From assembly GCA_017433295.1 (NCBI GenBank), contig JAFRHL010000021.1:1-64000 (forward strand): 64,000 bases of DNA, read 5' to 3'. The DNA is from Eubacterium sp. Lineage in GTDB: Bacteria > Bacillota > Clostridia > Lachnospirales > Lachnospiraceae. The translations under genes and the position numbers were made by a program. Shown here piece by piece: positions 1 to 64,000 of the stretch. The notes beneath the pieces were generated by a model. The model made no database searches, was not told the DNA's origin, and worked only from the letters and a program-made list of their open reading frames with translations. Position 1 is the stretch's first letter. Every line of letters begins with the position of its first letter.

Positions 1-191
1 ATACCGGCGACTTAGTCGGAGTTAGCAATTAGCTCAGTGAAGTGGGTCGGGGTTTGCGATGAACTCTCTGTCCGGTCATCTTTAAAGACAGATCCATTCA
101 TTCAACTGTACATGACATAATTTTTTGAATATATTGGATGTCTGAACAGTAACTTATGATAATCCGGTAAAAAAACCTTGTAAGTTAAGCA

Positions 192-220
192 TTGACAAAA
201 GCAGATATTCGTGGTATCAT
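192..220 (+). promoter_or_regulatory. Sigma-A promoter of tRNA-Thr
   Basis: A perfect -35 box TTGACA (192-197) is followed after exactly 17 bp by TATCAT (215-220). The tRNA begins 29 bp further on. The first 190 bases of the window carry no recognisable gene in any frame. Confidence 0.75.
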
Positions 221-248
221 ACCATTCGTTGAGATTCCATATCTTAAT

Positions 249-321
249 GCTGCTGTAGCTCAGTCGGTAGAGCGTCGCCTTGGTAAGGCGGAGGTCTCGA
301 GTTCAAGTCTCGTCAGCAGCT
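249..321 (+). tRNA. tRNA-Thr (anticodon GGT)
   Basis: A 73-nt cloverleaf can be folded by hand. The acceptor stem GCTGCTG pairs perfectly with CAGCAGC, with T as discriminator. The D-arm is GCTC/GAGC. The anticodon stem is TCGCC/GGCGG around the loop TTGGTAA, which puts GGT at positions 34-36. The T-loop is TTCAAGT with one mismatch at the base of the T-stem. CCA is not encoded. A run of seven T follows at once and probably ends transcription. Confidence 0.93.
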
Positions 322-358
322 TTTTTTATTGTCCTGAGAGCCTTTATATGGTTCGCTG

Positions 359-1360
359 TCACTGGTTTAATAATCCATATTGCTTCTGCAGTCTTTCAAT
401 CTCTTCCTTCATTTTCTTTACAACAAGATCCGGTCCCGTGATCTTCACTCCGTCTCCCAGAGAAAAGACCCATCCCAGGAACTGCCTGCTGAAGGCGACC
501 GTTACGGAAGTCCGGAAATGCTCTTTATCCACAGGGACGATAGTAATATCCTTGCCGAACCGGTCAATGAATACTCCCACCATATCATTTCTTACAACCA
601 GAGTTACCGTCATTTCTTTGCCCGCAAACATGCCGAAAAGACTTTTGGAATAATTGGGGAGATTAAAGTCCCGGAAAGACTGATTGCCTTTTCTGATTTT
701 CTCGGTGATCGACATATTCAGCATCTTATCCACCCGGTAGTGCCTGATCTGGCTGTTTTTCGAATCATATCCTATAAGGTAATAATTCTCGTCATCCCAC
801 ATAAGGCTGAAGGGACTGACCTCATACCAGTCACCATCTCTTCTAAGTTCCATCTCCTTCCTGATATTCCACCGGAAATACTTAAACTGGATCTGCCTGT
901 TATTATTGATGGCTTCATGGATCATATCCACGTTATAAAAAATGGTCTCGTTGACAGACTTTATCCTGCCTGAGATCACTACCTGCCTGTGGAGTTTTCT
1001 GGCCTGGTAGTTGCTGACCAGCTTTTCCAGCTTGTTGATCAGCTGGTCGGACTTCTTGTCAGTGATAAACTTTGCCGCCTGGACGGAATCCACCAGAAGT
1101 TTAAGCTCCGGAAGTTCAAAATCCCTGGAACCCAGATGATAATACCAGTTTCTCTGTTTCTTTTCACCGATGATCTCCAGACCGAACCGTTCCAATTCTT
1201 TAAAGTCGAGATAAAGGGTTTTCCTGTCTGCGTTCACCTCATAATACTTCAACCTTTCAATGATCTCGGCAAGGGTCAGTTCATGCTCGTCGTCCGTTTC
1301 CTCCATAAAGATCTTCACAAGATATAACATTTTCAGCTTCTGATTGGCTCCCTTTGACAT
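359..1360 (-). CDS. WYL-domain transcriptional regulator
   Basis: This 333-aa protein has an N-terminal helix-turn-helix region (about 1-75, with a segment beginning LTLAEIIERLK) and a C-terminal WYL region (about 145-230) containing YYLIGYD and HYRVDKM. WYL proteins are DNA-binding regulators that often sense a small ligand through the WYL fold. The start at 1360 is chosen because GGAGG lies 6 nt upstream; a longer reading to 1420 has no ribosome binding site. It is convergent with the tRNA and stands alone, so its target is unknown. Confidence 0.85.
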   Translation of the reverse strand: MSKGANQKLKMLYLVKIFMEETDDEHELTLAEIIERLKYYEVNADRKTLYLDFKELERFGLEIIGEKKQRNWYYHLGSRDFELPELKLLVDSVQAAKFITDKKSDQLINKLEKLVSNYQARKLHRQVVISGRIKSVNETIFYNVDMIHEAINNNRQIQFKYFRWNIRKEMELRRDGDWYEVSPFSLMWDDENYYLIGYDSKNSQIRHYRVDKMLNMSITEKIRKGNQSFRDFNLPNYSKSLFGMFAGKEMTVTLVVRNDMVGVFIDRFGKDITIVPVDKEHFRTSVTVAFSRQFLGWVFSLGDGVKITGPDLVVKKMKEEIERLQKQYGLLNQ

Positions 1361-1503
1361 AACAGACCTCCATAATATGTATCCGATGTTTATATTTCGG
1401 CGGGTTCCTGACAGGATCACCGGGACGATTTCGATTTATATCATTCGAATGAAGAATATCATAAACAACAGGACATGTAAACTTGCAGATGGACTTTGGA
1501 CAA

Positions 1504-1573
1504 GGTGAAAGGGAGAATTTTGGTACCTTTAATGGTGCGGAGTGGTGAAAGGGTAGAATTTAGGACATTTAAT
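1504..1573 (+). repeat. Imperfect 30-bp direct repeat (two units)
   Basis: Unit 1 (1504-1533) and unit 2 (1544-1573) both begin GGTGAAAGGG, continue with AGAATTT and end in TTTAAT, with a one-base indel between them. The 40-bp period puts them on nearly the same helix face. They lie between the WYL gene and the small ORF, so they could be operator sites or just a local duplication. Confidence 0.55.
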
Positions 1574-1645
1574 TTGAGATAATGACCCTGCGAGGACATG
1601 TTGATATAAATCACAGAGATATTATCAGGAAGCGAGGTGCCTATA

Positions 1646-1747
1646 ATGAAAGGATATTATGTCAGAGAAGGTTACATGGGTTATGTGAATGGAAATTACA
1701 TGCTTTTTGCGGACGAAAGTGATTACAGAGAGTATATGGAGGATTGA
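1646..1747 (+). CDS. Small 33-aa protein
   Basis: This ORF of 33 codons plus stop starts with ATG 6 nt after GAGGTG. The product is rich in Tyr, Gly and Met, begins MKGYYVREGYMGYVNG and ends in an acidic, Tyr-rich tail. From memory, similar tiny Tyr/Gly proteins occur in clostridia, but no function is known to me. Its stop lies 2 nt before the next ATG, and its last codons contain the GGAGG used by that gene, so the two are probably translationally coupled. Confidence 0.55.
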   Translation: MKGYYVREGYMGYVNGNYMLFADESDYREYMED

Positions 1748-1749
1748 CT

Positions 1750-2097
1750 ATGATTTTAGCTGTTGATTTTGATGGTACTTTAAGTTTTGGAGAATGGCCG
1801 GCCACAGGTCCCGCCAATGAGGAACTGATCAGCTTTCTCTTATGGAGACAGGAAGAGGGGGACCGGCTGATCTTATGGACCTGCCGGGCAGGGGAAGCTC
1901 TGGAGGCGGCGGTGGAATGGTGCCGCAGGCAGGGTCTGGTATTTGATGCGGTAAATGACAATCTGCCTGAGATCGTAGACCAGTACGGCGAAAACAGCCG
2001 GAAGATCACCAGTGATTATTATATTGATGACAGGGCTGTAAAACCTGATAAATCCGATAATTATAATATGCTTGCACAAAATGACCCGGTATGTTAA
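1750..2097 (+). CDS. Small HAD-superfamily-like hydrolase
   Basis: This 115-aa protein opens with VDFDGTL, the DxDGT nucleophile motif of haloacid dehalogenase-type phosphohydrolases. It has a candidate motif II Thr in LWTCR and a late DDRA acidic motif near residue 98. The length fits a minimal core without a cap domain. Such proteins hydrolyse small phosphate esters, but the substrate cannot be read here. ATG at 1750 is preferred over the upstream in-frame TTG at 1744 because GGAGG ends 7 nt before it. Confidence 0.75.
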   Translation: MILAVDFDGTLSFGEWPATGPANEELISFLLWRQEEGDRLILWTCRAGEALEAAVEWCRRQGLVFDAVNDNLPEIVDQYGENSRKITSDYYIDDRAVKPDKSDNYNMLAQNDPVC

Positions 2098-2181
2098 GAT
2101 TAGTGCGATTGTAGAAATATTGACAAATTAGATAATCCTAGAAATTTTACAAATGTTTTATCAGGAAAGCAGGAGGAAGAA

Positions 2182-4332
2182 ATGAAAAGAAAAATGATCA
2201 GAGCTGCGGCATATATATGTATCCTAACGATGATGGCAGGTTCAGCCCCTGCGTCTGTTGCCGGATTTGCAGCTGAAGAACAGGATACGATAATTACTGA
2301 TGATAACCAGAAGACAGCCGGAACTGATATAGACAGTGATCAGGAACAGAAAGATAATAACAGCGACCGGCCGAAGACCATCAAGGCTCAGGAAGATGAA
2401 ACAGATAAGAAGGATAATCAAACAGATCATCAGAACAAAGAAGCCGAAAAGCAGGATAATGATGCCGGAAACCAGGACAATATAACCGGGAATGTTTCGG
2501 ACGGCAATAAAAAGGAAGAAACAGATATTGCAAAAGATGCAGATGAAAATGCTGCTCCCGCGGATAAAAGCCAGGATGGAAAGGAAAAGAATGGCTCAAA
2601 GGGCAAGTTTTCAAAAAAGCAGCTGACAGGCATGGGTGATCCCTCTGACCAGTCTATTTCTTTTTCTCTTGATAAGACCAGCTGGACATATACCGGTAAT
2701 GAGATCAGACCGGCTGTAAAGGATGTGACCTTAAAGAAAGGGAATACAACGACATCTCTGAATGCAGGACAGTATTCTGTCTTATATGAAGATAATGTGA
2801 ACATAGGAAGCAATGCCGCGGTAATAGTCCACGGCAAAGGTGAATATGCCAATGTTTTTGCCACTGTGTATTTTACTATAACTTCGGCTGATATTTCTAC
2901 CGGCTGTACAGCCTCCCTGAATCAGACCAGCTTTGTTTATAACGGCAGTGCCTTTTATCCGGCGGCTTCTCTCCAGTATAATGGAAAGACCCTGGTGAAG
3001 GATACAGACTATACTGTATCGTATTATAACAATGTAAATGCCGGTATAGCAACAGTGACTGTTACCGGAAAAGGGAATTTTGTTGGTCAGGTTACCATGA
3101 ACTTTTCCATTGCCAGAGCATCTCAGAACTTTAATGCTGCGGTTGGCAGCAACAGACTGAAAAAGAAAAAAACTACCAGAGTCACTGTAAGCGGCAGTAA
3201 TGGAACCCTTTCCTACAGTTCATCAAAGCCGGCTGTGGCTTCTGTTAACAGAAATGGTCTTATAAAAGCTAAGCAGACAGGTACAACTTTGATTACGGTT
3301 ACGGCTGCAGGCACGCAGAATTACCTTCCCCAGTCCCAAACCCTTAAGATTACGGTAATTGGAATAGGGTTAACTTCAAAAAATACTAAAGTATATCTTT
3401 CTAAATCTTCTTATACTTATAACGGCAAGGCCAGGAAACCTTCTGTAAAGGTAAAATATAAAGGAAAAACACTGAAAAGAAACAGAGACTACAAATTGCG
3501 CTATGTGAATAATATTAATGCAGGAAAGGCAGCGGCAGTTGTCACTGGTATTAATAAGTATTCAGGCACCTTAAAGAAGTATTTCAAAATTAAAATGATC
3601 GCCAATGATTTAAAGGTTACCATCAGTGATACAACTTTAGATATTGGGGAAACAGCTGTAATTAAAGTAAAAAAGGCCTATGGAGATGTAACATTCAGCT
3701 CGGATAACAGCAAAGTGGCCACAGTCAGTGAAACGGGAATCGTAAAAGGAAGAAAGTATGGAACAGCCACAATTACCGTCACTGCTGGGGGAGACCAGAA
3801 TCATAAGAAAGCAGTTAAGAAGTTTCAAGTATCTGTGGGGGACCGTGATCTCTCCGATTCCGATTGCAGTGTCAGTCTCTCCAGCGATGAATATGTTTAT
3901 GACGGTTCCTTTAAAATGCCTGCTGTCACCGTTTATTATGATGGTACAAAGCTGAAATTAAAGAGAGATTACACTCTTACCTATTATGATAATAAAAATG
4001 CCGGTACCGCCAGGGTTGTTATAAGAGGAACCGGACAGTATACCGGAAGCCGGACGGAAGAGTTTACTATTTATAAGGCTGAGCAGAGCGATTTTACGGC
4101 ATCTATACCGAATAACCATATTCCTCTTGGCGGGAAGGCCAGACTTACTGCCAGCGGTTATAAAGGTTCTTTAAGCTATGATTCCTGGTCTCCCTCTTAT
4201 GCAAAATACATCGGCGGCGGCTGGTATAAGGGCATGACAAAAACACAGAATTATGTGACTATAACAGTAACCGCCAGTGGAAATGAGAATTATAAATCAA
4301 AGACTATCGAGAAGAGGGTAACAATTTATTGA
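2182..4332 (+). CDS. Secreted protein with alternating Ig-like repeats
   Basis: This 716-aa protein has an N-terminal signal peptide (Lys/Arg-rich start, hydrophobic stretch, Ala-rich cleavage region near residue 31). An acidic Asp/Lys/Asn/Gln-rich low-complexity stalk covers about 32-150. Seven beta-sandwich-like modules follow. Four are of one type (YNG...DY...Y.NN.NAG...G.G.Y.G...F.I) and three of a BIG2-like type (VA.V...G.I......G...ITV.A.G..NY). No LPxTG anchor or other catalytic domain is visible, so it is probably secreted or loosely cell-wall bound. The RBS AGGAGG lies 6 nt upstream. It may act in adhesion or wall contact, but that is inference. Confidence 0.8.
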   Translation: MKRKMIRAAAYICILTMMAGSAPASVAGFAAEEQDTIITDDNQKTAGTDIDSDQEQKDNNSDRPKTIKAQEDETDKKDNQTDHQNKEAEKQDNDAGNQDNITGNVSDGNKKEETDIAKDADENAAPADKSQDGKEKNGSKGKFSKKQLTGMGDPSDQSISFSLDKTSWTYTGNEIRPAVKDVTLKKGNTTTSLNAGQYSVLYEDNVNIGSNAAVIVHGKGEYANVFATVYFTITSADISTGCTASLNQTSFVYNGSAFYPAASLQYNGKTLVKDTDYTVSYYNNVNAGIATVTVTGKGNFVGQVTMNFSIARASQNFNAAVGSNRLKKKKTTRVTVSGSNGTLSYSSSKPAVASVNRNGLIKAKQTGTTLITVTAAGTQNYLPQSQTLKITVIGIGLTSKNTKVYLSKSSYTYNGKARKPSVKVKYKGKTLKRNRDYKLRYVNNINAGKAAAVVTGINKYSGTLKKYFKIKMIANDLKVTISDTTLDIGETAVIKVKKAYGDVTFSSDNSKVATVSETGIVKGRKYGTATITVTAGGDQNHKKAVKKFQVSVGDRDLSDSDCSVSLSSDEYVYDGSFKMPAVTVYYDGTKLKLKRDYTLTYYDNKNAGTARVVIRGTGQYTGSRTEEFTIYKAEQSDFTASIPNNHIPLGGKARLTASGYKGSLSYDSWSPSYAKYIGGGWYKGMTKTQNYVTITVTASGNENYKSKTIEKRVTIY

Positions 4333-4432
4333 TTTAAACACAGAGTTGTTCTAAACAGCACTGCATATGAAGTTTAGATTAAAGTCCGCAAGCGGATATC
4401 AACTCACTGGTCCCTCATTCATGAAGGGAGAA

Positions 4433-4463
4433 CAGCCGGCATGATAGAATTTCATGCCGGCTG
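4433..4463 (-). terminator. Hairpin between convergent genes
   Basis: A perfect 12-bp stem (4433-4444 with 4452-4463) around a 7-nt loop lies 4 nt after the larE stop and about 100 nt after the repeat-protein stop. Neither side has a strong T-run, so it is a weak or 3'-stabilising hairpin rather than a textbook terminator. Confidence 0.5.
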
Positions 4464-4466
4464 CTC

Positions 4467-5285
4467 TCATTTCTCCAGACCGATATCCATACTGCCGGAT
4501 CTGAAACCTTCAAGATCCAGGGTAATATAGTCAAAACCATATTGCCTGAATTCAGAGATGGTTTCATCCCTCAGGCTGATGAGTAAGGGTATGCTTTCGG
4601 TATCCACTTCAATTCTGGCGATTTTTCCATGGACCCGGAGCCTGACATTACGAAAGCCCTTTTCCCTCAGCCAGCTTTCGGCCTGCTCAATATTCCGGAT
4701 AAGAGCATAGTTCAGTTCGGTGCCATAGGGAAGACGGGTGGCCATACAGGGGGTGGAGGGACGGTCTGCGACGGATAGTTTATATTCTGCAGCCATCTGT
4801 CTGATCTCCGCCTTGCTGAAGCCAAACCTGCTTAAGGGACTCAGGATCCCCAGCTCAGAAAGTGCCCTGATCCCCGGGCGATATACATGAAGATCATCTG
4901 AATTGGTGCCTTCAAGAATGTATGAAACTCCCAGTTCACCGGCTTTGGCCAGAAGCTTCTTAAAAAGACATTTCTTGCAGAGATAGCATCGGTTTGGAGG
5001 ATTATAACGGATTCCGGCCTCCTCCAGCTCGTCAACCGTCACCACCATGTGCCTGGCGCCGGTTTCTTTCGCAACCTTCCTGGCGATTTCCAGATCCTTT
5101 ACCGGATGCAGCTTTGTATGGATAGTGACAGCATAAACTTTACGACCGGTGTCCTTAGCGGCATCACAGCAGAGTCTGAGTAAAAGACTGCTGTCAACGC
5201 CTCCGGAGAATGCCACCATACTATCTTTTTCGGCCAGCTCCTTAAGGTAAGAGAGCAGGGCTGTCTTTTTTTCTATATAATTCAT
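4467..5285 (-). CDS. larE: LarE-type ATP-dependent sulfur transferase
   Basis: This 272-aa PP-loop ATPase has SGGVDSS at 27-33. The family sacrifices a cysteine sulfur to make the nickel-pincer nucleotide cofactor of lactate racemase and relatives. PSTPCMATR (Cys near 180) matches the sacrificial-Cys region of Lactobacillus LarE, and a second cluster NRCYLCKKC (100-106) is present. AAGGAG precedes ATG 5285; the longer ORF to 5384 lacks an RBS. larB and larC are not in the window, so the assignment rests on sequence alone. A TTGCAA-17-TACTAT promoter may lie at 5336-5364 on the minus strand. Confidence 0.85.
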   Translation of the reverse strand: MNYIEKKTALLSYLKELAEKDSMVAFSGGVDSSLLLRLCCDAAKDTGRKVYAVTIHTKLHPVKDLEIARKVAKETGARHMVVTVDELEEAGIRYNPPNRCYLCKKCLFKKLLAKAGELGVSYILEGTNSDDLHVYRPGIRALSELGILSPLSRFGFSKAEIRQMAAEYKLSVADRPSTPCMATRLPYGTELNYALIRNIEQAESWLREKGFRNVRLRVHGKIARIEVDTESIPLLISLRDETISEFRQYGFDYITLDLEGFRSGSMDIGLEK

Positions 5286-5416
5286 AGTGTACTCCTTTTT
5301 TAGCAGACGAGGACATGACGGCGACAGATAGGATAATAGTAATCTATTGTTCCTTAAATTGCAAGTTTGCCGGGAATTAAGCACTATTTTTCATTCTCCA
5401 ATATTAAATGATTCAT

Positions 5417-5445
5417 TTTACAAATGGTGGACCTTGTATTATACT
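5417..5445 (+). promoter_or_regulatory. Probable sigma-A promoter for the HExxH gene
   Basis: TTTACA (5417-5422), a 17-bp spacer and TATACT (5440-5445) stand 65 bp before the ATG at 5511. Confidence 0.5.
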
Positions 5446-5510
5446 ATAATTAAAGAAGCTTCAGCATGATATTAGTTTTCCAACTATATTTTATATAAGT
5501 GAGGTATATT

Positions 5511-6479
5511 ATGAACCTTGCCCAGATCAACCAGTTATGGGAAGAATACAAGAAAAAGTACGACATCAAGAGTGACGCCCGTATCACTCGGGTCCTTTAT
5601 GATACCGGGGAGAATGTGGAGGGCTGTTTTAATCTTCTTGAGCTGATGGCCGGAGACTATGTCCTTCATCTCAATCCCAATATGCATCTTTACAGTGAGA
5701 ACTATTGTAAGTTTATCCTTTTTCATGAGTTTACACATTTCTATGATTATATTCACAGGCCCTACTCAGAGGATGAGAAGGAGAAGCTGATCATGTGGAT
5801 GAATGCCTATTCAGAGTTCCACGCCTGCCGTGTGACCCTGGCCAGATTCATCGAGATGATCAGGCTTACGACTGTGGATGTGGACAAGATCCAGATCCCG
5901 GGCCAGTATAAGGAGATTTCCATCAGGCAGCTGCTGATGGAAAGCATTTACCGGTGTCAGGTTTGCTTCTTCGATTTTTATATTTCCAATAATCTGGCAG
6001 ATTACGCCAACGGACTGCGCTCCTTGATGTATCTGATGGGATATGTTTCTCTCTTTGTCAATGACGAGGACATGATCGCTTTCATACTGAAGGGACTCCG
6101 CCTTGAATCGGAAAGCTTTATGCATCTCTATATGGCCATGAAGGAGACCCGTTTTGATGATGTTCTTACCTATTATAAAATAATCGTCAATGACGCCACC
6201 CTTGTATATATTAAGGAGGCCTTCAGGCGCTATTACAGCCGGGAGATCATTTCTGAGGAGGAGATCGAGGAGGTTACCCTGGAGAATTTCCGGGATTACA
6301 TCCGCATGGTCAATGAGCGTTTAAGAGAGATGGGATATGATGTGGAGGATCCGGAGGACCTGGAGGAATTAGAGAAAGAGGATTCCCGGGAAGCGGCCTA
6401 CCGGATCATGGACACCGTGAAAGAAGGAGGCTTCGGACTGGTCTCATGGTTTGATTATGAGCATCTGATTCTGAAATAA
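5511..6479 (+). CDS. Putative HExxH metallopeptidase-like protein
   Basis: This 322-aa protein has no signal peptide or membrane segment. Its clearest feature is HEFTH (near residue 76) in a hydrophobic helix, which fits the HExxH zinc-binding motif of metallopeptidases; EFHACR about 30 residues later could supply the third ligand. The rest is helical and very acidic at the end (EEEIEEV, EDPEDLEELEKED). I do not recognise a named family. ATG 5511 follows GTGAGG; an in-frame GTG at 5499 has no RBS. Confidence 0.65.
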   Translation: MNLAQINQLWEEYKKKYDIKSDARITRVLYDTGENVEGCFNLLELMAGDYVLHLNPNMHLYSENYCKFILFHEFTHFYDYIHRPYSEDEKEKLIMWMNAYSEFHACRVTLARFIEMIRLTTVDVDKIQIPGQYKEISIRQLLMESIYRCQVCFFDFYISNNLADYANGLRSLMYLMGYVSLFVNDEDMIAFILKGLRLESESFMHLYMAMKETRFDDVLTYYKIIVNDATLVYIKEAFRRYYSREIISEEEIEEVTLENFRDYIRMVNERLREMGYDVEDPEDLEELEKEDSREAAYRIMDTVKEGGFGLVSWFDYEHLILK

Positions 6480-6740
6480 ACTTCTGTTCCGGGAAAAACG
6501 GAGCGATTTCAAATTCTTTTTTGATATAAAAATGAATAATTTTTAATGGATTTCTTATAATAATAGGGAGTCCATTTTTTTTGTTAACATATTTAACAAA
6601 TTATTAATAATTTGATCCCGGCTTACATATACTCGTAAATAAGAGCGCCGCGCTCTTCTGAGATGAATTGATAATGGTTACTTCATAACAGTCACCAGAT
6701 TCCTGCGCTTGAGATTAAGATAAAAAGGAGAAATCGGGAT

Positions 6741-7391
6741 ATGAGGATGGATCAAATTAAAAAATTATTATATGGTATATATTTCTGCTTTATGCTGACA
6801 TCTTTATTTGGGAGGTCTGTTGAGACAAAGGCAGCCGGAATTTGTTTTCCTTATTTTGCCGATCCCCGGCCGGTGATCAGTACAGGGACTATTAAAAATA
6901 TCATAATACAAAAAATCACCAGGGGACACAGGCAGGAAGAGGAAGCTTCGGATTCTGTAAAAAATAAAGGTAAAAAGAAGGGAAAGATGAAGCGGAGAAA
7001 AAGATCTCTTTCAAAAACAGATAAGGAGCTGCTGTATAAAGTTGTTTCCATGGAGTGTGATACCGGCTATGAAGGCTCCCTGGCAGTGATAAGCTGTATG
7101 CTCAACCGCCAGGCCTCCGATAAGTATCCGGATGACCTGATGGAGGTCGTGAAGGAGGATTCCCAGTTCACGGCTTATTATGATAAGGAGAGCGGTACCT
7201 ATCCTTATATAGACAGGAAGCCCTCCGGGGAATGTATCGCTGCTGTCAATGATGCCCTGGAGAAGGGAAAAAGAAATATTCCGTCATATGTTTATTATTT
7301 CAGGTCGTCGGATTATGAATCCCTGAATGGCTATATTACCTACGGGCAGATTGGAGACAACACTTATTTTTACCAGTATGAGGACAAATAA
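6741..7391 (+). CDS. SleB-like cell-wall hydrolase
   Basis: This 216-aa protein has an N-terminal membrane segment or signal (about 8-30), a strongly basic linker (residues 60-95, many Lys/Arg) and a C-terminal domain (about 95-214) resembling the hydrolase_2/SleB family, with YKVVSMECDTGYEGSLAVIS and a CMLNR segment. SleB enzymes are spore-cortex lytic transglycosylases; family members also act on vegetative wall. No LysM or PG-binding domain is visible. AAGGAG is about 10 nt upstream. The 260-bp gap before it is AT-rich and holds no clear gene. Confidence 0.7.
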   Translation: MRMDQIKKLLYGIYFCFMLTSLFGRSVETKAAGICFPYFADPRPVISTGTIKNIIIQKITRGHRQEEEASDSVKNKGKKKGKMKRRKRSLSKTDKELLYKVVSMECDTGYEGSLAVISCMLNRQASDKYPDDLMEVVKEDSQFTAYYDKESGTYPYIDRKPSGECIAAVNDALEKGKRNIPSYVYYFRSSDYESLNGYITYGQIGDNTYFYQYEDK

Positions 7392-7446
7392 CAGACTGTA
7401 GAAACTAATAACGGTTACAGAGATCTTGGCGGGCAGAATATTTTTA

Positions 7447-7475
7447 TTGTCGGCGGCAGTCAATTGTGATATGAT
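7447..7475 (+). promoter_or_regulatory. Probable glnS promoter
   Basis: TTGTCG (7447-7452), a 17-bp spacer and TATGAT (7470-7475) are followed by an approximately 105-nt leader before the glnS ATG. Confidence 0.55.
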
Positions 7476-7494
7476 AAAACGCAGGTGACCGGGA

Positions 7495-7583
7495 AGTATC
7501 CTTCATCAGCCGGGAGATTCCGATGGGATACGGGCTCTCCGGGGGAATTCTAATTAAGGTATTTTCCGGTTAAAATTAGGAGG
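7495..7583 (+). promoter_or_regulatory. Structured glnS leader (candidate)
   Basis: In the leader, GTATCC can pair with GGATAC enclosing CATC/GATG. Alternatively CCGGGAGA can pair with TCTCCGG; the two folds exclude each other. A third stem, CTAATT with AATTAG, would touch the GGAGG of glnS. No T-box sequence (such as GGGTGGNACCGCG) is present. Function is inference. Confidence 0.3.
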
Positions 7584-7588
7584 ACTGT

Positions 7589-9256
7589 ATGGAAGAAAAG
7601 ACAAAAGTATCTAAGAATTTTATTGAGATGGCTATTGATAAGGACCTGGAGGAGGGTGTGTATGATCATGTCATGACCCGGTTTCCTCCGGAGCCCAACG
7701 GATATCTGCATATCGGACATGCCAAATCCATTCTTTTAAATTACGGACTTGCCACAGAGTATGAGGGCAAGTTCAATCTGCGTTTTGATGATACCAATCC
7801 CACGAAGGAGAGAAGCGAGTTTGTTGATTCCATCATGGAGGATGTACACTGGCTGGGAGCCGATTATGAGGACAGGCTCTTCTTTGCCTCAGACTATTTC
7901 CCGCAGATGTATGATGCGGCTGTGACCCTGATCAAAAAGGGAAAGGCCTATGTCTGCGACCTTACTGCCGATGAGATCAGGCAGTATCGAGGGACCCTTA
8001 AAGAGCCCGGCCGGGAAAGCCCCTGGCGCAATCGTTCCGTGGAGGAGAATCTGGAGCTTTTCGAAAAGATGAAAAACGGGGAATTTGCTGACGGTGAGAA
8101 AGTATTGCGGGCCAAGATCGATATGACTTCCGGCAATATTAATATGAGAGATCCTGTAATCTACCGGGTGGCCCGTATGAGCCATCACCGGACCGGTGAC
8201 CAGTGGTGCATTTATCCCATGTATGACTTCGCCCATCCCATCGAGGATGCCATCGAGGGTGTGACCCATTCCATATGTACCCTTGAGTTTGAGGATCACA
8301 GACCCCTGTATGACTGGGTAGTAAAGGAAGTGGGATATGAGCAGCCTCCAAGACAGATTGAGTTTGCCAAGATGTACCTTACCAATGTGATCACAGGTAA
8401 GAGATACATCAAGAAGCTGGTGGAGGACGGCATTGTGGACGGATGGGATGACCCCCGGCTGGTTTCCATAGCAGCCCTCAGAAGAAGAGGATTTACCCCC
8501 GAGTCCATCAGGACCTTTATCGAGCTGGCGGGAGTTTCCAAGGCCCAGAGCTCTGTGGATTATGCCATGCTGGAGTTCTGCATCCGGGACGACCTGAAGC
8601 TTAAGAAGCCCAGAGTGATGGCTGTCTTAGACCCCATTAAGGTGACCATCACCAATTATCCGGAAGACAGGATCGAATACCTGGATGTGGAGAATAATAA
8701 AGAAAACGATCAGCTGGGCTCAAGAAAGGTTGCCTTCGGCAGGGAGTTATACATAGAGAGGGATGACTTTATGATCGATCCCCCCAGGAAGTATTTCAGA
8801 CTGTATCCCGGTAATGAGGTCCGCCTGATGAATGCCTATTTTGTGACCTGTACGGATTATAAGACCGACGCCGACGGCAGGGTGACGGAGATCTTCTGTA
8901 CCTATGACCCGGAGACAAAGAGCGGCAGCGGCTTTACGGGAAGAAAGGTAAAGGGGACCATTCACTGGGTGAGCGCCTCCGAGTGCCTTGATGCGGAAGT
9001 CCGCCTATATGAGAATATCGTGGACGAGGAAAAGGGAGTATACAATGAGGACGGCAGCCTGAATTTAAATCCCAATTCCCTTACGGTTCTGCCCCACTGC
9101 AAGCTGGAGGCCGGTCTTGCGGGCAGTAAGGCATACGACAGCTTCCAGTTCGTGCGGCAGGGATATTTCTGCTGTGACGCAAAGGACAGCAGGGAGGACC
9201 ATCTGGTCTTCAACCGCATCGTATCCCTGAAGAGTTCTTATAAACCAAAAAAATAA
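7589..9256 (+). CDS. glnS: Glutaminyl-tRNA synthetase
   Basis: This 555-aa class I synthetase charges tRNA-Gln with glutamine. [15 protein letters not shown] (HIGH at 41-44) is the GlnRS/GluRS hallmark, and RFDDTNP and WDDPRL..I..LRRRG are specifically GlnRS-like. The KMSKS region is the clostridial variant TGKRYIKK near 270. The C-terminal beta-barrel anticodon domains are present, so the gene is full length. GGAGG lies 7 nt before ATG. Many Gram-positives lack GlnRS and use GatCAB instead, so its presence is informative about lineage. Confidence 0.95.
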
Positions 9257-9299
9257 ACAAAAGAAAATATATATAGAAAGAATGAGGTGTAACTGCAGT

Positions 9300-10121
9300 A
9301 TGTATAAGATTGTGAAGAAACAGACCCTTAATAATGCAGTGGAGCTGATGGAGATCCACGCACCCTTCGTGGCAAGAAAGTGCGAACCGGGACAGTTTAT
9401 CATTATCCGGGTGGACGAGGATGGAGAACGTGTGCCCCTGACCATCGCGGATTACGACCGGGAGAAGGAAACGGTCACCATCATTTTCCAGGTGGTGGGC
9501 TATTCCACAGAGCTCCTTTCCAAAAAGCAGGAGGGAGAGTATGTCCAGGACTTTGTGGGTCCTCTGGGTGTGCCCGCTGCCCTTGAAAAAAGGGAGAATA
9601 AGGTCATCGGCGTTGCCGGTGGTGTAGGTGCCGCTCCCCTTTATCCCCAGCTCCGTAAGCTGGCGGCCCTGGGTACAAAGGTGGATGTGATCATCGGGGG
9701 CAAGAGCGCTGAATATGTTCTCCTGGCCGACCAGTTTAAGGAATTCTGCGAGAATGTATATATTGCCACGGATGACGGCAGTCTGGGAACAAAGGGATTT
9801 GTAACCACAGTGCTTCAGGATCTTCTTGATAAAGGAGAAGTTTACGATGAATGTATTGCCATCGGGCCCCTTATCATGATGAAGAATGTGGTAAAGGTTA
9901 CAAAACCCGTGGGACTTCACACCATGGTCTCCTTAAACCCCATTATGATCGACGGTACCGGCATGTGCGGCGGCTGCCGTGTGACAGTGGACGGAAAGAC
10001 GAAATTTGCCTGCGTGGACGGGCCGGATTTTGATGGCTTCTTAGTGGACTTTGATGAGTGCATGAAGCGCCAGGGACTATTTAAAGAAGAAGAACACAAA
10101 TGCAGGATCGGAAGGGGATGA
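9300..10121 (+). CDS. nfnA: Ferredoxin-NADP oxidoreductase subunit alpha (NfnA-like)
   Basis: This 273-aa protein has an FAD-binding N-terminal half, an NAD(P)-binding region with GVAGGVGAAPLYPQ, and a C-terminal [2Fe-2S] segment with CGGCRVTV..., FACVDGPDFDG (about 223-243). This matches the small subunit of NADH-dependent ferredoxin:NADP oxidoreductase (electron bifurcation) and PyrK-like reductases. The direct partner with a GltD-like subunit favours NfnA. ATG 9300 follows GAGGTG by 10 nt; an upstream ATG at 9282 has no RBS. Confidence 0.88.
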   Translation: MYKIVKKQTLNNAVELMEIHAPFVARKCEPGQFIIIRVDEDGERVPLTIADYDREKETVTIIFQVVGYSTELLSKKQEGEYVQDFVGPLGVPAALEKRENKVIGVAGGVGAAPLYPQLRKLAALGTKVDVIIGGKSAEYVLLADQFKEFCENVYIATDDGSLGTKGFVTTVLQDLLDKGEVYDECIAIGPLIMMKNVVKVTKPVGLHTMVSLNPIMIDGTGMCGGCRVTVDGKTKFACVDGPDFDGFLVDFDECMKRQGLFKEEEHKCRIGRG

Positions 10122-10126
10122 AACAG

Positions 10127-11533
10127 ATGGCAAAGAAAAATATGAGTCTTACCAAGGTCCCGATGCCGGAGCAGGCACCGGACGTAAGGAATAAAAACTT
10201 TGATGAAGTGGCCCTGGGCTATACGGCAGAAATGGCCATGGAAGAAGCCACCAGGTGTTTAAACTGCAAGAATAAACCCTGTGTCAGCGGATGTCCGGTA
10301 AATGTACCGATTCCGGCTTTTATCGAAAAAGTGGCGGCCGGTGATTTTGAAGGTGCCTATGAAGTGATCACCAGTGAAAATGCCCTTCCGGCCATCTGCG
10401 GGCGTGTATGTCCCCAGGAGAACCAGTGCGAGGGTAAATGTGTCAGGGGCATTAAGGGCGAGCCCGTGGGCATCGGCAGAATGGAAAGATTTGTTGCAGA
10501 CTACCATATGGCCAACGCAAAGCCTGCCGACATAAAGATCGAAAAGAACGGTCACAAGGTGGCAGTGGTGGGTTCCGGTCCTTCCGGTATCACCTGTGCC
10601 GGAGAGCTTATCAAGAAGGGCTATGATGTCACTGTATTTGAAGCTTTACATAAGCCGGGCGGAGTTCTTTCCTATGGTATTCCGGAATTCAGGCTTCCCA
10701 AGGCCCTGGTGGCCAGGGAGATCAAGACAGTGGAGGACATGGGCGTAAAGATCGAGCCCAATGTGATCGTGGGCCGTTCCATCACCATTGATGAGCTGAT
10801 GGAGGACGGGTACGAGGCAGTGTTTGTGGGCAGCGGCGCCGGCCTTCCCAGATTCTTGAATATTCCCGGAGAAAACTATCTTGGCGTTTATTCCGCCAAT
10901 GAGTTCCTGACCCGCGTTAATCTTATGAAAGGATATAAATTCCCTGAGGTAGCCACACCGGTCAAGATCGGAAGAAGGGTCGCTGTAGTCGGTGCCGGCA
11001 ACGTGGCCATGGATGCCGCCAGGACAGCAAAGCGCCTGGGAGCGGAAGAAGTATATATTGTATACAGAAGAAGTGAAGAGGAGGCTCCGGCCCGTCTGGA
11101 AGAGCTTCACCATGCCAAGGAAGAGGGAATCATTTTCCGCTTCCTGAATAATCCGGCAGCTATTCTCGGCGATGAAAACGGCTGGGTTAAGGGAATGGAG
11201 ATCGTAAAGCAGGAGCTGGGTGAGCCGGACGCATCGGGAAGACGCCGTCCTGTCCCCATTGAAGGCTCCAATTACACCATTGACGTGGAGACCGTAGTTA
11301 TCGCCATCGGCCAGAGCCCCAACCCCCTGATCCGCCAGACCACACCGGGTCTTGACACCCAGAAATGGGGCGGCATCATCGTGAATGAAGAAACCATGGA
11401 ATCCTCCAAGGAGAATGTTTATGCCGGCGGAGATACCGTCACCGGAGCGGCCACAGTCATCCTGGCCATGGGAGCCGGCAAGAAGGCGGCAGCCGCCATC
11501 GACGCAAAGCTTTCTGCTCGTTTTTCTCATTGA
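10127..11533 (+). CDS. nfnB: NfnB / glutamate synthase small-subunit-like flavoprotein
   Basis: This 468-aa protein has N-terminal [4Fe-4S] ligands (CLNCKNKPCVSGCP and CGRVCPQENQCEGKC), an FAD Rossmann motif VVGSGPSG near 145 and an NADPH motif VVGAGNVAMDAAR near 285. With nfnA it would form NfnAB, which couples NADH and reduced ferredoxin to NADP reduction; GltD annotation is common for the same fold. ATG 10118 would overlap the nfnA stop (ATGA), but GGAAGGGG is better spaced for ATG 10127. The two genes are translationally coupled either way. Confidence 0.88.
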   Translation: MAKKNMSLTKVPMPEQAPDVRNKNFDEVALGYTAEMAMEEATRCLNCKNKPCVSGCPVNVPIPAFIEKVAAGDFEGAYEVITSENALPAICGRVCPQENQCEGKCVRGIKGEPVGIGRMERFVADYHMANAKPADIKIEKNGHKVAVVGSGPSGITCAGELIKKGYDVTVFEALHKPGGVLSYGIPEFRLPKALVAREIKTVEDMGVKIEPNVIVGRSITIDELMEDGYEAVFVGSGAGLPRFLNIPGENYLGVYSANEFLTRVNLMKGYKFPEVATPVKIGRRVAVVGAGNVAMDAARTAKRLGAEEVYIVYRRSEEEAPARLEELHHAKEEGIIFRFLNNPAAILGDENGWVKGMEIVKQELGEPDASGRRRPVPIEGSNYTIDVETVVIAIGQSPNPLIRQTTPGLDTQKWGGIIVNEETMESSKENVYAGGDTVTGAATVILAMGAGKKAAAAIDAKLSARFSH

Positions 11534-11558
11534 CAAATTATAATTTGTTTGTTAACAT
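11530..11558 (+). promoter_or_regulatory. Probable guaB promoter
   Basis: A perfect TTGACA (11530-11535), overlapping the end of nfnB, is followed after 17 bp by TAACAT (11553-11558). The region after it contains the palindromic GTTAAC. Confidence 0.45.
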
Positions 11559-11607
11559 ATCGAATTAATATACCAGAGTCCGGCAGGGTTTGGTATTAAA
11601 CAGGTGA

Positions 11608-13086
<1,479 letters not shown>

Positions 13087-13150
13087 TTCTGCTGTACTAT
13101 TTAAGTTCTTTACCATTGGCTGGACAGCTGATATCATTGTGTGGTATTTC

Positions 13151-13184
13151 ACCCCATGCCGGAAAAACCGGCGTGGGGTATTTT
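13151..13184 (+). terminator. Rho-independent terminator of guaB
   Basis: A 12-bp stem (13151-13162 with 13168-13179, one T-G wobble) around AAAAA is followed by ATTTT. It lies about 65 nt after the guaB stop. Confidence 0.85.
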
Positions 13185-13216
13185 AATCTCTGATTTAAGA
13201 ATTCCTGAAATAAAGT

Positions 13217-14029
13217 ATGACTAAGAAAAAAAACAGTTCTTCTAATAAAAAGAAGACATATAAAAAATCAATTAAAAGAAAATACAGGAAACCCCAGAGA
13301 AAAACGAACAAAGCAAAGAAGAGGTGGAAACAGTGGAAAGAGAGAATTTCCCGTTTTGAGCTCTGTATTACACTTGCTGTCCTTCTGGCGGCCTTTTTGA
13401 TCCTCCGGATCCATATCATGAAATATTTCAGGGCAGACATCGCCCATCCGGAAAATCTTTCCGGGGTAAACGAGGATTCGGATTCTTCCGGAGGAAAGGT
13501 GCTTCCTGCTGAGGAAGGACCCTGCGGGAGACCGGAGATCAGGCAGCTGTTTCTCACACCGAATTCCTACAGCAGAAGCCGGATCCCCTTAAAAAAGGTG
13601 AAGGGCGTGGTGATCCATTATGTGGCCAATCCCGGGTCATCGGCGGTAGATAACAGGGATTATTTTGAAAGTCTGATGGAGACACATGAAACCAAGGCCA
13701 GCAGCCATTTTATTGTGGGGCTTTCCGGTGAGATCATACAGTGCATGCCCCTTAATGAAATATCCTACGCTTCCAACAGCAGAAACAGAGATACTATTTC
13801 CATAGAATGCTGCCATCCGGGAAAAGACGGCAGGTTTAATGACCGGACTTATCAGTCGGCAGTGCAGCTGACTGCCTGGCTCTGCTATACATATGGTTTG
13901 GATTCCTCAAAGGTTATCAGACATTATGATGTGACGGGGAAAATGTGTCCTCTTTATTATGTCAGACATGAAGACGCCTGGAAAGAGTTTAAAAATAATG
14001 TCCAGAAGCATCTGGATAAGGCTGGATAA
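13217..14029 (+). CDS. Membrane-anchored N-acetylmuramoyl-L-alanine amidase
   Basis: This 270-aa protein starts with an extremely basic cytoplasmic segment of about 45 residues, followed by one transmembrane helix (about 48-66) and an external amidase_2 domain (about 115-268). Likely zinc ligands are His near 134 (VIHYVANPGS), His near 235 (RHYDVTGKMCP) and the Cys after it. Such enzymes cleave the amide between MurNAc and the stem peptide. The 45-residue poly-Lys/Arg head is unusual and may bind nucleic acid or phospholipid. The RBS is weak. Confidence 0.8.
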   Translation: MTKKKNSSSNKKKTYKKSIKRKYRKPQRKTNKAKKRWKQWKERISRFELCITLAVLLAAFLILRIHIMKYFRADIAHPENLSGVNEDSDSSGGKVLPAEEGPCGRPEIRQLFLTPNSYSRSRIPLKKVKGVVIHYVANPGSSAVDNRDYFESLMETHETKASSHFIVGLSGEIIQCMPLNEISYASNSRNRDTISIECCHPGKDGRFNDRTYQSAVQLTAWLCYTYGLDSSKVIRHYDVTGKMCPLYYVRHEDAWKEFKNNVQKHLDKAG

Positions 14030-14108
14030 GAATATGATTTTTAATCATCAGTTTCCTGCCTCATACGACTGAAAATAAATTTTTTGAACACAAATCTTGC
14101 AAAAGTGA

Positions 14109-14137
14109 TTGATTCTCAAAGCTAAATGAGATATGAT
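14109..14137 (+). promoter_or_regulatory. Promoter of the leu-ilv-ser-asd operon
   Basis: TTGATT (14109-14114), a 17-bp spacer and TATGAT (14132-14137) lie about 90 bp before leuB. No other comparable promoter is seen before asd ends. Confidence 0.6.
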
Positions 14138-14144
14138 AATAAAT

Positions 14145-14205
14145 CGGACGGTTTAGTCTGTAAAAGCGAGTATTAAACTGACCGCCGGGACCCGGGGACG
14201 GGTCC
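14145..14205 (+). promoter_or_regulatory. Two-hairpin leader before leuB
   Basis: Hairpin 1 pairs 14145-14157 with 14172-14184 (11 of 13 positions, counting G-U). Hairpin 2 is GGACCCG (14188-14194), loop GGGA, CGGGTCC (14199-14205). No T-run follows and no T-box core is present, so the mechanism, if any, is not a standard attenuator. Confidence 0.4.
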
Positions 14206-14228
14206 GAATTAAGAATAAGAAGGGATGA

Positions 14229-15317
14229 ATGAAAATGGGTTTTAAAATTGGCGTTATCCGCGGTGACGGGATAGGCCCGGAGATAGTTGCGGAAGCATTG
14301 AAGGTGATGAATGCGGTTGCCGAAAAGTATTCAGTGGACTTTGATTATAAGGAGATCCTGCTGGGCGGCGCTTCGATTGATGTTCACGGCGAACCCCTGA
14401 CCAGGGAAGCACTGGAAGAGGCAAAAGGTTGTGACGCAGTCCTCATGGGTTCCATAGGCGGGAATACCACCACATCACCCTGGTACAAGCTTCCGGCCAA
14501 TCTGCGGCCTGAGGCAGGTCTTCTGGCCATCCGTAAGGGCCTGAACCTCTTTGCCAATATGAGACCCGCTTATTTATATGAGGAGCTGAAGGAAGCATGC
14601 CCCTTAAGAGATGAGATCATCGGAGACGGCTTTGATCTTGTGGTGATGAGGGAGCTTACCGGAGGCCTGTATTTCGGTGCCAGAGAGACAAAAGAAGAGA
14701 ATGGCAAGCTGATGGCAGTGGATACCCTGACTTATAATGAGGATGAGATCCGCCGGATCGCCATCCGGGGTTTTGACATTGCCATGAAGAGAAGAAAAAA
14801 GGTCACCAGTGTGGACAAGGCAAATGTACTGGACAGCTCCAGACTATGGAGAAAGATCGTAAATGAAGTGGCTGCAGACTATCCCGAGGTGGAGCTTGAG
14901 CATATGCTGGTGGATAACTGCGCCATGCAGCTGGTCAGAGACCCGAAGCAGTTTGATGTGATCCTGACGGAGAACATGTTCGGTGATATTTTATCTGATG
15001 AGGCCAGTATGGTCACCGGCTCCATCGGCATGCTGTCATCCGCCAGTTTAAATGAGACTTCTTTCGGTCTCTATGAACCCAGTCACGGTTCTGCACCGGA
15101 TATTGCCGGCAAGAATATTGCCAACCCCATCGCCACGATCCTCTCCGCTGCCATGCTGCTCCGCTATTCTCTGAATATGGACGAGGCAGCCGATCTTGTG
15201 GAGGAGGCCGTAAAGAAGGTATTAAAGGATGGATATCGTACAGTGGATATCATGTCCCCCGGCATGACCCGGGTGGGTACCTCTGAAATGGGTGACCGGA
15301 TCGTTGAAAGATTATAA
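14229..15317 (+). CDS. leuB: 3-isopropylmalate dehydrogenase
   Basis: This 362-aa NAD-dependent beta-decarboxylating dehydrogenase of leucine synthesis has GDGIGPEI near the start, [41 protein letters not shown] and [10 protein letters not shown] in the expected order, ending in the [14 protein letters not shown] cofactor loop. The LeuB-type LLAIRK region separates it from isocitrate dehydrogenase. AAGGG is 5 nt upstream. leuA and leuCD are not in the window, so only this step of leucine synthesis sits with the valine genes. Confidence 0.95.
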
Positions 15318-15353
15318 GAATAATTTTTGATATATTTATCAGGAGGATTTGTC

Positions 15354-17027
15354 ATGAGAAGTGATCAGGTAAAAAAAGGGATGCAGCAGGCACCCCATCG
15401 TTCTTTATTTAATGCTCTGGGTTATACAAAGGAAGAGCTGGACCGGCCTCTGGTGGGCATTGTATGTTCCTACAATGAGATCGTTCCGGGCCATATGAAC
15501 CTGGATAAGATCGCGGAGGCGGTAAAGCTGGGAGTCGCCATGGCAGGGGGAACCCCGGTGATGTTTCCTGCCATTGCTGTCTGCGACGGCATTGCCATGG
15601 GCCATACCGGTATGAAGTATTCTCTGGTAACCAGAGAGCTCATAGCCGATTCCACAGAGTGTATGGCCAAGGCCCATCAGTTTGACGCCCTTGTTATGAT
15701 CCCCAACTGTGATAAGAATGTTCCAGGACTTCTGATGGCGGCGGCCAGGATCAATGTACCCACTGTATTTGTCAGTGGAGGTCCCATGCTGGCAGGCCGT
15801 GTGGACGGCTGCAAGAGAAGTCTTTCCTCCATGTTTGAGGCGGTAGGAGCCTATGAGGCAGGGAAGATCTCAGCGGAAAAAGTAGAAGAATATGTAAATA
15901 ACGTATGTCCCACCTGCGGTTCCTGCTCCGGTATGTATACCGCCAATTCCATGAACTGTATGACCGAGGTCATCGGTATGGGCCTTCAGGGCAACGGAAC
16001 CATCCCCGCTGTTTATTCCGAGAGGATCCGTCTGGCCAAGCATGCCGGCATGAAGGTCATGGAGATGCTGGAAAAGAACATCCGCCCCTCGGATATCATG
16101 ACAAAAGAAGCCTTTTTGAACTGCCTGACAGTGGATATGGCCCTGGGCTGTTCCACCAACACCATGCTCCATCTTCCGGCCATCGCCCACGAAGCAGGGG
16201 TCGAGCTGAATATGGACATTGCCAATGAGATCAGTTCCAAAACTCCTAATCTCTGCCATCTGGCTCCGGCAGGCCCCACTTATATGGAAGACCTTAACGC
16301 GGCCGGCGGAGTTTATGCCGTAATGAATGAACTGAGCAAGAAGAATCTTCTGAATGAAGACTGCATGACTGTGACCGGAAAGACGGTGGGAGAGAACATT
16401 AAGAATGTATATAATACGGATCCCCAAGTCATCCGTCCCATAGAGAATCCCTATATGCAGACCGGCGGGATTGCGGTATTAAAGGGTAACCTTGCCCCCG
16501 ATACCGGCATTGTGAAGCAGTCTGCCGTGGTTCCCGGGATGATGGTCCACGAAGGACCCGCCAGGGTATTTGACTGTGAGGAAGACGCCATTGCAGCCAT
16601 TAAGGGCGGAAAGATCGTTCCCGGGGATGTGGTGGTGATCCGCTATGAAGGTCCCAAAGGAGGACCGGGTATGAGAGAAATGCTGAATCCGACCTCAGCC
16701 ATTGCGGGAATGGGCCTGGGAGAGTCTGTGGCCCTGATCACGGACGGACGTTTTTCCGGAGCTTCCAGGGGAGCCTCCATCGGACATGTATCTCCTGAAG
16801 CTGCTGTGGGCGGCCCCATTGCTCTGGTGGAAGAAGGGGATATCATAAAGATCGATATACCGAACAACAGCCTGAACATGGATGTTTCCGAGGAAGAGCT
16901 TGCTGCCAGAAGAGCGAAATGGCAGCCCAGGGAGCCTAAGATCACAGACGGCTATCTTCTCCGCTACGCAGCTCTGGTAACCTCAGGTAACCGCGGCGCG
17001 GTCCTTGACATCAACCAGGTGAAATAA
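15354..17027 (+). CDS. ilvD: Dihydroxy-acid dehydratase
   Basis: This 557-aa Fe-S enzyme dehydrates dihydroxy-isovalerate and dihydroxy-methylvalerate in valine and isoleucine synthesis. Cluster cysteines are in NCDKNVPG and [18 protein letters not shown]. The C-terminal [21 protein letters not shown]-type segment is intact. AGGAGG lies 8 nt before ATG 15354; the in-frame ATG at 15327 has no RBS. It is 36 nt downstream of leuB and clearly co-transcribed. Confidence 0.96.
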
Positions 17028-17076
17028 GAGGCAGCCTGATCAGACATAGTGATAAGATATATGAAAGGATAAACTT

Positions 17077-18753
17077 ATGAAACAGATTCTGAATGGGTCA
17101 GAGATCGTCATCGAGTGCCTGAAGGAACAGGATGTTGATACCGTGTTCGGATATCCGGGCGGCGCGATCCTGAACATCTATGATGAATTATATAAACACA
17201 GTGATGAGATCCATCATGTCCTGACCTCCCATGAACAGGGAGCCTCCCATGCGGCTGACGGATATGCCAGGGCCACAGGAAAGACAGGAGTATGCATGGC
17301 GACATCCGGTCCCGGAGCCACCAATCTGGTAACAGGCCTTGCCACTGCCTATATGGATTCTATCCCGGTGGTGGCCATTACAGCCAATGTGGGCGTCAGC
17401 CTTCTGGGCAAGGACTCCTTCCAGGAGATAGACATTAAGGGTGTGACCATGCCTGTCACCAAGCATAATTATATTGTAAAGGAAATTGAAGACCTTGCTC
17501 CCACCATCCGGGATGCTTTCCGTATCGCGGGATCCGGAAGAAAGGGACCGGTCCTCATTGATATTCCGAAGGATGTCACGGCGGCCACCACCTACTATGA
17601 GTCTGTGGAACCCGAAAAGCTCTATCCTGTCTGCGAGACGATCCAGGAAAAGGATCTGATGGAAGCAGCCCAGATGATCGCAGAAGCCCAGAAGCCCTTT
17701 ATCCTTGTGGGTGGCGGATGCACCTTATCAGGGGCCTTTGAGGAAGTAAGAACCCTGGCCCATAAGATCCAGTCTCCTGTCTGCGATACCCTTATGGGAA
17801 AAGGTGTTTTTTCCGGACTGGATCCTTTATATACCGGAATGCTGGGGATGCATGGAACCAAAGCCTCCAACATCGGCGTATCAAGGAGTGACCTCCTGAT
17901 CGCCATTGGCTGCCGTTTCAGCGACAGAGTATACGGAAATGCAGATACATTTGCCAGCAACGCAAAAATCATCCAGATCGATATCGATCCGGCGGAGATC
18001 AATAAAAATATTATCGTGGACACCTCTATTGTGGGAGATGTTAAGGCGGTTCTGACAGTTCTTAATAAACGGATCAGTGAGAAAGAGCATCCGGAATGGA
18101 TCGCCGAGATTTCGGAGCTTAAAGAGAAGTATCCTCTGACTTACCATCAGGATAAGCTGGCAGGTCCCGCAATCGTGGAAAAAATCTATGACCTGACCGG
18201 CGGTGACGCCATTATCACCACAGAAGTGGGACAGCACCAGATGTGGGCAGCCCAGTTCTATAAATATAAAGAGCCCAGGCAGTTCCTCACGTCCGGAGGA
18301 CTGGGAACCATGGGTTACGGTCTCGGCGCCTCCCTGGGGGCAAAAACGGCAAGACCGGACAAGGTAGTGGTTAATATTGCCGGGGACGGATGCTTCCGCA
18401 TGAATATGAATGAGATCGCCACGGCTACCCGGTCAGAGATCCCTGTGATTCAGGTGGTGATCAATAATCATGTCCTGGGCATGGTCCGCCAGTGGCAGAA
18501 TCTTTTCTATGGACAGCGTTACTCCTCGACGACATTAAATGACAAGGTGGACTTTGTCAAAGTAGCCGAAGCCATGGGAGCAAAGGCCCGGAGAGCAACC
18601 ACGATCGAAGAGTTTGAGGCAGCATTTAAAGAGGCACTGGCATTCAATGAGCCTTACCTGATCGACTGTATAATCGACAGTGATGAAAAGGTCTGGCCCA
18701 TGGTGGCGCCGGGCGGCTCCATCAGCGAAGCCTTCTCGGAAGAAGACCTGTAA
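17077..18753 (+). CDS. ilvB: Acetolactate synthase, large subunit
   Basis: This 558-aa ThDP-dependent enzyme condenses pyruvate to acetolactate. It has the catalytic Glu in HEQGASHAADGYARATG, the FAD-region SFQEIDI and the ThDP/Mg motif GDGCFRMN...N beginning near 430. The C-terminal VINNHVLGMVRQWQ is typical of anabolic AHAS rather than catabolic AlsS. AAAGGA precedes ATG. The regulatory small subunit ilvN, usually next door, is not in this operon or elsewhere in the window. Confidence 0.95.
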   Translation: MKQILNGSEIVIECLKEQDVDTVFGYPGGAILNIYDELYKHSDEIHHVLTSHEQGASHAADGYARATGKTGVCMATSGPGATNLVTGLATAYMDSIPVVAITANVGVSLLGKDSFQEIDIKGVTMPVTKHNYIVKEIEDLAPTIRDAFRIAGSGRKGPVLIDIPKDVTAATTYYESVEPEKLYPVCETIQEKDLMEAAQMIAEAQKPFILVGGGCTLSGAFEEVRTLAHKIQSPVCDTLMGKGVFSGLDPLYTGMLGMHGTKASNIGVSRSDLLIAIGCRFSDRVYGNADTFASNAKIIQIDIDPAEINKNIIVDTSIVGDVKAVLTVLNKRISEKEHPEWIAEISELKEKYPLTYHQDKLAGPAIVEKIYDLTGGDAIITTEVGQHQMWAAQFYKYKEPRQFLTSGGLGTMGYGLGASLGAKTARPDKVVVNIAGDGCFRMNMNEIATATRSEIPVIQVVINNHVLGMVRQWQNLFYGQRYSSTTLNDKVDFVKVAEAMGAKARRATTIEEFEAAFKEALAFNEPYLIDCIIDSDEKVWPMVAPGGSISEAFSEEDL

Positions 18754-18833
18754 CTGCCGCAACAGTCGCAGGAAAGTAAAGGACACACAGGCCTTTACCA
18801 CCATTTATCATCACATCAATAAAGGAGTTCATC

Positions 18834-19997
18834 ATGTTTTCGTATAAATGTTTAAATCCCATCGCAGAGTGCGGTATCACACTTTTCGATGATAATTACA
18901 CTCAGGTGGAAGATATTCAGGATGCAGATGCCGTTCTGGTAAGAAGTGCTTCCATGCATGACATCACAGAGGTACCCAATCTTCTGGCAGTGGCCAGGGC
19001 CGGCGCAGGAGTAAATAATATTCCCGTCAGCCAGTATGCGGAGAAGGGTATTGTGGTCTTCAATACGCCCGGAGCCAATGCCAACGGTGTTAAGGAACTG
19101 GTGATCGCGGCCATGCTCATGGCATCCCGGGACCTCATCGGCGGAAACGCCTGGGTGGAAGCCAATAAGGACGATGAGAATATCACCAAGGATATGGAGA
19201 AGGCGAAAAAAGCCTACGCCGGTACTGAGATCAAGGGGAAGAGCATCGGTGTCATCGGCCTGGGTGCCATCGGTGTACTGGTGGCCAATGCGGCGAGAGG
19301 CCTGGGGATGAAGGTTTTCGGATACGATCCCTACCTTTCCCTGTCGAATGCCTGGAACCTTTCCAGGTCTGTCATCCATGTGGACAGTGCGGATGAGATC
19401 TTTGAAAAGTGTGATTTCATCACGATCCACGTGCCGCTCCTTGACAGCACCAGAAATATGATAAATGCAGAAGGAATCGCAAAGATGAAGCCCAATGCCG
19501 TTCTGCTCAACTTTGCCAGGAACGGGCTTGTGGACGAAGAAGCGGTTGTGGCAGCCTTAAGAGAGGGCCGCATCCGCCACTATGTGACAGATTTCCCGAC
19601 CCCCACCACGGTGGATGAAGAAGGAGTCATTGCATTTCCCCATCTGGGCGCTTCCACGGAAGAATCGGAAGAAAACTGCGCCATGATGGCAGTGGAGCAG
19701 CTCAAGGATTACCTGGAGAACGGAAATATCCATAATTCCGTCACTCTTGCCAATGTGGACATGGGAGTATGCCGTACTGCCGGCAGGATCGCCGTGATCC
19801 ACCGCAATGTTCCCAACATGCTGACCCAGTTTACCGGAGCATTTTCAAGGGACAATATCAATATCACCGAGATGAGCAACACCACAAAGGGCGATTATTC
19901 CTATGCCATTTTTGACGTGGATAATGTGGTGGACCAGAAAGCTGCGGAAGCCATCAGCAAGATCGACGGCGTACTTAAGGTGAGAGTGATTAAATAA
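18834..19997 (+). CDS. serA: D-3-phosphoglycerate dehydrogenase with ACT domain
   Basis: This 387-aa NAD-dependent 2-hydroxyacid dehydrogenase makes the first step of serine synthesis. It has the Rossmann motif GVIGLGAIGVLVANAA (about 140-155), NFARNGLVDEEA and the catalytic His in HLGASTEESEENC. A C-terminal ACT domain (about 315-387, RIAVIHRNVPNMLTQFTGAFS) is the serine-feedback module. The substrate-binding N-terminus is short. AAAGGAG is 7 nt upstream. It sits between branched-chain and aspartate-family genes. Confidence 0.92.
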   Translation: MFSYKCLNPIAECGITLFDDNYTQVEDIQDADAVLVRSASMHDITEVPNLLAVARAGAGVNNIPVSQYAEKGIVVFNTPGANANGVKELVIAAMLMASRDLIGGNAWVEANKDDENITKDMEKAKKAYAGTEIKGKSIGVIGLGAIGVLVANAARGLGMKVFGYDPYLSLSNAWNLSRSVIHVDSADEIFEKCDFITIHVPLLDSTRNMINAEGIAKMKPNAVLLNFARNGLVDEEAVVAALREGRIRHYVTDFPTPTTVDEEGVIAFPHLGASTEESEENCAMMAVEQLKDYLENGNIHNSVTLANVDMGVCRTAGRIAVIHRNVPNMLTQFTGAFSRDNINITEMSNTTKGDYSYAIFDVDNVVDQKAAEAISKIDGVLKVRVIK

Positions 19998-20036
19998 AGG
20001 CAGATGTCAGGTTTTCTGTCAAGGAAGGAAGATATC

Positions 20037-21122
20037 ATGGAACAAAAACTTAAAGTCGCAATATTAGGCGGTACCGGCATGGTGGGCCAGAGGTTCATTG
20101 CCCTTCTGGAAAACCATCCATGGTTCGAGGTAAAGGCCATAGCAGCCAGCCCCCGGTCCGCGGGAAAAACCTATGAAGAGGCAGTGGGCAGAAGATGGAA
20201 GATGACCACCCCCATACCGGAAGCAGTAAAGAACATTCAGGTCATGAACGTGAATGAAGTGGAGAAAGTGGCTTCTATGGTGGATTTCGTTTTCAGTGCC
20301 GTAGATATGTCAAAGGAAGAAATACGGGCCATCGAAGATGCCTATGCAAAGACCGAGACCCCGGTGGTCTCCAATAACAGCGCCCACCGCTGGACTCCGG
20401 ACGTGCCTATGGTAGTGCCGGAGATCAATCCGGAGCATTTTGAAGTTATTAAGGCCCAGAAAAAACGTCTGGGAACCACAAGGGGCTTTGTGGCAGTAAA
20501 GCCCAACTGTTCCATCCAGAGTTATGCGCCTGCCTTATTTGCCCTGAAGGAATTTGGCCCCAAGGAAGTGGTGGCCACTACCTACCAGGCTATCTCAGGT
20601 GCCGGTAAAACCTTTAAAGACTGGCCGGAGATGGAGGGAAATGTGATTCCCCACATCGGTGGAGAGGAAGAGAAATCCGAGCAGGAGCCCCTTCGCTTAT
20701 TCGGGAAGGTCGTAGGGGACCATATCGAAAAGGCAGATCTCCCGGTGATTACGACCCAGTGCGTCCGGGTACCGGTTCTTAACGGCCATACTGCCGCCGT
20801 ATTCGTAAAATTTGAGAAAAAGCCCACAAAAGAGGAGATCATTGACCGCTGGACCAGCTTCAGGGGAATCCCTCAGGAACTCAGGCTCCCCAGTGCGCCC
20901 GAACATTTTATCCGTTACATGGAAGAGGATAACCGGCCCCAGGTAGCCCTGGATGTGGACTATGAGAATGGTATGGGTGTTTCCATGGGACGCCTCAGGG
21001 AGGATTCGGTTTACGATTATAAATTCATCGGTCTTTCCCATAATACCATCCGGGGAGCAGCAGGAGGAGCGGTGCTTTGCGCCGAGCTGCTGACCGCCCA
21101 GGGATATATCACTGCCAAATAA
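20037..21122 (+). CDS. asd: Aspartate-semialdehyde dehydrogenase
   Basis: This 361-aa NADP-dependent enzyme reduces aspartyl phosphate, a step towards Lys, Met, Thr and Ile. The N-terminal GGTGMVGQRF is the NADP loop. KPNCSIQSYAPAL gives the catalytic Cys (near 157), and the form is the archaeal/fungal-like subtype rather than the short enterobacterial one. ATG 20037 is preferred over 20004 because AAGGAAGGAAG lies upstream of it. It is the last gene of the operon; a hairpin with a T-rich tail follows. Confidence 0.93.
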   Translation: MEQKLKVAILGGTGMVGQRFIALLENHPWFEVKAIAASPRSAGKTYEEAVGRRWKMTTPIPEAVKNIQVMNVNEVEKVASMVDFVFSAVDMSKEEIRAIEDAYAKTETPVVSNNSAHRWTPDVPMVVPEINPEHFEVIKAQKKRLGTTRGFVAVKPNCSIQSYAPALFALKEFGPKEVVATTYQAISGAGKTFKDWPEMEGNVIPHIGGEEEKSEQEPLRLFGKVVGDHIEKADLPVITTQCVRVPVLNGHTAAVFVKFEKKPTKEEIIDRWTSFRGIPQELRLPSAPEHFIRYMEEDNRPQVALDVDYENGMGVSMGRLREDSVYDYKFIGLSHNTIRGAAGGAVLCAELLTAQGYITAK

Positions 21123-21139
21123 GATATAGTTTTGAATTT

Positions 21140-21210
21140 TCGCTGCTGAATACAGATTTCGATTAAGAGGATCCTGATTAAATGTTCAGCAGCGATTTTC
21201 TTTAATTTTT
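21140..21210 (+). terminator. Terminator after asd
   Basis: A perfect 11-bp stem (21140-21150 with 21185-21195) with a 34-nt loop is followed by TTTTCTTTAATTTTT. The long loop is unusual but the T-rich tail is convincing. Confidence 0.6.
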
Positions 21211-21238
21211 GACGAGGAATTTTTGTAAGGAGCAAATT

Positions 21239-22096
21239 ATGGAGGAGAACATCAGATCCGTAAAATCTGTTATTACATCTGTTATATACGATTATCTGGG
21301 AACCACGGGAACCAGAGTCCTGGATTTTATAGGAAATTTCATAATCGGATTACTGATCTTACTGATAGGCTTCAAGCTGATCAAACATATTATCAAGATA
21401 TTTGACCACATTTTTGAAAAATCAAAGATAGATTCAACACTCCGTACTTTTCTGATCTCTTTCTTAAAAATCACCTTAAAAATTCTGGTGATATTTTTTG
21501 CGATCACAAAAATCGGAGTGGGCACCTCATCCATCATTGCCCTGATCGGATCGGCCGGAGTTGCGGTGGGCCTTTCTCTTCAGGGGTCCCTGGCCAATAT
21601 TGCGGGTGGAGTCATCCTCCTGCTCATGAAACCCTTTGAAGTGGGAGACTACATCCTGGAGGAAGGCTCTTCAAAAGAGGGAACGGTCCAGTCCATCGGC
21701 ATCATGTACACAAAACTGCTGAGTCCGGAAACCAAAACCATATTTGTCCCCAACGGCAGTTTGTCCGGTTCGAGCATTACCAACTACACCAGCCAGGGCA
21801 AACGGAGGGTCAAAATACAGATCGGGATCGAATATGATCAGGATATCAGGAAGGTCCGCCAGGTTCTTGCCGGGGTTCTCATTGAAGAAAAAGCTAAACT
21901 GGCGGAGCCTGAGCCACAGATATTCGTGGATGAATTCCAGGACAGCTGTATCTGTATGGGCATCCACTATTGGACGACCCCCCAGGATTACTGGGCATCA
22001 AAATGGAGGGTTCAGGAACAGATCAAGGAAGCCTTTGACAAAAACGGTATCAATATACCATTTAACCGGATGGATATTACCATATTAAGTAAATAA
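21239..22096 (+). CDS. MscS-family mechanosensitive channel
   Basis: This 285-aa membrane protein has three hydrophobic segments (about 20-45, 62-85 and 92-125). The last is a Gly/Ala-rich pore helix (SAGVAVGLSLQGSLANIAGGV), followed by the MscS beta domain (KPFEVGDYI, PNGSLSGSSITNYT). These channels release osmolytes during hypo-osmotic shock. AAGGAG is 5 nt before ATG 21239. It is convergent with argH, with only 13 bp between the stops and no clear terminator. Confidence 0.9.
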   Translation: MEENIRSVKSVITSVIYDYLGTTGTRVLDFIGNFIIGLLILLIGFKLIKHIIKIFDHIFEKSKIDSTLRTFLISFLKITLKILVIFFAITKIGVGTSSIIALIGSAGVAVGLSLQGSLANIAGGVILLLMKPFEVGDYILEEGSSKEGTVQSIGIMYTKLLSPETKTIFVPNGSLSGSSITNYTSQGKRRVKIQIGIEYDQDIRKVRQVLAGVLIEEKAKLAEPEPQIFVDEFQDSCICMGIHYWTTPQDYWASKWRVQEQIKEAFDKNGINIPFNRMDITILSK

Positions 22097-22109
22097 TAGA
22101 AATGGTAAC

Positions 22110-23492
22110 CTACATATTGTCCTTAATCCATTTTTCATTAATAGCAATGACCTTTTCCATGGCTTCCGGTCCCGGAGCGCCGATGGTATTTCTTTTTTCA
22201 ATACAGGTCTTAAGGGATATGGCCTCATAAATATCTTCCTGGAATGCCGGACTGATGGCCCGGTATTCCTCCAGGGGCATCTCATCCAGTGAGATGTTCT
22301 TCTCCAGGCAGTAGAGGACAAGCCTGCCGACGATGCCATGGGCGTCCCGGAAGGGTACGCCGTGGTTGACCAGATAGTCAGCGGCATCCGTGGCGTTGGT
22401 AAAGCCGTTTTTGGCACTGTTTTCCATGATCTCGGGATGGAAGGTGATAGTCTTTAACATGCCGTTAAAGAGGGCAAGACAGCCCTTTACGGTATCATAG
22501 GCGTCGAAGGTGAGCTCCTTATCCTCCTGCATGTCCTTATTATAGGCCAGAGGGAGTCCCTTCATGGTGGTCAGCATGGAGGTCAATGCTCCGTAGACCC
22601 GGCCTGTCTTTCCCCTTACCAGTTCGGCAATATCAGGGTTCTTCTTCTGGGGCATGATGCTGCTGCCGGTGCTGTAGGCATCATCGATCTCCAGGAACCG
22701 GTATTCATTGGAGTTCCACAGGATGATCTCCTCGCAGAAGCGGCTTAAGTGCATCATGATAATGGAAAGAGCAGAGAGCAGTTCTATGACATAATCTCTG
22801 TCAGAAACAGAGTCCATGCTGTTTAATGTCGGTCCGTAAAAGCCCAGCAGTTCTGCGGTCATTTCCCGGTCCAGGGGATAAGTGGTGCCTGCCAGCGCCC
22901 CGGAACCCAGGGGACAGTAGTTCATTCTTTCATATATATCATTCAGACGGCCGTAATCCCGTTTGAACATTTCCATATAGGCCCCGATATGATGCGCCAA
23001 TGTCAGGGGCTGGGCTTTCTGCAGATGAGTAAAGCCCGGCATGGCAGTATGGATATGCTTTTTCATGAGATCATGACAGGTAAGGATCAGGCTTTTAAGC
23101 TCAGACCGTATCGCTGTCAGTTCATCCCTGCTGTAGAGCTTCATGTCCAGTGCCACCTGGTCATTCCTGCTCCTTCCGGTATGGAGCTTTTTGCCGGCAT
23201 CACCGATCCTGTCTATCAGAGTTGCCTCCACAAAGCTGTGAATATCCTCATATTCTTCTGTGATCACGAGAGATCCGTTCTCCACATCCCGTAAAATTCC
23301 TTCAATCCCTGCAAGGATCGTATCCTTTTCTTCTTCTGTAAGGATACCGGCTGCCGCAAGCATTTTCACATGAGCCATGCTGCCTTCCATATCCTGACGG
23401 TAAAACTTCTTATCAAAATTAATGGACGCGTTGAAATTATAGACCAGCTGGTCGGTTTCCTTTGTAAAACGTCCTCCCCATAATTGAGCCAT
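22110..23492 (-). CDS. argH: Argininosuccinate lyase
   Basis: This 460-aa enzyme cleaves argininosuccinate to arginine and fumarate, the last step of arginine synthesis. The superfamily signature GSSIMPQKKNPD lies near 275-288, with LHTGRSRNDQ near 110 and FTHLQKAQP near 156. CAGGAGG is 6 nt before ATG. It has its own promoter and is separated from argG by the ABC transporter genes. Confidence 0.96.
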   Translation of the reverse strand: MAQLWGGRFTKETDQLVYNFNASINFDKKFYRQDMEGSMAHVKMLAAAGILTEEEKDTILAGIEGILRDVENGSLVITEEYEDIHSFVEATLIDRIGDAGKKLHTGRSRNDQVALDMKLYSRDELTAIRSELKSLILTCHDLMKKHIHTAMPGFTHLQKAQPLTLAHHIGAYMEMFKRDYGRLNDIYERMNYCPLGSGALAGTTYPLDREMTAELLGFYGPTLNSMDSVSDRDYVIELLSALSIIMMHLSRFCEEIILWNSNEYRFLEIDDAYSTGSSIMPQKKNPDIAELVRGKTGRVYGALTSMLTTMKGLPLAYNKDMQEDKELTFDAYDTVKGCLALFNGMLKTITFHPEIMENSAKNGFTNATDAADYLVNHGVPFRDAHGIVGRLVLYCLEKNISLDEMPLEEYRAISPAFQEDIYEAISLKTCIEKRNTIGAPGPEAMEKVIAINEKWIKDNM

Positions 23493-23523
23493 GATTTTCC
23501 TCCTGTCTGATCAGTTATACTCT

Positions 23524-23552
23524 ATTTTACATGAAATGATATCATGTTACAA
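23524..23552 (-). promoter_or_regulatory. Probable argH promoter
   Basis: Reading the minus strand, TTGTAA (23552-23547), a 17-bp spacer and TAAAAT (23529-23524) precede argH by about 30 bp. The spacer holds the palindrome ATGATATCAT, a possible operator. Confidence 0.5.
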
Positions 23553-23601
23553 GCAAATATTCGTCCGATGTTATAAAGATGAAAAAAAGCCGGGTAATCT
23601 A

Positions 23602-23630
23602 TTGATTTTATCAGCGTTGTTGGATATAAT
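23602..23630 (+). promoter_or_regulatory. Promoter of the amino-acid ABC transporter
   Basis: TTGATT (23602-23607), a 17-bp spacer and a perfect TATAAT (23625-23630) stand 51 bp before the binding-protein ATG. Confidence 0.75.
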
Positions 23631-23681
23631 ACTGAATAAATATGCGATGCATATAATTATACATGTAAAGGAGATTGTATT

Positions 23682-24494
23682 ATGAAGTTTAAAAAACTGG
23701 CAGCACTTGCATTATCCATGGCTCTGGCAGCTTCCATGCTGATGGGCTGTGGCGGAAGCAGCAGTAAGGATACCGCCGAAAGCGATACACAGGCAGCAGG
23801 AAATGAGACCGCTGCATTCACTACAGTGAATGATGGCGTTCTTACCATGGCTACCAACGCCCAGTTCCCGCCTTACGAATTCTATGATGGCAGCAACATT
23901 GTGGGAATCGACGCCGAGATCGCCAAGGCAGTTGCCGACAAGCTTGGTCTTGAGCTTAAGATCGAGGATATGGAATTCAACTCCATCATCGGTTCCGTAC
24001 AGAGCGGTAAGGTGGACATGGGACTTGCCGGTATGACAGTAACCGAAGAGCGCAAGCAGTCCGTTAACTTTACAGAATCCTACGCTACAGGAATCCAGTC
24101 CATCATCGTAAAAGAAGGCTCCGATATTAAGACAGTAGATGACCTTACCGGCAAGAAGATCGGTGTTCAGCTTTCCACCACAGGTGATATCTACGCAACG
24201 GATGACTATGGCGAAGAGAACGTGGAGAAGTACAACAAGGGTGCGGATGCTGTTCAGGCACTGATCACCGATAAAGTTGACTGTGTGATCATTGACAATC
24301 AGCCGGCCAAGGCATTTGTAGCAGATAATGAAGGACTTAAGATCCTTGATACAGAGTATACCACCGAAGAGTACGCAGCCTGCCTGTCCAAGGACAATGA
24401 AGCACTGCTTAAGGCTGTAGACGGCGCCATCAAGGAACTGAAAGAAGACGGAACGATCCAGAGCATTCTTGACAAATATATCGTAGCTGACTGA
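23682..24494 (+). CDS. Amino-acid ABC transporter substrate-binding lipoprotein
   Basis: This 270-aa protein has a lipoprotein signal (lipobox LMGC, Cys 23), a short Ser/Asp linker and a type-II periplasmic-binding fold (SBP_bac_3). The fold starts LTMATNAQFPPYEF and includes GLAGMTVTEERKQSVNFTESY. It delivers a polar amino acid to the permease downstream. The neighbouring arg genes make arginine or a relative plausible, but the binding residues cannot settle this. AAAGGAG is 8 nt upstream. Confidence 0.9.
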   Translation: MKFKKLAALALSMALAASMLMGCGGSSSKDTAESDTQAAGNETAAFTTVNDGVLTMATNAQFPPYEFYDGSNIVGIDAEIAKAVADKLGLELKIEDMEFNSIIGSVQSGKVDMGLAGMTVTEERKQSVNFTESYATGIQSIIVKEGSDIKTVDDLTGKKIGVQLSTTGDIYATDDYGEENVEKYNKGADAVQALITDKVDCVIIDNQPAKAFVADNEGLKILDTEYTTEEYAACLSKDNEALLKAVDGAIKELKEDGTIQSILDKYIVAD

Positions 24495-24564
24495 TTATAA
24501 TTGACAGCAGCACTGCTTTAAGGAACCGGTTCCGGAATCCGGAACGGTTTATGTCTGGTTTATT

Positions 24565-24597
24565 AAGGGAACTGCAGCTGGCAGTTCCCTTTCTCTT
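24565..24597 (+). terminator. Intercistronic terminator after the binding protein
   Basis: A perfect stem (24565-24575 with 24581-24591) around AGCTG is followed by CTCTT. It lies between the binding-protein and permease genes, so it probably sets a higher level for the binding protein. A second imperfect hairpin (AACCGG/CCGG...GGTT) lies just before it, around 24522-24550. Confidence 0.65.
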
Positions 24598-24650
24598 GTC
24601 AAGCTCAGAGGTGGAAATCCCTGCGTGCGTGTTGCTATTTAATAAAGAAA

Positions 24651-25397
24651 GTGCAGGTAATTATTTTGGAAACATGGTTTTCTGATCTACATGCAAAGTT
24701 TATACTGGACTTTGTTGAAAAACAGAGATATATCTATATCATTGAAGGTTTAAAGGTTACATTTGAAGTGACCCTTCTTTCTCTCTTTTTTGGAATGCTC
24801 ATCGGTGCTGTGATCGCTACGATCCGTACCACCCATGATCAGACCAGAGAAGAATCCAGAAAAGGACCGGGACATTTTATTTTAGGCATCGGGGATGCCA
24901 TATGCAGGGCATATCTGACGGTGATCAGAGGAACACCCACCATGGTTCAGCTCCTTTTGTGGTTTTTTGTATTCCTGAAGAATGCGGACAGCAAGATCCT
25001 GGTCGCCGTGGTGGCATTCTCCGTAAACTCCGGCGCCTATGTGGCCGAGATATTCCGGTCGGGTATCATGTCCATCGACCAGGGACAGATGGAAGCGGGA
25101 CGGTCTTTAGGCCTCAGCTATAAGGATACCATGCTTGAGATCATCATGCCCCAGGCCATCAAGAACTGCCTGCCGGCCCTGGTCAATGAGATGATCACCC
25201 TTTTAAAGGAGACTTCCATCAGCGGATATATCGGCTTAAATGAGCTGACCAGGGGAGGAGAGATCATTCGTGGTGTCACCTATGACGCATTTCTGCCCCT
25301 GATCGTGGTTGCTCTTATCTATCTTGTGGTTGTAATGTTCTTTACCTGGTGTATGGGAATTCTGGAGAGGAGGCTCAGAAGAAGTGATATACGTTAA
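24651..25397 (+). CDS. Amino-acid ABC transporter permease
   Basis: This membrane protein of about 248 aa is of the HisM/GlnP type. It has several transmembrane segments and the EAA loop [24 protein letters not shown], which docks on the ATPase. [14 protein letters not shown] is typical of polar amino-acid permeases. The start is uncertain: GTG 24651 has no good RBS and TTG 24666 is an alternative. It overlaps the ATPase gene by 14 nt. Confidence 0.88.
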
Positions 25398-26106
25398 TAA
25401 TCTGTGTAAGTCCTTTGGGGATCATGTAGTGCTGAAAGATATCACCGAGCATATTACTCCGGGTGAGAAGCTTGTCATCATTGGTCCCTCAGGTTCCGGC
25501 AAGTCCACTTTTCTTCGCTGCCTGAACCTTCTGGAGCACCCCACATCGGGCCAGATCATTTTTGACGGTGTGGATCTGACAGATCCAAAAACAGACATCA
25601 ATAAGATCCGCCAGCATATGGGCATGGTTTTCCAGCATTTTAATCTGTTTCCCCATAAAACCATCATGCAGAACATCACTCTGGCCCCCACCAAGCTTAA
25701 ACTGATGAAGGCGGAAGAGGCAAAGGAGGAGGCTCTGAGGCTCCTTAGGATGGTTAATCTTGAGGATAAGGCAGATGCCTATCCCGGTCAGCTTTCCGGC
25801 GGCCAGAAGCAGCGTATCGCCATTGTCCGTTCTCTGGCCCTGAAGCCGAAGATGATGCTCTTTGATGAACCCACCAGTGCCCTGGACCCTGAAATGGTCG
25901 GGGAGGTGCTGGAGGTTATGAAGCAGCTGGCAGACGACGGCATGACCATGGCTGTGGTGACCCACGAGATGGGATTTGCCAGGGAAGTGGGGACCCGGGT
26001 CTTTTTTATGGACCAGGGCGGGATCCTGGAACAGGGTACCCCGGATGATATCTTCTCCCACGCAAAGGAGGAGAGGACCAGGGAATTTCTGTCCAAGGTG
26101 CTTTGA
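25384..26106 (+). CDS. Amino-acid ABC transporter ATP-binding protein
   Basis: This 240-aa ATPase has Walker [10 protein letters not shown] (34-42), a Q-loop [13 protein letters not shown], signature LSGGQKQR and Walker [15 protein letters not shown]. It is of the GlnQ/HisP type and powers the permease it overlaps. It starts with GTG, placed after GGAGAGGAGG inside the permease gene, so the two are translationally coupled. Confidence 0.93.
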
Positions 26107-26190
26107 TTCGTTTTTTGATTTTTCAATCTCAGACGTGGGAATCTCGTGACTCTTATGAGATTCCTCCTGCAGGCCCCCTCTAACCAATAA

Positions 26191-26233
26191 ACCGCCGGGA
26201 TTCCATGTACCATTTACATGAAATCCCGGCGGT
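26191..26233. terminator. Bidirectional terminator
   Basis: A 12-bp perfect stem (26191-26202 with 26222-26233), extended inside by CATGTA/TACATG, lies between convergent ABC and argG genes. T-rich sequence follows on both strands: CTGTTTTTTATTT on plus and TTTATTGG on minus. Confidence 0.8.
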
Positions 26234-26247
26234 CAGGGGACTGTTTT

Positions 26248-27474
26248 TTATTTCTTATTCTTTTCCACCTCCTGCATCATCATGGCCCGAACCTTCAATG
26301 GAAGGCCGAAGAGTGTGATGAAGCCGTCGGCGTCATGATGGTCGTACATATCGCCCGTGGTAAAGGAAGCCAGGGACTCATTATACAGGCTGTAGGGAGA
26401 TGTGGTACCGGCTTTGATGATATTGCCCTTGTAAAGCTTGAACTTTACTTCTCCGGTAACCACCTTCTGGGTGGAGGCCACAAAGGCTTTGATGGCGTCG
26501 CAAAGGGGTGTAAACCATTTCCCTTCATAAACAACCTGGGCCAGCTTGTTGCCCATGTCCTTCTTGACCTCCATGGTGGCCCGGTCTAAAACCAGCTCTT
26601 CCAGCTGCTGATGGGCTTCCATAAGGATGGTGCCGCCGGGGGTCTCGTAAATACCCCGGGACTTCATGCCCACAACCCGGTTTTCCACGATATCCACAAT
26701 GCCGATGCCGTGCCGGCCGCCCATCTCATTCAGCTTGCGGATAATATCCGCCACCTTCATATGCTCGCCGTTGATGGTTTTGGGTACACCCTCTTCAAAG
26801 GTCATGGTAACAAACTCCGCTTCATCCGGCGCTTTCTGGGGCGGCACACTCATCATCAGGATATGCTCATAATTGGGTTCCAGGGAGGGATCCTCCAGTT
26901 CGAGGCCTTCATGGCTTAAGTGCCAGAGATTCCTGTCCCGGCTGTAGCTGGAATCGTTGCCGAAGGGAAGATCGATCCCATGGGCTTTACAGTAGTCGAT
27001 CTCGGACTGGCGGGAATCCATCTGCCACCTGCTGTCCCTCCAGGGAGCGATGATCTTAATGTCAGGTGCCAGGGCCCGGATGCTGAGCTCGAAACGAATC
27101 TGGTCATTGCCCTTTCCGGTGGCGCCGTGGCAGATGGCTACAGCTCCTTCCTTTCTGGCAATCTCCACCAGCTTGGCGGCGATACCCGGACGGGCCATGG
27201 ATGTGCCCAGAAGGTACTTGTGCTCGTAAACGGCTCCTGCCTGAACGCAGGGCATGATATAGTTTTCCGCAAAATCATCATTGATATCTTCTATATAAAG
27301 CTTGGCTGCTCCGGAATAGAGGGCTCTCTCATCAAGTCCTTCCAGCTCCTTACCCTGACCGCAGTCAACGCAGCAGCAGATCACATCATAATTATAGGTC
27401 TCTTTGAGCCAGGGAATGATGGCTGTGGTATCAAGTCCTCCCGAATAGGCCAGTACAACTTTTTCTTTGCTCAT
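26248..27474 (-). CDS. argG: Argininosuccinate synthase
   Basis: This 408-aa ATP-dependent ligase joins citrulline and aspartate. It has the PP-loop AYSGGLDTT near residue 10, HGATGKGNDQIRFE near 118-131 and SYSRDRNLWHLSHEG near 180. Length is normal. GGAGG is 11 nt before ATG, a slightly long spacing. It is divergent from argC, with a shared control region between. Confidence 0.97.
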   Translation of the reverse strand: MSKEKVVLAYSGGLDTTAIIPWLKETYNYDVICCCVDCGQGKELEGLDERALYSGAAKLYIEDINDDFAENYIMPCVQAGAVYEHKYLLGTSMARPGIAAKLVEIARKEGAVAICHGATGKGNDQIRFELSIRALAPDIKIIAPWRDSRWQMDSRQSEIDYCKAHGIDLPFGNDSSYSRDRNLWHLSHEGLELEDPSLEPNYEHILMMSVPPQKAPDEAEFVTMTFEEGVPKTINGEHMKVADIIRKLNEMGGRHGIGIVDIVENRVVGMKSRGIYETPGGTILMEAHQQLEELVLDRATMEVKKDMGNKLAQVVYEGKWFTPLCDAIKAFVASTQKVVTGEVKFKLYKGNIIKAGTTSPYSLYNESLASFTTGDMYDHHDADGFITLFGLPLKVRAMMMQEVEKNKK

Positions 27475-27555
27475 AGTTCATTTATCCTCCGCTTATAAAA
27501 TATACGTATTTAAGATACCGCACAGACCAAATTCCGTCTGCGGCATTTGTACACT

Positions 27556-27584
27556 ATCATACTTCATTCTGCATTAATATGCAA
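27556..27584 (-). promoter_or_regulatory. Probable argG promoter with palindromic spacer
   Basis: On the minus strand, TTGCAT (27584-27579), a 17-bp spacer and TATGAT (27561-27556) precede argG by about 80 bp. TGCAT...ATGCA around TAAT overlaps the -35 and could be an operator; an ArgR role is inference. Confidence 0.6.
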
Positions 27585-27621
27585 GGACTTTTTAAAAATA
27601 TAAATAATTATTAATTTATGC

Positions 27622-27650
27622 TTGCTAAAATCAGGCGTAAAGCGTATAAT
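27622..27650 (+). promoter_or_regulatory. Probable argCJBD promoter
   Basis: TTGCTA (27622-27627), a 17-bp spacer and perfect TATAAT (27645-27650) give a leader of about 170 nt before argC. AT-rich, partly palindromic stretches resembling ARG boxes flank it (27600-27620 and 27662-27680). Confidence 0.6.
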
Positions 27651-27828
27651 TATGAGGAAATTGCGAATAAATATTAATGAGGCCAGTATACTTGTGTTTA
27701 AAAAGAAATTGTGGTATTCTTATCAATCGAAATCGCGAGAAGCCTGGGTCTGAGATTGACGCCTAAAATTCGAGATAGAAAACATGAAAATAATTAGATC
27801 ATCATTTTAAAGAGAGGATAGATAAATT

Positions 27829-28869
27829 ATGATAAAAGCAGGGATCATCGGTTCCACAGGATATGCCGGTCAGGAGATCGTCCGTATCCTTCTGGGACAT
27901 AAAGACGCAGAAATTAAATGGTACGGGTCCAGAAGTTATATTGATAAGCCCTATGCGGATGTATTCCAGAACATGTTCAAGCTGGTGCCGGATATCTGCA
28001 AAGGAGAGGACCTTGAAGCCCTCTGCAATGAGGTGGATGTTGTTTTTACAGCCACACCCCAGGGGCTTTGCAGTACCCTGGTCAGCGAATCCGTGTTAGA
28101 AAGGGTAAAGATCATTGATTTAAGCGCCGATTTCAGGATTAAGGATGTGGCGACCTATGAAGACTGGTACGGTTTAAAGCACGGCAGCCCCCAGTATATT
28201 GAGGAGGCCGTATACGGCCTGTGCGAGATCAACCGGGAAAAGATAAAGAAGGCCAGGCTGGTGGCCAATCCGGGATGTTATCCCACCTGTTCCTTCCTGT
28301 CCATCTACCCTCTGGCCAGGGCCGGCCTCATTGATATGAGATCCATCATCATCGACGCCAAATCCGGCACCTCCGGAGCAGGCAGGGGAGCCAAGGTGGC
28401 CAATCTTTTCTGCGAGGTCAATGAGAGCATAAAGGCCTATGGTGTGGCCGGTCACAGACATACCCCGGAAATAGAAGAACAGTTAAGTCTTGCCTCCGGT
28501 CAGAAAGCCCTCATAAACTTTACTCCCCATCTGGTTCCCATGAACAGGGGTATCCTTGTGACGGCCTATGCCAATCTTACGAAGGAGGTCACCGAAGCAG
28601 AACTCAGGGTCCTCTACGAAGAAGCCTATAAAGAGGAACAGTTTGTCCGTTTCCTCAAGGAGGGGGTAAATCCCGAGACCCGCTGGGTGGAGGGCAGCAA
28701 CTATGTGGATGTAAATATAAAATATGACAGCAGGACAAACCGTGTCGTCATGATGGGTGCCATGGATAACCTGGTGAAAGGAGCTGCCGGCCAGGCAGTA
28801 CAGAACATGAATCTGATGTTCGGGCTTCCGGAAAATGAAGGCCTTAGGATGCCGCCGGTATTTCCGTAA
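27829..28869 (+). CDS. argC: N-acetyl-gamma-glutamyl-phosphate reductase
   Basis: This 346-aa NADPH-dependent enzyme is the third step of arginine synthesis. It has the nucleotide motif GSTGYAGQE near 9-17, the catalytic Cys in NPGCYPT (near 150), SGTSGAGRGA and the late His in HRHTPEIEEQ. GAGAGGA precedes ATG. It is the first gene of argCJBD. Confidence 0.96.
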   Translation: MIKAGIIGSTGYAGQEIVRILLGHKDAEIKWYGSRSYIDKPYADVFQNMFKLVPDICKGEDLEALCNEVDVVFTATPQGLCSTLVSESVLERVKIIDLSADFRIKDVATYEDWYGLKHGSPQYIEEAVYGLCEINREKIKKARLVANPGCYPTCSFLSIYPLARAGLIDMRSIIIDAKSGTSGAGRGAKVANLFCEVNESIKAYGVAGHRHTPEIEEQLSLASGQKALINFTPHLVPMNRGILVTAYANLTKEVTEAELRVLYEEAYKEEQFVRFLKEGVNPETRWVEGSNYVDVNIKYDSRTNRVVMMGAMDNLVKGAAGQAVQNMNLMFGLPENEGLRMPPVFP

Positions 28870-28896
28870 TCTATAAAGGTCAGAGGAGGAGCATAG

Positions 28897-30123
28897 ATGA
28901 ACAATATGAATGGTGGTGTCACCGCCCCCGCAGGCTTTTACGCCGCAGGTCTCCGGGCCGGGATCAAAGCCGGGAAAACCAATAAGGATATGGCTATGAT
29001 CTATTCGGCTGTACCGGCAGTCTGCGCGGGAACCTTTACGAAAAACGTGGTAAAGGCAGCCCCGGTCCTTTGGGATAAAGAGATCGTTGACAATTACGGC
29101 AGCGCCCGGGCAGTGGTGATCAACAGTGGAATAGCAAATGCCTGTACAGGAAAACAGGGTTATGAAAACTGCAGGCTGGAAGCAGTAAAGACGGCAGAGC
29201 TTCTGGATCTTAAAACGGAAGAGGTCCTGGTGGCTTCCACCGGGGTCATCGGAGCCCAGCTTAATATGGAGATCGTGGAAAAAGGGATAGAAATGCTGGT
29301 GCCGGCTCTTAAAGATACAGCCGAAGCGGCTGATGACGCAGCAGTTGCTATCCTGACCACAGATACCCATAAGAAGGAGATCGCTTTAAGCTGTGTCATA
29401 GACGGAAAGCAGGTCCATGTCGGCGGCATGTGCAAGGGAGCCGGGATGATCCATCCCAATATGGGCACCATGCTGGCCTTTGTCACCAGTGATGTCTGCA
29501 TAGGCAAACCACTGCTGGACAGGCTGGTAAAAGAAATCGTGGAGGATACCTTTAACATGGTATCGGTGGACGGGGATACTTCCACCAATGACACCTGCCT
29601 GGTCCTCTGCAACGGCATGGCGGGCAATAGGGAGCTGAGAGAAGAAGATCCAGACCTGGAAGTATTTAAGGAAGCCTTAAAACAAGTGCTTACCTATCTT
29701 GCCAGGCAGATTGCCGGAGACGGAGAGGGGTGCACCAGACTCTTTGAAGTCACCTGTCATGGGGCGGCAAGCAGGGAGGATGCAAAGACCATCAGTAAAT
29801 CCGTGGTCTGTTCCAGCCTCACCAAGGCCGCTGTTTTCGGAAAAGACGCCAACTGGGGCCGTATCCTGTGTGCCATGGGCTACAGCGGGGTGACATTTGA
29901 TCCGGAAAAGGTGGATATCAGCCTGGAAAGCCAAAAAGGCAGCCTTGCCATCGTAAAGGACGGGATCGCGACAGATTACAGCGAAGAATTTGCCACCGAG
30001 ATACTTTCAGCCAATCCGGTAAAAGCCATACTGGATATTCACCAGGGGGATGGGAGCGCAACAGCCTGGGGCTGCGACCTGACCTATGAATATGTAAAGA
30101 TCAACGCGGATTACCGGTCCTGA
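28897..30123 (+). CDS. argJ: Bifunctional ornithine acetyltransferase / N-acetylglutamate synthase
   Basis: This 408-aa Ntn-type enzyme transfers acetyl from acetylornithine to glutamate, allowing the cyclic arginine pathway. CKGAGMIHPNMGTMLAF contains the self-cleavage site before Thr 191, the nucleophile. SGIANACTGKQG and NWGRILCAMGYSG are typical. GGAGGAGC is 5 nt upstream. With ArgJ present, a separate ArgE is not needed. Confidence 0.96.
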   Translation: MNNMNGGVTAPAGFYAAGLRAGIKAGKTNKDMAMIYSAVPAVCAGTFTKNVVKAAPVLWDKEIVDNYGSARAVVINSGIANACTGKQGYENCRLEAVKTAELLDLKTEEVLVASTGVIGAQLNMEIVEKGIEMLVPALKDTAEAADDAAVAILTTDTHKKEIALSCVIDGKQVHVGGMCKGAGMIHPNMGTMLAFVTSDVCIGKPLLDRLVKEIVEDTFNMVSVDGDTSTNDTCLVLCNGMAGNRELREEDPDLEVFKEALKQVLTYLARQIAGDGEGCTRLFEVTCHGAASREDAKTISKSVVCSSLTKAAVFGKDANWGRILCAMGYSGVTFDPEKVDISLESQKGSLAIVKDGIATDYSEEFATEILSANPVKAILDIHQGDGSATAWGCDLTYEYVKINADYRS

Positions 30124-30192
30124 TCAGTCCGTGGTTCTTATAGTTAAATCAATCGAAGACGACCCGGATCCTATGAATCGAAAGGAGACCCT

Positions 30193-31095
30193 ATGGCAGT
30201 ATATGAAACAGCAGGATATGAAAACATGGACCTGATCATGGAGAAGGCCAATACACTGATCGAGGCCCTGCCCTATATCAGACGGTTTAACGGAAAGACC
30301 ATCATCGTAAAGTATGGCGGCAGCGCCATGCTGGATGAGAAATTAAAATATAACGTCATCAAGGACGTAGCCCTCTTAAAGCTGATCGGTTTCAGACCGG
30401 TTATCGTCCACGGAGGCGGAAAAGAGATCAGCAAATGGGTAAAGCTGAACGGCGGTCAGCCGGAGTTTTACAACGGGCTGCGGATCACTGACAAAGAAAC
30501 CATGAACATTGCAGAAATGGTCCTTAATAAAGTAAATAAAGAACTGGTGGCCATGATGCAGAAGCTGGGCGTTAACGCGGTAGGCCTCTGCGGCAAGGAC
30601 GGCAACATGATCCGGGTAAATAAGAAAATGCCCGACGGCAAGGACATCGGCTATGTGGGCGATGTCAGATCAGTCAACACCGACCTTCTGGAGACCCTGA
30701 TGGACAGAGACTTTGTTCCGGTTATTGCTCCCGTGGGACTGAGTGATGCCTTTGAGGCCTACAACATCAATGCAGATGACGCCGCCTGCGGAGTCGCCAA
30801 GGCCATGAAGGCAGAAAAGCTGGTATTCCTCACCGATATCGAAGGCGTTTATGTGGACCCGGCCGACAAGAAGACCCTGATCTCCGAAATGGATGTGCAG
30901 ACAGCCAGAGAATTTATAGATAACGGTGTGGTGGGCGGAGGAATGCTGCCCAAGCTCAACAACTGCATTGAAGCCATAGAGGAAGGCGTTTCCAGAGTCC
31001 ATATTCTGGACGGCCGCCTGCCCCACTGCCTGCTGCTGGAGTTCTTCACACAAAAGGGTATCGGAACAGCCATCATCAAAGAACCTCTGTTCTGA
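30193..31095 (+). CDS. argB: Acetylglutamate kinase
   Basis: This 300-aa amino-acid kinase phosphorylates N-acetylglutamate. It has KYGGSAM (about 40-46), VHGGGKEIS and LTDIEGVY. The N-terminal extension with a mobile helix (about 1-25) is the type linked with arginine feedback inhibition in hexameric enzymes; that regulation is inferred. AAAGGAG lies 7 nt upstream. Confidence 0.96.
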
Positions 31096-31163
31096 TCTGT
31101 GAGGCGAAATCGCCGAGGCCATAACGATATATTTGATTTTATGATGAGAAAGGTAAGATAAGC

Positions 31164-32366
31164 ATGTCAAAAATGCAGGAATATATGGAAAGGGGAGAGC
31201 AGTATCTCCTGAAAACCTATAATCGTTTTCCCGTGGTCTTTGAGAAGGGCGACGGTGTATACCTTCAGGATATGGACGGCAAAAGATATCTGGATTTTGC
31301 GGCAGGTATCGCCGTGTTTGCCCTGGGCTATAATCACAGGGAATATAATGAAGCATTAAAGGAGCAGGTGGACCTCATTTTACATACTTCGAATCTTTAT
31401 TATAACAAGCCGGCCGTGGACGCGGCGGAAAAGATCGTAAAGACCAGCGGTATGTCGAAGGTATTTTTTACCAACAGCGGAACCGAGGCCATTGAGGGAG
31501 CCCTGAAGGTGGCCAGAAAATATGCCTGGCTGAAGGATCCCGGAAAGGACTACGAGTTTATCGCCATGAACCATTCCTTCCACGGAAGAAGCCAGGGGGC
31601 CCTTTCCGTCACAGGAAATGCCCACTATCAGGAAGGCTTTGTGCCGGTGGAAATGAGAGCGGTATTTGCTGATTTCAACAACCTTGAGGATGTAAAATCA
31701 AAGATCACCGACAGGACCTGCGGGATCATCTGTGAGGTGGTTCAGGGAGAAGGCGGAATCTATCCGGCAGATCCGGATTTCCTGAAAGGCCTGAGAGAGA
31801 TCTGCGATGAGAAGGACATCCTTCTGATCTTCGATGAAGTCCAGTGCGGTATGGGAAGATGCGGTTCCCTCTATGCCCACGACCTCTACGGGGTCAAGCC
31901 GGACGTAATGGCCCTGGCCAAGGCCTTAGGCTGCGGCGTGCCGGTGGGAGCCTTTGTGACCAACGAAAAGGCCTCCCATGCCCTGGTTCCCGGAGACCAC
32001 GGCACCACCTACGGGGGAAATCCCTTTGCCACCGCGGCGGTAAGCAGGGTATTTGATATCTACGAAGCCAATGATATTGTTTCACATGTAAATCAGGTGG
32101 GACAATACCTTTACCAAAAGCTGGAGGAGCTCAAGGAAAAATATTCACAGATCACAGACCACAGAGGCCTGGGTCTGATGCAGGGGGTCCAGTTTGACGG
32201 GCCTGTATCAAAAATTATCGCAAAAGCCCTGGAAAATGGTCTGGTGATCATCTCTGCGGGTTCTGATATCATACGTTTCGTCCCGCCCCTGGTGATCACG
32301 GAGAAGGACGTGGATGAAATGATCCGGATCCTGGATCAGACTTTAACAGAATGCGGTTTCCATTGA
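31164..32366 (+). CDS. argD: Acetylornithine aminotransferase
   Basis: This 400-aa class III PLP aminotransferase has FTNSGTEAIEGALKVARKYA, NHSFHGRSQGALSVTG, FDEVQCGMGRCG and the PLP Lys in ALAKALGCG (near 253). It ends argCJBD. argF (ornithine carbamoyltransferase), needed to complete the pathway with argG and argH, is not in the window. A short ORF-free stretch of about 200 bp follows, holding the structured element before the next gene. Confidence 0.95.
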   Translation: MSKMQEYMERGEQYLLKTYNRFPVVFEKGDGVYLQDMDGKRYLDFAAGIAVFALGYNHREYNEALKEQVDLILHTSNLYYNKPAVDAAEKIVKTSGMSKVFFTNSGTEAIEGALKVARKYAWLKDPGKDYEFIAMNHSFHGRSQGALSVTGNAHYQEGFVPVEMRAVFADFNNLEDVKSKITDRTCGIICEVVQGEGGIYPADPDFLKGLREICDEKDILLIFDEVQCGMGRCGSLYAHDLYGVKPDVMALAKALGCGVPVGAFVTNEKASHALVPGDHGTTYGGNPFATAAVSRVFDIYEANDIVSHVNQVGQYLYQKLEELKEKYSQITDHRGLGLMQGVQFDGPVSKIIAKALENGLVIISAGSDIIRFVPPLVITEKDVDEMIRILDQTLTECGFH

Positions 32367-32441
32367 CCGAAGGCTAAGACGGCCGGCATGAAAATGTACA
32401 GAATGCTGATTTAAAGCCGGGAAGTAATTTGTATAAAACAT

Positions 32442-32585
32442 ATAAAAACCTCCATACTATATCTGACGGGCCTGCCGAAGCCGGCAGGCAATAAAAAAGC
32501 GATACACGCTAAAAGCAGGCAGCTTTGGCAGTATTTCCGGAACAGTTTTGCCTGTATTTGTCAGATCATGTATGGAGGTTTTTAT
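32442..32585 (+). promoter_or_regulatory. Long inverted repeat that sequesters an RBS (riboswitch-like or MITE)
   Basis: The arms 32442-32466 and 32561-32585 pair at 22 of 25 positions. The 3' arm contains the GGAGG and the AT of the start codon of the next gene. Enclosed are GCCTGCCG-AAGC-CGGCAGGC (32470-32489), GCG-ATACA-CGC and AAAGC-AGGCA-GCTTT hairpins, and a GGCA/TGCC stem holding TTCCGGAA. It looks like a multibranch RNA. No known riboswitch core was recognised, and no target-site duplication flanks it. Confidence 0.6.
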
Positions 32586-33024
32586 GTCAGGAATAATAGC
32601 AGCATTGATATCCGGAACCCTGATGAGTGTTCAGGGAGTGTTTAATACCCAGGTCACCAGGCAGACCGGAACGTGGGTCACCAATACTTTTGTACAGTTT
32701 ACAGCTTTTCTGGTCTGCCTTTTGATCTGGCTCATCAGAGAAAGTAAGCAGACACCCCTTTCCAGTCTGCTGTCGGTGAAACCAGGCTATCTCCTCACGG
32801 GAGGCGTGATCGGAGCATTTATCACATTTACAGTGATAGCAGGCATGTCCTCGCTGGGTCCCGCCAGAGCGGTAATGCTGATCGTCTGCGCCCAGCTGCT
32901 GGCCGCATATTTTATAGAACTGCTGGGCCTGTTCGGTGTGGACAGGGCCGGCTTTGACTGGAGAAAACTCCTGGGTACAGGATTATTCCTGGCCGGAATC
33001 ATTGTCTTTAAAATGAAAGGGTGA
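32584..33024 (+). CDS. DMT-family (YdcZ/DUF606-like) membrane protein
   Basis: This 146-aa protein has about five hydrophobic helices. The pattern (LISGTLMSVQGVFNTQVT at the start, GPARAVMLIVCAQLLAAYFIE late) fits the DUF606/YdcZ half-size members of the drug/metabolite transporter superfamily, which usually work as dimers. Substrate is unknown. ATG 32584 is chosen for the GGAGG 6 nt upstream, which is the very RBS buried in the inverted repeat. Confidence 0.75.
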   Translation: MSGIIAALISGTLMSVQGVFNTQVTRQTGTWVTNTFVQFTAFLVCLLIWLIRESKQTPLSSLLSVKPGYLLTGGVIGAFITFTVIAGMSSLGPARAVMLIVCAQLLAAYFIELLGLFGVDRAGFDWRKLLGTGLFLAGIIVFKMKG

Positions 33025-33052
33025 TCCATGGGAAAAAAATAAGATCCCCCTC

Positions 33053-33081
33053 TTGTTTTTCTTTGGGAATTTAGGTATCAT
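33053..33081 (+). promoter_or_regulatory. Probable comEA promoter
   Basis: TTGTTT (33053-33058), a 17-bp spacer and TATCAT (33076-33081) stand about 80 bp before comEA. Confidence 0.45.
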
Positions 33082-33159
33082 AAATTAGATACGGGAAGAA
33101 TTTGTTTTTCTGGCTCTGTATCATATCTGGTCTGTCTCGGTCAGGAAGGGGTGTCTTGA

Positions 33160-33909
33160 TTGGGAAAACGGATGAAGGAAACGATTAAACGGACAGGTAC
33201 CATAGTGCTTCTTGCCGGTCTGTTTTTACTGACCGCATGCAGCCTCCTTACACGGGATGAATCCGGCGAAGAAGGCCTGTTTACGGCCTGTGATGACGGG
33301 AAAGAAGTGATGACAGCCGCCGAGATGACAAAAGAAGATCAGCCAGCCACAGAAAAGACAAAAGAAGACCAGTCAGCCACAGAAAAGACAAAAGATGACC
33401 AGTCAGCCGCTGAAAGTACAGAAGGCAGCCATGGCCTTCTTTATGTACATGTTTGCGGAGCCGTGAAAAAGCCGGGCCTTTATATGTTTGATATTGGCAG
33501 CCGGGCAGGGGAAGCGGTGGAGGCAGCCGGGGGCTTCAGTGACAAAGCCGATACGGCAGCCGTAAACCTGGCCGCTGTACTGGAAGACGGGCAGCAGATC
33601 TATGTGCCGGACACCACAGGCTCCGGCAGCCAAAGGCAGGCCGCTATCGAAGAGAGTCAGGCCGGTAGCGGTCAGAGTCAGGCCGGCACGTCCGGCGGAC
33701 ATATGGGGAAGGATGCGGACAGGGTCAATATCAATACTGCCGATGCCGGGACCCTTACCGGCCTCAGCGGAATCGGGGAGGCCAGAGCAGCTGCCATCAT
33801 TGAATACCGTCAGAAAAATGGTTCCTTTTCCGCTGTGGAGGACATTCGGAATGTCCCCGGTATCGGAGATGGGATATACAAAAAGATCAAAGATTTAATA
33901 AAAGTATAA
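33160..33909 (+). CDS. comEA: Competence protein ComEA-like, helix-hairpin-helix DNA binding
   Basis: This 249-aa protein has an N-terminal lipoprotein-like signal (LLTAC near 27), a repetitive Thr/Lys/Asp/Gln linker, a SLBB domain (about 92-150, VHVCGAVKKPGLY) and a C-terminal helix-hairpin-helix pair (VNINTADAGTLTGLSGIGEARA, NVPGIGDGIYKKIKDL). ComEA binds incoming DNA at the cell surface. The TTG start at 33160 is 9 nt after AGGAAGGGG; ATG 33172 is too far from it. comEC lies four genes downstream, with a two-component system between. Confidence 0.87.
   Translation: MGKRMKETIKRTGTIVLLAGLFLLTACSLLTRDESGEEGLFTACDDGKEVMTAAEMTKEDQPATEKTKEDQSATEKTKDDQSAAESTEGSHGLLYVHVCGAVKKPGLYMFDIGSRAGEAVEAAGGFSDKADTAAVNLAAVLEDGQQIYVPDTTGSGSQRQAAIEESQAGSGQSQAGTSGGHMGKDADRVNINTADAGTLTGLSGIGEARAAAIIEYRQKNGSFSAVEDIRNVPGIGDGIYKKIKDLIKV
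33328..33417 (+). repeat. Three tandem 30-bp in-frame repeats in comEA
   Basis: Units 33328-33357, 33358-33387 and 33388-33417 each encode ten residues of the type TK(E/D)DQ(P/S)A(T/A)E(K/S)(K/T). Copies 1 and 2 are nearly identical; copy 3 has diverged. The number may vary by slippage and only alters linker length. Confidence 0.8.
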
Positions 33910-33925
33910 ACAGAGGTGTCAGAAA

Positions 33926-34615
33926 ATGGGAAAAAAGGTGCTTGTTGTAGATGACGAACGACTGATTGTGAAAGGAATCAAGTTCTCATTGGTTCAGGAT
34001 GATATGGAAGTGGACTGTGCCTATGATGGAGAAGAAGCCCTGGAGATGGCCAAAAAGACAGAATATGACATTGTCCTCCTGGACGTCATGCTACCCAAGC
34101 TCAGCGGCTTTGAGGTATGCCAGATGATCCGTGAATTTTCCAATATGCCTATCATCATGCTCACAGCCAAAGGGGATGACATGGATAAGATCCTGGGCCT
34201 GGAGTACGGTGCGGATGACTATATCACCAAACCCTTCAATATTCTTGAGGTGAAAGCAAGGATCAAAGCTATCATGCGCAGAAGCTCCCGCAAGCCTGAA
34301 ACCGAAGAGAAGAAGAAGATTTTCGAGAAAAACGGACTTAAGATCGACTGTGACAGCAGAAGGGTATTTACAGAAGGAAAGGAAGTTAGGCTGACAGCCA
34401 AGGAATACGATCTCCTGGAGCTCCTCTCCTTCCATCCCAATAAAGTATACAGCAGAGAAAACCTTTTAAATATTGTCTGGGGATATGACTACCCCGGTGA
34501 TGTACGTACAGTGGATGTACATATCAGGAGACTTAGAGAGAAAATCGAGAAGAATCCCGGGGAGCCTGTTTATATCCATACGAAATGGGGCGTTGGATAC
34601 TACTTCCAGGACTGA
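33926..34615 (+). CDS. OmpR/PhoB-family response regulator
   Basis: This 229-aa protein has a receiver domain (1-120, acidic DDE near 8-10, phospho-Asp in VLLDVMLPKLSG near 53, Thr in MLTAKGDD, Lys in YITKPF) and a winged-helix DNA-binding domain (130-229) with VWGYDYPGDVRTVDVHIRRLR. It is co-transcribed with the kinase 20 nt downstream. Target genes are unknown. Confidence 0.93.
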   Translation: MGKKVLVVDDERLIVKGIKFSLVQDDMEVDCAYDGEEALEMAKKTEYDIVLLDVMLPKLSGFEVCQMIREFSNMPIIMLTAKGDDMDKILGLEYGADDYITKPFNILEVKARIKAIMRRSSRKPETEEKKKIFEKNGLKIDCDSRRVFTEGKEVRLTAKEYDLLELLSFHPNKVYSRENLLNIVWGYDYPGDVRTVDVHIRRLREKIEKNPGEPVYIHTKWGVGYYFQD

Positions 34616-34635
34616 CGGGTATTTGAGTGACCTAT

Positions 34636-36087
34636 ATGAGAAAGACACTGAGTTATATACCCTTTGGTGCAGTGCTGGGCGTGCTGGTCCTGGTGATCAT
34701 GGACCTGTTTATTGCCATGGGAACGGCGCAGCTTTGCGTTGCCTATGAAAAAAGAGTACTGGAACAAAGGGTAACTTTTGTAAAGAATAAATGTTCTGTG
34801 CTTTCCAACCAGATCATCAACAACGGGCTGACTGCTTACAACATGTTGAATCCCAAAGATTCAGCAGAGCAAAGAACAAATGAATTAAAGCAGTTTGCTG
34901 TAGAACTGGATGGAAGAGTACTTATCATCGACAGAGGCTTCAGAGTGCTGGCGGATACCTATGACCAGCATTGCGGACGATGCTATATGGCCAGGGAAAT
35001 GATCCGGGCCATGGGCGGGGAGGAAGTAAATTACCGGCGGATCGGAGACTCTTATATACAGGTCATCACCAATGTAAAGGAGCCCGGGTCCGATGAGGTG
35101 ACGGCGGTGATCATAGCAGTTGCCTCCATCCAGGACAGCAACAGGCTGGCTTCCTACCTGTGGTCCCAGAGGGCAACACTTTCCGGACTCTTTTTCCTCA
35201 TTGCCCTGATTTTTTCCGCCGCCGTCATCATGGTGGTTTACCGGAGCTTCCGGAAGACCCAGCGGCAGCTGGATGAGATCAATGCCGGCCATAACGAGGA
35301 AGGGTTGACAGAGGGCGGCTTCCGGGAATTTTATTCCATGGCGGTCACCTTCAATGCCATCATTAACAAATATAAAGAACTGGAGAACTCCCGTCAGCAA
35401 TTTGTTTCCAATGTATCCCATGAGCTGAAGACCCCCATCACCTCCATGAAGATCCTGGCTGATTCCCTCCTGCTTCAGGATAATGTTCCGGCAGAACTTT
35501 ATGCGGAGTTTATGAATGATATCGCCCATGAGATCGACAGGGAAAACCGGATCATCACAGATCTTCTGGATCTGGTCAAGATGGATAAGACCCAGTCAGA
35601 TTTAAATATTGATGTGGTCAACATCAATGAGCTTTTAAAGATGATCCTGCGCAGGATATCTCCCATAGCAGAAAAAAGAGGCATTGCTCTCCATCTGGAA
35701 ACCATGCGGCAGGTTACCGCGGAGGTCGATGAAGGAAAGCTTTCCCTTGCCTGCACTAACCTTATAGAGAATGCGGTAAAATATAACAGGGACGGCGGAA
35801 GAGTGGATGTCTCCCTGAATGCAGACCATAAGTTTTTCTATATCAGGGTAAAGGATACCGGAGTCGGTATACCGGAAGACTGCCAGGATAAGATATTTGA
35901 GAGGTTTTACAGGGTGGACAAGGCCCGGTCCAGAGAAACCGGAGGAACAGGCCTGGGACTGGCTATTTCCAGAAGTGTTATTCTGCTTCATAAGGGATCC
36001 ATCCGCGTACATAGCAAAGAAGGGGAAGGATCTACTTTCATAGTGAGGATCCCCCTTAATTATCTGGGGGTAAAGAAGGAAACATGA
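34636..36087 (+). CDS. Membrane sensor histidine kinase
   Basis: This protein of about 483 aa has two transmembrane segments (about 8-35 and 182-206), an external sensor region between them with CGRC, a HAMP-like linker, HisKA with SHELKTPITSMK (phospho-His) and HATPase (NLIENAVKYN, DTGVGIPED, GGTGLGLAIS). It pairs with the upstream regulator. ATG 34636 is used; in-frame GTG 34627 is possible and neither has a strong RBS. The stop overlaps the next ATG (ATGA). Confidence 0.9.
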   Translation: MRKTLSYIPFGAVLGVLVLVIMDLFIAMGTAQLCVAYEKRVLEQRVTFVKNKCSVLSNQIINNGLTAYNMLNPKDSAEQRTNELKQFAVELDGRVLIIDRGFRVLADTYDQHCGRCYMAREMIRAMGGEEVNYRRIGDSYIQVITNVKEPGSDEVTAVIIAVASIQDSNRLASYLWSQRATLSGLFFLIALIFSAAVIMVVYRSFRKTQRQLDEINAGHNEEGLTEGGFREFYSMAVTFNAIINKYKELENSRQQFVSNVSHELKTPITSMKILADSLLLQDNVPAELYAEFMNDIAHEIDRENRIITDLLDLVKMDKTQSDLNIDVVNINELLKMILRRISPIAEKRGIALHLETMRQVTAEVDEGKLSLACTNLIENAVKYNRDGGRVDVSLNADHKFFYIRVKDTGVGIPEDCQDKIFERFYRVDKARSRETGGTGLGLAISRSVILLHKGSIRVHSKEGEGSTFIVRIPLNYLGVKKET

Positions 36088-37064
36088 GACATATTTACAG
36101 GATATTTGCATTCTTTCTTCTGAGCCTTTGCATTTGTCTGGTATCCACCGGGTGCGGAAAGGGAAAAGACCGGGATGATGATAGTGAAGATGACCGGTCT
36201 GCTGAATCAGGGATCATAACACTTTACTATCTGAATAAAAATGAAAACGGTCTTAAGGAAGTTCCCTACAGACTGGAACATCGTAATAACACAAAGGCAG
36301 CGGTAAATGAGATCCTGCACCGACTTTCGGATACCAGGGACAGTAATACGGACCAGTACAAGGCATCCATCTATGATGGCATGATCATAAGCTCCATCTC
36401 ACTGAAGAAGAAGATATTGACCATAGATTTTGAAAGCAACTATCTTCAGCTGGCCACAGATAAGGAGATTCTTCTCCGGGCTTCCGTTGTAAAATCAATC
36501 CTTCAGCTTAAGGGTGTGAATTCCGTTCTTTTTACTGTGGGCGGAGACAGTCTTGTGGGATCAGACGATAAGTCCATCGGAGCCATGAAAGAAGATACCT
36601 TTTTGCTGGGCAGGGAGGATCTTTACTCCCAGAAGGAAAAGGTGACCCTCTTTTACGCCAATGAGAAGGGGGACAGGCTGGTAGAAGTGCAAAAAGAGAT
36701 CGAGGTAACTGACAACATGCCTCTGGAGATGGGGATGCTTAATGCTCTTATATCAGAGAGCGGCCCGGAAGGGACCAGGAACCCTCTTCCCAGGGACCTT
36801 GTCATCAACCGCACCCAGGTCTACAATAACATCTGCTATGTGGATCTGGGCAGCCAGATTGAAGAGATCATGCCCGACGTGGAAGATAAGATCAAGATCT
36901 ATGCCATGGTAAATACTCTGGTAGACAGGGGCTATGCTTCCCAGGTACAGTTTACCGTAGACGGGAACCCCATGGAAAGTCTTAATGATATCAGTCATTT
37001 TGACGAGCCCATGTCCTGCGATTACTCACTGGCAAAGAAGAAAAAACCCAAAAAGAAAAAATAA
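36084..37064 (+). CDS. GerMN-domain lipoprotein
   Basis: This 326-aa protein has a lipoprotein signal (VSTGC near residue 25), an acidic linker (DRDDDSEDD) and two GerMN-type domains (about 45-165 and 190-310), the second with NRTQVYNNICYVDLGSQ. The tail is a run of Lys. GerM is a sporulation/germination lipoprotein of Bacillus. It is coupled by ATGA overlap to the histidine kinase, so it may modulate or be sensed by it; that is inference. Confidence 0.8.
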   Translation: MRHIYRIFAFFLLSLCICLVSTGCGKGKDRDDDSEDDRSAESGIITLYYLNKNENGLKEVPYRLEHRNNTKAAVNEILHRLSDTRDSNTDQYKASIYDGMIISSISLKKKILTIDFESNYLQLATDKEILLRASVVKSILQLKGVNSVLFTVGGDSLVGSDDKSIGAMKEDTFLLGREDLYSQKEKVTLFYANEKGDRLVEVQKEIEVTDNMPLEMGMLNALISESGPEGTRNPLPRDLVINRTQVYNNICYVDLGSQIEEIMPDVEDKIKIYAMVNTLVDRGYASQVQFTVDGNPMESLNDISHFDEPMSCDYSLAKKKKPKKKK

Positions 37065-37101
37065 CTGATGAAACTGAACTGGCGGATATTTAGGAGATGC
37101 T

Positions 37102-39549
37102 ATGAAAAGGCCCTTATTCATTATGTTGACAGGGCTTGTGCTTGGAGAGGCTTTTATCTGTATATCAGGCAGATCAGGGATAATAATACTGGCTTTGTTT
37201 ATGATGGCGGCTTTAATATACTATTTCAGCCTGCGCGATAAACAAAGCCCTTTTTATCAAAGTAAATCGATAATCATCCTGCTGGTCTCCTTTGCTTTTC
37301 TGGGCAGTCTTGGTTTATATGGGGACAAAGGGACATCAGGGGATAAAGGCATATCAGGGAGTATCTGTTTACAGGGCAGGGTGACCGACATCCGGCCGGG
37401 CAGCGGATCATCCCTCCGTGTCCATCTGGACCGGCTGACGGTCACCAGAAGGGGCAATGGAGACTATAAGAAGAGAAAGCTGAAGGGAAGCTGCCTGGTC
37501 ACCCTGTCCGGGAACCCTGCCCCGGCGCTTTTGCCGGATGACCGTTTGATGGTCTCAGGAAAGGTAAAGGACCTGCCGGAAGCCACCAACCACGGAGAGT
37601 TTGATTCCCGGGTCTGGTATCTGGGTCAGGGAATCGGATTTATGGTGAAGGCGGAGGATTTCCGGCTGCTTTCCCGGAGCAGATGGTCCGTGAAGGCACT
37701 GGCATGGAAAGTAAAGGAGAAGATATACAGTGTCTATACCCGGGCCCTTTCCGCAGAGGACGCTGCCCTGCTATCCGCCATGGTTCTGGGAGATAAAAGT
37801 GATCTGCCGGAGGAAATACGGAAGGAATACACAGAAAACGGGGCAGCCCATCTGCTGGCCGTCTCGGGCCTTCATGTATCCATCCTGGGAGGAAGCCTGT
37901 ATCTGTTCTTAAGAAAACGGGGCTTCGGTTATCTTTCCTCCTGCCTATCCGGCGCCCTTCTCCTGCTTTTTTACGGCTGTATGACAGGATTTGGCAGCTC
38001 TGTTTTCCGGGCAGTGGTCATGTATCTGGTCTACCTTCTGTCCCAGCTTACGGGGGCTGATTATGACCTGATCTCCGCCATGAGCCTGTCAGGGCTGCTC
38101 ATGCTGATGGAACAACCGGTAAGGCTGTTTCAGGGCGGATTTCAGATATCTTATATAGCTATCCTGGCCATCGGCCTGGTATTGCCGGAAGCCAGAAGGT
38201 TTATGGAAACACGATATGAGAGAGCCGGGAATCAGAGGGAAAAAGCAGGAAGCCGGAGAAAAAGAACTCTGATGGAGAAGGCCGGGGCGGCCCTGTTTGA
38301 CGGGATCGTCATAAGCGCTGTCACTGCCCCTGCCATCATGTGGATTTATTATGAATGGGCCCCTGCCGGTATCCTGTTGAATCTTATACTGCTTCCCTGC
38401 ATGGGGCCTCTGATGGTCTCGGCCATATGCGGCGGTCTGGCGGGTATTTTTCTCATTCAGGCGGGAGCGGCGGCCCTGATACCGGCTGAGATACTGTTGC
38501 ATTTCTTCCACAAATTATTTGTGTTTACAGGCTCTTTTCAGGTGGGGGCCATCATAACGGGCAGACCGGGAATTCCCGAGCTCCTTTTTCTCTATCTGGC
38601 AGAGGCGGGCCTGTTCTGGATCTGGCTGCACCCCCGCAGATTACGGGTCCTTTCGGTTCTGCTGATCATAATCCTGCTCTTTGTGGCTGAGCAGGAGGGA
38701 AGCGTTTCTCTGATGACCACCGCCCGGGACCTTGTGGGCTTTCCGGGAAAGGGGAAAAAGTACATGACCATCCATATGCTGGATGTGGGCCAGGGAGAAT
38801 GCATCCTGATACGGACTTGGGACCGAAAAAGCATTTTGATTGACGGAGGAAGCAGTTCCCGAAGCTCCATTGGCAGGTATGTCATCATTCCGGCTTTAAA
38901 ATATTACGGGGTAAAGAAGCTGGATTATGTGATAGCCACCCACATGGATGAAGACCATATTTCAGGTTTAAAGGAACTTTTTAAAGAAGGATTCAGGGCA
39001 GACCATGTATTTCTTCCGGCCGCAGACCAGGAAGACCCCGTCTGGCAGTCTTTCTACAGGGCAGCCTGGGACGGCGGCGCAAAAGCAACGGCCATGGGGA
39101 GGGGGGACCGGATCCTTTTTAAGGACGCCGAACTGGACTTTTATCATCCCGGCCGGGACTTCAAGCCGGAAGACCGCAATGACGGGTCGCTGGCAGGGGG
39201 CTTTATATATAAAGACTTTGCCATGTTATTTACCGGGGACCTGGGGGCCGAAGGAGAAGCAGCGCTTATGTCTGCTCTGCCGGCGGAGTTTATAAACAGT
39301 CTGGATGTCCTGAAGGTGGCCCATCACGGATCAAGGTACTCCACCGGCCGGTCTTTTCTGTCCCTCTTTCCGGATATCAAGGCAGCCATAATCTCCGCCG
39401 GCAGACGAAACCGTTACGGCCATCCCCACCGGGACCTGCTGAAAAGGCTTGCGGATCACGGGATCATGGTTTATGATACTCCAAAACAGGGTGAGATCAC
39501 TCTGAAAACAGACGGCAGCAGCTTTTTTGTCAGCGGGTTTTGCAGATAA
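37102..39549 (+). CDS. comEC: DNA internalization channel ComEC/Rec2
   Basis: This 815-aa membrane protein has N-terminal helices and an external DUF4131 domain, a multi-helix Competence domain (about 240-500, HLLAVSGLHVSILGG) and a C-terminal metallo-beta-lactamase-like domain (about 545-815) with HMLDVGQGECILIRT, IATHMDEDHISG and VAHHGSRYSTG. It passes single-stranded DNA into the cell during transformation. The gene is intact. AGGAG lies about 5 nt upstream. Confidence 0.94.
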   Translation: MKRPLFIMLTGLVLGEAFICISGRSGIIILALFMMAALIYYFSLRDKQSPFYQSKSIIILLVSFAFLGSLGLYGDKGTSGDKGISGSICLQGRVTDIRPGSGSSLRVHLDRLTVTRRGNGDYKKRKLKGSCLVTLSGNPAPALLPDDRLMVSGKVKDLPEATNHGEFDSRVWYLGQGIGFMVKAEDFRLLSRSRWSVKALAWKVKEKIYSVYTRALSAEDAALLSAMVLGDKSDLPEEIRKEYTENGAAHLLAVSGLHVSILGGSLYLFLRKRGFGYLSSCLSGALLLLFYGCMTGFGSSVFRAVVMYLVYLLSQLTGADYDLISAMSLSGLLMLMEQPVRLFQGGFQISYIAILAIGLVLPEARRFMETRYERAGNQREKAGSRRKRTLMEKAGAALFDGIVISAVTAPAIMWIYYEWAPAGILLNLILLPCMGPLMVSAICGGLAGIFLIQAGAAALIPAEILLHFFHKLFVFTGSFQVGAIITGRPGIPELLFLYLAEAGLFWIWLHPRRLRVLSVLLIIILLFVAEQEGSVSLMTTARDLVGFPGKGKKYMTIHMLDVGQGECILIRTWDRKSILIDGGSSSRSSIGRYVIIPALKYYGVKKLDYVIATHMDEDHISGLKELFKEGFRADHVFLPAADQEDPVWQSFYRAAWDGGAKATAMGRGDRILFKDAELDFYHPGRDFKPEDRNDGSLAGGFIYKDFAMLFTGDLGAEGEAALMSALPAEFINSLDVLKVAHHGSRYSTGRSFLSLFPDIKAAIISAGRRNRYGHPHRDLLKRLADHGIMVYDTPKQGEITLKTDGSSFFVSGFCR

Positions 39550-39576
39550 CAGATTTTAATAAGGAATCAATTCATT

Positions 39577-40569
39577 ATGAAAGAGATCAAACAGCAGATT
39601 GCAGACAGGAATTTTTATAAAGTCTATTTACTATCGGGGGATGAAGATTACCTGGTGGCCCGGGCCGGAAATCTCCTGAAGCGGGCCCTGGTGCGTGAAG
39701 GAGATGAAATGAACTGCCAGGTACTGGAGTCTTCCAGGATAGACTTTCAGCAGCTGGCGGAAAATGCTCGCACATTTCCTTTTTTCAGCGACAAACGTGT
39801 GATCATTTTAGACCGGACCGGGGTTTTGAAGTCAGGAAAGGATACATTTCTGGATATCCTGAAGGAGCTTCCGGACACCACCTGTATCATTATCCTTGAA
39901 AACGAGGTGGATAAAAGGTCAAAAATCTATAAATGGATCAAGAAGAACCAGTATGCTCGGGAGTTTCTAAAAAAGGACCAGTCCGAAAAGGTACTCCTTA
40001 AATGGATCGCGGCCCTTTTCGGAAAAGAGAACAAGCGGATCAGGGAATCAGACGCCAGATACTTTCTGGAAAGGATCGGCAATGATATGTACCAGATCAG
40101 CAACGAGGCCTCCAAGCTGATCGCCTATACCGGGGATGCCCCGGAGATAAAGAGGGAGGATATTGACAGCATTGTATCCGGAGAGATCCAGAATAAGATA
40201 TGGGATCTGATCTCCTTCATCGCCGGGAGGGACAAGGAAAGAGCCCTTAACTGCTACGGAGACCTGGTTCTGCTCAGGGAGCCTCCCATGCACATCCTCT
40301 ATCTGCTGGTCCGCCAGTACAGGATCCTCCTTATCCTGGCGGACATGAAGTCCCGGGGCAGGGGAAATGACCAGATCGCGAAAGAAGCCGGAATCCCCTC
40401 CTTCAGCATCAGGAGGTATGAATCCCAGCTTGGACAGTATACTCCAGGCGATCTGGAATTTTGCGAAGCCCGCTGCCTTCAGGTGGAGGAAGACATCAAG
40501 ACCGGCAGGCTGACAGACCAGATCGGGCTGGAGCTGCTTATTATATCCCTGTCAGACCGGACCCTCTGA
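39577..40569 (+). CDS. holA: DNA polymerase III delta subunit
   Basis: This 330-aa clamp-loader subunit begins with the AAA-like region (YLLSGDEDYLV), then TFPFFSDKRVIILDR and a helical C-terminal collar domain (MHILYLLVRQYRILL). Placement directly after comEC is the standard Firmicute order. The RBS is moderate (AAGGAATC). Delta opens the sliding clamp ring. Confidence 0.93.
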   Translation: MKEIKQQIADRNFYKVYLLSGDEDYLVARAGNLLKRALVREGDEMNCQVLESSRIDFQQLAENARTFPFFSDKRVIILDRTGVLKSGKDTFLDILKELPDTTCIIILENEVDKRSKIYKWIKKNQYAREFLKKDQSEKVLLKWIAALFGKENKRIRESDARYFLERIGNDMYQISNEASKLIAYTGDAPEIKREDIDSIVSGEIQNKIWDLISFIAGRDKERALNCYGDLVLLREPPMHILYLLVRQYRILLILADMKSRGRGNDQIAKEAGIPSFSIRRYESQLGQYTPGDLEFCEARCLQVEEDIKTGRLTDQIGLELLIISLSDRTL

Positions 40570-40658
40570 ATCCTTGTGTGGCATACCCACATGGAAAAGC
40601 ATGGGCCCGGGGATATGCCCGGTACATCGAAAAGCAGTAATCTGCGGATATATCCGGC

Positions 40659-41888
40659 TCAGGAGTAGGGTTTCCTGTAGGCTTTCTCTCCGGAGAGCAG
40701 CCGAAAGAGCAGCTCGGCAAGGGGCTTCATGGCATTTTTTGCCTCCCTGACCGTATTGTTCTGGGCACCCACCTCAATCAGGGTGGCTCTTTTCTTTAAA
40801 TGTAAATTATAACGGTAGCCCTTTATGTATATTTTCCTGGTGAGACCAGGATAATACTTGGCAGCCAGCAGCTGCATCTGCAGGCTGAAGGCCAGGTTAC
40901 CAAGCTTATTGGGGTTGTAGAGATAGTCGATATCCCCGACTCCCTTTCTCCGGCTGACCCCGTTAAAGAACATGATCTGGGCGGTTTTTCTGCCATTGAT
41001 CTTTGTGGTCAGCCTGATGTTATCGCTGACGGAATCCCGGTGGAGGTCTATGACCACCTTAATGCCGGGATTCTTTTTTAAGATGGCGGATACCCCCTCT
41101 GCCGCATAATTATATGCCCGGCTCCGGTCCAGCTCTCCGTTTACCATATCATAAATGCTGGTATCGTGGACAGTGGGTATATGGTATTTTTCCTCCAGCT
41201 CTTTCTTCAGGGCTTCTCCCACCTCAACTACGGTGCCTTCCCTGCCCTTTGCCTTCCGGTAGCTTTCGCTGCCGTGGGTATGGTAGATCAGGACCAGCGG
41301 TTCATTTCCTGAAAGATCCAGGGAGAGATCTTTTTTCAATAGCCTTCCGGCATCCGTCTCCTCCTCACTCATGGAAGTGGTCTCGTCAACAATATAAAAA
41401 TGATTCAGCAAATAATCCCTGTCAGACAGTTTTTTCAGAGAATAGGTCTTTCCGGTCCCTTTTCCGGGAATAATACCGGGATCCTCCTTTTTGGGCTCCT
41501 CATTGGTTTCATCGGATTCCAGAAAATAATCGGGAACCGTGTCGCTGTAGCTGGCTTTAAAGGAAGCCGTATCATTCCAGTAATCTATGCTGTAGCGCTG
41601 GATGGGAAAGAGCTCCTTCTGGATAAGCTCCTTAAGAAGAGGAAGAAAAATGTTATTTCCCTTATCGGCGCTTCTATGATACAGGGAAGGCACCAGCTCC
41701 TCGCACATTCTCGAAATTAGAAGCTTTCCGGTATTTTCCAGCTGGTAATGCTCCGAATGCAGTTTTCTTTCAATATGAATCCTGGCAGAGTCCAGATTGT
41801 GGATCCTTCCGGATACAATCCCCAGCCAGATGATCAGAAACAAAGATGTCAGGAAAAATTCAAGTCTCCGGATATTATTGCTGTTCAT
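40659..41888 (-). CDS. spoIIP: Stage II sporulation protein P
   Basis: This 409-aa protein has an N-terminal transmembrane anchor (about 8-28) and a C-terminal amidase/endopeptidase domain (about 195-400) with PLVLIYHTHGSESY, VIDLHRDSV, TLIEVGAQNN and late conserved Asn/Glu. SpoIIP strips peptides from septal peptidoglycan during engulfment with SpoIID and SpoIIM. GGGGG precedes ATG. A palindrome CCTCATATA/TATATGAGG lies just upstream (41901-41919). Confidence 0.93.
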   Translation of the reverse strand: MNSNNIRRLEFFLTSLFLIIWLGIVSGRIHNLDSARIHIERKLHSEHYQLENTGKLLISRMCEELVPSLYHRSADKGNNIFLPLLKELIQKELFPIQRYSIDYWNDTASFKASYSDTVPDYFLESDETNEEPKKEDPGIIPGKGTGKTYSLKKLSDRDYLLNHFYIVDETTSMSEEETDAGRLLKKDLSLDLSGNEPLVLIYHTHGSESYRKAKGREGTVVEVGEALKKELEEKYHIPTVHDTSIYDMVNGELDRSRAYNYAAEGVSAILKKNPGIKVVIDLHRDSVSDNIRLTTKINGRKTAQIMFFNGVSRRKGVGDIDYLYNPNKLGNLAFSLQMQLLAAKYYPGLTRKIYIKGYRYNLHLKKRATLIEVGAQNNTVREAKNAMKPLAELLFRLLSGEKAYRKPYS

Positions 41889-41999
41889 ATCAGATACCCC
41901 CTCATATAGTATATGAGGCTTGTTCTATTTTATAACCTTTATCCGGCAGCCGGTTCTTTTTATCACGGGACAGGCGGGCCGGCATTTTATTACGCTTGT

Positions 42000-42968
42000 T
42001 TAAAAACCGGCCACCAGACGGTTGATCCCCTCGGAAATGGTGAAGCTGATCCTGCGGACAGCCTCATCGGCCTCCTTGGGGGTCATGGTGAAATCAAAGA
42101 GCCTTCGGTCCATCATGGAGGCCAGAGTTCTGTAATGCTCCTCAGACTGATGATCCAGCTCCGGGTTAAAATGAATCAGTTCTTTCAGCTCCTGCCTGCC
42201 GGCATCGGACATTTTCCGGCTGACAGCAGTCAGGATATCCGCGGCCACGGAGGGAATGGAGATCACTGTGGGCACCCCGATGGCTATCACAGGCAGGCCC
42301 AGGCTGTCTTCCGTAAGCTCCATCCTCCGGTTGCCCACACCGGAGCCGGGGGAGATGCCGGTGCTGCTGATCTGAACCGTGCTGTTGAGCCTCTCCAGCC
42401 TTCTGGCGGCCAGGGCATCGATGACAATGACCTTCTCCGGCATGATCTGGCCGATAATGCCCCGGATGATCTCCAGGACCTCCATACCCGTCTGGGCCAT
42501 GACCCCCGGTGCGATGGCAGTCGAGATCAGGGCAGTCCTGATTTTATCCTTGTCCATCTCCGGGATACGCTGGGTAAAAGCCGGCCTGGTGATAAGCAGA
42601 TTATCAATGACAAAAGGCCCCAGGGCATCCGGGGTGATATTCCGGTTACCCAGGCCCACCACCAGGACCTTACGGGCCGGACCCAGCAGGCTCCGCAGAT
42701 TGCCGGCAATACAGTCACTCATGTTGTCATGGAAGTCACCATCATTTTTTGAAAGGTCGACCCCTTCCAGGGTGATATAGGTTCCCGGAAATTTCCCGAA
42801 CCGCCGGGCAGCCTGGATACTTTTGATCTCTATTCTGCTCTCCTGTATTTCGTTGTTGCAGTAGCTTCTGGTCTCACAGCTGTAGCCTTCCGTTTCATTT
42901 TCCCCATCAAGCTCCTCCCGGATCTCCAGGGCAAGGTCGGTGTGAGAGTAGTAGTGGGATGATTGCAT
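42000..42968 (-). CDS. gpr: Spore germination protease Gpr
   Basis: This 322-aa aspartic-type protease degrades small acid-soluble spore proteins at germination. It has the family segments GLGNRNITPDALGP and VIDALAARRLERLNST followed by GSGVGNRR. ATG 42968 is chosen for GGAGG 7 nt upstream; the longer reading to 43052 runs through the promoters. The order gpr-spoIIP is conserved in spore formers. Confidence 0.95.
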   Translation of the reverse strand: MQSSHYYSHTDLALEIREELDGENETEGYSCETRSYCNNEIQESRIEIKSIQAARRFGKFPGTYITLEGVDLSKNDGDFHDNMSDCIAGNLRSLLGPARKVLVVGLGNRNITPDALGPFVIDNLLITRPAFTQRIPEMDKDKIRTALISTAIAPGVMAQTGMEVLEIIRGIIGQIMPEKVIVIDALAARRLERLNSTVQISSTGISPGSGVGNRRMELTEDSLGLPVIAIGVPTVISIPSVAADILTAVSRKMSDAGRQELKELIHFNPELDHQSEEHYRTLASMMDRRLFDFTMTPKEADEAVRRISFTISEGINRLVAGF

Positions 42969-42995
42969 GGGGCGCCTCCTTAAGTGTGTTGATAC

Positions 42996-43024
42996 AAGTA
43001 TGCCCTGATTCTTAAGTTTTATGC
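42996..43024 (-). promoter_or_regulatory. Candidate sigma-G-type promoter of gpr
   Basis: On the minus strand, GCATA (43024-43020), a 17-bp spacer and CATACTT (43002-42996) resemble the forespore sigma-G consensus (GHATR ... CATNNTA). It would give a leader of about 20 nt before gpr, as expected for a forespore gene. Confidence 0.45.
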
Positions 43025-43045
43025 GGGAGTTTTTAAATTTTCCTA

Positions 43046-43074
43046 TTGACAAACAGGCACCAAATCAATAGAAT
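43046..43074 (+). promoter_or_regulatory. rpsT promoter
   Basis: TTGACA (43046-43051), a 17-bp spacer and TAGAAT (43069-43074) form a strong housekeeping promoter, divergent from and close to the gpr promoter. Confidence 0.8.
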
Positions 43075-43160
43075 ATAAGGGTATGTTTACATTGCATTGT
43101 CCGTGTCCAGTATAATGTGAGAGATAAATAATCTAGTATATAATTTTGGAGGTGCACAGA

Positions 43161-43424
43161 TTGGCTAATATCAAATCTGCAAAGAAAAGAATTTCCGTAA
43201 TCGAGAAGAAGACATTAAGAAATAAGATGATCAAGTCCCGGGTTAAGACATCTATCAAGAAGGTAGACGCTGCCATGGCAGCAGGGAATAAGGAAGCCGC
43301 CACAGCAGCTTTAACAGCAGCTGTATCAGAGATTTCCAAGGCTGCTTCCAAGGGTATCTATCATAAGAATACCGCTTCCAGAAAGATCTCCCGTCTGACC
43401 AAGGCTGTCAATAAGATGGCATAA
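43161..43424 (+). CDS. rpsT: 30S ribosomal protein S20
   Basis: This 87-aa, very basic, helical ribosomal protein begins MANIKSAKKRI when TTG 43161 is used; GGAGG lies 8 nt upstream, which decides the start. Ala-rich middle and HKNTASRKISRL near the C-terminus are typical. TTG starts are common for rpsT and limit its translation. It has its own promoter and terminator. Confidence 0.96.
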   Translation: MANIKSAKKRISVIEKKTLRNKMIKSRVKTSIKKVDAAMAAGNKEAATAALTAAVSEISKAASKGIYHKNTASRKISRLTKAVNKMA

Positions 43425-43491
43425 CCGGTACTTTACTATAAGAAGTATCAGGGCATTTTCTGGATCATTAATTGTATATTATATATAAAGT

Positions 43492-43532
43492 ATCCCGGAA
43501 GGAGCGGCTGCCTTTCGGGATTTTATTATTTT
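43492..43532 (+). terminator. rpsT terminator
   Basis: An 11-bp stem (43492-43502 with 43511-43521, one wobble) around AGCGGCTG is followed by TTTATTATTTT. Confidence 0.85.
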
Positions 43533-43567
43533 ATAGGAAATTTTAATATCTTATATAGTAAAAACGC

Positions 43568-43583
43568 TCCGCTTGCGGACTTT
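43568..43583. repeat. 16-bp element shared with 4381-4396
   Basis: The 16 bases here are the exact reverse complement of 4381-4396 and contain the palindromic core TCCGC-TT-GCGGA. Both copies are intergenic. Small GC-rich palindromes like this are often dispersed repeats. Confidence 0.6.
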
Positions 43584-43635
43584 GTTCTCTAAGATGTTCT
43601 TGACTTGTTCATATTTTTTAGGAAAAACTATGTTA

Positions 43636-43664
43636 TTGAAAACAAATTTTACATATGCTATAAT
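43636..43664 (+). promoter_or_regulatory. Promoter of the DUF262/AAA cassette
   Basis: TTGAAA (43636-43641), a 17-bp spacer and perfect TATAAT (43659-43664) stand 52 bp before the first gene of the cassette. Confidence 0.75.
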
Positions 43665-43716
43665 TACGGCATATAAGAGATAACTGTGTTTTACCGGGTA
43701 GAGTAAGGGAAATAAG

Positions 43717-44862
43717 ATGGCAGAAAAAACAATAGAGCCAAATGTTATAATGGAGAATGAAGAGGAACTTGAGAACCTTATGTTTTCAGGAGAGGGGGAG
43801 AGTCCGCTTTTTTCCTCTGTCAGAGTGGTAAGGAAAGACTTTTCTGTATTTGAACTATACAGAAAGTATAATAAGAATCCAAGGCAGTTGATGTTGGATG
43901 TAGATTTTCAGAGAAAAAGTGTCTGGGATCCGAAACAGAAACGTGAATTGATTGAAAGTATTCTGATGGGTCTGCCTCTTCCAATTATTTATTTAAAACA
44001 ACAGAATAATGCTACTTATGCAGTAGTAGATGGCAAACAGCGACTATCCACGTTATTTGGTTTTATTGATAACAAGTTTTGCTTAAAAGACCTTAAAATA
44101 CTTTCTTTTCTGAATGGAAAATATTTCAAGGATTTAACAGGCGATTATGGTATTTACCAGTCACAATTAGAGGACTATCAATTATATATCCATCTGATTC
44201 TTCCTCCTACTCCTGATAAAATCCTTTTTGATATTTTTGACAGAGTGAACAGAGGAGGAACAAAGCTGAATAAGCAGGAAATCAGAAATGCATTATATCA
44301 TGGCAAAGGCATGGATATGATTTCATCTGTCAACAGATCGCAGATTTTTCAAAAAGTAACCCGTATTAAATATAAAGATGACAGAAGAATGAAAGGTTCT
44401 TATCTTATTACCAGATTTTTATCCTTTTATCTATTGTTTGAGAACTTGTTATATAAAGATGGGAAACCCTATAATTATTCGGGTGACATAGATGACTTAA
44501 TAGAGGTTTCTTTGGCAACCCTTAATAGAATGTCGGATAAGGATTTGCAGAACCTGGAGAGATTGATATCTGAAAGTCTAGAGATTTCAAATGATATTCT
44601 TGGAGATGGTGCTTTTCGCAGAGAAATGAACAGGTCTAAACCCATTAATATGAATATCTTTGAAACTACATTATATTTTATGAATTTGATAAATAATGAT
44701 AAAGATTTTATTCCATATGGAAAGATCAGACTGGCATTAAAGAAAACAATTATGTCAGATGATTTTCTGGATTACATTGGGAACAGCAGAGAGAATACAA
44801 TAAAAGTACATGGCAGATTTGGTATGATGGATGAGTTATTCAGGGAGCTTCACGATGATTGA
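43717..44862 (+). CDS. DUF262 (GmrSD/ParB-like) protein
   Basis: This 381-aa protein has the DUF262 nuclease-like core: DVDFQRKSVWDPKQKRELIESIL (about 61-83), AVVDGKQRLSTLFGF (DGKQR at 105-109) and FDRVNRGGTKLNKQEIRNALY (about 174-194). DUF262 occurs in modification-dependent restriction (GmrSD) and other defence proteins, where DGQR-like motifs bind or hydrolyse nucleotides. There is no C-terminal HNH/DUF1524 domain, so it probably acts with partners. Codons are clearly AT-richer than in flanking genes. AAGGG is 8 nt upstream; the end overlaps the next gene by 8 nt. Confidence 0.85.
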   Translation: MAEKTIEPNVIMENEEELENLMFSGEGESPLFSSVRVVRKDFSVFELYRKYNKNPRQLMLDVDFQRKSVWDPKQKRELIESILMGLPLPIIYLKQQNNATYAVVDGKQRLSTLFGFIDNKFCLKDLKILSFLNGKYFKDLTGDYGIYQSQLEDYQLYIHLILPPTPDKILFDIFDRVNRGGTKLNKQEIRNALYHGKGMDMISSVNRSQIFQKVTRIKYKDDRRMKGSYLITRFLSFYLLFENLLYKDGKPYNYSGDIDDLIEVSLATLNRMSDKDLQNLERLISESLEISNDILGDGAFRREMNRSKPINMNIFETTLYFMNLINNDKDFIPYGKIRLALKKTIMSDDFLDYIGNSRENTIKVHGRFGMMDELFRELHDD

Positions 44863-45916
44863 GAGGATTCATATTACAGCTTTAAAATCAATCAGAGATT
44901 TATCGGTCAAGTGTTCGAAATTGAATATACTGACCGGCACGAATTCCAGCGGTAAGTCTACCTTTTTGCAGGCGTTATTATTATTTGCCCAGGAGAAGCT
45001 TAGTGGTGAGTTGATTTCTCTGGGTGAATTCAGGGAAGTCAGGAACTATTATATGCCAACAGATGACATCAAAGTGGAAATCTGTGAATCAGATAAAACA
45101 CAACCTTCCTGGATACAGTTTTCCGAAGATAAAGATGCGGATAGTTATAAAAAGACGCAATCCTCATCTCATATCAAAGAATGGGGATTACATTATTTAT
45201 CATGTCACAGGACAGGAGTTAATGATATATATTTAAAAAACATGCCCGTTGAAGATAATTTTGGAATAGATGGACAATATGCACTGGCATTTTTACTGAA
45301 GAATGAAAGCACCCCTGTATGTGCTGATCTGCTTGTTTATCATGATGAATATACAAATAGTTTGTTTGATCAGGTCAACTACTGGATGAAATATATTATC
45401 GATACCAACTTAATAGTAAATGACCTGAAAAAGACAAATTATATGCAGGTAAAATACAATAATAATCCTGCGAATAGATCTTCCGAGGCTCTGTTTTGTC
45501 GTCCTGTCAATGTCGGATCCGGTGTCAGCTATCTGATAAGCATAATTATAACATGTCTTGGCGCTAAGGAAGATTCCGTTATTGTGATTGAGAATCCAGA
45601 GATACACCTACATCCAAAGGCCCAATCAAGATTGAGTGAATTCTTGTATTTTGTCAGTAATTCAGGACGTCAGTTATTTGTTGAAACTCATAGTGATCAC
45701 ATTTTTAATGGGCTGCGTGCAGGAGTAGCTACAGGTCAGATGTCCATGGATCATATTGCTGTTAACTTTTTCGCAATGAATGATCAATATGAAACTTTGA
45801 ATAATCCAATAGTATTTGGAGATTATGGAAGAATAACAGGCACTAATAAAGAAATGTCTCTTCAAGATCTGTTTGACCAGTTTGAGATAGACCTTGATAA
45901 AATGATGGGATTATAA
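44855..45916 (+). CDS. AAA/OLD-like ATPase (DUF3696-type)
   Basis: This 353-aa ABC-type ATPase has Walker A GTNSSGKST (28-36), a signature-like NVGSGVSY (219-226), Walker B VIVIENPEIHLHP (243-255) and the His switch FVETHSDH (275-282). The arrangement fits the small SMC/OLD-like ATPases (DUF3696 group) often found beside nucleases in defence loci. No TOPRIM domain is visible. ATG 44855 follows GGGAG and lies inside the end of the DUF262 gene, so both are made together. Confidence 0.85.
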   Translation: MIERIHITALKSIRDLSVKCSKLNILTGTNSSGKSTFLQALLLFAQEKLSGELISLGEFREVRNYYMPTDDIKVEICESDKTQPSWIQFSEDKDADSYKKTQSSSHIKEWGLHYLSCHRTGVNDIYLKNMPVEDNFGIDGQYALAFLLKNESTPVCADLLVYHDEYTNSLFDQVNYWMKYIIDTNLIVNDLKKTNYMQVKYNNNPANRSSEALFCRPVNVGSGVSYLISIIITCLGAKEDSVIVIENPEIHLHPKAQSRLSEFLYFVSNSGRQLFVETHSDHIFNGLRAGVATGQMSMDHIAVNFFAMNDQYETLNNPIVFGDYGRITGTNKEMSLQDLFDQFEIDLDKMMGL

Positions 45917-45936
45917 AACGGGTATTGATCTGAATT

Positions 45937-46692
45937 ATGAATTATTATATAAATGACTACTCTTTGAGAGGACAGTTTGACAGTATTGAAGAATTTCTTG
46001 ATTCAATGAGAGAGTACACTTTTCCTGTATTGGCAAAGATTAATACTGAACAGGGAAGCATTGTATTTAAAAAAGACAATTTATGGAATAAAGAAGTTTG
46101 TCATGGAATTACACTGAATCAGCTGGCAACAGGCAGATATATCCGCTATCCGGAAATGTCCAATTTTAAAATAAAACTGTTAAAACTTATAAATCAGGAA
46201 CCTTTCTGGGATGATGCTGATATTCATAATCTTACTATAAAAGAGTATGGATTTGATAAACAATTCAGTGAGTGTTTTGACACTGTCAACTGTTTCATGA
46301 AGGCAATAGTAGATGACGGGAGAATTATTTCATTTTTTCATCCTGAATACCATGACCCGACACTCCGGGTCATAGTTTTACATAATGGCATAGAAAAGAA
46401 ATACCTGATAGATAATATATATTCGATTTCCTGGTGGGAGTACGAACCTCAGATAAAGCATTGGACTATTTCCCCAGGGTATTATATTGAGATAAGAGCC
46501 AGGGAATTTGATTTTCATCCGCCACATTTCCATGTAAGACTGAATGAATATGAGGCAGTATTTAAACTCAGTGATGGCAGTTTATATAAATATGGAAAAA
46601 AAGAGTGGAAATCCTGGATGATTACCGATATACAAGAGTGGTTTAAGAATAATAAGATAGAACTTAAGGTAATATGGGATTCATTACATTGA
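45937..46692 (+). CDS. Unknown protein with DUF4160-like C-terminus
   Basis: I do not recognise the first 180 residues of this 251-aa protein; it starts NYYINDYSLRGQFDSIEEFL. Residues 187-251 resemble DUF4160 (HPPHFHV, EYEAVFKLSDG, then a Lys/Trp-rich helix ending in VIWDSL). DUF4160 occurs in small toxin-antitoxin-like or conflict-related proteins. It follows the ATPase by 20 nt without a good RBS, so it is probably the third part of the same system. Confidence 0.75.
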   Translation: MNYYINDYSLRGQFDSIEEFLDSMREYTFPVLAKINTEQGSIVFKKDNLWNKEVCHGITLNQLATGRYIRYPEMSNFKIKLLKLINQEPFWDDADIHNLTIKEYGFDKQFSECFDTVNCFMKAIVDDGRIISFFHPEYHDPTLRVIVLHNGIEKKYLIDNIYSISWWEYEPQIKHWTISPGYYIEIRAREFDFHPPHFHVRLNEYEAVFKLSDGSLYKYGKKEWKSWMITDIQEWFKNNKIELKVIWDSLH

Positions 46693-46737
46693 GAGTACAT
46701 TATTTGTTTAAGAAAAACATTTCCGGAGGAGAAAACA

Positions 46738-48552
46738 TTGGCTGCTACAGATCAGAGCAAAATAAGGAATTTTTGTATCATAGCGCATATCGACCACGGC
46801 AAGTCCACCCTGGCTGATCGTATCATAGAGAAGACAGGTCTTCTTACCGAGCGGGAGATGCAGGACCAGGTCCTTGACAATATGGACCTGGAGAGGGAGA
46901 GGGGCATCACCATCAAGTCCCAGGCAGTGCGCATCATCTATAAAGCGCAGGACGGGGAGGAGTACACCTTCAACCTGATCGATACCCCCGGTCATGTGGA
47001 TTTCAACTATGAGGTCAGCAGAAGTCTGGCAGCCTGCGAGGGAGCTGTTCTGGTGGTGGATGCCGCCCAGGGCATCGAAGCCCAGACCCTGGCAAATGTT
47101 TACCTGGCTCTGGACCACGACCTGGAGATCATGCCCGTCATTAATAAGATCGACCTGCCCAGCGCGGACCCCGAGAGGGTGGTGGCCGTGATCGAGGATG
47201 TCATCGGCATCGAGGCCGAGGACGCTCCCAGGATCTCTGCCAAGAATGGGATTAATATAGAAGAAGTACTGGAACAGATCGTTAAGAAGATCCCGGCGCC
47301 GGGAGGAAGCGCAGACAATCCCCTTCAGGCCCTGATCTTCGACAGTCTTTATGATTCCTATAAGGGGGTCATCGTATTTGCCCGGATCATGGAGGGACGG
47401 ATCCGCAAGGGAACCAACACGCTGATGATGGCCACCGGCGCCAAAGCCGAGGTGGTGGAGGTGGGAACCTTCGGGGCCGGGCAGTTTATTCCCTGTGATG
47501 AGCTGACCGCCGGCATGGTGGGCTATATTACCGCCAGCCTGAAAAATGTCAAGGACACCCGGGTGGGCGATACGGTCACTGACGCCGACCATCCCTGTCC
47601 GGAACCCCTGCCCGGCTATAAGAAGGTAAACTCCATGGTATTTTGCGGCGTTTACCCGGCAGACGGAGCCAAATACCCGGATTTAAGGGATGCCCTGGAA
47701 AAGCTGCAGCTTAACGACGCCGCCCTCCGCTATGAGCCCGAGACTTCCGTGGCCCTGGGCTTCGGCTTCCGCTGCGGATTCCTGGGTCTTCTGCACCTGG
47801 AGATCATCCAGGAGCGGCTGGAGAGAGAATACAACCTGGACCTGGTGACCACGGCCCCCAGCGTTATCTATAAAGTACATTTAACCGACGGGACGGTCTT
47901 TGACCTGACCAATCCCACCAATCTTCCCGATCCTTCCACCATAGAGTATATGGAGGAACCCATCGTCTCGGCGGAGATCATGGTGACCAAGGACTATGTG
48001 GGCTCCATCATGACCCTGTGCCAGGAGCGCCGGGGTACCTACATTTCCATGGAATACATGGAAGAGACCAGGGCCCTGCTCAAATATGAACTGCCCCTTA
48101 ATGAAATCATCTACGACTTCTTCGACGCCCTGAAGTCCCGGTCCAGGGGCTACGCCTCCTTCGACTATGAGATGAAGGGCTATCAGCGGTCAGACCTTGT
48201 CAAGCTGGATATCCTTATCAACAGGGAGGGAGTGGACGCCCTGTCCTTCATCGTCCACGCGGATTCCGCCTACGAGCGGGGCCGCAAGATCTGCGAGAAG
48301 CTGAAGGAGGAGATCCCCAGGCATCTCTTTGAGATCCCCATCCAGGCGGCTATTGGCAGCAAGATCATTGCCAGAGAGACTGTAAAGGCCGTAAGAAAGG
48401 ATGTCCTGGCCAAGTGCTACGGCGGCGATATCAGCAGAAAGAAGAAACTTCTGGAAAAGCAGAAGGAAGGAAAGAAGCGCATGCGGCAGGTGGGAAATGT
48501 AGATGTACCCCAGAAGGCATTTATGAGTGTGCTGAAACTGGATGAGAACTGA
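46738..48552 (+). CDS. lepA: Elongation factor 4 (LepA)
   Basis: This 604-aa translational GTPase has the P-loop AHIDHGKST, switch DRERGITIK-like [19 protein letters not shown] and NKIDLP. The C-terminus has the LepA-specific domain ([20 protein letters not shown]). It acts on stalled or mistranslocated ribosomes and in initiation. It starts with TTG 46738, 8 nt after GGAGG. Normally it follows spoIIP or rpsT in Firmicutes; here the cassette intervenes. Confidence 0.97.
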
Positions 48553-48591
48553 TGTATCATAGATGAAAGAGAATGATAAGAGGTCAGAGCC

Positions 48592-49806
48592 ATGGAAATC
48601 TATATACATATCCCATTTTGTGTGCGAAAGTGCGGCTATTGTGATTTCCTGTCTTTCCCCTGTGGGGAGGAGATGAGAGGCCGCTACTGCCGGTCTCTGA
48701 TTGAAGAGATAAAAAGAACGGCAGAAGCGATCGGGAGCCAAACGGCAGATGCAAAAAGAACGGCGGAAGCGTTAAGGAAGTCAGAGACCAATTGCCCTGG
48801 CACCGGACAGGCCGTTGAAACAGTATTCTTCGGCGGCGGAACCCCTTCCCTCCTGGCCCCGGACCAGATCACCGCCGTCATGACCTGTATCCGCAGCGAA
48901 TTCTCTCTGAATGAAGATGCGGAGATCTCTCTGGAGGCCAATCCGGGAACCATGGATGAGGCCAGGCTGTACAGCTGGAGGGAAAACGGAATCAACCGTC
49001 TTTCCATAGGTCTGCAGTCCACCAGAGATGACCTGCTTAAAACCCTGGGGAGGATCCACAGCTTTCAGGATTTTTCCCGGAATTACCAGCTTGCCCGAAG
49101 GGCGGGCTTTGACAATATCAATATTGATATCATGAGTGCCCTTCCCGGCCAGACCCTTTCTGATTATTGTGACACCCTGAAAGTGGTAACGGATTTTTGT
49201 CCCGAACACATTTCCTCCTACAGTCTCATCATTGAAGAGGGAACCCCTCTCTCCCGTGACAAAAGGCTGCTGGACCTTCTTCCCGATGAGGAAACTGACC
49301 GGAAAATGTATGAAAAGACCAAAGAAGTCCTCGGTAAGAAAGGCTACGGGCGCTACGAGATCTCCAATTATGCCCTGGCCGGAAAGGAATGCAGGCACAA
49401 CAGGGGCTACTGGGAGGGGGTGCCCTACCTGGGCTTTGGTCTTGGGGCTTTCTCTTATTTTGGCCATGCAAGGTTTTCCAACGGGACGGATATTCACCGT
49501 TATCTGGAAAGACCATATCTGCCTTTTAGGGAAAGGGCTGATTATGAGGAACAGACCAGGGAACAGGAGATGGAAGACAGGATGATCTTCGGTCTTCGGA
49601 TGATGAAAGGGGTTTCAAGGACAAAGTTTGCAGAGGAGTTCGGACTGGACTTGGAAACTTTATACGGAAGGCAGATCCGTAAGTTTCAGGAGATGGGACT
49701 CCTTGAAATCAGTGGGGACAGGATCCGGTTAACTGATGCAGGAATTGATGTCAGCAACAGAGTATTTGAGGAGTTTTTGCTGGAGGCATCTGGGCAAACC
49801 TGGTGA
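48592..49806 (+). CDS. hemW: Radical SAM heme chaperone HemW
   Basis: This 404-aa protein has the radical SAM cluster CVRKCGYCDF near 10-19; the F after CD rather than a fourth Cys favours HemW over coproporphyrinogen dehydrogenase HemN. FFGGGTPSLL, GLQS and the C-terminal winged region (ISGDRIRLTDAGIDVSNRVFEEFL) follow. A small repeated stretch (RTAEAIGSQTADAKRTAEAL) near 45 is an oddity. It follows lepA as in Bacillus; hrcA-grpE-dnaK does not come next. Confidence 0.93.
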   Translation: MEIYIHIPFCVRKCGYCDFLSFPCGEEMRGRYCRSLIEEIKRTAEAIGSQTADAKRTAEALRKSETNCPGTGQAVETVFFGGGTPSLLAPDQITAVMTCIRSEFSLNEDAEISLEANPGTMDEARLYSWRENGINRLSIGLQSTRDDLLKTLGRIHSFQDFSRNYQLARRAGFDNINIDIMSALPGQTLSDYCDTLKVVTDFCPEHISSYSLIIEEGTPLSRDKRLLDLLPDEETDRKMYEKTKEVLGKKGYGRYEISNYALAGKECRHNRGYWEGVPYLGFGLGAFSYFGHARFSNGTDIHRYLERPYLPFRERADYEEQTREQEMEDRMIFGLRMMKGVSRTKFAEEFGLDLETLYGRQIRKFQEMGLLEISGDRIRLTDAGIDVSNRVFEEFLLEASGQTW

Positions 49807-49960
49807 ACAGATTGTTTTCAAGAGTGAGGCGTCCTTTGGGCATATCAGTTTTATAGATGCAGTACCTGCCGATGCTGCAATTTACTATGAGAGGAGAGCT
49901 GTCCGGGACAGCTGAATCCGCTGATATAAGTTCGGCAAAGTAATATGTGTATATATGTAT

Positions 49961-50023
49961 AAAAAGAGCATTTCCTGTTCATGGTCAAATATACGATCAT
50001 GAACAGGAAGAGCTCTTTTTTTC
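49961..50023 (+). terminator. Strong terminator before the polysaccharide region
   Basis: Stem TTCCTGTTCATG (49972-49983) pairs with 49998-50009, extended after a small bulge by AAAAAGAGC/GCTCTTTTT, then TTTTT. It closes the lepA-hemW unit. A small hairpin AGCTGTC/GACAGCT lies at 49897-49913. Confidence 0.88.
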
Positions 50024-50174
50024 TTATGGTATATTTAATCCTCAATGAAAAAATATCCCCGGGGATTGCGGCTTTCCCGATGCAGGTATCTCGCAGGTTG
50101 GGCACTTTATCATTTATAATCAGGGAAGAAATGGATTTCTGATAGAAAGATACAGCGGATACAGGAGGACGAAA

Positions 50175-51011
50175 ATGGAAATCATCATAAAAGAGAATTA
50201 TCTCTCAGACTTTAAGGCTCAATTAAGATCAGAAGAAAAAAGTGCACACACCATCCAAAAGTATATCCGTGACACAAAGGCCTTTGCGGCTTACATTGGA
50301 GAGAACCCGGTCACTAAAGAGAGGGTCATGGAGTATAAGGAGCATCTAATCAGCCAGGGCTATGCCGTCGGCAGCATCAACTCCATGCTGGCATCCCTCA
50401 ACAGCTTCTTAAGATTTATGGGCTGCGACCACTGCCGGGTACGGCATTTGCGGGTGCAGAAATCCATCTATTGTCCCGAGGAGAAGGAACTGACCAGGAA
50501 TGAATACTTCAGACTGCTAAAAGCCGCCGGCAAACAGCCCCGGCTAAAAATGATCCTCGAAACCATCTGCGGCACAGGGATAAGGGTGTCGGAGCTTCAA
50601 TATTTTACACTGGAAAATGTGCGCCGGGGCGAAGTCACCGTTTCCTGCAAAAATAAGACCAGGACCATTCTGCTTCCCAGAAAGCTTAGGCTTAAGCTGC
50701 TGGATTATTCCAGAAGGCAGGGGATCAAAGAAGGACACATATTCAGGACCAGGACCGGGGCCCCTGTGAACCGGACCAACATCTGGGCTTCCATGAAAAA
50801 GCTCTGCCGGGAGGCCCGTGTCTGTCCCGGCAAGGTCTTTCCTCACAATTTAAGAAAGCTTTTTGCCCGGACTTTTTACAGTATGCAGAAGGATATCGCG
50901 GGGCTGGCGGATGTGCTGGGACACAGTAATATCAATACGACCAGGATATATATTATGACTACGATAAGGGAGCATCAGAAGAAGATCGACAGCATGGGGC
51001 TGGTGGTGTGA
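50175..51011 (+). CDS. Tyrosine recombinase (site-specific integrase)
   Basis: This 278-aa protein has an N-terminal SAM-like core-binding domain (1-95) and a catalytic domain with the full set of active residues: Arg 137 (GTGIRVSEL), His 224 and Arg 227 (PHNLRK), His 250 (GHSN) and Tyr 259 (TTRIYI). No excisionase or phage gene is near. Directly downstream are the perfect inverted repeats described below, which are the likely substrate, so it is probably an inversion switch enzyme rather than a prophage integrase. The RBS AGGAGG lies 6 nt upstream. Confidence 0.92.
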   Translation: MEIIIKENYLSDFKAQLRSEEKSAHTIQKYIRDTKAFAAYIGENPVTKERVMEYKEHLISQGYAVGSINSMLASLNSFLRFMGCDHCRVRHLRVQKSIYCPEEKELTRNEYFRLLKAAGKQPRLKMILETICGTGIRVSELQYFTLENVRRGEVTVSCKNKTRTILLPRKLRLKLLDYSRRQGIKEGHIFRTRTGAPVNRTNIWASMKKLCREARVCPGKVFPHNLRKLFARTFYSMQKDIAGLADVLGHSNINTTRIYIMTTIREHQKKIDSMGLVV

Positions 51012-51022
51012 AGGGGGAAGGG

Positions 51023-51047
51023 ACATAATTTATATAATGTAGTAATC
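51023..51047. repeat. Left inverted repeat of the invertible segment
   Basis: These 25 bp are the perfect reverse complement of 51416-51440. The inner arm is ATGTAGTAAT (51037-51046), next to a 10-bp AT core AATTTATATA (51027-51036). The outer arm is reduced to ACAT. It lies 12 bp after the recombinase stop. Confidence 0.88.
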
Positions 51048-51076
51048 GGTCGTCATGATGGATAAACAGACGCAAA

Positions 51077-51195
51077 AAAAGACAGCAGGAAGTATGCCTG
51101 CAAGTTCCGTTGCTCCTCGAAAGGAAAGAAACCGGACCTGTTTCTTTCATTCTGCGGTGCAAAGTCGCTTTCAGACATACTTCCTGCTGTCTTTT
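51077..51195 (-). terminator. Nested inverted repeat within the invertible segment
   Basis: Perfect 20-bp arms (51077-51096 and 51176-51195) enclose a 79-bp loop that contains another stem, GAAAGAAAC (51124-51132) with GTTTCTTTC (51140-51148). On the minus strand the stem is followed by a T7 run, so termination is strongest in that direction. After inversion it would stop transcription coming from the recombinase before the helicase gene. It could also be a small structured RNA. Confidence 0.6.
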
Positions 51196-51351
51196 CTGCT
51201 GAATCGTTTAAGGCATCATGATATTACCCTTTAAAAAAGTGTCCCTGGCAGGAGTAATTTCTCCTCAAATTGGTAAAATATGGCCTTTTTCGATGTTGAT
51301 ATTAGATAAGTATTGTCAATTGTAAGACTAGGTTTTGTTCAAAAGACATAA

Positions 51352-51380
51352 TTGATTTTCTGGATGCTATATAGTATACT
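51352..51380 (+). promoter_or_regulatory. Promoter inside the invertible segment
   Basis: TTGATT (51352-51357), a 17-bp spacer and TATACT (51375-51380) point at the helicase gene. The start of transcription would fall near 51387, still inside the repeats, so inversion would turn it away from the downstream genes. Confidence 0.75.
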
Positions 51381-51415
51381 ATTAAACACATATCTATCTA
51401 TTATTTATGATATAT

Positions 51416-51446
51416 GATTACTACATTATATAAATTATGTAGTAAT
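51416..51446. repeat. Right inverted repeat of the invertible segment
   Basis: The 25 bp 51416-51440 match the left repeat in reverse. The full site is symmetric: ATTACTACAT (51417-51426), 10-bp core, ATGTAGTAAT (51437-51446), the shape expected for two recombinase protomers on either side of a crossover spacer. It lies between the promoter and the helicase RBS. Confidence 0.88.
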
Positions 51447-51481
51447 TATAGGAGTTTTCGCGGATTCCCGGGAGGTCGTTG

Positions 51482-53710
51482 ATGGCCATTGCGTTGTATG
51501 AACACAATGAGACGGCATACAAGGCAGCGATGAAGCTGCTTTCTGAAAAAGGCAAGGCGGCGGTGATTCATCCCACCGGTACCGGCAAGTCTTTTATTGC
51601 CTTCAAGCTATGCGAAGACCACCCGGACAAAAAGATATGCTGGCTTTCGCCTTCGGCTTACATTTTTAAGACCCAGGTGGAGAACCTGAAGGCTTCCTTG
51701 GCAAAGGAGAAGCAAAAGCTTCATGGGAAGGAATGCGACCGGTCACAGACAGGGGATGAGGAGGAAGACCTGTCCCCGGTGACTGACAATATTTCCTTTT
51801 ATACTTATGCGAAGCTTATGTCCATGCCGGATCCCGAGATCCGGGCCATTGAGGCGGACTACATCATCCTGGACGAGTTCCACCGCTGCGGGGCAAAAAT
51901 GTGGGGAGAGGGAGTGGATACTCTGCTCAGTTCCCATAAGGATGTTCCCGTTCTGGGTCTTTCGGCCACGGCGGTACGCCATCTGGATCACTGCAGGAAT
52001 ATGGCGGATGAGCTCTTTGAGGGGAATATTGCTTCCGAGATGTCACTGGGGGAAGCCATAGTAAGGGGAATCCTTTATCCGCCCAGGTACATCTTGTCTA
52101 TCTACAGCCGCAGACAGGAGCTTGACAAGTATGAGAAGAGGGTCAGGAAGGCGAGAAATGCGGCAGTCCGCCAGAATGCGGAGAAGTATCTGGAGGAGCT
52201 GAAGAGGGCTTTGGAGAATGCGGAGGGCCTTGACCTGGTATTTGAGAAGCATATGACTGTGAAGGACGGTAAGTATATTGTTTTCTGCACAGATTATGAG
52301 CATCTTAAGGAAATGTCGGGAAAGGTTCCGGAATGGTTTGGCCGGGTAGATTCCAGCCCCCATGTTTACATTGCCTATTCAGATGATCCTGCCACCAGCC
52401 GTCAGTTTCAGGAGTTTAAAGCTGACCAGAGCGAACACCTGAAGCTTCTTTTCTGTATAGACATGTTAAATGAAGGAATTCATCTGGATGATATTCAAGG
52501 TGTGATCCTTCTTCGGCCCACGGTTTCGCCCATCGTCTTTAAGCAGCAGATCGGCCGGGCATTTTCGGCCGGGAAGCAGAAGGAAGCAGTAATCTTTGAC
52601 ATTGTATTAAACATTGAGAACCTATACAGCATCGACGCCCTGCAGGAGGAAATGGACCTGGCCACGGCCTGGTACCGGTCAGCGGGGGAAGAGTCGAAGA
52701 TCCTCAATGAACACTTTGAGATCACCTGCGAGGCAGAGGACTGTCTCCGTCTGTTCTCACAACTGAATGAATCCCTGACCGCCTCCTGGAACTACATGTT
52801 CTCGGAAGCGGAGAAATATTATAAAGAAAATGGAGACCTGAACGTACCCAAACGGTACATCACACCATCAGGCTTCTCCCTGGGATCCTGGCTTTCTACC
52901 CAGCGTCAGATCCATGCCGGAAAGATTCCGGGACGGCTGACAGAGGATCAGGTAAGCAGGCTTGACAGCATCGGAATGTGCTGGCTGAGCCGGACTGACT
53001 TAAGCTGGGATAAATATTACAGAGCCGCCGAAAAGTACCGGCAGGAGCATGGCCACCTGCTGGTCAAATACAGGGAAAGCTATGACGGCGTCAGGCTCGG
53101 CGCATGGATCAAGAGCATGCGCACCTACAGAAAAAGTGGTATCCAGAAGAACTATCTCACCCCCGGCAGGATCCGGCAGCTGGATCAGCTGGGAATGGTC
53201 TGGGATATTCCTGATTATATATGGGAGCAGAATTATCACGCTGCCATGCGTTACCACCGGAATTACGGAGATCTCAATGTAAGACCGGATTATATCGATC
53301 CGGAGGGGATCCATCTGGGCCTCTGGCTCAACCGGGTCCGCAACGTGAAGAACGCTCCGGAGAAATATAAGGACCAGCCTCTCACCATAGAACAGATCAA
53401 AGCTCTGGACGCCCTGGGCATGACCTGGGGATCAAGGCATGATGAGAAGTGGAACCGGGCCTACCGGGAGGCATGCCGTTACCGGGATCGGTTCGGCAAC
53501 CTGGATATTCCGGCATCCTATATCACAGAAGACGGGGAGCATTTCCGGCTGGGAAGATGGCTCAGACGCCAGAAGGAAAGCTGGCAGAAGGGGAAACTCT
53601 CAGGGGAAAGGCTGGAGAAGCTTAAAAAGATCGGAATGGTTTGCACATATCATGAACAATATGAACAGAACAAATCAGAAGAAATCAATATTGTCGGGTC
53701 TTACTTTTGA
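51482..53710 (+). CDS. DEAD/DEAH-type helicase with four helicase-associated repeats
   Basis: This 742-aa protein has helicase domain 1 with HPTGTGKS (30-37), DEFH (131-134) and SAT (161-163), and domain 2 with FCIDMLNEGIHLDDIQGVILLRPT and QQIGRAF. Four helicase-associated (HA) repeats of about 65-70 aa follow (about 460-735), each with W...Y..A..Y....G.L.V...Y....G..LG.WL......G.L......LD.LGM.W. GGGAGG is 6 nt before ATG 51482. It is the first gene after the invertible promoter. HA-repeat helicases are poorly understood; a nucleic-acid role is inferred. Confidence 0.88.
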   Translation: MAIALYEHNETAYKAAMKLLSEKGKAAVIHPTGTGKSFIAFKLCEDHPDKKICWLSPSAYIFKTQVENLKASLAKEKQKLHGKECDRSQTGDEEEDLSPVTDNISFYTYAKLMSMPDPEIRAIEADYIILDEFHRCGAKMWGEGVDTLLSSHKDVPVLGLSATAVRHLDHCRNMADELFEGNIASEMSLGEAIVRGILYPPRYILSIYSRRQELDKYEKRVRKARNAAVRQNAEKYLEELKRALENAEGLDLVFEKHMTVKDGKYIVFCTDYEHLKEMSGKVPEWFGRVDSSPHVYIAYSDDPATSRQFQEFKADQSEHLKLLFCIDMLNEGIHLDDIQGVILLRPTVSPIVFKQQIGRAFSAGKQKEAVIFDIVLNIENLYSIDALQEEMDLATAWYRSAGEESKILNEHFEITCEAEDCLRLFSQLNESLTASWNYMFSEAEKYYKENGDLNVPKRYITPSGFSLGSWLSTQRQIHAGKIPGRLTEDQVSRLDSIGMCWLSRTDLSWDKYYRAAEKYRQEHGHLLVKYRESYDGVRLGAWIKSMRTYRKSGIQKNYLTPGRIRQLDQLGMVWDIPDYIWEQNYHAAMRYHRNYGDLNVRPDYIDPEGIHLGLWLNRVRNVKNAPEKYKDQPLTIEQIKALDALGMTWGSRHDEKWNRAYREACRYRDRFGNLDIPASYITEDGEHFRLGRWLRRQKESWQKGKLSGERLEKLKKIGMVCTYHEQYEQNKSEEINIVGSYF

Positions 53711-55718
53711 GCATTGGAAAATCATCGCCGGATGTATGGTGGTATATGACATCATCGCTGTCAATGCAGCCTATTTCCTTGCTCTTTTACTGCGCTTTGA
53801 CTTCAGGTATTCTTTTATACCTTCCCAGTATCTGGTTCCCTTTTTCCGTTTCGCTCCCGCCTATACATTCTTCAGTATCGGCACCTTCATTATCTTCAGG
53901 CTCTACAGGAGCATCTGGCGTTTTGCCAGTTATGACGAGCTGATCCGGGTGATCGGGGCTTCCATTGTGACCGCTTTCTTCCATACCATAGTACTCACTG
54001 CCCTTTTTCAGAGGATGCCGCTTTCCTACTATATTATCGGCGCCATTCTCCAGTTCATCCTGGTCCTTGCGGTACGGTTTTCCTACCGTTTTGTCCTGTT
54101 GCTCCAGAGCAGGTCGCGGAGGGGAGAAAACAGCAGGAGCCCTGTTCCCAATATCATGGTGGTAGGTGCCGGCAATGCCGGACAGGCCCTGATCCGGGAT
54201 ATCCGCCTGGCCCAGGAAGTAAAGGGAAGGGTGGTGTGCATCATCGATGACAACCCCAATAAGAGGGGAAGATACATAGACGGCATAGAGGTGGTGGGCA
54301 GCCGGGACTGCATCCCGGAGGCAGTGAGGGACTACCAGGTGGACAAGATTTACCTGGCCATGCCCAGTGCGAGCCCTGTGGAGAAGAGGGAGATCCTGGA
54401 GATCTGCAAGAATACCTCCTGCGAACTGAAAACCATCCCGGGCCAGTACCAGTTCATCACCGGAGAGATCACCGCCAGCAAGATGAAGAAGGTGGAGATC
54501 GAGGACCTGCTGGGAAGGGACCCGGTCACCCCTGACATGGACGGGATCTCCCGTTTTGTAAAGGGGAAGAGCGTCCTGATCACCGGAGGGGGAGGCAGCA
54601 TCGGGTCCGAGCTGGCCAGGCAGGTGGCCGCCCAGAATCCCGCCAGACTTATCCTGGTGGACATTTATGAGAACAATGCCTACGAGATCCAGCTGGAACT
54701 TAAAAAAAAGTATCCAGACCTTGACCTGGAGGTCATCATCGGCTCTGTCAGGGACAGCAGGATGATGTTCAAGGTCTTTGAAAGATTTCGGCCCCAGGTC
54801 GTATACCACGCGGCGGCCCACAAGCATGTGCCTCTGATGGAGGATACCCCCTGCGAGGCTATCAAGAACAATGCCATCGGTACTTACAAGACGGCCTATG
54901 CCGCCATGTCCCACGGCTGTGAGAGGTTTATCCTCATCAGCACCGACAAGGCAGTCAACCCCACCAACATCATGGGCGCTTCCAAGCGTCTTTGTGAGAT
55001 GATCTGTCAGGCCTTTGACCATAAGGTCAAAGAAGGGAAGGCCAGTGAGATCCCCCAGCTCTTTACCCATACGAAGGATGTGGTCACCAGCGTGGGTGTC
55101 CTTAAGGAGCTCAAGGAGACTAAGACGGAATTCGTTGCCGTGCGCTTCGGGAACGTGCTGGGCAGCAACGGGTCCGTGATCCCGGTCTTTAAGAGGCAGA
55201 TCGAGAACGGCGGCCCTGTCACCGTGACCCACAAGGACATCGTCCGTTACTTTATGACCATCCCGGAGGCGGTGGGTCTGGTCCTGGTGGCCGGGACCTA
55301 CGCAAAGGGCGGGGAGATCTTCGTCCTTGACATGGGGGAGGAAGTAAAGATCGATACCCTGGCCAGGAATATGATCCGCCTGTCGGGTTACAGGCCGGAT
55401 GTGGACATAAAGATCGAATATACCGGGCTCCGTCCCGGCGAGAAGCTTTATGAGGAGAAACTCATGGCCGAGGAAGGACTTAGGCGGACACCCAACAAGC
55501 GGGTGCACATCGGATGCCCGATTCCCTTTGACATCGAAGACTTCCTGGGGCAGCTAAAGGAACTGATGGAGGCTGCCTATAAGAATAAGGAAAATATCCG
55601 GGAACTGGTGGCCGAGGTGGTGAATACCTATCATCCGGAACAAGGCGGGGAAGCCGGTGCCCAGAAAGCGGAAGATGCCCGGGACAGGGCGATGAAGGAG
55701 GCAGCTGTGGCGGGGTGA
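53652..55718 (+). CDS. CapD/FlaA1-type polysaccharide biosynthesis epimerase/dehydratase
   Basis: This protein of about 688 aa has four N-terminal transmembrane helices (about 20-125), a first Rossmann-like domain (MVVGAGNAGQALIRDI) and a catalytic SDR domain with ITGGGGSIGSELARQVA, AAAHKHVPLME, STDKAVNPTNIMGASK and PEAVGLVL. Members convert UDP-GlcNAc to the 4-keto-6-deoxy sugars used in glycans. The start overlaps the helicase gene by 59 nt with a weak RBS; ATG 53661 is an alternative. It is strongly coupled to the helicase. Confidence 0.93.
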   Translation: MNNMNRTNQKKSILSGLTFEHWKIIAGCMVVYDIIAVNAAYFLALLLRFDFRYSFIPSQYLVPFFRFAPAYTFFSIGTFIIFRLYRSIWRFASYDELIRVIGASIVTAFFHTIVLTALFQRMPLSYYIIGAILQFILVLAVRFSYRFVLLLQSRSRRGENSRSPVPNIMVVGAGNAGQALIRDIRLAQEVKGRVVCIIDDNPNKRGRYIDGIEVVGSRDCIPEAVRDYQVDKIYLAMPSASPVEKREILEICKNTSCELKTIPGQYQFITGEITASKMKKVEIEDLLGRDPVTPDMDGISRFVKGKSVLITGGGGSIGSELARQVAAQNPARLILVDIYENNAYEIQLELKKKYPDLDLEVIIGSVRDSRMMFKVFERFRPQVVYHAAAHKHVPLMEDTPCEAIKNNAIGTYKTAYAAMSHGCERFILISTDKAVNPTNIMGASKRLCEMICQAFDHKVKEGKASEIPQLFTHTKDVVTSVGVLKELKETKTEFVAVRFGNVLGSNGSVIPVFKRQIENGGPVTVTHKDIVRYFMTIPEAVGLVLVAGTYAKGGEIFVLDMGEEVKIDTLARNMIRLSGYRPDVDIKIEYTGLRPGEKLYEEKLMAEEGLRRTPNKRVHIGCPIPFDIEDFLGQLKELMEAAYKNKENIRELVAEVVNTYHPEQGGEAGAQKAEDARDRAMKEAAVAG

Positions 55719-55816
55719 GCCCCGCTACCGCTGATGATGCTGGTCACTGAAGTGATTGAGAATTAAGAGATGCAGGATCGCGGAGGGAGAAGAACATAGA
55801 TTATGTAGTTAGTCTT

Positions 55817-56269
55817 TTGGATATCAGCCTCTGGTATTATCTGGCGGCCTTCCTTCTGTTCCTGGGAGTGTGGGCAGTAAGCTGGAAGGTCAGCGCCGGG
55901 CTGTTGGCCGGATATGTGTTGTTCATTTTGGCAGTTACGATTCTGAGCCGGACACCTACAGATATGATGAAGGTAGAACTAAAGCTTTTCTGGTCCTATG
56001 ATATCCCCGAACTCCGGGAACAGATTATCTGGAATGTCCTGAGTTTTATACCTGTCGGTGTGTTGGGAGCGGTACTTGTCAGATGGAGGGGCATACCGAT
56101 GGCTGCAGGGTTGAGTGTGGTCATAGAACTGCTGCAGCTGGTGACCTTGAGGGGGCTCTTCGAATTTGACGATACCATCCATAATTCTGCCGGGGCAGCG
56201 GCGGGGGTGGTAGCATGGATGGTTGTTTGCGGGGAATGGGTGAGGAGAGGCTCGGACGAGAAATATTAG
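55817..56269 (+). CDS. VanZ-like membrane protein, start codon doubtful
   Basis: This 150-aa (or slightly longer) protein has four hydrophobic helices and the VanZ-like core ELREQIIWNVLSFIPVGVLG...ELLQL...FEFDDTIHNSAGA. VanZ-family proteins sit near envelope genes; VanZ itself gives low teicoplanin resistance. The best RBS (GGAGGG, 55782-55787) points to ATA at 55796, giving an N-terminus IDYVVSLLD. No ATG exists in frame upstream; TTG 55817 is the first standard start. Either a rare ATA start or a mutated ATG. Confidence 0.75.
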   Translation: MDISLWYYLAAFLLFLGVWAVSWKVSAGLLAGYVLFILAVTILSRTPTDMMKVELKLFWSYDIPELREQIIWNVLSFIPVGVLGAVLVRWRGIPMAAGLSVVIELLQLVTLRGLFEFDDTIHNSAGAAAGVVAWMVVCGEWVRRGSDEKY

Positions 56270-56448
56270 TTACTTTTGTTGTGGAAGGAAGGAGAGTGTG
56301 TGGGGCTGAGGGTTTGATGAAAGAAACGTCTCCATGAAAGTTGCCAGCTAACTTTCTTAAAGAGGGTCGCAGAAGGCTTCCGCAAAGGGATCTGACAATC
56401 TTCCATAAACAGGCGCTTTTTGGAAAGATGGTAAAAATCGGTCAAGTT

Positions 56449-56471
56449 TGTCAGTAGGGATGATGTTCATT
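56449..56471. other. Inverted copy of the 20-bp motif (possible transposon end)
   Basis: The 15 bases 56457-56471 are the exact reverse complement of the core of motif copies found at 57986-58157. The bases before it (TGTCAGTA) look like an insertion-sequence tip. About 1.7 kb separates it from the far copies. Confidence 0.4.
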
Positions 56472-56554
56472 AAAAATCGGCTGAGATCGCCAAGTGTACC
56501 GAACATTTAAGACTAACCACCAGCAGAAACAGCTACAGTTATTGACATCACTAA

Positions 56555-56830
56555 CTGTCTTAAAGAGTCGGTCGGGGTTGAAAATAATGTAGTTTACATT
56601 ACAAGAGACGGTTGGCATGAAAACTACATATTTATTGGACGGCTGAACCTCATCAACTGTCTTAAAGAAGTGGTCTTGGCAAGAGAAGATGAAATTGAAT
56701 TAGCAGATGTATTTTTCATCTCCTTCAATGCGTACCAAGGGTGTTTAAGAAAGATCGTGATGTATGGAAGCTCAATAAATCTCTGACGATTCGAGCCGAC
56801 AGGATACTGCCGGTTGGAATGGGCAGAGAT
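56555..56830 (+). repeat. Diverged long repeat, copy 1
   Basis: This stretch aligns with 58467-58750. Both begin CTGTCTTAAAGAG, share GGTCGGGGTTGAAAATAATG, have an internal TGTCTTAAAGAAGTGGTC, GGGTGTTTAAGA and end CGATTCGAG...TTGGAATGGG. A partial third copy of the end lies at 59053-59100. In one frame copy 1 is open for 88 codons but has no start codon or RBS, so it reads as decayed sequence. The 56270-56893 gap holds no other gene. Confidence 0.6.
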
Positions 56831-56848
56831 GTTCAAAAGAAAGGAAGA

Positions 56849-56879
56849 TAAAAAAAGAACCACCTCCCGGAGGAGGTGG
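56849..56879 (-). terminator. Terminator of the 102-aa gene
   Basis: On the minus strand, CCACCTCC, loop TCCG, GGAGGTGG (56879-56860) is followed by TTCTTTTTTT. It is a textbook terminator 15 nt after the stop of the minus-strand gene. Confidence 0.85.
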
Positions 56880-56893
56880 CAGGCGGCAAAACG

Positions 56894-57202
56894 TCAAGCG
56901 ATTCGTTTGGCAAGCAGCAACGGATGCTTTTTGCCGAGCTTGACGTCAGTCACATAGGTGCATTTGTAAGACGCATCTTTGGTGCGGAGCTCACTTCCTT
57001 CTTCGATGAAGAAGTTATGAGTGTCCCGCAACTCGCGGACGGTCTCCTCAAGCACGATCCTGACAGTGTCGCCTTCATCCACGACTTTCGCAAGAAACTC
57101 ACGGATGTCTTTTCTATCCTTGTTTTTAAGGACAGTACTAGCGATCCAGACGGGAGTGGGCTGAAGCCCGCTCAGTGCCAATAACAATTTGGTGTCTTTC
57201 AT
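56894..57202 (-). CDS. Hypothetical 102-aa protein
   Basis: I do not recognise this small basic protein. It starts MKDTKLLLALSGLQP and contains a mixed-charge middle (KNKDRKDIREFLAKVVDEGD) and an amphipathic end (KHPLLLAKRIA). The gene is real by its signals: AAGGAGG 9 nt upstream, a good promoter and a strong terminator. The first 12 codons of a longer reading (to 57235) overlap the RBS and are rejected. It lies in a repeat-rich, mobile-looking stretch. Confidence 0.65.
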   Translation of the reverse strand: MKDTKLLLALSGLQPTPVWIASTVLKNKDRKDIREFLAKVVDEGDTVRIVLEETVRELRDTHNFFIEEGSELRTKDASYKCTYVTDVKLGKKHPLLLAKRIA

Positions 57203-57285
57203 TTTGAAAAACCTCCTTCGTATTTTCAGGAGCATCTCTTGCGAGAGTCCCTATGTACACGGAGGCACTCCGGACCGCCACACAT

Positions 57286-57314
57286 ATTGTACCGCGAAAA
57301 GTGCAAGAATTCAA
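57286..57314 (-). promoter_or_regulatory. Promoter of the 102-aa gene
   Basis: On the minus strand, TTGAAT (57314-57309), a 17-bp spacer and TACAAT (57291-57286) precede a leader of about 80 nt that has small hairpins (CGGAG/CTCCG and CTCTCGCAAGAG-like). Confidence 0.65.
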
Positions 57315-57517
57315 TAAACCAATGTGACGGTTATGTAAACAAGTTGGACGCCTCCCTTTAGGTAGTGTGGATATTAGCTCTACTGTCTGGCACAGTCAAC
57401 GCCATTTCGGATAATAAAAGGCGTAAAAGACAGAGAAAGATTGCTGCCTATATGGGGTAAAATTGCACCAGAACCAACAAAGAACCACGATTCGTACTGC
57501 TAAGAAAGGCTTTGAAG

Positions 57518-57961
57518 ATGAAAGCGTTCATGCGAATTGCCCTTGACGAGATGCCGAAAGATCCAGCGCCGATTGAGGCGGGGCAGCAAGCGACCGTCGC
57601 GGGATATGACGATGCGGGGAACCTGATGGTTTCCTGGGATAATGGAAGCGGACTGAACCTGATCCCCGGCGTGGATAAATATCATGTTGTGGAAACGCCC
57701 GAGGAACTGGATCGCAGCTTCAACTGGCTATACAAACTCCAAATGGAACTGCCCGATGGAGAAAGCAGTAAATGTCCGCGATGCGGGAAACCATTCGATG
57801 CCCACAGAGGAGCAGTCTCAAGAAGGAAGTACGTTATGGTCTGTGACTTGTGCGGGCAGCAGGAAGCGGTAGAGGATTTACTTAAGGCGACAAAGAATGA
57901 GGAGCCTAAAGCCCTGGACGACTGGTACATCATCAAAGTCTGGCAGGGACGGGAAGTGTGA
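57518..57961 (+). CDS. DUF4314-like protein with zinc-ribbon tail
   Basis: In this 147-aa protein, residues about 18-55 (GQQATVAGYDDAGNLMVSWD, LNLIPGVDKY) resemble DUF4314, a small domain frequent in clostridial conjugative elements. Residues about 85-118 carry two Cys pairs, CPRCGKPF and CDLCGQQ, a likely zinc ribbon. Function unknown. ATG 57518 follows AAAGG; an in-frame TTG at 57512 is less likely. The context of repeats supports an origin in a mobile element. Confidence 0.65.
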   Translation: MKAFMRIALDEMPKDPAPIEAGQQATVAGYDDAGNLMVSWDNGSGLNLIPGVDKYHVVETPEELDRSFNWLYKLQMELPDGESSKCPRCGKPFDAHRGAVSRRKYVMVCDLCGQQEAVEDLLKATKNEEPKALDDWYIIKVWQGREV

Positions 57962-57985
57962 ATCTACTGGCATCATTTCTCGGAG

Positions 57986-58157
57986 AAAATGAACATTATC
58001 CCCCGATGCAAAATCGGGAAGCACCTTGAAAATCAAAAATGAACATTATCCCTCGGGATGTGATGTGCGGAAAAGAATGAACATCACCCTTCGGAGAAAA
58101 TGAACATCATCCCTCGGGACTTAATGTGGCGAAGTCAAAAATGAACATTATCCCTCG
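57986..58157. repeat. Five direct copies of a 20-bp motif
   Basis: Copies of AATGAACATTATCCCTCGG or close variants begin near 57986, 58036, 58074, 58097 and 58137, irregularly spaced by 23-50 bp. Variation is mostly ATT/ATC and CCC/CCT. An inverted copy lies at 56457-56471. Irregular repeated sites at one end resemble transposase-binding arrays of some IS families; the family is not certain. The 57962-58772 gap holds no other gene. Confidence 0.65.
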
Positions 58158-58466
58158 GAATGTGATGGGCTGTAACGAAATGGCTTTTTTCTGTGACGAA
58201 ATTGGGTGTTTAAGACAGAATGTCATTTCCTTCAATGTGAAAAAGTGCGGAAAGTTTCCGCATTCCTGAAACGTCTTTAAGATAGATGGGGATGCAGATT
58301 TTTGTAATAAGGTACTAATAAATGCGGCTTAAATAGCGTGTTTTTTATCTATATTGCACAACAAATTTACTCTCTCACTAAAATATGTACAAAACATATA
58401 ACCCCCAGGGTCGTATGAAACTTACATACCGCCGGAGCATCTTGCTACAAGGTTGTAGATTACATT

Positions 58467-58750
58467 CTGTCTTAAAGAGCCGGTCGGGGTTGAAAATAAT
58501 GTAGTTTACATTCAAAGAGACGGTCGGCATTGAAGATGTACATTTATTGGAGCGTGCAGGGTCACGGAGTGTCTTAAAGAAGTGGTCTGGGTTGATAGAG
58601 ATGAAGTTGTAATAAGGGAGATATTGTTCATCGGATTTCACGGAAACCGAGGGTGTTTAAGACAAAGCGGGAGGTTGAGGAGGCTCAATAAGAATTTCCT
58701 CTAACGATTCGAGACGATGATGGGGATCATCGTTTGGAATGGGTGGAGAA
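58467..58750 (+). repeat. Diverged long repeat, copy 2
   Basis: This is the partner of 56555-56830, with best identity in the first 60 bases and at the ends. It ends just before the YafQ-type toxin gene, where an antitoxin gene would be expected. It contains no open frame with start and RBS on the plus strand. Confidence 0.6.
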
Positions 58751-58772
58751 AAGTACAGCAGACGTTCAAGTT

Positions 58773-59039
58773 ATGTTTGAAATAAACTACTCCGGGAAGT
58801 TTAAGAGAGACTACCGCCTGATGAAGAAACGTGGCTACGATATGGAGGTCCTACGCGATGTGGTCGACTTGCTGAGAGCAGGTATTCCGCTGGATGATAA
58901 ATATCATGACCATCAGCTTGTCGCTGATTACGCAGGCAGCCGTGAGTGCCACATTAGACCTGACTGGCTGCTCATTTACTGGAAAGGGCAAGATTATATC
59001 GAGCTTCAGAGGACAGGGACACACAGTGATCTGTTTTAA
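58773..59039 (+). CDS. YafQ/RelE-family mRNA interferase toxin
   Basis: This 88-aa protein starts MFEINYSGKFKRDYRLMKKRGYD and has the YafQ active set: His in YHDHQL, His-Asp-Trp in ECHIRPDWLLIY, and His and Phe in RTGTHSDLF. These toxins cut mRNA in the ribosome. The sequence looks fully active. No RelB/DinJ-like antitoxin is found upstream (copy 2 of the repeat lies there) or downstream. ATG 58773 matches family length; upstream in-frame TTG 58734 is possible. No strong RBS. Confidence 0.82.
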   Translation: MFEINYSGKFKRDYRLMKKRGYDMEVLRDVVDLLRAGIPLDDKYHDHQLVADYAGSRECHIRPDWLLIYWKGQDYIELQRTGTHSDLF

Positions 59040-59052
59040 GAACAGTCTCTTC

Positions 59053-59100
59053 CGATTCGAGTTGATGAAAAATGTTCACCGGTTGGAATGAGCAGAGACG
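59053..59100 (+). repeat. Third, partial copy of the repeat end
   Basis: CGATTCGAG, then a short spacer, then CCGGTTGGAATGAGCAGAGACG, matching the ends of the 56555 and 58467 copies. It follows the toxin gene by 13 nt, so the toxin is bracketed by repeat ends. Confidence 0.5.
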
Positions 59101-59271
59101 CTCACAATACTTTATCTACCACACAGTGGTCTGAGTTTGCGAAAAAACGGTGAGGGCTACTGTACTAAAGGTATTTTCGGAGCACATATGTAATCGTATC
59201 GTTAATACCCACATGTGTGGATTTCATAGGATATAGGAATCAATAGACGAAGAAGAAATCGAGGAAACATA

Positions 59272-60636
59272 ATGGAAAAGAGAACAATCAGTTTTAGTCC
59301 GCCTGACATCACCGAACTTGAAATTAATGAAGTCGCAGAAGCATTGCGTTCTGGTTGGATAACTACGGGACCGAGAACAAAGATGCTGGAATGCCGGCTT
59401 GCTGCATATTTTGAAACTGGGAAAACAGATATTGACTGCACTAGCCGGGAGGCGATTGCAAAGTATAGCCAGAAGGTTGTGTGCTTAAATTCTGCCACGG
59501 CTGCGGAAGAATTGAACCTTCGCATCCTCGGCGTTGGCCCAGGTGATGAGGTGATAGTCCCAGCATATTCTTATACCGCTTCTGCGTCTGCCGCGATCCA
59601 CTGCGGTGCAACGGTAGTGTTTGTGGATATTCAGAAAGATGGTGATCCGGATACTCATTGTCCGGAGATGGATTACGACGCCCTGGAAGCAGCTATTACT
59701 GAAAAGACCAAGGCGATCATTCCAGTTGATCTTGGTGGTATTGTCTGCGACTATGACCGGATTTTTGAGGTCGTGGAGCGGAAGAAGGATCTGTTCAATC
59801 CTATGATTTCCGATGGTACTCCATTATCAGATCTTAGTTCTGCTATCCAGCGCGGTTTGGGTTGTGTGGCGGTCGTATCCGATTGTGCTCACAGCCTTGG
59901 AGCGAGCCGTGTGGTGAGCAGAACCGGAGAAGGCAAGATCGTACCAACCCGCCGCTACTGTGGCAGAATCGCTCATTTTTCAAGTTTCAGCTTCCATGCG
60001 GTGAAAAACTATACTACCGCCGAAGGTGGGGCAAGTACATGGTGCTTACCATCCTCCGTCTACGACGAGGGCGTGACGGATGCACAGATTTATAAGTTCT
60101 ATCAGCTCTTATCTCTCCACGGCCAGAACAAAGACGCTCTGGCAAAAACGAAGGTCGGTGCTTGGGAATACGACATTATCGGGCCGTGGTATAAGTGCAA
60201 CATGACGGATATCATGGCGGCGATCGGTTTGCGGCAGTTGGATAGGTACCTATGCCTGCTAGATAGAAGAGTTGAGATGATGGCGAAGTATGACGCGGCT
60301 TGCGATGCGTTGGGAATAAGTCATATGGTTCATCATGTCGAGGGAATGGATAGTTCTAATCATCTGTACCTGATAAGAGTGCCGGGGATAGATGTTGAAC
60401 AGAGGAATTTGATAATAGAGAAGATGGCTGAATGCGGTGTGTCCACCAATGTTCACTACAAGCCGATGCCAATGATGACTGCATATAAAGAGAGTAGCGG
60501 TGGGATAGGGCTGTATCCAAACGCTTATGACTATTATAAGAACTTAATCACGCTCCCGTTCCACACATTGCTGTCGGATGAGGACGTGGAGTATGTATGT
60601 GAGACGTTAAAGGAAGTAGTTAGTGAAGTTTGTTAA
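59272..60636 (+). CDS. DegT/DnrJ/EryC1/StrS-type aminotransferase
   Basis: This 454-aa PLP enzyme makes amino sugars from keto sugars. It has LRSGWITTGPRT, LNSATAAEELNLRILGVGPGDEVIVPAYSYTASASA, VSDCAHSLGA and the PLP Lys in FHAVKNYTTAEGG. It is longer than many relatives because of an insertion around 55-70 and 165-200. Codon use is less GC-rich than in the CapD gene. GAGG lies upstream. It opens the second polysaccharide block. Confidence 0.92.
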   Translation: MEKRTISFSPPDITELEINEVAEALRSGWITTGPRTKMLECRLAAYFETGKTDIDCTSREAIAKYSQKVVCLNSATAAEELNLRILGVGPGDEVIVPAYSYTASASAAIHCGATVVFVDIQKDGDPDTHCPEMDYDALEAAITEKTKAIIPVDLGGIVCDYDRIFEVVERKKDLFNPMISDGTPLSDLSSAIQRGLGCVAVVSDCAHSLGASRVVSRTGEGKIVPTRRYCGRIAHFSSFSFHAVKNYTTAEGGASTWCLPSSVYDEGVTDAQIYKFYQLLSLHGQNKDALAKTKVGAWEYDIIGPWYKCNMTDIMAAIGLRQLDRYLCLLDRRVEMMAKYDAACDALGISHMVHHVEGMDSSNHLYLIRVPGIDVEQRNLIIEKMAECGVSTNVHYKPMPMMTAYKESSGGIGLYPNAYDYYKNLITLPFHTLLSDEDVEYVCETLKEVVSEVC

Positions 60637-60979
60637 ATGGGCTCTGGTAGCCGGCTATATCTTTTTCATACTGACACAGACAATACTGTTTCGATCAACG
60701 CACCCGGAACCGATTTTCAAACCGCTATTTTGGGAACTTCAGAATGGCTACTGGTCTGATATCTGGCAAAATACTCTGTTGTTCATGCCGCTTGGATTTC
60801 TAATCGGTGGTTGGAAAGGAGTTGTGGGGGGCTTCCTTGTTTCCTGTTCTATAGAAACAGTACAGTACTTTACTCGATTAGGATTTTGTGAATTTGATGA
60901 TGTGTTGAATAACACAATTGGAGCTGGACTTGGAGCCATCCTTCTTCACACTGTTCGCAAATGCTTAAAAGAAAAATGA
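60623..60979 (+). CDS. VanZ-like membrane protein
   Basis: This 118-aa protein has three to four hydrophobic helices and the VanZ pattern WQNTLLFMPLGFLIGG...SIETVQYFTRLGFCEFDDVLNNTIGAGLGA. It starts with GTG 60623, 5 nt after AAGGAAG, and overlaps the aminotransferase gene by 14 nt. It is a short relative of the VanZ-like gene at 55.8 kb, so the locus has two. Confidence 0.82.
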   Translation: MKFVKWALVAGYIFFILTQTILFRSTHPEPIFKPLFWELQNGYWSDIWQNTLLFMPLGFLIGGWKGVVGGFLVSCSIETVQYFTRLGFCEFDDVLNNTIGAGLGAILLHTVRKCLKEK

Positions 60980-60991
60980 AGGTTAATAAGG

Positions 60992-61636
60992 ATGGAAAAT
61001 ATGTATAGAAGATATATTAAACGATTACTTGATTTGATCATTAGTATTATAGGCTTTCCTTTCTTCTTAATAGCCCTCATCGTATTCGGACCAATCATAA
61101 AGGCAACGGATAAGGGACCGGTTTTCTACAATGCGAAAAGAATTGGAAGGAACGGAAAACTGTTTAAAATGTTCAAGTTCCGTTCAATGTATGTTAATGC
61201 ACCAGATATCCGCTTAGCTGATGGATCTACATACAACGGAGAAGACGATCCCAGAGTAACCAAGGTGGGAAAGTTCATGCGTGCAACCAGCATCGACGAA
61301 CTCCCGCAGTTAATCAACATGCTGAACGGAACGATGAGCTTAATTGGCCCGCGGCCCGATCCCCCAGATTGGCTTGATAAGTATCCAGAAGATATAAAGG
61401 TGTTCTTGACCGTTCGCCCCGGATTGACCGGCTACAGTCAAGCATATTTCCGTAATGGTGCTGACGGTGAGCAGAAGATGAAGAACGATGCGTACTATGC
61501 ACAACACGTTTCTTTCCTCTTTGATGTAAAGATTTTTTTTAAGACTATTGCCACTGTCCTTGGACATGAAGGAACATACAAAGATACATCGTCAGAAGAA
61601 GAAGCCGTAAAGCAGGCAGAAGCTCTGAAAAAGTGA
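60992..61636 (+). CDS. Initiating sugar-phosphate transferase (PglC/WcaJ-type)
   Basis: This 214-aa protein has a membrane helix (about 12-34), then the bacterial sugar-transferase core: FKMFKFRSMYVNAP, RATSIDELPQLINMLNGTMSLIGPRP and VRPGLTGYSQ. It loads the first sugar phosphate onto undecaprenyl phosphate to start a surface glycan. The size fits the short PglC-like class. The start may be 60992 or 61001. It follows the VanZ-like gene by 12 nt. Confidence 0.93.
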   Translation: MENMYRRYIKRLLDLIISIIGFPFFLIALIVFGPIIKATDKGPVFYNAKRIGRNGKLFKMFKFRSMYVNAPDIRLADGSTYNGEDDPRVTKVGKFMRATSIDELPQLINMLNGTMSLIGPRPDPPDWLDKYPEDIKVFLTVRPGLTGYSQAYFRNGADGEQKMKNDAYYAQHVSFLFDVKIFFKTIATVLGHEGTYKDTSSEEEAVKQAEALKK

Positions 61637-61655
61637 TGAGAAGGAGTGCGGCAGA

Positions 61656-62708
61656 ATGGTTAAAGAATATGGCTATGAATACGATGCCGTACTCAATGAG
61701 CAAATATGGAAGGCTACAGAGGGCAAGGTAACAGATCAAAAGCTGATGGGTGCCAATTGCCTACGTAGTGGAAGGGATGCGCTTAAGGCGATTGCAAGAG
61801 AATATGAACCCTGTGTGGCTCTATTGCCAGCTCTCGCCTGTGATTCTATGGTTCATCCCTTCGAATCGTATGGACACAAGATTCAGTATTATAGGCTGAA
61901 TGAAGATTATTCGATTAATCTGGAAAGTTTGAAAATTGGAGAAGAAAAGACTCTTTTCCTCTATGCTGATTATTTCGGGAAGCCGGCAATACAGGATGAG
62001 GAGCTTGAGAAGCTCAGAACACGTGGAAACATTATCTTCATTGAAGACAGAACCCACAACTTAGTCTGGGAGAGACGGTATAGCTTCAAGTCTGATTACA
62101 TCATGGCAAGTCTCCGAAAATGGTTTCCTGTTCCGGATGGTGGATTACTCTGGGGCGAGATTACAAAGCCGCTTGGAAACGATACAACTTTCTCTATGAC
62201 ACGACTTAAAGCCCAATGCATGCGACATGAATTTTTAGTTTGTGGAGAAGAGAGCATAAAGACGGAGTATCGCAAGATCTTCTCTACAGTTTCTGATTTG
62301 ATGGACGAAGATGGGCCGAGTGCTATGTCTGCTTACGCTTATGCGTTGGCGAGGGATACGGATTGGGATGAGGTGCGGAAAGCGAGGCAACAGAATGCTG
62401 AAGCTCTGATCTCGATTCTGTCCACATCCCCCTATGTTAGTTTCATCCAGAATCAGTCTGGCAAAAGCGACCTCTATGTGTCATTTATCGTTCCCAACCG
62501 GGATGAGGTGCAGAGAAAGCTATCAGCAGAGGGAATCTTCAATACTATTATCTGGCCTCTGATGGACGAGCAGAAACACGTTTGCTCAGTAGCAAAAATC
62601 ACCGAGGAAAACATGCTAGCTGCTCCGTGTGATCAGCGATATTCAACAGATGATATGAAAACAATAGGTGCTGAAATTGTGAGGGTTATAGCCGATGTTA
62701 ACGGATAA
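61656..62708 (+). CDS. PLP-dependent aminotransferase-like protein
   Basis: This 350-aa protein resembles the DegT fold (SGRDALKAIAREY, ALLPALACDSMVHPFESYGHKIQYY). In the usual PLP-lysine region it reads SDYIMASLRKWFPVPDGGLLWG, where Lys in RKWF could be the Schiff-base lysine. EDRTHNL replaces the common EDxAH. It may aminate a sugar or be an atypical family member. AAGGAG is 9 nt upstream and its end overlaps the next gene by 14 nt. Confidence 0.75.
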   Translation: MVKEYGYEYDAVLNEQIWKATEGKVTDQKLMGANCLRSGRDALKAIAREYEPCVALLPALACDSMVHPFESYGHKIQYYRLNEDYSINLESLKIGEEKTLFLYADYFGKPAIQDEELEKLRTRGNIIFIEDRTHNLVWERRYSFKSDYIMASLRKWFPVPDGGLLWGEITKPLGNDTTFSMTRLKAQCMRHEFLVCGEESIKTEYRKIFSTVSDLMDEDGPSAMSAYAYALARDTDWDEVRKARQQNAEALISILSTSPYVSFIQNQSGKSDLYVSFIVPNRDEVQRKLSAEGIFNTIIWPLMDEQKHVCSVAKITEENMLAAPCDQRYSTDDMKTIGAEIVRVIADVNG

Positions 62709-63900
62709 AGCAAACGAAACACAGAAAACGATAATGATCCTTGGCGCAAGCATCCTCCAACTTCCGGCGATTGAGAAAGCTGTGGAGATGGGGTTGAAAG
62801 TAGTAGCCCTTGATATGAATCCCGAGGCAGTTGGATTTAATGTCCCAAGTGTCATTAAAGAAGTAATCAGCACCATTGATATACCAGCCGCCGTTGAAGC
62901 GGCAAAGAGACATCATATTGATGGCGTTATGACGCTTGCGACCGACATGCCGATGCGCACGGTGGCGGCTGTAGCGAAGGAATGTGGGATTGTAGGTGTA
63001 TCAGAAGATACTGCTGTAAAGGCAACCGATAAGAGCGTGATGCGCGAAGCGTTGAAGGCTGTTGGAGTCCCGGTTCCGAAGTTCTTTAGGGTGACGAATA
63101 AGGAAGAATTCAAAGCTGCGGTAGATCAGATCGAAGGTCCGTTTATGGTCAAGCCCGCTGATAGTTCCGGTAGCAGAGGGATTCTGAAGGTGGAAGAAAG
63201 GGAAAACCTCGACTCCACTTACGAATACACTAAGCATTTCTCCCATAACGGTGTTGTGGTTGTCGAAGAATGCATGACTGGACCTGAGGTTAGTGTAGAA
63301 ACGCTTGCTATAGACGGAGAAGTCCACGTAATTCAGATAACCGATAAGATAACTACCGGTGCTCCTCATTTTGTTGAGATGGGTCATACACAACCTACAA
63401 GACTTGATTGTGCTGAAGAAATTAGGAAAGTAGCTGTCGCAGCGAATAAAGCAATTGGAATTGAAAATGGCCCATCACACACAGAGATAATTGTAACCGA
63501 AGATGGGCCGAAGATTGTTGAACTTGGAGCGCGTTTAGGTGGTGACTGCATTACTACGCACTTGGTTCCTTTATCTACTGGTGTTAATATGGTTGAGGCT
63601 TGCATTAAGATAGCACTCGGTGAAAAACCAAGTATCACTCCGACAATGTACTGTGGCTCTGCTATTCGTTATTTTCATCAGCATGCGGGTGTTGTGAAGA
63701 GTATCGAAGGGCTGACGGAGGCAGAAGGAATGCCAGGCGTGAAGCAGATTTCCATTGTCCATGGTGTTGGAGAGAAAATCACTGAGATAACTGATAGTGG
63801 ATCTAGAATGGGGTTTGTGATTGCGCAGGGTGTAGATGCGGAAGATGCTGCATACAATTCTGAAACCGCAATGGCTTCTATTCATGTTGAGGTACTTTGA
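62695..63900 (+). CDS. ATP-grasp ligase
   Basis: This 401-aa protein has an N-terminal Rossmann-like preATP-grasp domain (IMILGASILQLPAIEKA), a central region with FMVKPADSSGSRGI (ATP-binding) and VVVEECMTGPEVSVE, and metal ligands in VELGARLGGDCITTHL. It is of the carbamoyl-phosphate-synthase/PurK-like carboxylate-amine ligase type. Beside two PLP enzymes and a sugar transferase it could join an amino acid to a sugar or make a peptide-like modification. That is inference. Confidence 0.85.
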   Translation: MLTDKANETQKTIMILGASILQLPAIEKAVEMGLKVVALDMNPEAVGFNVPSVIKEVISTIDIPAAVEAAKRHHIDGVMTLATDMPMRTVAAVAKECGIVGVSEDTAVKATDKSVMREALKAVGVPVPKFFRVTNKEEFKAAVDQIEGPFMVKPADSSGSRGILKVEERENLDSTYEYTKHFSHNGVVVVEECMTGPEVSVETLAIDGEVHVIQITDKITTGAPHFVEMGHTQPTRLDCAEEIRKVAVAANKAIGIENGPSHTEIIVTEDGPKIVELGARLGGDCITTHLVPLSTGVNMVEACIKIALGEKPSITPTMYCGSAIRYFHQHAGVVKSIEGLTEAEGMPGVKQISIVHGVGEKITEITDSGSRMGFVIAQGVDAEDAAYNSETAMASIHVEVL

Positions 63901-64000
63901 ATGAGGATAGCAATTCTTGATAATGGAACGAGTGATAAGGCATCAGATAGGGTAGAACTAGTCGCCACCCTACAGTCGTTGGGCTATGAAGTGTCAATTG
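63901..64000 (+). CDS. Partial gene cut by the window end
   Basis: An ORF starts with ATG directly after the stop of the ATP-grasp gene (TGA|ATG) and stays open to the edge. The first 33 residues begin MRIAILDNGTSD and run LVATLQSLGYEVSI, a Rossmann-like beta-alpha start as seen in glycosyltransferases and ATP-grasp proteins. Family cannot be decided. Confidence 0.6.
   Translation, partial: MRIAILDNGTSDKASDRVELVATLQSLGYEVSI

Follow-up and report, generated by a model that had tools for sequence, protein, structure and literature searches.

Phase variation of surface polysaccharides is well understood in Bacteroides, and for Lachnospiraceae we found little literature on the subject. In the available part of one source, Mpi is described as a serine-type master recombinase, and Cdi7 as the sole site in C. 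difficile with a recombinase in its vicinity (PMC5903667). For the human gut, the available part of a second source assigns 32 of the 33 invertons of group 139 to Clostridia and places a tyrosine-type recombinase (invertase group 35) no more than 5 kb from almost all of them; two named examples are about 254-256 bp long, with repeats of 13 and 25 bp by their printed coordinates, and shifts in the orientation of the group were measured by reads (PMC11892184). The locus considered here lies in the window (the whole stretch of 64,000 nucleotides that was analysed), which belongs to a draft genome of 2.9 Mb (56 contigs, 91% complete) with a single assembled orientation of the segment in question. 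We regard it as highly probable, from sequence and comparison, that positions 50175-51440 constitute a self-contained invertible-promoter switch, and the neighbouring recombinase very probably flips the segment and thereby switches a surface-polysaccharide operon on and off. The switch itself is of a known kind.

The recombinase gene (50175-51011, plus strand) encodes 278 amino acids with Phage_integrase (Pfam, 3.1e-21) and SAM-like domains, and R137, K159, H224, R227, H250 and Y259, which we take to be the catalytic residues of a tyrosine recombinase, are all present. The same R-K-H-R-H-Y set is invariant in all 72 aligned family members of at least 250 residues, the window's own included. 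The preliminary description had called the gene complete, and this holds for reading frame, domains and catalytic set alike; the enzyme, proposed as the invertase of the adjoining sites, is predicted to be intact, active and available beside the segment. Recombinases of this family are widespread, with relatives in 79 of 396 genomes sampled from the host's family, Lachnospiraceae (E 1e-50 or better), and in 48 of 393 sampled from its class (E 1e-60), the host being counted in both. The genes downstream of these relatives are very different between the loci examined.

Eleven nucleotides beyond the stop codon of the recombinase begins a 25-bp site, ACATAATTTATATAATGTAGTAATC (51023-51047, minus strand), all 25 positions of which are mirrored in the exact reverse complement at 51416-51440 (plus strand). 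The repeats thus stand as first described, with the gap corrected from 12 bp. They are 368 bp apart and bound a segment of 418 bp (51023-51440). At up to three mismatches, the 2.9-Mb draft genome holds no copy of the site beyond these two, and the other recombinases found in it are 24-31% identical to that of the window; for these reasons a master recombinase serving several sites in the genome was set aside. The right site is symmetric in itself, as had been noticed earlier, forming a dyad with 10-bp arms and a 10-bp centre (51417-51446, plus strand) that had no match in shuffles of the window and that, on folding, also forms a hairpin within the predicted 5' leader. The left site deviates from this dyad in its outer half, a point absent from the preliminary description. 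Across the recombinase family the sites share a core, ACATAA-N6-TTATGT, in 68 of 75 loci, from which the window's copy differs by one mismatch, and the flanks outside the core are weakly conserved.

Within the interior of the proposed invertible segment (51048-51415) lies the promoter-like TTGATT-17-TATACT (51352-51380, plus strand), directed at the operon as the preliminary description had stated, so that the assembled orientation appears to be the ON state. As a bare match at 9 of 12 positions this is ordinary (five in the region against 2.3 expected, little above chance), and it carries weight because the promoters of relatives sit at the mirror position. The interior also contains a long hairpin (51077-51195), likewise absent from the preliminary description, with T-runs past the stem on both strands, which folds at -62.2 kcal/mol on the plus strand and -67.0 kcal/mol on the minus strand (z -8.5 and -9.0). 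It stands out only when folded whole, a 70-nt scan giving -20.0 for the window's segment against -18.7 for shuffles, that is, no excess. Its form suggests a bidirectional terminator that would end transcription between recombinase and operon. Rfam matches to malK-II (E 0.033) and MIR8643 (E 0.065) are sub-threshold, far below the gathering scores, and were taken as chance.

In the mechanism that these features suggest, the recombinase would bind both adjoining 25-bp sites and invert the 418 bp that they bound. As assembled (ON), the promoter inside the segment would drive the helicase gene together with the polysaccharide genes that follow; once inverted, it would face back and send an antisense transcript into the recombinase gene at its 3' end, with the operon cut off. 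In either state the internal hairpin would block read-through from the recombinase gene into the operon.

Comparison across the recombinase family bears directly on this reading. A repeat segment, defined as a perfect inverted pair of at least 15 bp starting no more than 200 nt beyond the 3' end of the recombinase match, was sought at 105 loci, of which 75 had one, nine did not, 15 offered too little sequence and six were duplicates; the segment is therefore present in 75 of the 84 distinct loci with enough sequence, at lengths of 211-456 bp. Promoters were scored against the sigma-70 consensus, with weights and a state margin of 0.8 that are our own. On these calls the promoter points downstream (ON) in 16 loci, the window included, back (OFF) in 53, and is unclear in six, and an outward score of at least 9 was reached by 38 of the 75 segments as against 0.7% of 750 shuffled segments. 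Both orientations, for which the preliminary description had proposed searching relatives, are thus represented.

The interiors themselves were also aligned, a test that is independent of the promoter score even though the interiors contain the promoter. With the six unclear loci left out, alignment strand and state call agree in 159 of 160 pairs: 33 of the 34 opposite-state pairs align on the minus strand, the exception being L138/L148 on the plus strand, and all 126 same-state pairs align on the plus strand. The pairs are not independent of one another, L026 or L045 taking part in 28 of the 34 opposite-state pairs. On the recombinase tree (n = 73) at least 12 changes of state are needed, ten of them forced by supported branches, and the states are scattered and unclustered (shuffled mean 13.0 changes; 132 of 500 shuffles as low). 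Taken together, the 75 loci, the strand test and the tree strongly support the invertible-promoter reading.

The same comparison weighs on two quite different accounts of the locus. The repeats might be static regulatory palindromes (terminators or operators) lying by chance beside an unrelated recombinase, and the interior hairpin is indeed terminator-like, such hairpins being common. This is barely credible for repeats that are perfect over 25 bp at a distance of 368 bp, absent elsewhere in the host genome and laid out alike in 75 loci in both orientations. Alternatively, the recombinase could be the integrase of a small mobile element, its repeats serving as attachment sites for excision and integration and not for inversion. 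The tyrosine recombinase superfamily includes integrases, and large replicons of Subdoligranulum, Monoglobus and Pusillibacter carry relatives of the window's enzyme. Nevertheless, the sites are inverted and not direct, the 211-456 bp that they bound in the 75 loci are too short for an ordinary gene and leave the recombinase outside, and the interiors occur in both orientations; in viral contigs the exact site had no match and no close recombinase relative was confirmed. We consider the mobile-element account very improbable.

The window's interior aligns with no OFF segment, and its one match is of 19 bp with L036, which is likewise ON; the evidence on orientation therefore speaks for the family, of which the window is one member. 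No repeat pair accompanies the closest relative among full-length recombinases (L006/L052, 62%, same genus). It is conceivable that the family inverts and that this copy is a former switch now locked ON, through decay of the left site's outer half or loss of recombinase function. The departure of that half from a dyad that the right site keeps would fit such a history, as would the mismatch in the core and the fact that no close relative was found to have the window's own segment inverted. Yet the 25-bp repeats are still perfect, the recombinase retains every catalytic residue, and outer flanks are weakly conserved throughout the family in any case; a locked switch is unlikely. On the preferred reading, a working inversion switch, the strain would still flip the segment and the polysaccharide of the operon would be phase-variable.

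A further variant accepts the switch and adds that the OFF promoter dampens the recombinase by antisense transcription, making OFF the stable state. In OFF loci the promoter faces the recombinase gene's 3' end from no more than 125 nt inside the left end (a zone set by the scoring), and the strongest 70-nt fold is promoter-distal in 62 of 69 segments and would therefore not stop an antisense transcript. The ratio of OFF to ON loci (53 to 16) points the same way, but the excess may also come from selection, culture or assembly, and we hold the variant to be a somewhat doubtful possibility.

Behind the switch, the presumed operon opens with an SF2 helicase (51479-53710) that has four matches to the helicase-associated (HA) domain (Pfam HA 8.7e-69 in four stretches, with ResIII, DEAD and Helicase_C). 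It is followed on the same, plus strand by a nucleotide-sugar dehydratase-like Polysacc_synt_2 protein (53439-55718; Pfam 3e-113) and, by Pfam matches, a VanZ-like protein (55817-56269), a DegT/DnrJ aminotransferase (59272-60636), a sugar transferase (Bac_transf, 60992-61636; 4.4e-58) and an ATP-grasp ligase (62695-63900). The Polysacc_synt_2 frame as listed overlaps the helicase, and its true start is probably later. A constant pairing of the helicase with the window's recombinase was considered and rejected, since besides the window the helicase occurs at one of 46 other recombinase loci (L036, by tblastn), several of which are short on the 3' side. In ten other Lachnospiraceae genomes, HA-helicases stand directly behind strong inverted repeats at 11 of 14 loci, against none of 131 other open reading frames there, and these repeats are of several types, other than the window's. 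In one relative genome, nine helicases follow sites of a single shared type, and in another, G242, one locus of the same site type opens with a NusG-like gene in the helicase's place. The HA part of seven helicase paralogues in genome G168 is 44-60% identical as against 65-88% for the core, whereas in the helicases of G242 the two parts hardly differ. Outside Lachnospiraceae the association is weak (one of seven usable loci, with three more at contig ends).

This recurrence behind unrelated switch-like repeats suggests that the helicase helps to run switchable surface polysaccharides, and its position would have it act on the expression of its own operon. Its motor region matches restriction and defence helicases in PADLOC (best PbeA, 3e-21, residues 15-378), from which a role in defence is possible; we have not adopted it. 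We propose, tentatively and with less than even confidence, that HA-helicases are operon-specific expression factors of phase-variable polysaccharides, probably in Lachnospiraceae: a non-NusG counterpart of UpxY whose HA arrays would recognise a leader or operon specific to the locus, in modules repeatedly placed behind unrelated inversion switches, with OFF antisense transcription making flipping in the window's family state-dependent. No published record of a helicase behind switch-like repeats was found, and the word is absent from the main text of PMC11892184. The HA-helicase offers a defined candidate regulator and, for assembled genomes, a sequence marker that could point to candidate phase-variable polysaccharide loci, reads not being needed.

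Several described systems share parts of this arrangement. In plasmid records, the relatives of the recombinase at 28-29% identity are a psrA-annotated gene of S. dysgalactiae and recombinases of Mycoplasmopsis, the latter presumably with a role in phase variation; both these and the streptococcal PsrA, described in the available source text as inverting hsdS genes, are distant relatives. As far as the available text describes them, the invertible capsule loci of B. fragilis (Mpi/UpxY) likewise have invertible promoters before polysaccharide operons with a regulator gene first (PMC7819879, PMC5903667), and there are several such loci per genome, as in relatives of the window's host. The first gene differs, UpxY being a NusG paralogue in that account, whereas here Pfam finds a DEAD/HA helicase and no NusG domain; with UpxY and LoaP, NusG paralogues at the head of polysaccharide operons, the helicase shares position but not protein family. 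The RecV switches of C. difficile, on the available description, also have small invertible segments with inverted repeats close to regulatory or surface genes, together with a tyrosine recombinase, and are set apart in that RecV acts on several remote sites while the window's recombinase sits at its switch (PMC5903667). The preliminary description had likened the locus both to Bacteroides capsule switches and to clostridial ones; its likely published relatives are clostridial and not the Bacteroides switches. The window's switch family and group 139 with invertase group 35 have Clostridia, a nearby tyrosine recombinase and comparable geometry in common in the available part of that source (two examples of about 255 bp, against 211-456 bp in the 75 loci; PMC11892184), and on this match of class, recombinase and geometry, not of repeat motif, the two are likely to be one and the same.

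The preliminary description had proposed a complete tyrosine recombinase followed by a 25-bp site and its exact reverse complement, and both elements hold. The ORF at 50175-51011 encodes 278 aa with Phage_integrase and SAM-like domains, and 3' of it lie perfect 25-bp inverted repeats (51023-51047 and 51416-51440), of which the 2.9-Mb draft genome contains no further copies at up to three mismatches. The symmetry claimed for the right site was likewise borne out, in the form of a 10-10-10 dyad at 51417-51446; at the left site, the outer half (51013-51022) is without the dyad arm present in the right one. TTGATT-17-TATACT does lie between the sites (51352-51380), although as a bare match this promoter-like sequence is ordinary taken alone. 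The segment also contains a hairpin (51077-51195); for 51070-51205 the computed folding energy is -62.2 kcal/mol (z -8.5) on one strand and -67.0 kcal/mol (z -9.0) on the other. Pfam places a DEAD/HA-domain helicase and polysaccharide genes downstream. The polysaccharide region includes a YafQ-type toxin gene (58734-59039), around which some 3 kb (~56.3-59.2 kb) has few clear genes, and elsewhere the product of 43717-44862 carries a GmrSD N-terminal (restriction endonuclease) domain.

Relatives of the recombinase were drawn from genus, family and class samples (at most the 30 best loci each) and from named genome contigs, giving 105 loci with the window counted, of which 15 had less than 350 nt of 3' sequence and six were duplicates with an identical segment. 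At 75 of the 105 a perfect repeat of at least 15 bp begins 3' of the recombinase match at a distance of no more than 200 nt, and none of that length, pure A/T repeats excluded, was found at nine. Of these nine, L013 shows an 18-bp pair that is imperfect, and L052, which is from the same genus and carries the nearest full-length relative of the window's recombinase, shows no pair, perfect or imperfect. The segment of L067, from a same-family genome, is identical to that of L037 from Lachnospira sp. The site consensus, drawn from the 68 of 75 loci with a strict core, is ACATAA, six bases, TTATGT and then an inner arm near TGTAAA, from which core the window site departs by one mismatch. The middle four of the six spacer bases vary freely from locus to locus, their agreement between the two sites of one locus following from the search's requirement for perfect repeats. 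R, K, H, R, H and Y are invariant in all 72 recombinases of at least 250 residues. Recombinase relatives in Subdoligranulum variabile and Monoglobus pectinilyticus (L161, L162, L164), on large replicons listed as plasmids, have the same repeat core directly 3' of the gene; one in Pusillibacter (L163) has a different repeat, with an S-layer-homology protein downstream.

Orientation was called, by a scoring scheme of our own, from promoter scores compared between mirror zones 40-125 nt from each segment end, ON denoting a promoter directed toward the downstream genes and OFF one directed back toward the recombinase. Scores of at least 9 occur in 38 of 75 segments versus 0.7% of 750 shuffled ones. 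Both orientations, which the preliminary description had suggested seeking among relatives, were found: 53 loci are OFF, 16 are ON, including the window as had been claimed, and six are unclear. Pairwise alignment of interiors, with repeats removed, the promoter kept and the unclear loci omitted, gave 126 plus and no minus matches between same-state interiors, and 33 minus matches and one plus (L138 with L148) between opposite-state interiors; these pairs are not independent, L026 or L045 being in 28 of the 34 opposite-state pairs and six ON loci covering all. The window interior aligned with no OFF interior, its sole match being 19 bp in L036, likewise ON. A recombinase tree of 73 of the 75 loci (the partial proteins L045 and L057, both ON, were omitted) requires a minimum of 12 changes of state, 10 of them forced by supported branches. 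This is close to the result for shuffled labels, which gave a mean of 13.0 changes, with 132 of 500 shufflings as low as observed. Across these distances, then, state is not passed on by descent, which is what a working switch should show.

Among the 69 segments with a called state, 41 have a 70-nt fold more than 5 kcal/mol stronger than the shuffled mean, and in 62 the strongest 70-nt fold is in the promoter-distal part; by this measure the window's segment is unremarkable (-20.0 versus -18.7). At OFF loci the promoter lies at short range from the recombinase 3' end and faces it. At L053 and L054, for example, it would drive antisense transcription into the recombinase gene, and state-dependent feedback is possible. 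Because L133 and L145 have strong outward promoter matches at both segment ends, they would have no silent orientation. The cargo varies widely: 58 downstream proteins (Pfam) include seven with SPFH/Band-7, four each with collagen-like and BspA-type repeats, two SpaA and two protein kinases, with HA-helicase and Polysacc_synt_2 matched once each, both at L036, and a TIR domain downstream at L037.

Helicase matches number 19, in 12 of 298 family genomes. Fourteen loci with context, from ten other genomes, were compared. The window was set aside, as were four fragments: L101 (67 nt upstream), L102 (256 nt upstream), L106 (a 14-bp repeat extending to the contig start) and L099 (1269 nt upstream, no strong repeat). 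Eleven of the 14 have strong inverted repeats (score 19-33) whose right arm is no more than 250 nt from the helicase start, with same-genome paralogues not independent because only ten genomes are represented; none of 131 other ORFs of at least 150 aa in the same loci has repeats scoring 15 or more. At L112 the strong repeat is farther from the helicase, and L109 and L111 have none, an integrase adjoining the helicase at L111. Several site types occur: GTAATGAAG-N7-CTTCATTAC-like sites at five loci (L108, L110, L114, L115, L120), TTTCGnnGATT sites at two (L117, L119) and dyads around AAGTATACTT or AAGTGTACTT at three (L112, L116, L118), with a Resolvase gene adjoining at L116 and L118; we infer a pairing of site types with recombinase classes. 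At L113, L117 and L121 an integrase gene lies between the repeats, so that the recombinase gene itself would flip. Polysaccharide genes dominate downstream (Bac_transf 8, DegT 5, WecG 3 among 45 proteins, Pfam). Beyond the family, such a repeat was seen at one of seven usable helicase loci.

Two same-family genomes hold many GTAATGAAG-N7-CTTCATTAC sites at up to two mismatches, 21 in G168 and 12 in G242, with no match to the reversed control pattern in either. Their dyad sites (L108, L110, L115, L120, L181-L194) are mostly pairs ahead of helicase-headed polysaccharide loci. In G168, nine helicases have such sites directly upstream, seven as pairs and two, both at or near a contig end, as single sites; another pair (C25) is accompanied, on the side that was read, by a sigma-factor-like ORF instead of a helicase. 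A further three single sites are each no more than 240 nt from the start of a contig. Four of the six pairs in G242 head helicase loci, the fifth (C15) stands ahead of a NusG-like gene, after which come DegT- and Bac_transf-like genes, and the sixth (C67) is at a contig end; a NusG-like gene is second in two helicase loci (C49, C11). The recombinase acting on these sites presumably works in trans. Seven G168 helicase paralogues share 65-88% identity in the core and 44-60% in the HA part; for four in G242 the values are nearly equal (77-82% and 75-79%), and a faster-changing HA part is thus no general rule.

The association of helicase and repeats, a solid genomic pattern within the family, is the new part. 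In PMC10939037 a text search turned up no mention of helicase, Lachno-, Firmicutes or Clostridi-. The association is undescribed among the matches listed for helicases with phase-variable polysaccharide or invertible promoters, and equally for invertible promoters, invertons or inversion in Lachnospiraceae, Firmicutes or Clostridia, most subscription journals being outside the scope of both searches. The window's own switch is, with high confidence, real and of a kind already known, and its segment is predicted to flip in its own strain. Clostridia inverton group 139 is tied to a tyrosine recombinase group, with orientation shifts based on reads (PMC11892184).
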